The notes below the pieces were generated by a model. The model did not search any database. It was given only the letters and a program-made list of their open reading frames with translations, and was not told where the DNA came from. DNA of 32,411 nt. It comes from Gaiellales bacterium. Lineage in GTDB: Bacteria; Actinomycetota; Thermoleophilia; Gaiellales; JAICJC01. Positions 1 to 32,411 of this stretch are shown here, piece by piece (within the stretch, counting starts at the first letter, position 1; each line of letters starts with the position of its first letter). Both the position numbers and the translations under genes were made by a program. Location: positions 1 through 32,411 of the forward strand of contig DASUHM010000020.1 of assembly GCA_036273515.1 (NCBI GenBank), in the 5' to 3' direction.

Positions 1-171
1 GTAGTGGGCGTCGGTGTGCAGCGGATGGTGGTTCATCGTGATCATGCAGAACAGGTGGTCGTCGGCCTCGGTGATGGTCTTGCCGGGCCAGTGCTTGTAG
101 ACGTCGCCGACCTGGAAGTCCTCCAGGTAGCGGCCGAAGCGCGTCTCCCGGGCGTCGATCTCGCGGCTCAC
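1..171 (-). CDS. MaoC-family acyl-CoA hydratase, partial (runs off left edge)
   Basis: Only the first 57 codons are present; the rest lies beyond base 1. The N-terminus reads FGRYLEDFQVGDVYKHWPG and then TITEADDHLFCMITMNHHPLHTD, the usual opening and the Asn-x-His-Pro-Leu-His active-site region of MaoC/hydratase-2 (hot-dog fold) enzymes. These hydrate enoyl-CoA thioesters in the cytoplasm. The form of this N-terminus, and the neighbours, recall mesaconyl-CoA hydratases. The GTG start at 171-169 overlaps the TGA of the acyl-CoA dehydrogenase (GTGA), so translation is probably coupled. The family is clear; the exact substrate is inferred from the lyase and dehydrogenase in the same operon. Confidence 0.8.
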   Translation of the reverse strand, partial: MSREIDARETRFGRYLEDFQVGDVYKHWPGKTITEADDHLFCMITMNHHPLHTDAHY

Positions 172-1349
172 AGGGGATTCCTCGCGAGCAGGCCGCGGGC
201 GATGATGAGCTTCTGGATCTCCGACGTGCCCTCCCCGATCAGGAGCAGCGGCGCGTCGCGGTAGAGACGCTCGATCTCGTACTCCTTCGAGTAGCCGTAG
301 CCGCCGTGGATGCGCAGGGAGTCCTCGACCACCTCGTTGCAGATCTCGGTCGCGAAGAGCTTGGCCATGCCGGCCTCGACGTCGGAGCGCTCGCCGGCGT
401 CCTTCTTGCGCGCCGCCGAGAGCATGAGCAGGCGGGCGGCCTCGATCTTCGTGCCCATGTCGGCCAGCTTGAACTGGATCGCCTGGTGGCGGGCGATCGG
501 ACGGCCGAACGCCTGCCGCTCCTGGGCGTAGCGGATGGCGATCTCGAAGGCGCGCTGGGCGACGCCGACGCCGCGGGCGGCGACGTTCACCCGGCCGACC
601 TCGATGCCCGACATCATCTGCTGGAAGCCGCGCCCCTCCTGGCCGCCGAGCAGGTTCGCCGCCGGCACGCGGTGGTCCGAGAAGACGAGCTCGGTGGTCT
701 CGACGCCCTTGTAGCCGAGCTTCTGCAGCTGGGGCGGGATCTCGAGGCCGCCGTCCCGCGCGGCGCCCGGCTCCTTCTCGACCAGCAGGCAGCTCATGCC
801 CCGGTGGGGCGGATCGGCCTCGGGGTCGGTCTTCACGAGCGTCGCCACCATGCCGCTGCGAAGGCCGTTCGTGACCCACATCTTCTGGCCGCTCAGGAGG
901 TAGTCGTCGCCGTCGCGCACCGCCCGCGAGCGGATCGCCTGCACGTCCGAACCGCACTCGGGCTCGGTCATCGAGAAGGCGCAGCGCAGCTCGCCCGTGG
1001 CCATGCGCGGCAGGAAGCGCTCGCGCTGCTCGTCGGTGCCGTCGCGCATCAGCATGTCGGCCACGATGAAGTGCGTATTGATGATCCCCGAGACGCTCAT
1101 CCAGCCGCGGGAGAGCTCGCACACCGCGAGCGCGTAGGTGGTCAGGTCGAGGCCGAGGCCCCCGTACTGCTCGGGGATCGTGAAGCCGAAGATGCCAAGC
1201 TCGCGCAGCCCGGCGACGATCTCGTCCGGGAACGTGTCGGCGTGCTCGTGCTCCGACGCGACCGGGATGACCTGCTCGTCGACGAACCGGCGCACCAGTC
1301 CGACGATCTCGCGCTGGTCATCGGTCAGCTCGTCGAGAACGCTGCTCAC
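168..1349 (-). CDS. acyl-CoA dehydrogenase
   Basis: A 393-residue FAD flavoenzyme that oxidises acyl-CoA to 2-enoyl-CoA and passes electrons to ETF. It starts SSVLDELTDDQREIVGLVRRF and has the standard order: alpha N-terminal domain, beta middle domain (CAFSMTEPECGSDVQ, then KMWVTNG), and C-terminal alpha domain (RQAFGRPIARHQAIQFKLADM, then RIHGGYGY). IGEGTSEIQ near the C-terminus supplies the usual catalytic Glu. The GTG start at 1349-1347 overlaps the TGA of the upstream lyase gene; a longer upstream reading frame is only read-through of other genes. Methylsuccinyl-CoA dehydrogenase is possible from context, but known Mcd enzymes are longer (about 550 residues), so another short branched acyl-CoA substrate is equally possible. 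Confidence 0.9.
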   Translation of the reverse strand: MSSVLDELTDDQREIVGLVRRFVDEQVIPVASEHEHADTFPDEIVAGLRELGIFGFTIPEQYGGLGLDLTTYALAVCELSRGWMSVSGIINTHFIVADMLMRDGTDEQRERFLPRMATGELRCAFSMTEPECGSDVQAIRSRAVRDGDDYLLSGQKMWVTNGLRSGMVATLVKTDPEADPPHRGMSCLLVEKEPGAARDGGLEIPPQLQKLGYKGVETTELVFSDHRVPAANLLGGQEGRGFQQMMSGIEVGRVNVAARGVGVAQRAFEIAIRYAQERQAFGRPIARHQAIQFKLADMGTKIEAARLLMLSAARKKDAGERSDVEAGMAKLFATEICNEVVEDSLRIHGGYGYSKEYEIERLYRDAPLLLIGEGTSEIQKLIIARGLLARNPL

Positions 1350-2266
1350 GCCGTGACCCGGGCGACCATGCCCGCCGCCTCGCCGCGGGCGACCACCTGC
1401 TCGGCGATCTTGCGCGACGCCTCGTCGATCATCTGGCCCTCGTGCATGACCGCGCCGCGGCGCTCGACGTGGGTGGCGTGGTGGTAGGCGTCGAGCAGCC
1501 GCCGGGCCGCGTCGAACTGCTCCTGCGTCGGCATGAAGACCTCGTTCGCGACCTCGACCTGGGACGGGTGCAGCACCCACTTGCCGTCGAAGCCGACGAG
1601 CCGGGCGCGGTTGCACAGGCGGCGGTACTCGTCGACGTTCTTGATGTCGGTGTACGGCCCGTCGATCGCCTGCAGGCCGTACGCGCGGGCGGTCGTCACG
1701 ATCTTCGAGAGCACGTAGTGCCACTGGTCGCCGGGATAATCCGGGTCGATCGAGCCGATCACGAGCGCGGCCACGCCGATCGAGGCGGCGTAGTCGCCCG
1801 GGCCGAAGATGATGGTCTCGATACGGTCGGTCGCCGTGACGATCTCGCGCAGGTTGAGCGTCCCGCGGGCGTTCTCGATCTGGGCCTCGATGCCGATCCG
1901 GTGCTCGATCCCGTGTTGTGTCTCGAGCTGTGTCAGCAGGTGGTCGACGAAGTGCAGCTGGGAGGCGTCCTCGACCTTCGGGATCATCAGGCAGTCGAGG
2001 TTTTCGCCGGCCCCGCTCACGACCTCGATGATGTCGCCCAGGCACCACTGGGTGGTGACGCCGTTCACCCGCACGACCCGGGTCTTGCCCGAGTAGTCGT
2101 GCGTGTTCAGAGCCGAGACGACGGTCGCCCGCGACGCCTCCTTCTCGAGCGGCGAGACGGCGTCCTCGAGGTCGAGGAAGACCTGGTCGGCGGGCAGCGT
2201 CGCCGCCTTGGCGAGCATCTTCTCGGATGAGCCCGGCACCGCCAGGCAGGAACGCCGCAACCGCAA
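1346..2266 (-). CDS. HpcH/HpaI (CitE-like) CoA-ester lyase, malyl-CoA lyase type
   Basis: About 306 residues from a TTG start: LRLRRSCLAVPGSSEKML, then FLDLEDAVSPLEKEAAR-like, IEAQIENARGT and IFGPGDYAASIG, then GKWVLHPSQV. These are the substrate- and Mg-binding blocks of the CitE/malyl-CoA lyase family (Glu in QIEN, Asp in GPGD), cytoplasmic enzymes that cleave or form 3-hydroxyacyl-CoA such as L-malyl-, beta-methylmalyl- or citramalyl-CoA. I chose TTG 2266-2264 because AAGGAG (2279-2274) lies exactly seven bases upstream and the family usually begins at RRSxLxVPG. An in-frame ATG at 2320-2318 would add 18 low-complexity residues and has no ribosome site. First gene of the lyase-dehydrogenase-hydratase operon. 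Confidence 0.85.
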   Translation of the reverse strand: MRLRRSCLAVPGSSEKMLAKAATLPADQVFLDLEDAVSPLEKEASRATVVSALNTHDYSGKTRVVRVNGVTTQWCLGDIIEVVSGAGENLDCLMIPKVEDASQLHFVDHLLTQLETQHGIEHRIGIEAQIENARGTLNLREIVTATDRIETIIFGPGDYAASIGVAALVIGSIDPDYPGDQWHYVLSKIVTTARAYGLQAIDGPYTDIKNVDEYRRLCNRARLVGFDGKWVLHPSQVEVANEVFMPTQEQFDAARRLLDAYHHATHVERRGAVMHEGQMIDEASRKIAEQVVARGEAAGMVARVTA

Positions 2267-2273
2267 GGTCGTA

Positions 2274-2298
2274 CTCCTTCTCGGGGAGCGTGATTCTA
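2274..2298 (-). promoter_or_regulatory. ribosome site and possible -10 box of the CoA-lyase operon
   Basis: On the minus strand TAGAAT (2298-2293) looks like a -10 hexamer, followed by a short leader and AAGGAG (2279-2274) seven bases before the TTG start. No good -35 is visible, so the promoter part is tentative while the ribosome site is strong. The -10 box lies downstream of the alternative ATG at 2320, which supports the TTG start. Confidence 0.5.
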
Positions 2299-2363
2299 CT
2301 GACGCGGTTGCGTCCGCCATGCCGGGTGGCGTCCCCGCCCGCTCACGGGCAAGCCGTGGCGGA

Positions 2364-2448
2364 GGCGAGACCGCGTCTCGCCGGAGCGATCAGGCGTGGC
2401 GGCTGCCCCGAAGGAGGGGCTCGTGGGGGAACCAGTGGTTCCCCCACG
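2364..2448. terminator. three tandem hairpins between lepB and the CoA-lyase operon
   Basis: Downstream of lepB lie a perfect 13-bp inverted repeat (2422-2434 with 2436-2448), a GCCCC/GGGGC hairpin (2405-2409 with 2416-2420) and GGCGAGA/TCTCGCC (2364-2370 with 2376-2382). None is followed by a clear T-run on the minus strand, so this is a structured, probably terminating, spacer and not a textbook intrinsic terminator. The 2321-2449 spacer contains nothing else I recognise. Confidence 0.5.
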
Positions 2449-2449
2449 G

Positions 2450-3061
2450 CTAAAGAATGCCGATGCGGCCAAGCGGCCAGTAGCGGACGCGGGCGATGCC
2501 GATCATGCCGTCGCGGGGCTCGAGCCCCCAGATCCTCGAGTCCTCGGAGATGCGGCGGTTGTCGCCGAGCATCAGGTAGTAGCCCGACGGGATCGGCGTG
2601 TGCGGCAGGTTGGTCGTCGGCTGGCCGTGGGTGTAGGGCTCGTTCAGCCGCGCCGGCTTCTTGCCCGGATCCTTGACCCAGACGTGGCCGCCCTGCGCCC
2701 ACACCGTTTCGCCGGGCAGACCGATGACCCGCTTCACGAACGTCGTGCCCGCGAGGCCGTTGCGCAGGCGCAGCTGCGGCGCGGTGCACACGCCGGACGA
2801 GTCGTTGTGGCCGGCCGTGCAGTGCGGCGGGTGGAACACGATGATCTCGCCCCTGCTGGGACTGGAGAAGTCGAGGCTGAGCCGGTCGGCGAGCACGCGA
2901 TCGCCCGGCTCGAGCGTGGGCACCATGCTGGGCGTCGGCACGCGGTAGGGCTTGACGACGAACGCCTGGCCGAGCCATGCGATCGCCACCGCCACCGCCA
3001 GCGTGATCACGGTGTCCAGCACGGTGCGCACGGGCGTCGGTAGCGATCGGAGACGGCCCAT
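2450..3061 (-). CDS. lepB: signal peptidase I
   Basis: A 203-residue membrane-bound serine protease that removes Sec and Tat signal peptides. One N-terminal membrane segment (about residues 14-32) is followed by the S26 boxes: PTPSMVPTLEPGDRV with catalytic Ser45, TTFVKRVIGLPGE with catalytic Lys110, and LGDNRRISEDSR (box E). The Ser/Lys dyad marks the bacterial P-type enzyme, not the Ser/His SipW type. The ATG at 3061 follows a weak ribosome site. Monocistronic, divergent from the SpoIID-domain gene, and followed by tandem hairpins. It would process many exported proteins, including those encoded elsewhere in this window. Confidence 0.93.
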   Translation of the reverse strand: MGRLRSLPTPVRTVLDTVITLAVAVAIAWLGQAFVVKPYRVPTPSMVPTLEPGDRVLADRLSLDFSSPSRGEIIVFHPPHCTAGHNDSSGVCTAPQLRLRNGLAGTTFVKRVIGLPGETVWAQGGHVWVKDPGKKPARLNEPYTHGQPTTNLPHTPIPSGYYLMLGDNRRISEDSRIWGLEPRDGMIGIARVRYWPLGRIGIL

Positions 3062-3198
3062 TGTGCGCAGGTTATCGGCCGTTCCTTTGACCGGTGTAGA
3101 TGGCGGCCCGCCTGCGTCCGGGTGACGGCGGGCACACCGGGGCGATCTTTACCCGCGCATAACTCCAGTCCTTGTACCCTGGTGCCGATGGTGTCGGC

Positions 3199-4851
3199 AT
3201 GACGCGACGATTCGCAGCATGTGTCGCGGCGACGGCCGCGCTCCTCCTGCCGGCCCCCGCGCAGGCGTCGACCGTGTTCACCCTCACGGGACACGGCTGG
3301 GGCCACGGCATCGGCATGTCCCAGTACGGTGCCCTCGGCTACGCCGAGCACGGCTGGAGCTATGTGCAGATGCTCGGCCACTACTTCACCGGCACCCACA
3401 TCGGGCCGCTGCCCGCCTCGGTGACCGAGCGCGTGCTGCTCTCGTCCGGCCCCGCGGTGCACTTTGGTGCGTCGTCGGGGATGACGCTCCGCGACGCCGC
3501 CGGCACGAGCAAGAAGCTCACAGCCGGCCTCTATCACCTCCAGCGGGGCGGCTCGGCCGGGCACCTCCAGCTCGTCAGCCGCGCCACCGGCGCCGTGACC
3601 AAGGGGCTGGTCGCTCCGGTCACGATCAGCCCCGGCGCGCGGCCGCTGCAGCTGAACGACTCCGCCGGCATCGGCTTCGCGGGCGACCACTGGCACGGAT
3701 CGTTCCGCGTGCTGATCTCGGGCTCGAGCCTGCTCTGCGTCGACGTGGTCGGCCTCGAGAAGTACCTGCGCGGCGTCGTCCCCAGCGAGATGCCCGCGTC
3801 GTGGCCGGCGCCGGCGCTGAAGGCGCAGGCCGTCGCGGCCCGCTCCTACGCCGTCTCCACCCGCAACCCGTCCGGCATCTTCGACGCCTACTCCGACACC
3901 CGAAGCCAGGTGTACGGGCCGATCGAGCACGAGGCGGCCGCATCGACGGCCGCGGTCACCGCCACCGTCCACCGGGTGGTCTGGTACAAGCACACGGTCG
4001 CAACGACGTTCTTCTCGTCCAGCTCGGGCGGGCGCACGGCGTCGGAGCAGGCCGCCTGGGGCACGTCCACCGGCCAGCCCTACCTCGTGCCGGTCGTCGA
4101 CCGCTACGACGCGGCGGGCGGTGCCAACCCGAACCACGACTGGCCGGTCGCCACCTACACCCCGGCGGGCCTGGCGAAGGCGCTCGGGCTCGCGGGCGTC
4201 GTCGGCTCGGTGGCGATGACCATCGACGGCCCGTCGCAGCGCATCCTCGACCTCGGCGTCACCTCGTCGGGCGGCACCTCGACGCTCTCCGGCCCCACGG
4301 TGCAGAGCCGCATGGGCCTGCGCTCGAACTACTTCCGCGTCCTCCAGCGCACCCTGGTGGTGCCGCGCACGTCGGTCGCCGGCCGGTCGTTCCACCTCAC
4401 CGGCCGGGCCTGGCCACGGCCGACCGGCGGCGTCACGCTCCAGCGGCGAACGACGCCGACCGGCCCCTGGCAGGTGGCGCTCGCGCACGTCCCGCTGGGC
4501 GCGAAGGGCAACTTCACGCTGTCGCTGCACCCGACCGCCGACCGCTCCTACCGGCTCGTCTCGGCCGGCAAGGCCGTGTCGCCGCGGGTGAGCGTCGCGA
4601 TCCAGCCGGCGCTCACGCTCGCGGTCACCGCCGGGCACTTCCGGGCGTCGATGTATCCGGCCCTGCCGGGCGAGACCCTCATGCTCTACAAGCACACCAC
4701 GTCCGGCTGGGTGCCGGTCGAGTCGAAGACCGCCGGGCAGAAGGGCCACGCCGCCTTCACGACCGCCGTCACGACCGGCACGTGGCGGGTGCACTACGTC
4801 GGCGACGCCACGCACCGGCGCGGCCACTCGCCCGCGCTCGTGATCCCCTGA
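3199..4851 (+). CDS. secreted SpoIID/LytB-domain protein
   Basis: 550 residues from ATG 3199, chosen because it gives a clean signal peptide (MTRRFAACVAATAALLLPAPAQA, predicted cut after AQA); an in-frame TTG at 3172 would spoil it. GHGWGHGIGMSQYGALGYAEHGW opens the domain, and EKYLRGVVPSEMPASWPAPALKAQAVAARSYA is the SpoIID hallmark with the conserved Glu of the lytic transglycosylase family. FFSSSSGGRT and the PYLVPVVD stretch follow. Residues from about 390 onward look like Ig-like or carbohydrate-binding beta domains. SpoIID proteins cleave peptidoglycan glycan strands lacking stem peptides. In a non-sporulating actinobacterium this one probably acts in wall remodelling. Its stop is only 3 bp from the convergent acetyltransferase stop. 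Confidence 0.88.
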   Translation: MTRRFAACVAATAALLLPAPAQASTVFTLTGHGWGHGIGMSQYGALGYAEHGWSYVQMLGHYFTGTHIGPLPASVTERVLLSSGPAVHFGASSGMTLRDAAGTSKKLTAGLYHLQRGGSAGHLQLVSRATGAVTKGLVAPVTISPGARPLQLNDSAGIGFAGDHWHGSFRVLISGSSLLCVDVVGLEKYLRGVVPSEMPASWPAPALKAQAVAARSYAVSTRNPSGIFDAYSDTRSQVYGPIEHEAAASTAAVTATVHRVVWYKHTVATTFFSSSSGGRTASEQAAWGTSTGQPYLVPVVDRYDAAGGANPNHDWPVATYTPAGLAKALGLAGVVGSVAMTIDGPSQRILDLGVTSSGGTSTLSGPTVQSRMGLRSNYFRVLQRTLVVPRTSVAGRSFHLTGRAWPRPTGGVTLQRRTTPTGPWQVALAHVPLGAKGNFTLSLHPTADRSYRLVSAGKAVSPRVSVAIQPALTLAVTAGHFRASMYPALPGETLMLYKHTTSGWVPVESKTAGQKGHAAFTTAVTTGTWRVHYVGDATHRRGHSPALVIP

Positions 4852-4854
4852 CGC

Positions 4855-5562
4855 CTACGCGTCGAGCAGCTCGTCCGTGGGCACGTCGCGCAGCACCCGC
4901 GCCGGCACGCCGACGACGACCTTGCCCGCCGGGACGTCGCGGGTGACGATGGCGCCGGCGCCGACGAACGCCTCCGCGCCGACCTCGATCCCGGGAAGCA
5001 GCGTCGCCCCGCCGCCCACGCGGGCGCCGCGACGGATCGTCGGGCCCTTGATCAGGGCGCGGCGGCGCTCGGTGCGGCCCATGAAGTTGTCGTTCGTGGT
5101 GACGACGCAGGGGGCGATGAAGACGTGGTCCTCGAGCGTGCAGTAGGCCGTGATGTAGGCGTTCGTCTGGATCTTCGTCCCCGCGCCGATGGCCGTGTCG
5201 TTCTCGATGCAGACACCGCGGCCGATGACGACGCCGTCGCCGATCGCGCAGCGCTCGCGGACGGTCGCCAGGTCGCCGACGACGCAAGCCCTCCCGATCA
5301 CCGTCCCGGCCGAGAGCACGGCCCCGGCCGAGATGCGGGTCTCGGCGCCGATCCGCAGAGGCGTGAGCTCATCGTCGCGGCGGGCGGTCGAGCGGGCCGA
5401 GAGCACCGGGCGGCGACCCAGGACGGCGTTGTCGCCGACGCTGCAGCCGGGGCCGAGCACCGTGCCCTCGTGGATGGTCACGTTCGCGCCGACGAGCACG
5501 CCGTCCCCTACCTGCGCGCCGTCGCCGAGCACGAGCCCGGGAGCCTCGCCCGGCGCCCACAT
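4855..5562 (-). CDS. hexapeptide-repeat N-acyltransferase, WbpD/WlbB type
   Basis: 235 residues, mostly left-handed beta-helix: many [LIV]GxG hexapeptides from GDGAQVGDGVLVGANVTIHEGTVLG to VGGGATLLPGIEVGAEAFVGAGAIVTRDVPAGKVVVGVPARVLR. The segment CTLEDHVFIAPCVVTTNDNFMGRTERR matches the acceptor-site region of UDP-2-acetamido-3-amino-glucuronate N-acetyltransferases, which use acetyl-CoA to make UDP-2,3-diacetamido-2,3-dideoxy-glucuronate. ATG at 5562-5560 overlaps the TGA of the oxidoreductase by one base (TGATG), indicating coupling. Last gene of the sugar operon. A middle insert (about residues 55-70, SARSTARRDDELTPLRIG) is present. The precise acyl donor and sugar are inferred from the neighbours. 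Confidence 0.85.
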   Translation of the reverse strand: MWAPGEAPGLVLGDGAQVGDGVLVGANVTIHEGTVLGPGCSVGDNAVLGRRPVLSARSTARRDDELTPLRIGAETRISAGAVLSAGTVIGRACVVGDLATVRERCAIGDGVVIGRGVCIENDTAIGAGTKIQTNAYITAYCTLEDHVFIAPCVVTTNDNFMGRTERRRALIKGPTIRRGARVGGGATLLPGIEVGAEAFVGAGAIVTRDVPAGKVVVGVPARVLRDVPTDELLDA

Positions 5563-6575
5563 CACCGCGCCGCCGCTCCCAGGGAGATGGTCTCCCCGCC
5601 CCGCTCGAGCGAGGTCTGCATCGCCTCCAGCACCTCGACGACCTGCACGCCCTCGTCGACGTCCGTGCGCGCCGGCGTCCCGGTCGCGACGGCCTCGAGG
5701 AAGTGGCTGCAGGCGATCGCGAGCGGCTCGCGCGGGTCGATCCGGGGCACCCAGATGTCGCCGGTGTGGGTCGAGATCCGGCCCGCCGGGGTCTGCACGT
5801 CGCCCTTGTCGTAGACGGTCACCTTGCGGTCGGGCTCCATGTCGTCGAAGACGGCCATCTTGCGCGACCCGATCACCGTCATCTTGCGCATCTTGTGCGG
5901 GTCGAGCCAGGACAGGTGCAGGTGGCCGATCTGGCCCGAGGCGAAGCGGACGTAGGCGAAGGCGACGTCCTCGACGTCGGGCTGCACGTACGACTCGCCC
6001 CGCGCCCACACCTCCACCGGCTCGGCGTCGATCAGGTGCAGGACGACGGAGATGTCGTGCACGCCGAGCGACCAGAGCACGTTCTCGTCGGGCCGGATAC
6101 GGCCCAGGTTGAGCCGGTTGCCGTACACGTAGCGCACGTCGCCGAGCTCGCCGCTGTCGATCAGCTCGCGCAGCTTCTCGACCCCGGGATGGAAGCGCAG
6201 CAGGTGGTCGACCATCAGCACGAGCCCGCTTCCGGCCACGAGGTCGCGCAGCTCGCGGGCCTCGGTTGCCGTCCACGTCATCGGCTTCTCGACCAGTACG
6301 TGCTTGCCGGCGAGGATCGCCCGGCGGGCGAGCTCGAAGTGGGTCGGCACCGGTGTCGCGAGCACGACCGCCTGGAGGTCGGGGTCGGCCAGGAGGTCGT
6401 CGTAGCTCGCAGTGAAGCGGGCGCCGGGGTGGGCGGGTGCGTGAGCGGCCCGGGTCGCCTCGTCGGCGTCGCAGCACCAGCGCAGGTCGGCGCCCGGCAG
6501 GGTGCCGAAGTTGCGCAGCAGGTTCTTGCCCCAGCCGCCCAGGCCCACCATCCCCACGGTGACGGGCGCGCTCAC
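5562..6575 (-). CDS. Gfo/Idh/MocA oxidoreductase, WbpB/WlbA-like
   Basis: 337 residues. N-terminal Rossmann fold (VTVGMVGLGGWGKNLLRNF), the VLVEKPMT motif with the family's conserved Lys near residue 95, then a C-terminal alpha/beta substrate domain with LGVHDISVVLHLI (conserved Asp/His region). WlbA/WbpB enzymes oxidise C3 of UDP-GlcNAc-uronic acid with NAD+, giving the 3-keto sugar for transamination. The GTG start (6575-6573) overlaps the TGA of the dehydrogenase (GTGA). Position between a UDP-sugar dehydrogenase and a WbpD-like acetyltransferase favours this role over other Gfo/Idh functions. The expected next enzyme, an aminotransferase, is missing here. Confidence 0.85.
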   Translation of the reverse strand: MSAPVTVGMVGLGGWGKNLLRNFGTLPGADLRWCCDADEATRAAHAPAHPGARFTASYDDLLADPDLQAVVLATPVPTHFELARRAILAGKHVLVEKPMTWTATEARELRDLVAGSGLVLMVDHLLRFHPGVEKLRELIDSGELGDVRYVYGNRLNLGRIRPDENVLWSLGVHDISVVLHLIDAEPVEVWARGESYVQPDVEDVAFAYVRFASGQIGHLHLSWLDPHKMRKMTVIGSRKMAVFDDMEPDRKVTVYDKGDVQTPAGRISTHTGDIWVPRIDPREPLAIACSHFLEAVATGTPARTDVDEGVQVVEVLEAMQTSLERGGETISLGAAAR

Positions 6576-7837
6576 AGCTTCACGACCCGCTCGTCGGCGG
6601 CCGGCACCGCGTTTCGCAGGTCGAGCACGAGCTGGGCCCGGCCGGCCACGCGGGCGTAGTCGATGCCCGAGTGGGCGGTGACCACGCAGACGATGTCGGC
6701 GCCCGCCAGCAGCTCGTCGGTGAGCGGCGCCGAGGCCAGGTCGAGGCCCTCCTCGCCCAGGTCGGGGACGAACGGGTCGTGGTAGACGACGTCCGCCCCG
6801 CGCTCGCGCAGCAGCTCGATCAGCTTGAGCGCCGGCGACTCGCGCAGGTCGCCGACGTCGCCCTTGTAGGCCACGCCCAGCACCAGCACGGTGCTCCCGG
6901 CGACCGCCTTTCTGTGCCCGTTGAGCGCCCGGCCGACGCGCTCGGCGCAGTAGTAAGGCATGTGCTGGTTCACCTTTCCGGCGAGCTCGATGAACTCCGT
7001 CGGGAAGTCGAGCTCACGGGCCTTCCACGACAGGTAGAACGGGTCGATCGGCAGGCAGTGCCCGCCCAGGCCCGGCCCGGGCTGGAAGGGCATGAACCCG
7101 TAGGGCTTCGACGCGGCGGCCGCGACGACCTCCCACACGTTCAGCGACATGCGGTCGCACAGCATCGCGAGCTCGTTCACGAGGGCGATGTTCACCGACC
7201 GGAAGATGTTCTCGAGGAGCTTCGTCAGCTCGGCCGCCTCGCACGAGCTCACCGGCACGAGGTGCTCGCAGCAGGCCCGGTAGACCTCGAGCGCGCGGTC
7301 GAGGCAGGCCGGGGTCAGCCCGCCGACCACCTTCGGCGTCGTGCGGATGGTGTAGTCGGTGCGGCCGGGGTCGATCCGCTCCGGCGACATCGCCAGGTTG
7401 AAGTCCTTCCCGGCGACGAGGCCGCCGGCCTCGAGCACCGGCCGCAGCACGTCGCGCGTCGTCCCCGGATACGTGGTCGACTCGAGCACGACCAGCTGGC
7501 CGGTCCGCATGTGGCGGGCGATCTCGTGGGCCGCGGCGGTGACGATCGAGAGATCAGGCTCGCGGTTTCGCGAGAGCGGCGTCGGCAGGCAGATCAGGAC
7601 GGCGTCCGCACCCGCCACCGCCGCGAAGTCGCCGGTCGCCGAGAGCGTGCCGGCCGCGACGAGCGCGGCCAGGTCGGCGCCGGGCACGTCCTCGACGTAG
7701 CTCTCGCCTCGCCCGATCGCCTCGACCTTGCGCGGGTCGGCCTCGATGCAGGCCACCGTGCGGCCGGCGCGGGCGAACTCGACGGCGAGCGGCAGCCCCA
7801 CGTAGCCGGCGCCGATGATGGCGATGTCTGTGCTCAT
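6572..7837 (-). CDS. UDP-N-acetylhexosamine 6-dehydrogenase (WbpA/WecC family)
   Basis: 421 residues from ATG 7837. Rossmann motif IAIIGAGYVGLPLAVEFARAG, central SPERIDPGRTDYTI and KVVGG, the helix SCEAAELTKLLENIFRSVNIALVNELAML, and PGPGLGGHCLPIDPFYLSWKA carrying the catalytic Cys. C-terminal domain GVAYKGDVGDLRESPALKLIELL. These enzymes oxidise C6 of UDP-GlcNAc or UDP-ManNAc to the uronic acid in two NAD+-dependent steps. The SPERIDPG motif points to the N-acetylhexosamine branch, not UDP-glucose. ATG overlaps the TGA of the epimerase (ATGA). In this operon it most likely makes UDP-GlcNAcA as substrate for the next enzyme. Confidence 0.9.
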   Translation of the reverse strand: MSTDIAIIGAGYVGLPLAVEFARAGRTVACIEADPRKVEAIGRGESYVEDVPGADLAALVAAGTLSATGDFAAVAGADAVLICLPTPLSRNREPDLSIVTAAAHEIARHMRTGQLVVLESTTYPGTTRDVLRPVLEAGGLVAGKDFNLAMSPERIDPGRTDYTIRTTPKVVGGLTPACLDRALEVYRACCEHLVPVSSCEAAELTKLLENIFRSVNIALVNELAMLCDRMSLNVWEVVAAAASKPYGFMPFQPGPGLGGHCLPIDPFYLSWKARELDFPTEFIELAGKVNQHMPYYCAERVGRALNGHRKAVAGSTVLVLGVAYKGDVGDLRESPALKLIELLRERGADVVYHDPFVPDLGEEGLDLASAPLTDELLAGADIVCVVTAHSGIDYARVAGRAQLVLDLRNAVPAADERVVKL

Positions 7838-8913
7838 GGCGGCCAGGATGCTAACGGCGAGGCTGCCACGACCTCGGCGATGCGGGCGGACGCGTCGCCG
7901 TCGCCGTAGAGCGGCGGGTGAGTCGCGGGGAGCTCGAGCCCGGCCAGGGTCGTCGCGACCGCCGCTGCGTCCAGGCCGCCCGTGAGGCGGTTCCAGCCGA
8001 GCTCGATCGTCTCCACCCACTCGCTCGTGTCGCGCAGGGTGATGCACGGCACCGAATGCAGGTACGCCTCCTTCTGCACCCCGCCGGAGTCGGTCAGGCA
8101 CACGCCGGCCGAGAGGAGCAGCGCGGTGAACTCGAGGTAGCCGAGCGGCGGGGTGAGCGTCGCCGCCGCCTCGGCCCGGCCGAGCAGCCCGGCCGCCTCG
8201 AGCGCCGCCCGGGTGCGCGGGTGGATCGGGAAGACGGCCGGCCGCCCGAGCGTCTCCAGCACCTCGACGAGCGCCGGCATGGCCTCCGCGGAGGTGTTCG
8301 ACTGGCGATGGACGGTGACGAGGGCGTAGCCGCCCGGCTCGAGGCCGAGCCGCGCCACGATGCCCGTGCGGCGGGCCGCCGGCCCGAACGTGCGGGCGAC
8401 GTCCACCATCACGTCGCCGACCAGATGGACGCCCTCCGTGATCCCCTCGGCGGCCAGGTTCGCGACGGCGGTCTCGCTGGGGCAGAAGCGCAGGTCGGAG
8501 ACGACGTCGGCGACGACCCGGTTCACCTCCTCCGGCATGGCCCGGTCGAACGAGCGCAGGCCCGACTCGACGTGCCCGAGGCGCAGCTGCAGCTTGGCGG
8601 CGACGAGCGCCCCGGCCAGGGTCGAGTTCGTGTCGCCGTAGACGAGCACCAGGTCGGGCCGCTCGCCGGCGAGGACCGGCTCGAGGCCCGTGAGCATGGC
8701 CGCCGTCTGGACGGCGTGACTGCCCGAGCCGGCCTCGATCTCGTGGTCGGGCGGCGCCAGGCCGAGCTCGTCGAAGAACACCTGCGAGAGCTCGGCGTCG
8801 TAGTGCTGGCCCGTGTGCACGAGCACGTGGTCGGACACCTGCCCCAGCGCGGCCGCGAGCGGCGCCGCCTTGATGAACTGCGGCCGGTTGCCGACGACGG
8901 AGACGACCTTCAT
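7834..8913 (-). CDS. non-hydrolysing UDP-GlcNAc-type 2-epimerase, WbpI-like
   Basis: 359 residues of the WecB/WbpI family: VVGNRPQFIKAAPL, LVHTGQHYD, LVYGDTNSTLAGALVAAKL, HVESGLRSFDRAMPEEVNR, IHPRTRAAL, LTDSGGVQKEAYLHSVPCITLRDTSEWVET and a C-terminal LYGDGDASARIAE. The last motifs are closer to my memory of WbpI (UDP-2,3-diacetamido-glucuronate 2-epimerase) than to WecB; that is memory-based and should be tested by phylogeny. The enzyme inverts C2 to give the manno-configured sugar. First of the four sugar genes, overlapping the dehydrogenase start (ATGA), with 31 bp between it and the thioredoxin gene upstream. Confidence 0.88.
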   Translation of the reverse strand: MKVVSVVGNRPQFIKAAPLAAALGQVSDHVLVHTGQHYDAELSQVFFDELGLAPPDHEIEAGSGSHAVQTAAMLTGLEPVLAGERPDLVLVYGDTNSTLAGALVAAKLQLRLGHVESGLRSFDRAMPEEVNRVVADVVSDLRFCPSETAVANLAAEGITEGVHLVGDVMVDVARTFGPAARRTGIVARLGLEPGGYALVTVHRQSNTSAEAMPALVEVLETLGRPAVFPIHPRTRAALEAAGLLGRAEAAATLTPPLGYLEFTALLLSAGVCLTDSGGVQKEAYLHSVPCITLRDTSEWVETIELGWNRLTGGLDAAAVATTLAGLELPATHPPLYGDGDASARIAEVVAASPLASWPP

Positions 8914-8944
8914 GGCGCCGCCAGACTACCGGCGGGAGGTGCCG

Positions 8945-9484
8945 TCAGGCCTGCAGCAGCGCGTCGAGCACCTGGGCGATCGGCTGTGTGCCGATCTTGC
9001 CGGCGTGCTGCCAGGCGATCCGGCCCTGCTGGTCGACGACCACCGTGGTCGGCTTGCCGTAGAGCCCGAACTTGTAGGCCAGGTCGTCGTCCTGGTCGAA
9101 GACGATCGGCCACGTCCAGTGGTAGTGGGAGATGAAGTGCATGGTGCCCGGGCGGGTGTCGTCGATCGCGATCCCGACCATCTGCACCTTCGAGCCGAAG
9201 TCGCGCCCGAGCTTGGCCAGGCCGGCGGCCTCCTGCCGGCAGGGGGCGCAGTTGCTGGCGAAGAAGTTGATGACGACCGGTTTGCCGGTGAACCGGCGCA
9301 GGTCGACCGGCTGTCCCGTGAGCGCCGCGCGATCGAACGCCGGCGCCGGCTTTCGGTCGGCCGTCTTGATCGGCGTTGCCCTGCGGTCGGTCAGGAGCGA
9401 CATGTGCATCTGGCCGTAGACCACGATGCCGGCCACGGCGGCCGTCCCCGCGACGATGGCCGCGATGATGAGCAGCCTGCGCAC
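8945..9484 (-). CDS. membrane-anchored TlpA-like thiol-disulfide oxidoreductase
   Basis: 179 residues. An uncleaved signal anchor (MRRLLIIAAIVAGTAAVAGIVVYG) leads into a thioredoxin-like redoxin domain: AFDRAALTGQPVDLRRFTGKPVVINFFASNCAPCRQEAAGLAKL with the CAPC active site, the usual TlpA insert, then LYGKPTTVVVDQQGRIAWQHAG with the cis-Pro. Such proteins reduce or oxidise cysteines outside the membrane, for example in cytochrome c maturation or of partner exported proteins. It sits 19 bp after the M42 peptidase gene and 31 bp before the epimerase on the same strand, so it is probably co-transcribed. The partner is unknown; a link to the Cys-rich surface proteins further on is only speculation. 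Confidence 0.85.
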   Translation of the reverse strand: MRRLLIIAAIVAGTAAVAGIVVYGQMHMSLLTDRRATPIKTADRKPAPAFDRAALTGQPVDLRRFTGKPVVINFFASNCAPCRQEAAGLAKLGRDFGSKVQMVGIAIDDTRPGTMHFISHYHWTWPIVFDQDDDLAYKFGLYGKPTTVVVDQQGRIAWQHAGKIGTQPIAQVLDALLQA

Positions 9485-9503
9485 GGCCGTATCGTATGCG
9501 GAA

Positions 9504-10556
9504 CTACGAGATGGCGGGCAGGTCGTCGAGCCTGCGGGAGACCGCGGCGATCAGGGCCGCCACGGCCTCGAGGTCGCCGAGGTCGACGATCTCGTTCGGC
9601 GAGTGCATGTAGCGGTTCGGCACGCTGACGACGCCGCAGCGGATCCCCGCGCGGCTCAGCTTGACCGCGTCGGCGTCCGTGCCGGTCGAGCCGGACGACG
9701 CGCCGAACTGGACGGGGATGCCCTCGGCCTTCGCCACCTCGCCGATCAGGTCGAACATGACCGGGTGGACGCCCGAGCCGCGCTCGATGACCGGCCCGCC
9801 GCCGAGCTTGATCTCGCCCACCTTGCGCTTGGGCACGTTGGGCTGGTCGGACGTGTGGGTGACGTCGATGATGAGCGCCGCGTCGGGGTCGAGCCCGAAC
9901 GCCGACGTGTAGGCGCCGGAGAAGCTCGTCTCCTCGCCCACCGAGCCGACGCCGACCAGCTTCCACGTCCCCGGCTTCTCGGCGTAGAGGCGGGCGGCCT
10001 CGGCGGCCACGAACGCGCCGGCGCGGTTGTCGACCGCCCGGCTGGCGATCCGCGAGCCGACCAGGTCGACGATGGGCACCTCGAGCACGGCCAGGTCGCC
10101 GACCTGCACCCGGGCGCGGGCGTCGTCGCCGTCCGCCGCGCCGATGTCGATCCAGAGCTGGTCCACCTTGAGCGGCTTGTCGCGCTCCTCCTGATCGGTC
10201 AGGTGCGGCGCCTTCTGGCCGACCACGCCGGTGATCGGGCCGTCCTTGGTGAGGATGCGGATGCGCTGGGCGACGAGCACCGCCGCCACCCAGCCGCCGA
10301 CGCCGCGGAACCACAGGTAGCCCTCGTCGTCGATGTGGGTGACGACCAGTCCGATCTCGTCGATGTGGCCCAGCACGGCCACCGACTGCTTGCCGTCAGG
10401 GTTCACGGTGGCGTAGCAGGAGCCGAGCGCGTCGCCGTGGACGTCGGCGAAGCCGGACGCGTACCTGCGCCAGACCGCAGCGGCCTCGCGCTCGTCGCCC
10501 GACGGCCCTGCGGCCTCGAGGAGGTCTCGGAAGAAGGTTTCGGAGTCTGCCCGCAC
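9504..10556 (-). CDS. M42-family metallo-aminopeptidase
   Basis: 350 residues. Metal-binding and catalytic blocks of the M42 (PepA/FrvX/CelM) co-catalytic aminopeptidases are all visible: LGHIDEIGLVV, ASRAVDNRAGAFVA, VGSVGEETSFSGAYT with the Glu-Glu pair, LIIDVTHT and NRYMHSPNE. The middle insert (about residues 85-165) is the PDZ-like dimerisation domain. These are cytoplasmic, usually oligomeric enzymes that trim peptides. The GTG start (10556-10554) lies nine bases from a TATCCT box, suggesting a near-leaderless message. Probably the first gene of the transcript that continues through tlpA and the sugar genes. Confidence 0.9.
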   Translation of the reverse strand: MRADSETFFRDLLEAAGPSGDEREAAAVWRRYASGFADVHGDALGSCYATVNPDGKQSVAVLGHIDEIGLVVTHIDDEGYLWFRGVGGWVAAVLVAQRIRILTKDGPITGVVGQKAPHLTDQEERDKPLKVDQLWIDIGAADGDDARARVQVGDLAVLEVPIVDLVGSRIASRAVDNRAGAFVAAEAARLYAEKPGTWKLVGVGSVGEETSFSGAYTSAFGLDPDAALIIDVTHTSDQPNVPKRKVGEIKLGGGPVIERGSGVHPVMFDLIGEVAKAEGIPVQFGASSGSTGTDADAVKLSRAGIRCGVVSVPNRYMHSPNEIVDLGDLEAVAALIAAVSRRLDDLPAIS

Positions 10557-10565
10557 CGGCGCGGC

Positions 10566-10571
10566 AGGATA
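10566..10571 (-). promoter_or_regulatory. -10 box of the M42-tlpA-sugar operon
   Basis: TATCCT on the minus strand, ending ten bases before the GTG start of the M42 gene, as expected for a leaderless or near-leaderless actinobacterial message. No canonical -35 is seen. Two GGTGCGG heptamers (10583-10589 and 10591-10597) occupy the adjoining upstream DNA, shared with the tRNA promoter on the other strand. Confidence 0.45.
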
Positions 10572-10608
10572 GCGGGTCCGGCGGTGCGGCGGTGCGGGGA
10601 CGCGTTGG

Positions 10609-10614
10609 TAGACT
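10609..10614 (+). promoter_or_regulatory. -10 box of tRNA-Lys
   Basis: TAGACT ends ten bases before the tRNA 5' end, an appropriate -10 position. The -35 region is not TTGACA-like; it holds GGTGCGG repeats at 10583-10597 instead. Confidence 0.45.
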
Positions 10615-10624
10615 GGCCGACCCG

Positions 10625-10697
10625 GGGCCGTTAGCTCAGCTGGTAGAGCAGGGGACTCTTAATCCCAAGGTCGAAGGTTCGATCCCTTCACGGCCCA
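10625..10697 (+). tRNA. tRNA-Lys (anticodon CTT)
   Basis: 73 nt cloverleaf. Acceptor stem 10625-10631 pairs perfectly with 10690-10696, discriminator A10697. D stem GCTC/GAGC (10634-10637, 10646-10649), anticodon loop 10656-10662 with CTT at 10658-10660, T stem GAAGG/CCTTC (10673-10677, 10685-10689) with loop TTCGATC. The outermost anticodon-stem pair is a G-A mismatch (10651/10667). CCA is not encoded. Its 3' 44 nt are part of the 45-bp direct repeat that bounds the mini-island, so integration re-created an intact gene. Confidence 0.95.
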
Positions 10698-10698
10698 T
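10654..10698 (+). repeat. attL: 45-bp direct repeat inside tRNA-Lys
   Basis: Runs from the anticodon stem through the discriminator base of the tRNA plus one base. Identical at every position to 12055-12099 (offset 1401 bp); the first flanking bases differ on both sides (10653 G versus 12054 A; 10699 G versus 12100 C). Confidence 0.93.
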
Positions 10699-10793
10699 GC
10701 CCGTTTGCGGCTCAACCTTGCCGTTTCCGGGCTGTCGGCTGGGCTGGCCGACGGCGCGGTATGCGGCCGTTGCGAACGCCCTGCTAACGCGGG

Positions 10794-10840
10794 CGCTCAG
10801 CGCGGGACATGTTAGGCGCCCGCTCAGGGCGGGACATGTA
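10794..10840. repeat. imperfect tandem repeat within the island
   Basis: CGCTCAGCGCGGGACATGT (from 10794) recurs as CGCTCAGGGCGGGACATGT (from 10821), 27 bp apart, followed by a further partial GCGGGAC at 10841. Such GCGGGACATGT units could be recombinase arm sites or a remnant of an insertion-sequence end; the sequence alone does not decide. The rest of 10698-10865 shows nothing I recognise. Confidence 0.6.
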
Positions 10841-10865
10841 GCGGGACGAAAGTGTGGCGTCCCGC

Positions 10866-11026
10866 TCACTCGCCCGAGCTCGCGATCAGGTCGGCTGCGA
10901 GCGCCGCAACCGTCTCCTGGACGGCCGGGATCACGTGGCTGTAGACGCGCAGATGAGCGCGGGGTCGCCGTGCCCGAGCCGGTCGGCCACGAGCTTGGGG
11001 TGGACGCTTAGCTGCAAGAGATGTTG
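10866..11026 (-). pseudogene. C-terminal relic of a tyrosine recombinase (integrase), frameshifted
   Basis: On the minus strand one frame reads LLQLSVHPKLVADRLGHGDPALI (about 11020-10952), the conserved box around the LGH motif. A second frame continues as LRVYSHVIPAVQETVAALAADLIASSGE to the TGA at 10866. YSHV contains the nucleophilic Tyr. Restoring one C between ATC and TGC (near 10952) joins the two into a normal phage-type integrase C-terminus, so a single-base deletion broke the frame. The N-terminal and core-binding domains are gone. It lies next to attL, where an integrase gene is expected, and accounts for how the island arrived. Confidence 0.8.
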
Positions 11027-11069
11027 GCGTCCGCCCGGAGGCGGCCGTGCTTTCTTCTCCGTCCGCGCG

Positions 11070-11126
11070 CGATGTTACGCTCGCTGCTTCGCCATGCGAA
11101 CCCCCCGCAACGCGAGCGTAACATCG
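11070..11126. repeat. 15-bp perfect inverted repeat upstream of hicAB
   Basis: CGATGTTACGCTCGC (11070-11084) and its exact reverse complement (11112-11126) are separated by 27 bp. The long loop makes it a poor terminator. It may be a protein-binding pair, an old recombination site, or the boundary of a deletion between the integrase relic and hicA. No coding sequence is credible between 11030 and 11217. Confidence 0.65.
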
Positions 11127-11217
11127 TACGCTCGGGGTGGTGCCTCTTCGCATGCCCGTTGCGAGCCGGCCGGCCATGTGAACGAGCCATTTCCCCCGTC
11201 CGGGGGGCGCACTCCCC

Positions 11218-11247
11218 TTGCAGTCTGGCGATACTAGGGGTAGTATC
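11218..11247 (+). promoter_or_regulatory. hicA promoter with overlapping operator palindrome
   Basis: TTGCAG (11218-11223), a 17-bp spacer, and TAGTAT (11241-11246) form a good -35/-10 pair; the GTG of hicA is six bases further, so the transcript is probably leaderless. The inverted repeat GATACTA-GGGG-TAGTATC (11230-11247) covers the -10 box, the expected place for autorepression by the HicB DNA-binding domain or the HicAB complex. Confidence 0.75.
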
Positions 11248-11252
11248 AACGC

Positions 11253-11486
11253 GTGACGATCGAGGAAAAGCTCGACTCACTCAAGACCCGCCGACGCAGC
11301 GTCCCCCCAGACGAGATGCACGCACTTCTGTCCGAGGCGGGATTCGACCACCGCTACGGGAAGGGCGACCACTGGGTCTACACGCACCCAGCCAGGCGCT
11401 TCCCACTTGTCATCGACCCCCGAAATCCACTCTTGCCGACGTACGTCAGCAAGGCGATACGAGCCATAGAGGAGGTGCTTCAATGA
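11253..11486 (+). CDS. hicA: HicA-family toxin (mRNA interferase)
   Basis: 77 residues from a GTG start six bases after the -10 box. VPPDEMHALLSEAGFDHRYGKGDHWVYTHPARRFPLVIDPRNPLLPTYVSKAIRAIEE follows the HicA pattern: helix, glycine turn, a beta hairpin with the catalytic-type His (His40 in GDHWVYTHP), then the closing helix. HicA folds like a double-stranded RNA-binding domain and cleaves mRNAs to arrest growth until HicB binds it. It is slightly longer than usual (about 60 residues) because of an N-terminal extension. It overlaps hicB by four bases (ATGA). Cargo of the tRNA-Lys mini-island. Confidence 0.85.
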   Translation: MTIEEKLDSLKTRRRSVPPDEMHALLSEAGFDHRYGKGDHWVYTHPARRFPLVIDPRNPLLPTYVSKAIRAIEEVLQ

Positions 11487-11866
11487 ACATCGACGACTAC
11501 CTGGGCCTCCCGTACACCATCGAACTAACCCCCGACCACGATGACGACGGCCGCACCGGTTGGGTCGCAGAAGTCGAAGAGCTCCCCGGCTGCATCACCC
11601 AGGTCGACGCGCTCGACGAGCTCGAGGCGAGCATCCGCGACGCCATGACGGCGTGGATCAGCGTGGCACTCGAGGACGGCCGCGACATCCCGGCCCCGCG
11701 GAGTGAGCAGAGCTACAGCGGACGGTTCCTGCTCCGACTGCCCAAGAGCCTCCACGGCGATCTAGCCCACGAGGCGGAGCGGGAGGGCGTCAGCCTGAAT
11801 CAACTCGTGACGTCGATGCTGGCCGCCTCGGTCGGCTGGCATCACCGCCTCCGCGAAACCGCCTGA
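11483..11866 (+). CDS. hicB: HicB-family antitoxin
   Basis: 127 residues. The N-terminal partial RNase H-like HicB fold reads YTIELTPDHDDDGRTGWVAEVEELPGCITQVDALDELEASIRDAMTAWI; the ELPGC box is typical of the family. The C-terminal segment YSGRFLLRLPKSLHGDLAHEAEREGVSLNQLVTSMLAASVGW is a ribbon-helix-helix DNA-binding domain. HicB neutralises HicA and represses the operon, probably at the palindrome 11230-11247. The start is set by GGAGG at 11471-11475 and the ATGA overlap with hicA. Between its stop and the attR repeat (11867-12054) I see no further gene. Confidence 0.88.
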   Translation: MNIDDYLGLPYTIELTPDHDDDGRTGWVAEVEELPGCITQVDALDELEASIRDAMTAWISVALEDGRDIPAPRSEQSYSGRFLLRLPKSLHGDLAHEAEREGVSLNQLVTSMLAASVGWHHRLRETA

Positions 11867-12054
11867 AGCTCCTCGTCCCGGTGGCTAGAAGGGACGCTGG
11901 GGGTCGAGGGAGGCCGCCTGCGAGCGGCCTGCTAACGGATGGCGCGTGCGGGGGCGATGCTGGGCGATACGAGCAGGCATGCCGACGGCAGCTAGCCCGC
12001 ATGGTTGAGCGGACTAGCGGCACGCGGCGATACGCGGTGTTACGGGCGGTCGGA

Positions 12055-12099
12055 GACTCTTAATCCCAAGGTCGAAGGTTCGATCCCTTCACGGCCCAT
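12055..12099 (+). repeat. attR: second copy of the tRNA-Lys 3' end
   Basis: Perfect copy of 10654-10698. It lacks the acceptor 5' strand, the D arm and half the anticodon stem, so it is not a tRNA gene. The last codons and stop of the minus-strand ATPase gene (12089 onward) lie inside it. This implies that, before the island arrived, the ATPase reading frame ended within the tRNA-Lys gene itself. Confidence 0.93.
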
Positions 12100-13234
12100 C
12101 CGATCCGTGCTCGCCGGTGTCGCGCAGACCGGCGATCCACTCCTCGAAAAGCGGGTCTGTGAGCGCGTAGCGATCGCCCTCGCGCTCGACGAGGGCGCTC
12201 GCCTGGAGCGCCACCAGGGCCGAGCGCGCGCTCGACTTGGCCAGGCCGAGGCCCTCGAGCACGCGGGTCTGGAACGGCGAGCCGCCGGTGGCGGCCAGCG
12301 AGCGAAGCGCCTTCTGCTCGTTGGTTGAGAGGTGGCGCCAGCCGGCGTCGAACTCGGCCGCGAGCTCGGCGAGGGCGGCGGCGTGGGCGCGCGCCCAGTG
12401 CGCCAGGCCGGCGGTGCCCTCGGGCGGCACCTCCTCCCACAGCCGGTGGGCGAGCAGCATCGCCCGCTGGGGGTGGCCCCTGGCCGAGGCGACGAGCGGG
12501 TTTGCCGCCTCGCCGACGCTTCGGCCCGACTCGCGGAAGCGCTCGGCGACGTAGGCCGCGATGTCGGCGTCTGCCAGCCGGCCGAGCCGCATCGGCACGG
12601 CCTGGCCGTAGAGCGGCCGATCGCGCACCTCGAAGAGCTCGCGCATGAGCCCCGGCTCGGAGCCCGCGAACACGAACGACGCCACCTCGCCCTGGAACTG
12701 GATGTGGCTGCGCAGCAGCGCGTCCATGCCCTCGACCCGGGTGACGTCCTGGAACTCGTCGAGGACGACGAGGGCCCGGAATGCGCCGCCCTCCTCGAGC
12801 CGCAGGGGCAGGTCGAGCAGCGCGTGCAGCGCCGGCAGCGGATCGGTGCGCGGCTCGACCTGGAGGCGGGCGCTGATCCCGAGCGCGCCGAGGGAGAGGC
12901 CGAGGCCGGTGGTCTGCAGGAACTCCTCGATCCGGGCGCGGGCCTTGCCCTTGAGCTGGCGGGCGTAGGCGCGCTCGAAGCGGATGGCGACGTCCGCGAT
13001 CGAGAGCACGCCGTAGAGGTCGACCAGGATCGGGATCATCCGCTCGCGCCGCTCGGCGTCGCGCAGGACGCGCCGCAGCAGGCTCGTCTTGCCGTACTTG
13101 CGGGGCGCGTACAGGCGCACGAAGTGACCGCCGACCGCGGCGGCGAGCAGCTGCCCGGTCTCGGCGTCGCGGTCGATGACGTCGTCCGGCGCGATCGGAT
13201 GCGAGTAGATGAACGGGTTCGTGTCGGTCAGCAT
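12089..13234 (-). CDS. AAA ATPase (ATPase_2/STAND-like) with C-terminal winged helix
   Basis: 381 residues from ATG 13234 (an in-frame TTG at 13255 lies inside the likely promoter). FVRLYAPRKYGKTSLLRR is the Walker A loop (about 43-51), RALVVLDEFQDV the Walker B (about 154-163), FVFAGSEPGLM sensor 1 (about 187-197), and LSTNEQKALRSLAATGGSPFQTRVLEGLGLAKSSARSALVALQASALVEREGDRYALTDPLFEEWI a winged-helix domain. This order is typical of the PF01637-type ATPases, poorly characterised proteins often suspected of signalling, DNA transactions or defence. No effector domain is present. The gene ends inside attR and is preceded by the GGTGCGG array. Function unknown beyond ATP binding and likely DNA binding. 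Confidence 0.85.
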   Translation of the reverse strand: MLTDTNPFIYSHPIAPDDVIDRDAETGQLLAAAVGGHFVRLYAPRKYGKTSLLRRVLRDAERRERMIPILVDLYGVLSIADVAIRFERAYARQLKGKARARIEEFLQTTGLGLSLGALGISARLQVEPRTDPLPALHALLDLPLRLEEGGAFRALVVLDEFQDVTRVEGMDALLRSHIQFQGEVASFVFAGSEPGLMRELFEVRDRPLYGQAVPMRLGRLADADIAAYVAERFRESGRSVGEAANPLVASARGHPQRAMLLAHRLWEEVPPEGTAGLAHWARAHAAALAELAAEFDAGWRHLSTNEQKALRSLAATGGSPFQTRVLEGLGLAKSSARSALVALQASALVEREGDRYALTDPLFEEWIAGLRDTGEHGSDGP

Positions 13235-13324
13235 GGTGCGGAGATATCGTACCAAACGGTGCGGAAACGCCGCACCAGATTCGGTGCGTGATCACCGCAC
13301 CGGCCGGTGCGGGCCGGGCGCACC
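13235..13324. promoter_or_regulatory. array of GGTGCGG / CCGCACC boxes upstream of the ATPase gene
   Basis: Exact heptamers at 13235-13241, 13258-13264 and 13306-13312 (GGTGCGG) and 13270-13276 and 13295-13301 (CCGCACC), plus one-mismatch copies at 13283-13289 and 13318-13324. They pair as palindromes: 13258-13276 has 7-bp arms and a 5-bp spacer, and 13295-13312 is a perfect 18-bp palindrome. The array begins at the ATPase start codon, covers its promoter (possible -10 TACGAT at 13251-13246) and faces the surface-protein operon. Most likely a multi-site operator. Confidence 0.75.
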
Positions 13325-13344
13325 GCAGGGAATCCCCCGTTCTC

Positions 13345-13408
13345 GGTATCGGTCTATACCGGTCGGCAGCCGATTGGTGAAGAGGACGTCTGCTCCCCGC
13401 CTGGGAGC
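13345..13408 (+). promoter_or_regulatory. possible promoter and leader hairpin of the surface-protein operon
   Basis: GGTAT (13345-13349) and ATACC (13356-13360) form a short inverted repeat containing TATACC, a possible -10 box; no clear -35 is visible. Downstream, GCTCCC (13392-13397) and GGGAGC (13403-13408) make a 6-bp hairpin in the leader. The ribosome site AAGAGGA precedes ATG 13445. The promoter assignment is tentative. Confidence 0.4.
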
Positions 13409-13444
13409 GGACGGGCTTCCTTCCCCCCTTCTCAAGAGGATCCC

Positions 13445-13930
13445 ATGAATCGGAAACGTCTCGTGCGCTTCGCCGTGACGGCTGTCATCGGTCTCGCCAT
13501 CGCCGGTGGCGCCGCCTATGCGGCCTGGACGGTCAACGGCAGCGGCTCCGGCACTGCGTCGGCCGCTTCCGCGCAGGGCCTGACGCTCACCGCCGGCTCG
13601 GCCAGCGGCGTTCTCTATCCGGGTGCGACCGCCGACGTGGACACGTCGGTCGGGAACACCAACCCCTTCCCCGTGCACGTCAGCAGCATCGCGCTCGACA
13701 CGACCCAGGGCCAGAACGGCTTCGCGGTCGATGCCGGCCACAGCGGCTGCAACCTGGGCTCCCTGTCGTTCACCACCGCCACCAACGGCGGCAGCGGCTG
13801 GGACATCTCCGCCAGCTCCTCGCTCGACGTCGACGCCGCGAGCTCCATCACGATGGGCTCTGGCGCGAACGATTCCTGCCAGGGAGCGACGTTCACGGTC
13901 TACCTGACCGCCACGGCCGCAAGCGCATAA
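13445..13930 (+). CDS. small secreted protein with SipW-cognate-type signal region
   Basis: 161 residues. The N-terminus RFAVTAVIGLAIAGGAAYAAWTVNGSGSGTASA resembles the SipW-cognate class of signal peptides found on TasA/camelysin-like surface subunits (small-residue membrane helix followed by an aromatic and Gly/Ser/Thr turn). The mature part is rich in Ser, Thr, Gly and Ala, with predicted beta structure and two Cys (GCNLG and DSCQGATF) that could form a disulfide. The stretch LYPGA, NTNPFPV and SCQGATFTVYLTATA recurs in the 147-residue protein two genes downstream, so the two are paralogues. ATG chosen for AAGAGGA at 13434-13440. Export is supported; a structural surface role is inferred. 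Confidence 0.75.
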   Translation: MNRKRLVRFAVTAVIGLAIAGGAAYAAWTVNGSGSGTASAASAQGLTLTAGSASGVLYPGATADVDTSVGNTNPFPVHVSSIALDTTQGQNGFAVDAGHSGCNLGSLSFTTATNGGSGWDISASSSLDVDAASSITMGSGANDSCQGATFTVYLTATAASA

Positions 13931-13940
13931 GGCCGTTCCG

Positions 13941-16184
13941 ATGCGCGCCCGCCTCAAGGGCCTGCTGCACCCTCGCCGAAGCCTCGTGCTCCTGGTGGTG
14001 TTCCTCGCCGGCGTGACCACTGCGTCCGCCACGTGGCACCTGCCAGGGGGCGGGGCCGGCGCGGCGAAGGCGAGCATCGACTTCCACGCACCGAGCGTCA
14101 CCGGCAGCACCATCGCCCCGCAGGGGGCCACCGCTGCGGGCGGCGCGATCAAGCCCGGGGCGGCGTTCGTCGTCTACGCGAACGTCGTCGATCCGGGCGT
14201 GTCCGGGATCGCCTGGGTGCGCACCAACGTCTCGGCGCTCAGGGCCGGCTCGACGTCGGTGTCGCTCTCGCGCTGCACCACGGGCTGCACCATCGGAGCG
14301 ACGACCTACGGCTGGTCGACCGCGCCGCTGACCGCAGATGCCGGGCTGGCCCAGGGCACGCTCTCCTACGGGGTCTGGAGCCAGGACAACGCCAACAACC
14401 TGGGGACGACCGTCAGCTACCCGGCGATCGTCGACTCGACCAATCCCTCCGTCACGGCCGCGGTCGTCGCGATGGCCTCGCCCGCCACCGTCGGCTGGGT
14501 GCGCCGGTCGGGCAGCTACACGGTCTACGCGAACGCCACGGACGCCGGCTCGCCGGCGAGCGGCATCGCGACGATCACGGCCAACGTCTCGAGCCTGACG
14601 CCGGGTACGACGTCGCTGTCGCTGCCAGCGTGCACGTCCTCCTGCTCGGTCGGCGGCGTCTCCTACGGCTACAAGAGCGCGGCCACGACCGCCGGGTCGG
14701 CCATCGCCGACGGCAGCGCCTCGGTGGGCCTGACCGCGGCCGACAAGGCCGGGAACACGGCCACCGGTGCGGCGAGCGTGACCATCGACTCGACCGTGCC
14801 GACGGTCACCGGCGCCGTCGTCGTGAACACGACGCCCAGCGATCCGGGCTATCTGAAGCCGGGCAACAACTACGTCCTCTATGCCAACGCCGCCGACACG
14901 GGCGGCCTCGCCACGGTCACCGCCGATCTGAGCGCCCTGACCTCCGGCCAGACGGCGGCCGCCCTCTCGGCCTGCACCACGACCTGCACCTTCAACGGCG
15001 TCACCTACGGCTGGAAGAGCGCGTCCAAGACGGCCGGCGCATCGATCGCGGCCGGGCCGACGGCCTTCAGCCTGACGGCGACGGACAAGGCCGCGAACGC
15101 GACGACCGGCAGCTACTCCGTGACGGTCGACGCGACCGGGCCGACCGTCTCCGCAGTCGCGGTCGCGAACACGACCACGAACGCCGCGGGCTGGCTGCGA
15201 AAGAGCGGCGCCTACGTCGTCTACGCCAACGCCTCGGATCCGACCGGGATCTCGTCCGTGAAGGCGAACGTCAACACGTTCACGAGCGGGGTGACGGCGC
15301 TCGCCCTCTCCGCCTGCACCACGAGCTGCACCGTGGGCGGCGTGACCTACGGCTACAAGAGCGCGTCCAAGACGGCCGGCTCCATGCTCCCCGCGGGCGC
15401 TGCGAGCTTTGCGGTGACCGCTACCGACGGCGTGGGCAACACCACCACCGCGAACGGCTCGGCCACGGTCGACAACACCGCGCCGACGGCCGCCGCCGAG
15501 GCGATCGCCCCGACGGCGACGAGCATCCCCGGCTACATCGCCCAGGGCGCGACATACATCGCCTACACGAACGCCGCGGACGCCGGTGGCGTCTACTCGG
15601 TCACCGCCAAGGTTTCGAACATCACCACCGGCCAGACCGCCGTCGCGCTCCCGGCCTGCGTCTCGGGCTGCACCGTCGCCGGCGTCGCCCGCGGATACGC
15701 CAGCGCCGCGCTCGCGGCCAACGCCTCGCTCACCGGGACCAGCAAGACGTGGACGGTGACCGTGACCGACCTGGCCGGGAACGCCACCACGAGCACCAGC
15801 CAGACCGTGACGCTCGACAACACCGCCCCGACGGTGGCGATCACGTTCCCGACGTCGTCCTACGCGGGCGGCTGGCTGGCCGGCTGCGGCACCGCGAGCA
15901 CGGCCGACATCTGCGGCACGGCCGGCGACGCCACCTCCGGCCTTGCGAACGTCCAGGTCAGCATCAAGCAGGCCTCGGCGCCGGGCCTCTACTGGAACCC
16001 GGCGACGAGCTCGTTCTCGTCGGCGACCGAGGTGCTGATGCCGGCCACGGGCACGTCGAGCTGGTCGCTCGCCGCCGCCGCTGCCTGCTTCACCAACCTG
16101 AGCCCCTACACGATCCGGGCCGTCGCCACCGACGCGGCCTCGAACACCGCCGCCACGACCTCGAACTTCACCTTCAAGCCGTAG
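13941..16184 (+). CDS. secreted Ig-like repeat protein with five CxxxC repeats
   Basis: 747 residues. A signal anchor (about 13-30, LVLLVVFLAGVTTASA) is followed by five repeats of about 114 residues, each ending near DxTxPTV. Each carries a VxYANxxD block and an ACTTxCTxGGVTYGYKSA block, with paired Cys at 112/116, 231/235, 345/349, 459/463 and 573/577. A different C-terminal domain (about 628-747) adds Cys 649, 658 and 716. Repeats look like bacterial Ig-like folds with a small disulfide loop. Repeats 3 and 4 share a 24-bp identical DNA stretch (15015-15038 and 15357-15380), a sign of recent duplication or conversion. It starts 10 bp after the preceding stop and abuts the next gene. Likely cell-surface or extracellular; no catalytic motif seen. 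Confidence 0.82.
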   Translation: MRARLKGLLHPRRSLVLLVVFLAGVTTASATWHLPGGGAGAAKASIDFHAPSVTGSTIAPQGATAAGGAIKPGAAFVVYANVVDPGVSGIAWVRTNVSALRAGSTSVSLSRCTTGCTIGATTYGWSTAPLTADAGLAQGTLSYGVWSQDNANNLGTTVSYPAIVDSTNPSVTAAVVAMASPATVGWVRRSGSYTVYANATDAGSPASGIATITANVSSLTPGTTSLSLPACTSSCSVGGVSYGYKSAATTAGSAIADGSASVGLTAADKAGNTATGAASVTIDSTVPTVTGAVVVNTTPSDPGYLKPGNNYVLYANAADTGGLATVTADLSALTSGQTAAALSACTTTCTFNGVTYGWKSASKTAGASIAAGPTAFSLTATDKAANATTGSYSVTVDATGPTVSAVAVANTTTNAAGWLRKSGAYVVYANASDPTGISSVKANVNTFTSGVTALALSACTTSCTVGGVTYGYKSASKTAGSMLPAGAASFAVTATDGVGNTTTANGSATVDNTAPTAAAEAIAPTATSIPGYIAQGATYIAYTNAADAGGVYSVTAKVSNITTGQTAVALPACVSGCTVAGVARGYASAALAANASLTGTSKTWTVTVTDLAGNATTSTSQTVTLDNTAPTVAITFPTSSYAGGWLAGCGTASTADICGTAGDATSGLANVQVSIKQASAPGLYWNPATSSFSSATEVLMPATGTSSWSLAAAAACFTNLSPYTIRAVATDAASNTAATTSNFTFKP

Positions 16185-16628
16185 ATGCGCTTCCTGCTCT
16201 CCACCGCAGTCGTCCTCGCCGCAGCCGCCGGCGTCGCCACCCACGTCGCCGGCTCGGGGGCGTCGCCCGACCGCGGGAGGGTGGAGCTGATCGCGTCGGT
16301 ACAGCACGCGGTCACCGTCGCGGCGCCGCCCGTCACGGGACTCTACCCGGGCGCCGGCCGCGCCTTCACGCTGCAGATCAAGAACACCTATCCCTACCCC
16401 GTGAGGATCACCGCGGTGAAGGCGAAGGTCGCCGCCGCCACCAACCGTCCGGGCTGCGCCGGGATCAAGACGAACCTGGCAGTTACGCACAGGGGTGGGG
16501 CGTTCACGGTCAAGCCGAAGAAGGCGGCTCCGGTCATCATGACCGTTGTGATGCCGAAGACGGTGGCCGACGCGTGCCAGGGCGCAACGTTCAAGATCAC
16601 GTTCACGGCGCGCGCCGTGCGCGGCTAG
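16185..16628 (+). CDS. small secreted protein, paralogue of the 161-residue protein
   Basis: 147 residues beginning directly after the TAG of the repeat protein (TAGATG), with a signal peptide MRFLLSTAVVLAAAAGVATHVAGS. The mature region contains LYPGAGRAFTLQIKNTYPYPVRITAVKAKV, then RPGCAG and DACQGATFKITFTARA. These match LYPGA, NTNPFPVHVSSI and DSCQGATFTVYLTATA of the first gene in the operon. Both keep two Cys at equivalent places. The three genes therefore encode two small related beta-rich subunits around one large repeat protein. The gene has no separate ribosome site and probably depends on coupling. Function unknown. Confidence 0.75.
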   Translation: MRFLLSTAVVLAAAAGVATHVAGSGASPDRGRVELIASVQHAVTVAAPPVTGLYPGAGRAFTLQIKNTYPYPVRITAVKAKVAAATNRPGCAGIKTNLAVTHRGGAFTVKPKKAAPVIMTVVMPKTVADACQGATFKITFTARAVRG

Positions 16629-16635
16629 ATCCCCG

Positions 16636-17442
16636 CTATCGAACGACGAGCACCGAGCAGCGCGCCTCGTGCGCGACCCGCTCGCTGACGCTCCCGAGCG
16701 ACCGGATGCCCTGGAGCCCGCGGCTGCCGACGACGAGCAGGTCGGGATCGAGCCGGGACAGCGCCTCGACGGGTGAGTCGGACTCCATCCGCAGCGGCGT
16801 CTCCGGGCCGGCGGCGGCATCGAGCGCCGAGCGCACCGCGGCGGGATCGGGCGTTCCGCCGCCGGTGGCGACGACGGCCTCGAGCTGCGAGCCGCACGCC
16901 TTCGCGATCGTGGCGGCCGCATGGACGGCGCGGGCCGACTCCTCCGAGCCGTCGGCCCCTACCACGACCCGGGCCGGGAACCCGTCCCCGGCCCGGCCGC
17001 GCGCCATCAGCACGGGGCACGGCGCCTCGTGCAGGAGCTGCGCCGCCACGCTCCCGAGCAGGATGCCGGAGAGGCGGCGGTGGTCGTGCGACCCGACCGC
17101 GACGAGGGTTGCCTTGTGGCGTCCGGCCTCGGTCAGCATCATCGGCCCCGGCGGCCCCTCGACGACCACCGTCTCGACCGCGGCCGAGGCCGGCAGCAGC
17201 GGCCGCACGCCGTCGGCCGCCGCGCGCAGCTCCTCCTGCGGAAACGACCCCGTCCGCGCGATCGTGGGTGTCCAGCCGACGGCGACCGACGCGCCGGTGT
17301 TCCACACGCTCACGAGCACGACCCGCGACTCGCCGCCCGCGGCCTCGATCAGGCGGCCGACCTGCGCGACCGCGGCGCGGCTCTCCTCCGTTCCGTCCAC
17401 GCCGCAGACGACACACCGAAACAGCGTCCGGTCAGCGTCCAT
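16636..17442 (-). CDS. tandem universal stress protein (two USP domains)
   Basis: 268 residues forming two USP domains, about 5-147 and 155-267. Each starts with a beta strand plus Asp (VVCGVDGTEES; VVVGADGSEES) and ends with a nucleotide-binding block (VAVGSHDHRRLSGILLGSVAAQLLHEAPCPVLM; LVVGSRGLQGIRSLGSVSERVAHEARCSVLVV). The G-2x-G-9x-G-S pattern is recognisable in both, so ATP binding is plausible. Cytoplasmic; tandem USPs in actinobacteria respond to dormancy, hypoxia or redox stress. It begins 6 bp after the PRC-barrel gene, forming a two-gene operon, and ends 7 bp from the convergent surface operon with no room for a separate terminator. Confidence 0.9.
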   Translation of the reverse strand: MDADRTLFRCVVCGVDGTEESRAAVAQVGRLIEAAGGESRVVLVSVWNTGASVAVGWTPTIARTGSFPQEELRAAADGVRPLLPASAAVETVVVEGPPGPMMLTEAGRHKATLVAVGSHDHRRLSGILLGSVAAQLLHEAPCPVLMARGRAGDGFPARVVVGADGSEESARAVHAAATIAKACGSQLEAVVATGGGTPDPAAVRSALDAAAGPETPLRMESDSPVEALSRLDPDLLVVGSRGLQGIRSLGSVSERVAHEARCSVLVVR

Positions 17443-17448
17443 GGCCGC

Positions 17449-17820
17449 TCAGCGGCGCTCGACCAGGACGAACCGGCGCAGGATCAGGATGCCCTCCGGG
17501 TGCGGCGTGTACGAGCGGCCGTAGTGCTCGAAGAGGCGCTTCTCCTCGGCCGGATCGATGTCGTCGTCGGCGGGCACCGACGGGGCGGACTCGATCGTGG
17601 CCTTGTCGAAGGCGACCTGCACCTTCTCGCCGGCCCGGCTGGCGCCGTCGGCGGGCACCATGTGCAGCTTGTGCCCGAGGAACCCGCTCGAGACGAGCAG
17701 GAATTCCGGCTCTCCCGTCTCCTCGGACACGTAGACGTCGGCCAGCTTGCCGACGTGCTCACCGTCCTGCGCGTAGACGTCCAGCTCGTGCCAGTCATGC
17801 ACCTCGAGTGGTGATGGCAT
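17449..17820 (-). CDS. PRC-barrel domain protein
   Basis: 123 residues. The first 75 form a PRC-barrel-like beta domain (VHDWHELDVYAQDGEHVGKLADVYVSEETGEPEFLLVSSGFLGHKLHMVPADGASRAGEKVQVAF). The tail is acidic, then basic (DDDIDPAEEKRLFEHYGRSYTPHPEGILILRRFVLVERR). PRC barrels occur in RimM, photosynthetic reaction-centre H subunits and many small stress-linked proteins of unknown job. The start is fixed by GGAGGG just upstream of ATG 17820. Co-transcribed with the universal stress protein and divergent from the acetate permease. I infer a stress role only from that partner. Confidence 0.82.
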   Translation of the reverse strand: MPSPLEVHDWHELDVYAQDGEHVGKLADVYVSEETGEPEFLLVSSGFLGHKLHMVPADGASRAGEKVQVAFDKATIESAPSVPADDDIDPAEEKRLFEHYGRSYTPHPEGILILRRFVLVERR

Positions 17821-17893
17821 CCGTCCCTCCCAGGGCTCGCCGTAGACCAGTGCTTGCGCGCCGCACGATCGTACACCGCCGTGCGTTCGCGAA

Positions 17894-17978
17894 GGACGGC
17901 GGCGTAGCCGCCGTCCTGTTTCGTGATCCGATCGAAATGGGTAGTGGCAATAGCGGCAAGAACCGCACCCATCGATCG
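17894..17978 (+). promoter_or_regulatory. structured leader region of the acetate permease gene
   Basis: Two hairpins. A 10-bp perfect stem with 3-nt loop (17894-17903 with 17907-17916) is followed by TGTTT and looks like a terminator or attenuator. A second, 17929-17942 with 17967-17978, pairs CGATCGAAATGGGT with ACCCATCGATCG apart from a two-base bulge, encloses a small GCGG/CCGC hairpin, and ends at the GAGGAGG ribosome site. A clear -35/-10 pair is not visible, so it is uncertain whether the first hairpin is transcribed with satP. Confidence 0.5.
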
Positions 17979-17988
17979 AGGAGGGAAC

Positions 17989-18639
17989 ATGTCGGTTCAG
18001 AATCCCGCCGCCGGCCCCGTGCAGCGAGAGGCTGCGCGCAGCTCCGAGGTGGTGGAGTCCCGCTCGGGCGGGATCACGATCGCCGACCCGGGGCCGCTCG
18101 GCCTGGCGGCGTTCGCGATGACCACGTTCGTGCTCAGCATGTTCAACGCCGATCTGGTCTCGCGGTCGGGTGAGTCGGTCACCCTGGGGCTCGCGCTGGC
18201 GTACGGCGGTATCGCGCAGGTGCTGGCCGGGATGTGGGAGTTCCGCACCGGCAACACGTTCGGTGCGGTTGCGTTCACGTCGTACGGCGCGTTCTGGATC
18301 TCGTTCTGGGCGTTCGTCCAGTTCTATGCGGCGGGGATCCCGGCCGCCGACGCCGGCCACGCGGTGGGCCTCTATCTGATCGCCTGGGGCATCTTCACCT
18401 CGTACATGTTCATCGCGTCCCTGCGCACGACCGGGGCGATCGCACTGGTGTTCATCCTGCTGGCGGTGACGTACTTCCTGCTCGGGATCGGCAACGCGAA
18501 CGGGAGCGACTCGCTGGTCAAGGCCGGCGGCTGGGTCGGCCTCGCCACGGCCATCGCGGCCTGGTACGCGTCGTTCGCCGCAGTCACGAACGCGACGTTC
18601 GGCCGCCTCGTCCTGCCGGTCATCCCGCTGAAGCGATAG
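17989..18639 (+). CDS. satP: acetate uptake permease (GPR1/FUN34/YaaH family)
   Basis: 216 residues, six predicted membrane helices. IADPGPLGLAAFAMTTFVLSMFNADL is the variant of the family NPxPLGL signature, and AYGGIAQVLAGMWEFRTGNTFGAVAFTSYGAFWISF is the second conserved block. These proteins import acetate or succinate with protons. ATG 17989 is set by GAGGAGG six bases upstream; the longer in-frame extension has no family resemblance. The acetyl-CoA synthetase gene follows 90 bp downstream on the same strand, so imported acetate would be activated at once. A 15-bp hairpin between the two may lower or tune acs transcription. Confidence 0.9.
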   Translation: MSVQNPAAGPVQREAARSSEVVESRSGGITIADPGPLGLAAFAMTTFVLSMFNADLVSRSGESVTLGLALAYGGIAQVLAGMWEFRTGNTFGAVAFTSYGAFWISFWAFVQFYAAGIPAADAGHAVGLYLIAWGIFTSYMFIASLRTTGAIALVFILLAVTYFLLGIGNANGSDSLVKAGGWVGLATAIAAWYASFAAVTNATFGRLVLPVIPLKR

Positions 18640-18663
18640 CCGCAGGAACCGTCTGAAACGGAA

Positions 18664-18702
18664 GCCTCCGTCCCGCCCTTGGCTTCCGGGCGGGACGGAG
18701 GC
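18664..18702 (+). terminator. 15-bp hairpin between satP and acs
   Basis: Perfect 15-bp stem (18664-18678 with 18688-18702) with a 9-nt loop, without a T-run behind it. It ends 13 bp before the acs ribosome site (GGAGGG from 18717). It could be a partial terminator, an mRNA-stability element or a processing site that sets the satP:acs ratio. Confidence 0.6.
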
Positions 18703-18729
18703 GGACGAACGAGTCTGGAGGGATCGCAC

Positions 18730-20718
<1,989 letters not shown>

Positions 20719-20729
20719 CGGGCCGGACC

Positions 20730-20764
20730 GGGGACTGTCCCAATCTTCAACGGGGACAGTCCCC
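20730..20764 (+). terminator. GGGGACTGTCCC hairpin downstream of acs
   Basis: GGGGACTGTCCC (20730-20741) and its reverse complement (20753-20764) form a 12-bp stem with an 11-nt loop, 11 bp after the acs stop. It is well placed to end the satP-acs transcript, though no T-run follows. The arm is itself built on GGGAC/GTCCC and may be one copy of a dispersed genomic repeat. Confidence 0.6.
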
Positions 20765-20816
20765 TGCCGGGGCCCCCATGCCGCCCGCGCGGCGGCCGGT
20801 CGCTAGGCTGCCGCGC

Positions 20817-21470
20817 GTGTCGTGCCGCGCGGTCATGTTCGACTTCAACGGCACGCTCTCCGACGACGAGCCGATCCTCTACGCGATCTATGCGGAGCTT
20901 TTCGCCGAGCACGGCCGTCCGCTCTCCGAGCGCGACTACTACGACCGCCTGGCCGGCCTCTCCGACCCCGAGATCGTGCACCGCTGGCTGGGCCGGCGAG
21001 ACGACTCCGAGACCGTCGTCAGCCAGCGCGTCACCCGCTACCGCGAGGCGGTCGCCGACGGCTCGACGATCACGCCGGAGGTGCGCCGGGCCGTCGCCTA
21101 CGCGGCCGAGCGCGTGCCGGTGGCGATCGTCTCGGGCGCCGCCGCAGCCGAGATCCGGCCGGTGATCGCGGCCGCCGGGATCGAGGGCATCTTCGCAACC
21201 GTCGTCACCTCCGACGACGTCCGCCACGGCAAGCCGCACCCGGAGGGCTACGAGATCGCCCTCGGCCGCCTGGACGGCCTCGCGCCGGGGCTGCGGCCGG
21301 CCGAGGTGACCGTGCTCGAGGACACCGAGGCCGGCGTCGCCGCGGCCAAGGCGGCGGGGATGCGCTGCGTGGCGGTGGGTCGCACGCTCGCGCCCGACCG
21401 GCTGGCCGCCGCGGACGAGATCGTGCCCGGGATCGACCAGGCCCTGATCGAGCGGGTTCTGGCCGGCTAG
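20817..21470 (+). CDS. HAD-superfamily hydrolase (PGMB-like)
   Basis: 217 residues from GTG 20817. Motif I is VMFDFNGTLSD, motif II VAIVSG, motif III GKPHPEGYEIAL with the Lys, and motif IV VTVLEDTEAGVAAAKAAGM. The alpha-helical cap between I and II (EPILYAIYAELFAEHGRPLSERDYYDRLAGLSDPEIVHRWLG) is of the beta-phosphoglucomutase/phosphatase class. The second acidic residue of motif I, normally Asp (acid/base), is Asn here (DFNGT). That may reduce phosphatase activity or mark a special subfamily. I chose GTG because TAGGCT (20804-20809) eight bases upstream fits a -10 box of a leaderless message and the motif then begins at residue 7; ATG 20778 would add 13 residues. Substrate unknown. Confidence 0.85.
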   Translation: MSCRAVMFDFNGTLSDDEPILYAIYAELFAEHGRPLSERDYYDRLAGLSDPEIVHRWLGRRDDSETVVSQRVTRYREAVADGSTITPEVRRAVAYAAERVPVAIVSGAAAAEIRPVIAAAGIEGIFATVVTSDDVRHGKPHPEGYEIALGRLDGLAPGLRPAEVTVLEDTEAGVAAAKAAGMRCVAVGRTLAPDRLAAADEIVPGIDQALIERVLAG

Positions 21471-21482
21471 CGGCCGGCCGCG

Positions 21483-22274
21483 CTACTCGAGCACGAGCGA
21501 GATCTCGTGCGCCGCGTGGAGCGCCATGCGGCCGAGCGTCGGCAGCCGCCGCTCGGTCACGCGCTGGCTCGGCCCCCAGATGTTCAGGATGACGGTCGGG
21601 CGGGCTCGGTGGTCGAGCACCGCCGCAGAGACGCCGTTCGAGAACTCCTCGTACTCGCCGATGCAGATCCCGTAGCCGTCCCGGCGCACGGCGGCGAGCG
21701 ACTCGAACAGGCGGCCGCGGTCGGTGACCGTCTGGTCGGTGTAGCGCTCGAGCACGGACGGCAGGACGGCGTCGCGCTCGTCCTCGGGCAGCCAGGCCAG
21801 GAACACCTTGCCCGTCGAGGTCGCGTGCAGCGGCAGCTGGCGCCCGAGCCAGTTCGCCGTCGGCACCGTGGGCGGGTCGACCTGGTCGACGTAGACCAGG
21901 CTGAACCGGCGCGCCGCCGCCAGCATCACGCTCTCGCCGGCGTCCTGGGCCACTCGCTCCAGGATCGGCCGCGCCCGCCGGGCGAGGCCGTCGTAGCCCG
22001 CCGAGGCCGCGACCTCGAGCGCCGTGTAGCCGATGCCGTATCGGCCGGTGGTCGGGTCGCGCTCGACCAGCGCGTGGTGCTCGAGCGTCTGCAGGAGGCG
22101 CCAGGCGGTCGAGCGGTTGATCCCGCACGTCCGGGCGAGCTCCCAGGCGGTAGGCGGGTGGGCGCTCGTCGAGATGGCCCGCAGGAGCAGCACGGCCCGG
22201 TCGACCGACTGCACGCGGTTGCCGTCCCGCGCGTCCTCGTTGGGCGGCTCCCGACTCGAGTCTTCAGTTCGCAT
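21483..22274 (-). CDS. IclR-family transcriptional regulator
   Basis: 263 residues. N-terminal winged helix (VQSVDRAVLLLRAISTSAHPPTAWELARTCGINRSTAWRLLQTLEHHALVERDPTTGRYGIGY), then the IclR effector-binding domain (LPLHATSTGKVFLAWLPEDE; GYGICIGEYEEFSNGVSAAVLD; PTVILNIWGPSQRVTERRL). IclR proteins repress or activate adjacent catabolic or transport genes and release DNA on binding a small molecule. It is divergent from the ABC transporter operon, with 274 bp between start codons, and so is the likely regulator of that operon. ATG 22274 was preferred to upstream in-frame codons, which extend into its own -10 region. The ligand is unknown. Confidence 0.9.
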   Translation of the reverse strand: MRTEDSSREPPNEDARDGNRVQSVDRAVLLLRAISTSAHPPTAWELARTCGINRSTAWRLLQTLEHHALVERDPTTGRYGIGYTALEVAASAGYDGLARRARPILERVAQDAGESVMLAAARRFSLVYVDQVDPPTVPTANWLGRQLPLHATSTGKVFLAWLPEDERDAVLPSVLERYTDQTVTDRGRLFESLAAVRRDGYGICIGEYEEFSNGVSAAVLDHRARPTVILNIWGPSQRVTERRLPTLGRMALHAAHEISLVLE

Positions 22275-22314
22275 GGTGAACGCGACTCCCCCAGTGCCTG
22301 ATCGCGACGCGGCC

Positions 22315-22320
22315 ACTATA
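22315..22320 (-). promoter_or_regulatory. -10 box of the iclR-type gene
   Basis: TATAGT on the minus strand, about 40 bases before ATG 22274. No good -35 is visible. It lies 40 bp from the transporter promoter on the other strand, so a regulator bound between them could control both. Confidence 0.5.
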
Positions 22321-22359
22321 CCGATCTCCGAGCGTTGGCTTTCCCCTCTCTCCGCGCTC

Positions 22360-22389
22360 TTGACAGGACATTCGAAGCCGTTCTACTAT
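22360..22389 (+). promoter_or_regulatory. ABC-transporter operon promoter
   Basis: TTGACA (22360-22365), an 18-bp spacer and TACTAT (22384-22389): the best sigma-70-type promoter in the window. Transcription from about 22396 would leave a leader of about 150 nt before ATG 22549. Confidence 0.8.
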
Positions 22390-22482
22390 CGGCGCGCCGT
22401 CGCATGATCCGGGAGCGTTGCTCGGATCGTGAACGGAATGTGAGATCGGGGCCGGCGGGTTTGACACGCCGCGGGCGACGAT

Positions 22483-22516
22483 GGATCATCCGGGCGCGCC
22501 GTCGGCCGGATGATCC
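22483..22516 (+). promoter_or_regulatory. leader hairpin before the ABC binding-protein gene
   Basis: GGATCATCCGG (22483-22493) pairs with CCGGATGATCC (22506-22516) around a 12-nt loop, about 20 bases before the GGGAGGAG ribosome site. In DNA form the same arms could be a regulator site (IclR sites are short palindromes), but its place downstream of the promoter favours an mRNA role or roadblock repression. Confidence 0.55.
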
Positions 22517-22548
22517 CGGTCCGCGTCTGTCAACGGGAGGAGACGACG

Positions 22549-24201
22549 ATGGTGGACAAGTCCAGCGACCGTCCGGGTGAAGGCCACGGAGGCCTGTCCC
22601 GGCGCGATCTTCTGGTGGGTGCGGGCACGGTGCTGCTCGCAGGAGGCCTGGCCGCCTGTGGCGGCAGCGGCGGCTCGTCGGGTGCGACGGGCGGCTCGAC
22701 CGCGACGGGGACGCCCAAGCGCGGGGGCAACTTCCGCCTCGCGGTCACCGGCGGCGGCGCCAGCGACATCATCGACGGGCAGAGCATCATCACCAAGCCC
22801 GACCAGGCCCGCCTGGCCGCGAGCTGGGAGACGCTCGTCTCCTACGACGACCAGTACGTGCTGCAGATCGGCGGCGACCAGGGCGGCCTGGCCGACGAGT
22901 TCACCCAGGACAACCCGACCCAGTGGACGATCCGCCTGCGCAAGGGCATCGAGTTCAACAACGGCAAGACGCTCACCGCCGACGACGTCAAGTACTCGAT
23001 CCAGCGCATCCTCGATCCCAAGGAAGGTCTGTTCGGCGCCGCCGGCCTGGCCTCCATCGACCAGAAGAAGATCGAGGTCATGGACCCGCAGACCGTGCGC
23101 CTGCACCTGACGGCTCCGGACTCGACCATCGCCGAGCAGTTCGGCCAGTACTACAACGGCATGGTGCCCACCGGCTACAGCCGCAAGGGCCCGCTCAAGT
23201 GGGTCGGCACCGGCCCCTTCAAGACCACGAGCTTCAACCCCGGCCAGCAGAGCGTGCACGTCCGCAACCCGAACTACTGGCGCACCGGTCAGCCCTACTT
23301 CGACCAGGTCACCGTGATCGACTCCCCGTCGGAGACGGCCCAGGTGAACGCGCTCCTGTCCGGGCAGGTCGACGCGATCACGGACATCCCGTTCGCCCAG
23401 ATCAGCGTCGCCAAGTCGAACGGCGGCCTCGCCATCCTGGTCACCCAGGGCGGCGGCTGGCTGCCGCTCTGCATGGCCATCGACGCGCCGCCGTTCGACG
23501 ACAACCGGGTGCGCCAGGCGATGCGCCTGATCGTCGACCGGAACGCCATGCTGCAACAGGTGCTGTCGGGCTACGGCCGCATCGCGAACGACCTGTTCTC
23601 GCCGTTCGACGCCTGCTACGACCACGACCTGTCGCAGCGCGAGCCCGACATCGAGAAGGCCAAGTCGCTGCTCAAGGCAGCGGGCCAGGACGGGGCGACG
23701 TTCGACCTGCACACGACCAACGGCGCCGCCGGCATGGTCGACTCGGCCAACATCTTCTCCGCCCAGGCGAAGGCCGCCGGCATCACGGTCAACGTCCACA
23801 ACGACCCCAACTACTACGGCAACCAGTACCTCAAGCTGCCGTTCTCGGTGGATTTCTGGGGCACGCGCAACTACCTGCCCCAGGTCTCGAACAGCATGCT
23901 GCCCGCGGGGCCGCCCTACAACACGCCGTACAACGAGACCCACTGGCCGCCGAAGTCGGGCCCCGGTTCGAACTACATCGACCTCTACAAGCAGGCTCGC
24001 GCCGAGGTCGACAAGAGCAAGCGGTGCGACATCATCCACGAGATGCAGACCATCGAATACAACTACGGCGGGTACGTCATCCCGTTCTTCAACAACCTGG
24101 TCGACAGCTACAGCTCCAAGGTGTCCGGGTTCGTTCCGGGCAAGTCGACGCAGAACCTCGACTCGTTCGGGCATGGGTACCGAACCATCTGGTTCAGCTA
24201 G
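22549..24201 (+). CDS. ABC transporter solute-binding lipoprotein, peptide/nickel (family 5)
   Basis: 550 residues. The N-terminus holds a twin-arginine motif (SRRDLL, Arg18-Arg19) and a lipobox (LAAC, Cys37), so it is a Tat-exported lipoprotein anchored outside the membrane. The mature part has the SBP_bac_5 signature region (WTIRLRKGIEFNNGKTLTADDVKYSIQRILDP) and the later PFKTTSFNPGQQSVHVRNPNYWRTGQPYFDQVTV. The family binds di- and oligopeptides, nickel, opines and other solutes. ATG 22549 follows GGGAGGAG. First gene of a binding protein-permease-permease-double ATPase-hydrolase operon controlled by the divergent IclR gene. The real ligand cannot be read from sequence. Confidence 0.92.
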   Translation: MVDKSSDRPGEGHGGLSRRDLLVGAGTVLLAGGLAACGGSGGSSGATGGSTATGTPKRGGNFRLAVTGGGASDIIDGQSIITKPDQARLAASWETLVSYDDQYVLQIGGDQGGLADEFTQDNPTQWTIRLRKGIEFNNGKTLTADDVKYSIQRILDPKEGLFGAAGLASIDQKKIEVMDPQTVRLHLTAPDSTIAEQFGQYYNGMVPTGYSRKGPLKWVGTGPFKTTSFNPGQQSVHVRNPNYWRTGQPYFDQVTVIDSPSETAQVNALLSGQVDAITDIPFAQISVAKSNGGLAILVTQGGGWLPLCMAIDAPPFDDNRVRQAMRLIVDRNAMLQQVLSGYGRIANDLFSPFDACYDHDLSQREPDIEKAKSLLKAAGQDGATFDLHTTNGAAGMVDSANIFSAQAKAAGITVNVHNDPNYYGNQYLKLPFSVDFWGTRNYLPQVSNSMLPAGPPYNTPYNETHWPPKSGPGSNYIDLYKQARAEVDKSKRCDIIHEMQTIEYNYGGYVIPFFNNLVDSYSSKVSGFVPGKSTQNLDSFGHGYRTIWFS

Positions 24202-25180
24202 CGCCCCACCCACTCGCCATCGCGGGCTGGCGGGGTTCATCGTGCGCCGCATCCTGCTCGGGCTGCTGGTGCTCGCGCTCGTCTCGGTGGTCGTGTTCGC
24301 GGCCACCCAGGCGCTGCCGGGCGATCCGGCCCGCTCGATCCTCGGCCGCACGGCGACCCCCGCCAGCCTGAAGTCGCTGCGCCAGCAGCTGAACCTCGAC
24401 CAGCCCGTCCTGCAGCAGTACTGGAACTGGATCACGGGCCTCATCCACGGCGACATGGGGACGTCGCTGGCGGCGCAGGAGCCGGTTTCGACCTACCTGC
24501 ACGACCGCCTGATCAACTCGGCGTTCCTGGTGGTCGTCGCCGGCCTGATCTCGATCCCGCTGTCCGTCGCGATCGGCGCCTATGCCGCCCTGCGCCGCGA
24601 CCGCTTCTTCGACGTCTCCTCGTCGATCGGCACGCTGCTCCTGGCGGCGCTGCCGGAGTTCGTCGTCGGCGTGACGCTCGTCGTGCTCTTCGCGACGACG
24701 GTCTTCAAGCACACGTTCCCGGCGGTCGCCTACCTGGCGCCGGGCGAGCGGCCGTGGAACCACCTGAACGAGATGATCCTGCCCATCGTCACGCTGGTCA
24801 TCGCCGTGACGCCGTACGTGGCCCGGATCATGCGCGCCTCGATGATCGAGGTGCTCGAGTCCGACTACGTCGAGATGGCCCGGCTGAAGGGCGTCCCGGA
24901 GCGTCAGGTGGTCATCCGCCACGCGCTTCCGAACGCGCTCGGGCCGACGTTCCAGGTGATCGCGCTCAACCTGGCCTACCTGGCCGGCGGCGTGATCGTC
25001 GTCGAGTACGTGTTCAGCTACGCCGGCATCGGTGGCGCGCTCCAGAATGCGGTGTCGACGCGCGACATGCCCGTCGTGCAGGCGCTGGCCATGCTGATCG
25101 CGGCCCTCTACGTGGTGCTGAACATGCTGGCCGACATCGCCACCATCCTCGTCACGCCACGCCTGAGGACGCGCCTGTGA
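24173..25180 (+). CDS. ABC transporter permease, DppB type
   Basis: 335 residues, six predicted membrane helices: FIVRRILLGLLVLALVSVVVFAATQALPGDPAR at the N-terminus, the large first periplasmic loop (LNLDQPVLQQYWNWITGLIHGDMGTSL), and the EAA loop contacting the ATPase (SDYVEMARLKGVPERQVVIRHALPNALGP). The ATG at 24173 overlaps the binding-protein gene by 29 bp; an in-frame GTG at 24242 (just before RRILLG) is an alternative start. Forms the membrane channel with the next gene product. Confidence 0.9.
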   Translation: MGTEPSGSASAPPTRHRGLAGFIVRRILLGLLVLALVSVVVFAATQALPGDPARSILGRTATPASLKSLRQQLNLDQPVLQQYWNWITGLIHGDMGTSLAAQEPVSTYLHDRLINSAFLVVVAGLISIPLSVAIGAYAALRRDRFFDVSSSIGTLLLAALPEFVVGVTLVVLFATTVFKHTFPAVAYLAPGERPWNHLNEMILPIVTLVIAVTPYVARIMRASMIEVLESDYVEMARLKGVPERQVVIRHALPNALGPTFQVIALNLAYLAGGVIVVEYVFSYAGIGGALQNAVSTRDMPVVQALAMLIAALYVVLNMLADIATILVTPRLRTRL

Positions 25181-26085
25181 CGGTCGCCGACGTCGCCGCG
25201 GTCACACCCGAGCCCGACGTCGTCAAGGCGAGGGCACCCGCCGGTGCGATGTACCGCGACGCGCTGCGCCTGTGGCGCACGCGGATCGGCCTGGTGCTCG
25301 TCGTGCTGCTCGTCGGGGTCGCGATCGTCGGCCCGTTCTTCGCGCCCCACGGCCCGACCGACTTCTTCGGCGTCCCGCCGAACTCGCCGCCATCGTCGAA
25401 GGCGCTCTTCGGCACGGACTACCTCGGCCAGGACGTGTGGAGCCGGTTCCTGTGGGGCGGGCGCGACATCCTCGTCATGGCCGTCCTGGCCACGGCGATC
25501 GGCCTGGTGCTGGGCGCGGCGATCGGCCTGACGGCGGCCTACTCGCGCAACAAGCTCGACGACGTGCTCATGCGCGGGATGGACGTCATCCTGGCCTTCC
25601 CGCAGATCATGCTCGCGCTCGTCGCGATGGCGACCGTCGGCCCGAAGGCGTGGCTGATCGTCCTCACCGTCGGCCTGACGACGATGCCGCGCGTCGCCCG
25701 CGTCACCCGCGGCGCGGCCCAGCCGATCGTCGAGCGTGACTTCGTGTCGGCCGCCGAGGCGCTCGGAGTGCCGCGCTTTCGCATCCTCGGCCGCGAGGTG
25801 CTGCCGAACGTGCTCAGCCCGCTCCTGGTCGAGGCCAACCTGCGCCTGACCTACGCCGTCGCGCTGATCGCCTCGCTCGCCTTCCTCGGTTTCACCCCGA
25901 CCCCGAACGGCGCCGACTGGGGCCTGATGATCCAGGAGAACCAGGTCGCGCTCGGCACCAACCAGCCCTGGGGCGTCGTGCTGCCGATGCTGGCGATCGC
26001 GCTCCTCACCGTCGGGACGGGCCTCGTCGCCGACGGGTTCGCCCGGGCGGCGGCCGGCATCGATCGATCGCGAGGCGCCGAATGA
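25177..26085 (+). CDS. ABC transporter permease, DppC type
   Basis: 302 residues. The N-terminal helix (LWRTRIGLVLVVLLVGVAIVGPFFAPHGP), then FGTDYLGQDVWSRFLWGGRDILVMAVLATAIGLVLGAAIGL typical of DppC/OppC, and the EAA loop (ERDFVSAAEALGVPRFRILGREVLPNVLSP). GTG 25177 overlaps the TGA of the DppB gene (GTGA), so the two permeases are made in step. The C-terminus is coupled to the ATPase by an ATGA overlap. Confidence 0.9.
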   Translation: MTVADVAAVTPEPDVVKARAPAGAMYRDALRLWRTRIGLVLVVLLVGVAIVGPFFAPHGPTDFFGVPPNSPPSSKALFGTDYLGQDVWSRFLWGGRDILVMAVLATAIGLVLGAAIGLTAAYSRNKLDDVLMRGMDVILAFPQIMLALVAMATVGPKAWLIVLTVGLTTMPRVARVTRGAAQPIVERDFVSAAEALGVPRFRILGREVLPNVLSPLLVEANLRLTYAVALIASLAFLGFTPTPNGADWGLMIQENQVALGTNQPWGVVLPMLAIALLTVGTGLVADGFARAAAGIDRSRGAE

Positions 26086-27875
26086 CCATGGTCGAGCCGG
26101 CAATCGTCGTCGAGGGCCTCAAGGTCGTCGTCCGCGGCACCGGGAATGACATCGTCGACGACATCTCGTTCGCGATCGCGCCCGGCGAGGTGCTGGGCCT
26201 GGTCGGCGAGTCCGGCTCGGGCAAGACCACGGCGGCACTCGCGCTGCTCGGCCACACCCGCCGCGGCGCCCAGATCGCCGGCGGCTCTGTGCGTGTCGGC
26301 GACCGGGAGGTGCTGAAGCTCGGCATCGAGCAGCAGCGCCGCCTGCGCGGCAAGGTCATCTCGTACGTGCCGCAAGATCCCGCCTCGGCCCTGAACCCGG
26401 CCCTGCGCATCGGCACGCAGCTGATGGAGGCGCTCGAGGTGCACGGCGTCGGCGGCGGCGGCAAGGAGCGGCGGGCCCGGATCGCCGAGATGATGCGCGA
26501 GGTCGCACTGCCCGACGACGGCCCCTACCTGCGCCGCTACCCGCACGAGCTCTCCGGTGGCCAGCAGCAGCGCATCGGCCTGGCGATGGCGTTCGCGTGC
26601 CGGCCGCGCGTGATCGTGCTGGACGAGCCCACGACCGGCCTTGACGTCACCACCCAGGCGCACGTGCTCGGCACCGTGCGCGATCTGGCCGCCGCCCACC
26701 AGGTGGCTGCGCTCTACGTCAGCCACGATCTGGCGGTGGTCGGCTCGCTGGCCCAGCGTGTGGCAGTCATGTACGCCGGGCGGATCGTCGAGCTGGCGCC
26801 GGCGGAGGAGTTGTTCCGCACGGCGGCGCACCCCTACACGCGCCGGCTCGTCGCCGCCGTGCCGCATCTGGAGGGCCGCCGCGCCCTGGTCGGCATCCCC
26901 GGCCGGGCGCCGTCGCCCGGGCAGCGGCCGTCGGGCTGCTCGTTCGCGCTGCGCTGCACCATGGTGAAGGAGGAGTGCACCGTCGCGATGCCCGACCTGC
27001 GCATGGTCGGCGAGGCCCACAGCGCCCGCTGCCTCTTCGCCGAGCAGGTGCGGGCGCAGGTGGACACCCGCTCCGGCCCGGCCGGCGAGATGACCGCGGC
27101 GCCCGCCGCCGACTCGGTGCTCGCGCTCGTCGGCGTGAACGCGGGCTACCTTGGCGTCACCGTCGTGCACGACATCAACCTCGCGCTGGCGCCGCGGGAG
27201 TGCCTGGCGCTCGTCGGCGAGTCGGGCTCCGGCAAGACCACGCTCGCGCGCACGATCGTCGGCCTGCACCGCGAGCGCAGCGGCGACATCCTGCTGCGCG
27301 GCACCCCGCTCGCGACGGCGGCCCGCGGTCGGCCACGCGACGTGCGCCGGTCGATCCAGTACGTGTTCCAGAACCCGTACGGGTCGCTCAACCCGCGCCG
27401 CACCATCGGCCAGATCGTGCGCCAGCCGCTCGAGCTCTTCGGCGCCGGCAGCGGCAAGGAGATCGACAAGCGCGTCGACGAGATGCTCGAACGGGTCTCG
27501 CTCACCTCCGCGTATGCCCGGCAGTACCCGGATCAGCTCTCCGGCGGCGAGCGGCAGCGGGTCGCGATCGCGCGGGCGCTCGTGTGCGATCCCGACGTCC
27601 TGGTCTGCGACGAGGTCACCTCCGCGCTCGACGTGAGCGTCCAGGCGGCCATCGTCGAGCTGCTCGGGAAGCTCCAGGAGGATCTCGGCCTCGCGATGCT
27701 CTTCGTGACCCACAACCTGCCGCTGGTGCGCTCGATCGCACAGCGGGTTGCCGTGATGAGTGGGGGCCGGATCGTCGAGCTCGGCGCCGTCGACCGGGTG
27801 CTGCACGAGCCGACGGACGACTACACCCGCCGCCTGCTCTCGGACACCCCGTCGCTCGAGACCGCGACGGCGTGA
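26082..27875 (+). CDS. fused double ATPase of the peptide-type ABC transporter (DppD-DppF)
   Basis: 597 residues with two complete ATP-binding cassettes that are often separate genes. Cassette 1: Walker A GESGSGKTT (42-50), Q-loop PQDP, signature LSGGQQQR (157-164), Walker B VIVLDEPTTGLD, H-loop SHD. A linker with four Cys (286, 292, 299, 317; GCSFALRC, EECT, ARCLFA) matches the Cys-rich C-terminal extension of Dpp/Opp ATPases, which in some relatives binds a 4Fe-4S cluster. Cassette 2: Walker A 379-387, signature LSGGERQR (486-493), Walker B VLVCDEVTSALD, H-loop THN. ATG overlaps the DppC stop (ATGA). Drives uptake of the solute bound by the lipoprotein. Confidence 0.93.
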   Translation: MTMVEPAIVVEGLKVVVRGTGNDIVDDISFAIAPGEVLGLVGESGSGKTTAALALLGHTRRGAQIAGGSVRVGDREVLKLGIEQQRRLRGKVISYVPQDPASALNPALRIGTQLMEALEVHGVGGGGKERRARIAEMMREVALPDDGPYLRRYPHELSGGQQQRIGLAMAFACRPRVIVLDEPTTGLDVTTQAHVLGTVRDLAAAHQVAALYVSHDLAVVGSLAQRVAVMYAGRIVELAPAEELFRTAAHPYTRRLVAAVPHLEGRRALVGIPGRAPSPGQRPSGCSFALRCTMVKEECTVAMPDLRMVGEAHSARCLFAEQVRAQVDTRSGPAGEMTAAPAADSVLALVGVNAGYLGVTVVHDINLALAPRECLALVGESGSGKTTLARTIVGLHRERSGDILLRGTPLATAARGRPRDVRRSIQYVFQNPYGSLNPRRTIGQIVRQPLELFGAGSGKEIDKRVDEMLERVSLTSAYARQYPDQLSGGERQRVAIARALVCDPDVLVCDEVTSALDVSVQAAIVELLGKLQEDLGLAMLFVTHNLPLVRSIAQRVAVMSGGRIVELGAVDRVLHEPTDDYTRRLLSDTPSLETATA

Positions 27876-27972
27876 TCCAGGCGGTGCCGGACGCCGTCAC
27901 CGGCGTCGTCGCGCCGGGCTACGAGCCGGTTCGCGAGGCGTTCGCCGCCTCCGCGTGCGCGTTCGCGGCATG
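27872..27972 (+). pseudogene. N-terminal fragment of a serine hydrolase (beta-lactamase-like), truncated
   Basis: From a GTG at 27872 overlapping the ATPase stop (GTGA), the frame reads VIQAVPDAVTGVVAPGYEPVREAFAAS, which resembles the N-terminus of class-C beta-lactamase-like esterases/D-aminopeptidases (VxGxVAPGFEPVRDAFAAN). The expected continuation and the SxxK active site are absent. From about 27970 the sequence is the antisense of an IS110 transposase. The gene was probably the fifth member of the transporter operon, cut by IS insertion and deletion. The fragment is about 33 codons, so the family call is moderate. Confidence 0.6.
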
Positions 27973-28411
27973 CGTGGACGAGCGTGACCCGCTGCTCGAC
28001 CAGGTGCTCGCGGGTGCGTGTCAGCGTCCGCAGGGCCTTGGTCTCGTCACGGTCGGGTTGGAGCAGGCGCAGGCGGTGCATGTCGGTGCGGGCGAGTTCG
28101 GCGAGCACGTAGCCGTCGAAGCCGTCCGACTTGCCGCCGCCGGTGCGGTAGCGGTCGCGGGCAGCGGCCAGCTGGTTGGGGTGGACGGCGACCACGGCGA
28201 TGCCCGCGTCCAAGAGCCGGTCGACCACCAGCCCGTTCGGCTGCTCGATCGCGACCCGCGCGATGTCGAGCTCCCACAGCCGCCGCACGAGCGCCGAGAC
28301 GTCGCCCTCGCGGTGCAGATACCGCCGGTTCTCGAGCCGGCGTCCGTCGCTGTCGACGACGACCAGCCGATGCTCCTGGCTGGCCAGGTCGATCCCTGCC
28401 GTGGTCTGCAT
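27970..28411 (-). pseudogene. IS110-family transposase, N-terminal part only
   Basis: From ATG 28411 (GAGGAG ribosome site upstream) the protein reads TTAGIDLASQEHRLVVVD, VAIEQPNGLVVDRLLDAGIAVVAVHPNQLAAARDRYRTGGGKSDGFDGYVLAELAR and ETKALRTLTRTREHLVEQRVTL. This is the RuvC-like DEDD domain of IS110 recombinases. Homology ends near residue 145 at about 27970, where the frame enters the serine-hydrolase fragment and stops at 27821. The C-terminal domain with the catalytic Ser is lost, so it cannot be active. Confidence 0.85.
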
Positions 28412-28720
28412 GTGCCGCGCTCCTCGGTTCGGAGCGCTGGAATCAGGCCGACCACCGAGGTACCGTGGCGGGTGCTCATAGGCGGGCCCTCGGCGGGGCG
28501 ACGCCCTGTCGCCGCTCCGGGTGCCTCACACCGCCGGGAGGCGCAGGTCTCACGCGGGCCGTCCAAGCGCCAAGCAACGAGGGCGCTCTCCCGGCGGTGG
28601 TCAGCCCAACCCAGCCCGGCCCGTGGAAAGAACGCGCCGTGGACAGCAAGCTGCCCACACCGCTTGGACAACCCTGCGGGTTGCCCACCTTCCCACCGGC
28701 CCTGCAACTGGATCACCACT
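28412..28720 (-). other. upstream non-coding end of the IS110 remnant; candidate bridge-RNA region
   Basis: About 310 bp without a credible gene lie between the transposase start and betC. In IS110-group elements the non-coding end upstream of the recombinase gene encodes the bridge (seek) RNA that guides insertion. Three stems fit a structured RNA: 28422-28428/28454-28460 (CCTCGGT/ACCGAGG, 25-nt loop), 28497-28502/28508-28513 (GGCGAC/GTCGCC) and 28523-28527/28538-28542 (GCCTC/GAGGC). A CAACCC/GGGTTG hairpin (28669-28683) lies nearer betC. The outer boundary of the element is not identifiable. The RNA assignment is inference from the family. Confidence 0.4.
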
Positions 28721-28734
28721 CACAAGGATCCCCT

Positions 28735-30273
28735 ATGAGCGGCGCCCGCCCGAACATCGTGCTCGTGATGGCCGACCAGCTGGCGGCGTCGTTCGCGCTC
28801 GGTCATCCCGTCGTCCGCGCGCCCCATCTGGCGGCCCTCGCGGCGGCCGGAACCGCCTTCCAGAGCGCCTACTGCGCCTCCCCGCTGTGCGCGCCGTCGC
28901 GTTCGGCCATGCTGGCCGGGCGGCCGGCCTCGGCGATCGGCGTCTACGACAACGCCGCCGAGCTGCCCGCGGCCACGCCGACGATCGCGCACGTGCTGCG
29001 CGCACAGGGCTACCACACGGCGCTGGCAGGGAAGATGCACTTCGTCGGCCCCGACCAGCTGCACGGCTTCGAGGAGCGGCTGACCACCGACGTCTACCCG
29101 GCGGGCTTCGACTGGACGCCGGACTGGCGCCTGCCGTCGACGGAGCGCCTGTCCTGGTACCACAACATGAACGGGGTGCTCGATACAGGCGTCCACGAGG
29201 CGGCGATGCAGACCGCCTACGACGACGAGGTCTGCTTCCGGGCCGTCGAGCGCATCCGTGAGCTCTCCCTGCGGCCCGACCGGCGCCCGTTCTTCCTGGT
29301 GGCCTCGTTCACGAATCCTCACGACCCCTGGGAGGTGCGGCGGCGCCACTGGGACGCCTATCGGGACGCCGAGATCGACCCGCCGGCGGTCGCCCCGATC
29401 CCGCGCGAGGAGGCCGATCCGCACAGCCTGCGCCTGCGCGACATGTCCGGGATCGACGAGCGGCCGCTGACCGACGCGGAGGTGCTGCATGCCCGGCACG
29501 GCTACTACGCGGCGATCACCTACATGGACGAGCTGGTCGGCCGGGTACTCGCCGCGCTCGCGGCGACGGGCCTCGCGGAGGAGACGGTGGTCGTCTTCAC
29601 CGCCGACCACGGCGAGATGGCCGGCGAGCGCGGCCTGTGGTTCAAGATGTCGTTCCTCGACGGCTCCGCCCGGATCCCCTTCATCTGGCGCGGGCCTGGA
29701 ATCGTTTGCCAGTCGGTGGCAGGGCCGGTCTCCCACCTCGATCTGGCCCCGACGCTGGCCCAGATGGCCGGCGCAGAGCCCATGGAGAGCGGGTTTGCGG
29801 GCCGAAGCCTCCTATCCGCGCTGGCCGGTGCGGACCTGCCGGAGGCCGCCGTCGCATCCGAGTATCTGGCCGAGGGTGTGACCGCGCCGGCCGTCATGGT
29901 GCGACGGGGCCGGTACAAGCTCGTCCGCTGCCCCGCCGATCCCGACCTGCTCTACGACCTCGAGGCCGATCCGCGGGAGCTGCACGACCTGGCCGGCGGA
30001 CTCGCGCACGCGCGCGTGCGCGAGGAGTTGTCGGCCGAGGCGGAGCGGCGCTGGGATCTGGCCGCGCTGCGCGAGAAGGTGCTCCAAAGCCAGTCCCAGC
30101 GCCGTCTCGTGGCCTCTGGCCTCGCTGCCGGCGTGCATACGCCCTGGGACCACCAGCCCTACTTCGACGCATCCCGTCAGTACGTGCGCGGGCCGGCCGC
30201 CTCGAACCCCCGTCCCGGCGCCCCGCTCGTCCCGGGCGGCCTGCCGCTCCCGGAGGACTCGCCCGGCAATTAG
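28735..30273 (+). CDS. betC: choline-sulfatase-like sulfatase
   Basis: 512 residues. NIVLVMADQLAASF with metal ligands, then SPLCAPSRSAMLAGRPASAIGVYDNAAELPAATPTIAHVLRAQGYHTALAGKMHFVGPDQLHGFEERLTTDVYPAGFDWTPDW. Cys52 in CAPSR is the residue converted to formylglycine, and the run to DWTPDW is characteristic of BetC. Later VFTADHGEMAGERGLWFKMSFLDGSARIPFIW gives the second metal site, and a BetC-type C-terminal tail (WDHQPYFDASRQYVRG) is present. It hydrolyses choline-O-sulfate to choline and sulfate in the cytoplasm, feeding glycine betaine synthesis or sulfur supply. AAGGA six bases before ATG sets the start. No betA/betB or choline transporter is adjacent; the upstream IS110 remnant may have replaced its original promoter region. 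Confidence 0.92.
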   Translation: MSGARPNIVLVMADQLAASFALGHPVVRAPHLAALAAAGTAFQSAYCASPLCAPSRSAMLAGRPASAIGVYDNAAELPAATPTIAHVLRAQGYHTALAGKMHFVGPDQLHGFEERLTTDVYPAGFDWTPDWRLPSTERLSWYHNMNGVLDTGVHEAAMQTAYDDEVCFRAVERIRELSLRPDRRPFFLVASFTNPHDPWEVRRRHWDAYRDAEIDPPAVAPIPREEADPHSLRLRDMSGIDERPLTDAEVLHARHGYYAAITYMDELVGRVLAALAATGLAEETVVVFTADHGEMAGERGLWFKMSFLDGSARIPFIWRGPGIVCQSVAGPVSHLDLAPTLAQMAGAEPMESGFAGRSLLSALAGADLPEAAVASEYLAEGVTAPAVMVRRGRYKLVRCPADPDLLYDLEADPRELHDLAGGLAHARVREELSAEAERRWDLAALREKVLQSQSQRRLVASGLAAGVHTPWDHQPYFDASRQYVRGPAASNPRPGAPLVPGGLPLPEDSPGN

Positions 30274-30293
30274 TTGACCGTTTACGAGCCCTT

Positions 30294-30305
30294 GCGGCGA
30301 ACCGC
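30294..30305 (+). terminator. short hairpin after betC
   Basis: GCGG-CGAA-CCGC, a 4-bp stem with a tetraloop, 20 bp after the betC stop, followed by a moderately T-rich TGCAGTTCTT. A weak terminator at best. Confidence 0.35.
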
Positions 30306-30342
30306 TGCAGTTCTTGCCGTGTGCTCGGAGGGCGTTAGTGGT

Positions 30343-30426
30343 GGGGAACGAACGCTCCCCAAAAAGGGGGATGCGTTGTCGGCGCGAATGCCGATACAGT
30401 GCTGCAGTCTGAGGAGGGGTCAGCAC
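30343..30426 (+). promoter_or_regulatory. structured upstream region of the large surface-protein gene
   Basis: GGGGA/TCCCC hairpin (30343-30347 with 30356-30360) adjoining CCCC-AAAAA-GGGG (30357-30369); a possible -10 TACAGT (30395-30400) within GCCGATACAG; then GTGCTG (30399-30404) pairing with CAGCAC (30421-30426), which places the GAGGAGGGG ribosome site (30411-30419) in the loop. Ribosome site to ATG is 13 nt, longer than usual. No known riboswitch consensus is recognised. Confidence 0.4.
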
Positions 30427-30432
30427 GAAATT

Positions 30433-32411
30433 ATGCGGTGGGGAGATGCGAAAAAGGCGCCCCCGTTGACGCGCAGTCGGGGCATGTTTGCGGCGAGTTT
30501 GCTCGTCGTCGCCGTCATGGCGACGTACGCGAGCCTGGCCGTGATCTCGCTCACCGCAGGTGGTTCGCTGCCCATCCCGACCTCGCTGCCTGGAAGCGTT
30601 TTCAGCAGCCTGAACATCCACTGGAACGCGCCCAGTCCCAAGCACCTGCTGAACGCGAAGTCCCCCACCACCGGGCAGGTGTCTCCGCTCGCTGACATCA
30701 CGCTGTTCGACTTCGGCGCCCTCCCCACCGCCGGCAGCACCACCCGTCAGCTGAGCATCAGGAACCCGGGCTCCACCGTCCTTCCGCTCCGCGTCACCGT
30801 CACGGGCGGCTCCGGCGTCTCGGCGACGTTCCACACCACCGGCGCGCAGACGATGAAGGTGCGCCCCAAGCAGGCGGCCACGATCGACCTGACGAGCGAC
30901 CCGATGGTGGCAGGGCCGATCCACGGCAACCTCGAGATCTCGATTGTCGGCTCGCCCGCGACCGCGTACGCCATCCCGCTCGCGGGCGCCCAGGCCCCCC
31001 TCCCCGCCACCGGGCTGACGGCCACGGCGGCCGCCCACGGCGCGGTGCAACTGGCCTGGACGCCCTCGCCCTCCTCGGGCGTGTCGGCCTACGTCGTCCA
31101 GCGCTCCGCCGGCACGACCGGCGCCTGGCAGACTGTCGCCACCCTCCCCGACGCCGCAACGAGCGCGGTCGACCAGACCGGCACCGACGGCTCGTTCACC
31201 TACCGCGTGGTCGCCCAGGCGGTCACGGGCACGAATGCGCCCCTGCCCGGCCCGGCCAGCTCGGTGGCCACCGTGACGGCCGTTGCCTCTGCCCCGGACG
31301 TGATCCGCGAGATCACTCCGCACCAGTTCATCAACTACGACGACGTCCAGAACGGCGCCAGCGTGGGCGTGCCCGTCAACCTCGCGCCCGACTCCACCGC
31401 GTCGGAGACCATCACGGTGACGCTGACCGACGCCAACGGCACGTCGGTGTCCGGCACCCATGCCGCCGGCGCCGCGACCGTGGTCGTCCCCGTCGCCGGC
31501 GCAGGCGCGCTGGCCGACGGCCCCATCAAGGTTTCGGCGACGGCCTCCGACAGCCTCGGAAACACCACCAGCCCGACCTTTGGCCCGGACACCTTCAAGG
31601 ACACCTCCGTGCCGGCGGCGCCGACCATCACCGTGCCGCCGATCGTCGGCGCGAACGTCGGCGCGGTTCCGGTCACCGTCACCACAGACTCTCCCGGGAA
31701 CACCATCAACGTCACGATGACCGACCTGCAGGAGAACGTTGCCACCGGCGGCGACACCGAGGCCGCCAACTCGAGCACGATCGTCGTCCCTGTCAACGCG
31801 ACCGGCCTGGCCGACACGCCGAACCCGGACGAGGGGATCACGGTGACCGCAACGGCCACCGACGAGGCGGGCAACGCCTCGAACCCCGGAACCGCCGTTA
31901 CGGGCAAGGACACGAGCGGTCCGGAGCTGCCTGACTCGATCGGCGTCGTGGGCGGCCCCGACAACCCGCCTGGGGTCGTGACCGCCGGCTCGGAGAGCGC
32001 GGTGACCGTGCAGGCGACGTTCGAGGATCCGCCCTCGCCCGACAACGAGTACGACATCTGGATCGCCGGCACGAAGTACACCGTCACGCCCGATGGGCAG
32101 AGCACATCCCTGACGGTCGGCCCGCTCGACCTCACGAACCTGCCGGACGGCACCTACAAGCTCGGGATCAAGGAGATCGATCCCGTCGGTAACGTCAGCA
32201 AGCAGTGGTCCTGGCACTTCGTGAAGGACACCGGCGGCGCCGAGTCCCCGACGAGCGTCGGGGTGCCCGCAGGCCCCGACAACCCGGCCGGCTACGTCAA
32301 CGCGGCCACGCAGACCGCCGCCACGATCGTCGCGACGTTCGCCGGCCCGACGGACCCGGCCGACCAGATCTCGATCTCCGTCGGCGGGATCGACCTGCCG
32401 GCCCAGTCCGG
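30433..32411 (+). CDS. large exported Ig/Fn3-repeat surface protein, partial (runs off right edge)
   Basis: At least 659 codons, open to the window end without a stop. A short basic N-terminus (MRWGDAKKAPPLTRSRG) precedes a hydrophobic segment (about 18-41, signal peptide or anchor). A domain around 85-190 (DITLFDFGALPTAGSTTRQLSIRNPGSTVLPLRVTV) is of the bacterial surface choice-of-anchor/ASPM-like beta type. An Fn3-like domain follows (about 195-280, LAWTPSPSSGVSAYVVQRS and FTYRVVAQA), then Ig-like repeats, each ending near a KDTS/KDTG motif (three visible, for example GPDNPPGVVTAG and GPDNPAGYVNAA). No enzyme motif is seen. It probably forms a cell-wall or extracellular structural or adhesive protein. 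ATG 30433 is the first in-frame start after the GAGGAGGGG site. Confidence 0.8.
   Translation, partial: MRWGDAKKAPPLTRSRGMFAASLLVVAVMATYASLAVISLTAGGSLPIPTSLPGSVFSSLNIHWNAPSPKHLLNAKSPTTGQVSPLADITLFDFGALPTAGSTTRQLSIRNPGSTVLPLRVTVTGGSGVSATFHTTGAQTMKVRPKQAATIDLTSDPMVAGPIHGNLEISIVGSPATAYAIPLAGAQAPLPATGLTATAAAHGAVQLAWTPSPSSGVSAYVVQRSAGTTGAWQTVATLPDAATSAVDQTGTDGSFTYRVVAQAVTGTNAPLPGPASSVATVTAVASAPDVIREITPHQFINYDDVQNGASVGVPVNLAPDSTASETITVTLTDANGTSVSGTHAAGAATVVVPVAGAGALADGPIKVSATASDSLGNTTSPTFGPDTFKDTSVPAAPTITVPPIVGANVGAVPVTVTTDSPGNTINVTMTDLQENVATGGDTEAANSSTIVVPVNATGLADTPNPDEGITVTATATDEAGNASNPGTAVTGKDTSGPELPDSIGVVGGPDNPPGVVTAGSESAVTVQATFEDPPSPDNEYDIWIAGTKYTVTPDGQSTSLTVGPLDLTNLPDGTYKLGIKEIDPVGNVSKQWSWHFVKDTGGAESPTSVGVPAGPDNPAGYVNAATQTAATIVATFAGPTDPADQISISVGGIDLPAQS

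Follow-up and report, generated by a model that had tools for sequence, protein, structure and literature searches.

RHH-type HicB antitoxins of Y. pestis and B. pseudomallei are described in PMC11594946 as binding palindromes that overlap the -10 element of their promoters, and for the E. coli hicAB module the account given in PMC10865869 has the transcript from the HicB-controlled promoter P2 yielding HicB and not HicA. Leaderless toxin-antitoxin (TA) operons are likewise on record: PMC4963859 reports three such loci in Synechocystis, all with the toxin gene first, and PMC3898074 gives leaderless messages for 32 of the 37 M. tuberculosis TA pairs with a primary start site, as well as for about a quarter of all genes. 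Mycobacterial mRNAs that begin with ATG or GTG at +1 are robustly translated, as presented in PMC4633059, and other codons in this position fail.

Here we analyse a toxin-first hicAB operon in a 32,411-nucleotide stretch of a Gaiellales bacterium contig (the window, at its full length). We propose that the operon is of the RHH type and very probably self-regulated, from a promoter that is leaderless for the toxin and carries a HicB operator on its -10 element.

The hicAB genes, their relatives and their probable insertion at tRNA-Lys

The toxin gene hicA (11253-11486, plus strand) begins with GTG and encodes a HicA-like protein of 77 aa; no in-frame ATG, GTG or TTG occurs between the preceding stop codon and 11253. 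It lies directly upstream of the antitoxin gene hicB (11483-11866, plus strand, 127 aa), the arrangement of class 4 hicAB modules with their RHH HicB. Within the 3' end of hicA, a Shine-Dalgarno sequence AGGAGG (11470-11475, plus strand) is read directly 7 bases before the hicB ATG (11483-11485), which itself overlaps the hicA stop codon (ATGA), and the strong hicB ribosome site of the preliminary description is thereby borne out. Its assignment of the pair to hicAB also holds, by Pfam matches, although HicA scores below the cut-off: HicB matches PF05534 (E 1.1e-12) and PF15919 (E 4.7e-8), both above cut-offs, and HicA matches PF07927 at E 9.6e-5 and 22.9 bits, under the Pfam cut-off of 27. 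Among three hicAB relatives, HicA passes the PF07927 cut-off in one (L008, 28.4) and HicB passes that of PF05534 in all three. An N-terminal TRRRSV motif (codons 12-17) and a GKGDH motif are invariant in all four aligned HicA sequences, and by analogy the histidine of the latter would be the catalytic one. The single PDB match of HicA is 1whz, deposited as a hypothetical protein (E 2.2e-6), and HicB matches the HicB structures 6hpb and 6u0i over profile positions 28-82 (E 0.002); neither protein was matched in NCBIfam or in PADLOC. The RHH fold of HicB is tentatively assigned from Pfam, PF05534 being an RHH family, together with a weak match (E 0.016) to AmrZ, an RHH protein as well; a strand-helix-helix arrangement is seen in a structure model of low confidence (pLDDT 46).

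With the HicA profile, hits were obtained in at least 4 of 129 genomes of the order at E 0.001, at least 4 of 399 genomes of the class at E 1e-8 and at least 1 of 396 genomes of the phylum at E 1e-10, the last being the window's own; genomes of the class and the phylum were sampled, and part of the first-pass HicA candidates was scored. No HicA relative was found in the viral contigs, plasmids and phages searched. HicB was present in 18 of the 129 order genomes, the window's own included; eight of the other 17 loci were read upstream, and the remaining nine (L013-L021) matched over the C-terminus only. Of the eight, three carry hicA upstream of hicB (L005, L007, L008) and four have no hicA within 420 bases upstream (L006, L010, L011, L012); at L009, whose HicB is similar to those four, the upstream DNA is too short to judge. 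The HicB-like genes of these four loci sit downstream of an apparent sigma-factor-type gene, and at L006, L011 and L012 a TANNNT hexamer stands 7-9 bases before a GTG. A single HicB scan of a collection of genome contigs gave two distant loci (L003, L004). More general hicA matches occurred in 133 of the 399 class genomes; among the matches listed, 30 loci could be compared, about 13 of them toxin-first by a crude motif, and the leaderless layout appeared in 3 of these 13 versus none of the 17 others.

The operon occupies a 1.4-kb segment (10698-12099) beside a tRNA-Lys gene (CTT; 10625-10697, plus strand; detected by ARAGORN and Rfam), which forms the left edge, and the right edge is marked by 48 bases (12052-12099, plus strand) that repeat the 3' end of the tRNA at 98%. 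Sister genome G121 lacks 10698-12104 and has 52 bases instead, its flanks (7977-10697 and 12105-13546) being otherwise contiguous; in a second sister genome, G120, the left flank was matched and no right-flank match was found at its locus. The alignments point either to the insertion of some 1.4 kb, hicAB included, at the tRNA or to its later loss from G121; the repeat of the tRNA end speaks for an inserted element. We conclude that hicAB appears to be the remnant of a small integrated element, acquired with it at tRNA-Lys. The minus strand of the segment holds a probable, frameshifted C-terminal remnant of a tyrosine integrase (10866-11062), recognised by eye in two-frame translations that read VHPKLVADRLGHGDP and YSHVIPAVQETVAALAADLI; the one frame searched gave no Pfam match. 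Between this remnant and the hicAB promoter lies an inverted repeat (11065-11084 and 11112-11131) with 20-nt arms that are 90% complementary and 27 nt apart, which may be an attachment site or be terminator-like. The minus strand of 12089-13255, at the right-hand border of the insertion, encodes an AAA-type ATPase-like protein that scores below cut-off in the Pfam AAA families.

The hicA promoter and its leaderless layout

The preliminary description had proposed a compact promoter immediately in front of hicA, and its string, spacing and coordinates are exact to the base: 11218-11255 reads TTGCAG (11218-11223), a 17-bp spacer (11224-11240), TAGTAT (11241-11246), CAACGC (11247-11252) and the GTG start codon (11253-11255), all on the plus strand. 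The same stretch was compared with that of G035, a genome of the same order and another family that holds the nearest hicAB relative found, its hicA being 81% identical. There the -10 hexamer TAGTAT is identical, and hicA starts with TTG 7 bases downstream of it, as against 6 bases to the GTG in the window. TTGCAG as the -35 element is not supported by this reading: the hexamer matches TTGACA at 3 of 6 positions, a promoter scan of 10700-12200 at a threshold of 9/12 found no promoter, no TTGCAG-like hexamer stands at -35 spacing in G035, and the leaderless-type promoters of the genome, surveyed below, show no -35 consensus. We retain it as a proposed and weakly supported element.

Leaderless starts were surveyed, independently of annotation, in a 316,514-base sample of this genome that takes in the window. 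We kept 205 open frames with a stop-to-stop length of 300 bases or more and a start no closer than 240 bases to the end, picked by length and GC bias, and considered up to six candidate starts per frame within its first 40%; hicA is too short to enter this sample. In 52 of the 205 genes a TANNNT hexamer preceded a candidate start by 6-9 bases, versus 7 of 205 at the control distance of 16-19 bases, and at distances of 0-5 bases the count was 0 or 1 per position. The 53 leaderless-type starts comprise 28 ATG, 24 GTG and 1 TTG codons, and for 38 of them the frame offers no start further upstream. A strict ribosome site was found at some candidate start in 51 of the 205 genes, five genes having both signals. 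These counts suggest that leaderless messages are probably ordinary in this genome, as PMC3898074 indicates for M. tuberculosis.

The only ribosome-site-like sequence in front of hicA is a weak AGGGG (11236-11240), 12 bases before the GTG and not conserved in G035. Transcription usually starts at the seventh base after the -10 element; since TAGTAT ends six bases before the GTG, the usual start falls on the G of the hicA start codon, and we predict it at 11253 on the plus strand. The distance of 6 bases falls within the spike at 6-9 that this genome shows, in agreement with the leaderless hicA start predicted earlier. In the model that we favour, RNA polymerase would recognise TAGTAT and begin transcription at or next to this G, giving a two-gene hicAB message that is leaderless for the toxin, from which hicB would be translated through its own strong ribosome site and through coupling at the ATGA overlap.

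Alternatively, hicA may be read from a longer upstream message, through an internal ATG (11316) or the AGGGG as ribosome site, and not be leaderless at all. E. coli hicAB does have an upstream promoter, P1, in the description of PMC10865869, and two TACGCT hexamers and one TAACAT hexamer lie 120-171 bases upstream, but the inverted repeat (11065-11131) contains all three in its arms, apart from a single base by which the last extends beyond. The in-frame ATG, at codon 22, is common to G035, yet the TRRRSV motif that is invariant in the four aligned sequences precedes it, and the CATT that replaces GGGG in G035 leaves no ribosome site there. We consider a longer message unlikely.

The dyad over the -10 element

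The palindrome that had been noted over the -10 element is a perfect 7+4+7 dyad (11230-11247), in which GATACTA (11230-11236) and TAGTATC (11241-11247) flank GGGG. In the 316,514 bases sampled from this 72% GC genome, 928 perfect dyads have 7-bp arms and a spacer of 0-8, and only three of them are AT-rich (at least 5 of 7 arm positions A or T), the hicAB dyad being one; dyads of such length are common in GC-rich DNA, and this one is unusual because AT-rich composition is rare. Allowing up to three mismatches, its pattern occurs once in the window (mean of 0.08 in shuffles), and with up to two mismatches it occurs at two places in the 4.07-Mb genome, of which the hicAB copy is the only perfect one.

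With the operator as the anchor of the alignment, the window and G035 share 13 of 14 arm bases, compared with 0 of 4 in the spacer and 17 of 40 upstream; the left arm of G035 reads GATACCA and its spacer CATT. Conserved arms with a diverged spacer are what would be expected for a two-fold symmetric protein contacting half-sites one helical turn apart. The same promoter layout was found in this one relative. Two further genomes of one genus, G036 and G037, differ very little from each other in this region and have retained hicAB without the layout: a TANNNT is missing at 6-9 bases before their hicA ATG, a TACYGT abuts the ATG, and in G037 a shorter dyad, TACTG-TATG-CAGTA, covers it, its counterpart in G036 being poorer. 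Across the 399 class genomes, the operator pattern with at most one mismatch was found at 5 places, two of them the hicAB promoters of the window and G035, versus 14 places in 13 genomes for a reversed control pattern. By itself the pattern shows no enrichment, so the case for an operator rests on the position of these two places. The other three lie inside a frame that looks membrane-protein-like by eye (L058), between frames (L059) and some 70 bases before a gene named IclR-like by eye (L061). With the arms conserved in G035 and RHH-HicB palindromes lying over the -10 element elsewhere, as PMC11594946 describes, the predicted operator-like dyad is well supported as a probable site for HicB (or HicAB). 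We propose that HicB, alone or with HicA, would occupy both half-sites, which are spaced by 11 bp, thereby blocking the -10 element, and that a drop in HicB or an excess of HicA would lift the repression.

The dyad might instead be the by-product of two facing TAGTAT hexamers in divergent promoters, with no protein site involved. The left arm does read TAGTAT on the minus strand (11236-11231), and TCGTCA, 17 bp upstream on that strand, matches TTGACA at 4 of 6 positions, no worse than the plus-strand -35 candidate. The GATACCA of G035, however, breaks the minus-strand hexamer (TGGTAT) and leaves the dyad nearly intact, no minus-strand TANNNT being present there, and, as far as the 1.4-kb segment goes, the broken integrase-like remnant is all that the minus strand beside the site shows, so that divergent promoters are improbable as the source of the dyad. 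Control by another regulator of the element or the host is likewise improbable: the related HicBs of G036 and G037 do go with a different site arrangement, but no second perfect copy of the site exists in the genome, and G035 has the site again at its own hicAB promoter despite the 17/40 upstream agreement, HicB carries the PF05534 domain, and in the experimentally analysed modules covered by PMC10865869 HicBs autorepress their operons.

Translation of the toxin and comparison with known systems

That the leaderless layout biases translation toward HicB, as first suggested, is possible but unproven. Roughly one in four of the sampled genes show the layout, which is therefore not by itself the mark of a weak message. 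Our 53 leaderless-type starts agree with the mycobacterial ATG/GTG rule, by which, if it may be extrapolated to this lineage, the GTG of the window would be translated and the TTG of G035 poorly so. A search for WhiB, as an actinobacterial marker, found none in this genome, and its 23S copy is partial, so that applying mycobacterial rules is an extrapolation. As the window's message retains its GTG, HicA could well be produced. In favour of a bias are the outcome at E. coli P2 and the TTG start of hicA in G035; an excess of HicB could also arise from coupling and the strong hicB site without a weak hicA start. A more speculative reading, which we hold to be doubtful, is that the HicB-controlled promoter of this lineage grades or abolishes toxin initiation, from the leaderless GTG here through the near-leaderless TTG of G035 to a HicB-only message from inside hicA in G036 and G037, whose TANNNT directly adjoins the hicA ATG. 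If this graded reading were true, one promoter would do the job of E. coli P2, and derepression would be antitoxin-first despite the toxin-first gene order.

The operon of the window resembles class 4 hicAB (Y. pestis hicAB3 and B. pseudomallei hicAB, in the classes set out in PMC10865869) in having the toxin gene first and, probably, a C-terminal RHH-type HicB domain, and also in the position of the palindrome over the -10 element (as described in PMC11594946). Y. pestis hicAB3 differs in its two operators and 174-bp intergenic gap, features given in PMC11594946, whereas the toxin message of the window is predicted to be leaderless. With E. coli hicAB the operon shares a HicB-controlled promoter, predicted in our case; the E. 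coli module, as portrayed in PMC10865869, differs in its second promoter P1 and its HTH HicB, and the window shows only the proximal promoter. The Synechocystis loci sll1651, sll1965 and ssl7039 are alike in being toxin-first and in starting transcription at the toxin start codon, a position mapped there according to PMC4963859, but they encode DUF497 or RelE toxins and not HicA, and belong to a cyanobacterium. The M. tuberculosis TA operons were compared in leaderlessness, which they share with the predicted message of the window. Genes 90-91 of mycobacteriophage Adephagia form a HicAB-like pair with a predicted leaderless transcript, from which our operon differs in that their antitoxin comes first and is the leaderless gene, as stated in PMC11373665. 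A leaderless toxin-first hicAB is not described in the available text of PMC4963859, PMC3598666, PMC3898074 and PMC11373665, which does not prove its absence from the literature.

The finding leaves the general picture of hicAB unchanged. Some 35 bp hold the start codon, the promoter and the predicted operator together in this compact, well-preserved case, which makes the locus a simple object for studying a possible advantage of the antitoxin under a leaderless message with the toxin first. Leaderless TA operons, among them some with the toxin first, were already known, as were RHH-HicB palindromes that cover the -10 element; the hicAB operon of the window, as we read it, combines the two.

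Follow-up and report, generated by a model that had tools for sequence, protein, structure and literature searches.

Three genes on the forward strand of the window, the stretch of 32,411 nucleotides analysed here, are best read as one operon of surface type. They encode a small protein (A), a large protein with Ig-like repeats (C) and a second small protein (B). We propose, at a little short of an even chance, that the operon specifies a fibre on the cell surface whose subunits join by donor-strand exchange, in which A would form the shaft and C and B the two ends. A wider claim, which we hold more doubtfully, is that these genes represent a donor-strand fibre system that is SipW-independent and disulfide-stabilised, widespread in Actinomycetota, unnamed in Pfam and NCBIfam, and built by a rule of donor and acceptor parts.

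The window belongs to a draft assembly of 98 contigs. The three forward open reading frames of 161, 747 and 147 residues given in the first-pass annotation were found again at the same positions (Table 1), with a spacing of 10 bp between A and C and of 0 bp between C and B; ORF starts were picked by eye or by rule. The products have secretion-type N-termini. A, C and B stand alone on the forward strand, flanked on both sides by neighbours on the opposite strand, and a promoter and terminator scan found none. All three genes are present in the same order in a congener (Thermoleophilia bacterium, JAICJC010000014.1), with an identity of 76% for A, 76% for C and 64% for B. The codon comparison with this congener placed the divergence of A, C and B mostly at third codon positions, the pattern of real coding genes. 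The AAA-ATPase-like protein upstream (12089-13255) possibly has a winged-helix part at its C-terminus, and this neighbourhood appears to be retained in the congener. A long ORF at 11021-11866 (forward strand) carries a HicB-like antitoxin domain at its C-terminal end, its true start lying probably well inside the frame.

Table 1. Positions of the operon, its sequence features and its neighbours in the window.
Feature	Position	Strand	Remark
Upstream neighbour, AAA-ATPase-like, 388 aa	12089-13255	-	divergent from operon
Gene A, small subunit, 161 aa	13445..13930	+	LYPG/CQGATF domain behind signal sequence and N-terminal strand
A mature N-terminal strand AWTVNGSGSGTASA, residues 27-40	13523..13564	+	after predicted AYA cleavage site; proposed donor strand
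A LYPG block, L57-G60	13613..13624	+	
A conserved Cys102	13748..13750	+	disulfide with Cys145 proposed
A CQGATF block incl. conserved Cys145	13877..13894	+	
Gene C, secreted, 747 aa, Ig-like repeats	13941..16184	+	
C mature N-terminal segment TWHLPGGGAGAAKAS	14031..14075	+	counterpart of A strand
C CxxxC, Ig-like repeat 1	14274..14288	+	
C CxxxC, Ig-like repeat 2	14631..14645	+	
C CxxxC, Ig-like repeat 3	14973..14987	+	
C CxxxC, Ig-like repeat 4	15315..15329	+	
C CxxxC, Ig-like repeat 5	15657..15671	+	
C C-terminal Ig-like domain, unlike repeats	15816..16181	+	boundary approximate
Gene B, A paralogue, 147 aa	16185..16628	+	LYPG/CQGATF domain, without aromatic-GxGxG strand
B LYPG block, L53-G56	16341..16352	+	
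B conserved Cys91	16455..16457	+	
B CQGATF block incl. conserved Cys131	16575..16592	+	
Downstream neighbour, universal stress protein (USP)	16636-17442	-	

The paralogy of A and B is beyond chance. The two proteins matched each other in BLASTP with E=1e-10 (26% identity across 121 aa), a whole-genome search with A returned B as the sole other match (E=2.8e-8), and hhalign of the A core against the B core gave a probability of 99% (E=3.5e-19). The sequence blocks by which they had earlier been linked are real (LYPGA; NTNPFPV/NTYPYPV; DSCQGATF/DACQGATF; two Cys in each), and the unrelatedness that the first-pass annotation had named beforehand as speaking against its reading was not borne out. 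A and B have in common a two-cysteine LYPG...CQG domain, which C does not contain. The alignment of 50 mature A proteins had three invariant columns, G6, G8 and C119, while G10, P33, N45, C76 and G121 came close to invariance. Neither Pfam nor NCBIfam has a family that covers A, B or the 15 family members scanned. The AF2 model of A, made from four sequences (mean pLDDT 66.8, pTM 0.57), was all-beta, and one of its strands spans residues 22-31; that of B placed strands at positions equivalent to those of A (mean pLDDT 56.9, pTM 0.46). Confidence in both models is low to medium, so that the fold they suggest is provisional, and Foldseek with the A model gave no PDB match with E<=0.001. Profile searches of the PDB with the A/B family gave no secure match.

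In relatives B was often longer, with a spacer or Ig-like part followed by the domain, which nearly always ended at or near the C-terminus. In one B paralogue (locus L133, 5484-6449, reverse strand) the C-terminus consists of LPFTG followed by a hydrophobic stretch and then RRR. None of the other proteins among the 100 with the domain has a clear sortase-type anchor, and this B sat on a long branch in the tree. The large protein C had been described as a 747-residue protein with five CxxxC Ig-like repeats, and this description was confirmed: the CxxxC motifs start at residues 112, 231, 345, 459 and 573 with a period of ~114, and Ig-like Pfam matches were obtained with Big_13, Big_3_3 and Big_3_2. 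Four of the five CxxxC motifs are kept in the C of the closest relative.

A mature N-terminal strand of the form A-[YW][WF]-x-x-x-G-x-G-x-G is common to A and C. In the A proteins it follows directly after the predicted cleavage site as A-[YFWA]-[WF]-[TS]-x-x-G-x-G-x-G-x-[AG] and is their most conserved part. From the first Gly onwards the entropies were 0.00, 1.95, 0.00, 1.75, 0.48, 2.29, 0.91 and 2.91 bits, so that low and high values alternate strictly and every second residue is conserved. The motif was present in 32 of 40 C candidates, picked by position or proximity, by length, by a hydrophobic N-terminus and by coding-like GC, compared with 3 among 82 ORFs of other kinds whose N-terminus includes a hydrophobic segment (p=1.5e-18). 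In the C proteins enrichment was seen at the third Gly and at the small residues behind it, and the alternation of low and high entropy also showed there, though these columns lay outside the motif selection. By gene order, the strand was found in the first domain gene of 48/48 loci and in the second of 8/40; these counts, like those for C, avoid the circularity that arises because A and B were named partly by the motif. B is accordingly mostly without the strand, and some second genes carry it. The division also appeared in a domain tree from which the strand columns had been omitted: A (61) stood apart from B (39), with 2 label changes observed vs a mean of 31 for shuffled labels, in a quick tree that placed one B (L138) among A and whose labels had been hand-corrected beforehand (L106, L115 and L118, regex A; L036 and L119, regex B), which slightly favours a clean split. 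The A of the window fell within a 19-member A set (support 99) and its B within a 10-member B set (support 98). A strand of small residues, fixed at every second position and apparently free at the mature N-terminus ahead of a beta-domain, has the look of a donor strand. Counting against the donor reading, such Gly-rich strands would be less hydrophobic than that of TasA with its F29/I32/F39.

The gene set recurs in the phylum. A profile (A1) built from 15 small proteins detected the family in 58 of the 399 genomes sampled in the class and in 21 of 296 sampled in the phylum, the samples being draft genomes, and loci of the ABC type were found in many families of Actinomycetota. From 54 stretches that were fetched and parsed, the orders in 48 loci including the window were ABC (20), AC (7), AB (6), AAC (4), ABAC (3), ACB (2) and others (6); in two loci (L040, L132) the nominal C is actually a B-like protein. 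The seven AC loci are without a recognisable B and the six AB loci without C, some incomplete sets sitting at contig ends. These loci, together with the strand on some second genes, mean that the three-part set is not universal. The small-large-small order was seen only in the window and in one congener, and elsewhere the usual order was small-small-large. A single scan of genome contigs retrieved only this congener, and the other congener (81% complete) and the two other family members gave no comparable gene set. Three loci (L038, L101, L119) have two or three tandem A-type genes before B and C, four in L119 by hand labelling, and these A copies combine near-identical signal regions with diverged domains. 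The genome-scale search covered Actinomycetota and, beyond it, the plasmid, phage and PDB collections. The plasmid and phage collections held no family match, and there is therefore no sign of a mobile element.

From the sequences we infer fibre formation, strand exchange, polarity, a disulfide and adhesion, as follows. A would be exported and trimmed, and its freed N-terminal strand would enter a groove in the neighbouring A, formed by the LYPG/CQG domain, and so extend the shaft, while one disulfide would staple each A domain. C would act as donor only, because its A-type strand precedes complete Ig-like domains, and would cap one end; its likeliest role there is that of a tip adhesin or a TapA-like initiator. 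B would act as acceptor only, because it has the domain and usually lacks the strand, and would cap the opposite end, probably the one at the cell; this polarity is proposed because of the relative's B with its LPFTG terminus. The resulting rule would be a shaft part that is both donor and acceptor, one end that is donor only (the large Ig adhesin) and another that is acceptor only (the anchor). No assembly factor was found for the A/B/C set.

The proposal draws on described fibres. When TasA polymerises, residues 28-38, which lie just behind the signal peptide, are inserted into the neighbouring subunit (PMC9674648), and TapA, with the N-terminal residues of TasA and a complete Ig fold, can donate and cannot accept (PMC10151520). 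C as a donor-only end fits this description of TapA, and B would be its mirror image. The likeness to TasA/TapA of Bacillus subtilis and TasA/CalY/CapP of B. cereus lies in the tripartite set, in A as a candidate secreted small beta-sandwich protein whose aromatic-start mature strand is followed by LxPG, and in C, which like TapA has only the N-terminal strand in common with the subunit, before complete Ig folds. In contrast to these systems, A and B gave no significant profile match and have two conserved Cys, the strand is GxGxG where that of TasA is hydrophobic, the set includes in B a paralogue that lacks the strand, C measures about 400-1700 aa, and SipW is neither in the operon nor co-distributed with it. 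In the F-ENA endospore appendages (DUF4183) a stalk presents the C-terminal domain of the F-Anchor, which resembles the subunit, and the F-BclA fibrillum is at the tip (PMC11952670), which resembles B with its domain behind a spacer and C as a tip protein docking through its N-terminus. F-ENA nevertheless belongs to an unrelated family, as Pfam detected no DUF4183 in A, B, C or their relatives, and has collagen stalks and trimeric segments on Firmicutes spores. The bundling pili AbpA/AbpX, also donor-strand fibres (PMC11952670), gave a weak profile similarity in the LYPG...N region that was not significant (E 0.4-1.4), and they are archaeal. With chaperone-usher pili (Fim/Pap) the alternating N-terminal strand proposed as donor in A is comparable, whereas no chaperone or usher was present among the genes examined and A, B and C had no Pfam pilin-family match. 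As for sortase-assembled pili, LPxTG was found in none of the three products of the window, and the LPFTG of one relative's B was noted above. The class III signal of type IV pili (N_methyl) was absent from the window proteins and weak in 1 of 15 family members (E=0.0015).

That A and B are true, diverged members of TasA/camelysin (Peptidase_M73), matured by a SipW-type peptidase whose gene lies elsewhere in the genome, and that the operon is an ordinary TasA system, we consider rather improbable. The order of features agrees with it: an aromatic-start mature N-terminus, LxPG, N and a C-terminal QG. The [Y/C]QG block, a candidate common feature, was present in 5/12 M73 proteins and 51/56 A proteins ([QK]G allowed) vs 20/1959 background ORFs. 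With signals removed, the A profile ranked 13 M73 proteins above 144 beta-rich pieces of C proteins (p=5e-4), and the M73 profile did so for A/B (p=3e-7); as a group the scores also exceeded those of decoys, and when the N-terminal strand was dropped the separation was p=0.018. A small exported protein of another actinomycete (L146, G454:C28) was matched by both A1 (3e-6) and PF12389 (1.7e-8) and is a possible bridge between the families. Against membership, neither A, B nor the 15 family members passed the cut-off of PF12389, which had no match in the window's own genome either, and no family member passed the SipW-related NCBIfam cut-off; hhalign of the A family against M73 gave a probability of 3.7% (E=0.012), and single matches between the families were weak (E>=0.004). 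These profile tests are only suggestive, and a distant kinship is plausible. The resemblance to TasA-type fibre operons first noted is supported for a surface operon with a small paralogous pair and a large Ig-type protein, and the profiles did not extend it to family membership. In favour of this alternative, the window's genome encodes a SipW-type peptidase above cut-off. The search for SipW matched other contigs and not the window, so that none adjoins the operon, as the first-pass annotation had said. The distribution of SipW weighs against the alternative. SipW occurred in 14/49 genomes with a strong family match and in 98/350 others (odds ratio 1.03, p=1.0), no strong family locus had a SipW match on its contig among the matches listed, and several nearly complete family-bearing genomes had none above cut-off in the TIGR02228 survey. 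SipW dependence of the set is thus unlikely and was rejected at this chance-level co-distribution; the A sites end in AxA, and ordinary signal peptidase I is therefore the simpler assumption. A separate SipW-cognate pair, unlinked to the operon, was seen on another contig of the same genome at L050 (8515-10831, G000:C8), where a 160-aa ORF, whose signal-like N-terminus contains AYAFTTSN, is followed immediately by a 617-aa frame with a SipW-type signal peptidase (TIGR02228, 60.8 bits).

Unlikely, though to be taken seriously, is a non-fibrous surface complex, in which the small proteins, as beta-sandwiches, and the large one, as an Ig-type adhesin, would remain monomers or a small hetero-complex on or near the cell and bind polysaccharide or each other, the common N-terminus being a mere export or processing signal. 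The Ig/fn3-type repeats of C would suit such a complex, as would the best PDB match of the A profile, a CBM3-type carbohydrate-binding beta-sandwich that matched weakly (E=0.0088, best stretch i-E 1.4), and the fibre itself is a proposal drawn from sequences. Signal peptidases are not known to depend on a row of 10-12 residues with alternating conservation behind their cleavage site, and this speaks against a processing signal, as does the finding that the most conserved part of A is the very element that divides A and C from B. The layout first suggested, with C as scaffold or anchor to which A and B attach as major and minor subunits, is very improbable. In its favour, C lies in the middle of the window's operon and is the largest product; that order proved specific to the window and its congener, C is without the shared domain, LPxTG was found in 0 of 40 C candidates, and the sole recognisable wall anchor sits on a B. 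Since C also carries the N-terminal strand of the small subunit, a component of the fibre end would be the more fitting role.

The donor-strand fibre thus remains our preferred, tentative reading. The open-access literature held no description of an actinobacterial TasA-like system, and the earlier remark that no described system has this set of A, C and B agrees with our finding none there. The donor-strand fibres of Gram-positives in the literature cited here come from Bacillus. If the proposal is true, a donor/acceptor rule written in sequence would give a predictive and easily tested model of how a fibre starts and ends. It would also name a protein family that annotation has missed and hint at how Actinomycetota attach and aggregate.
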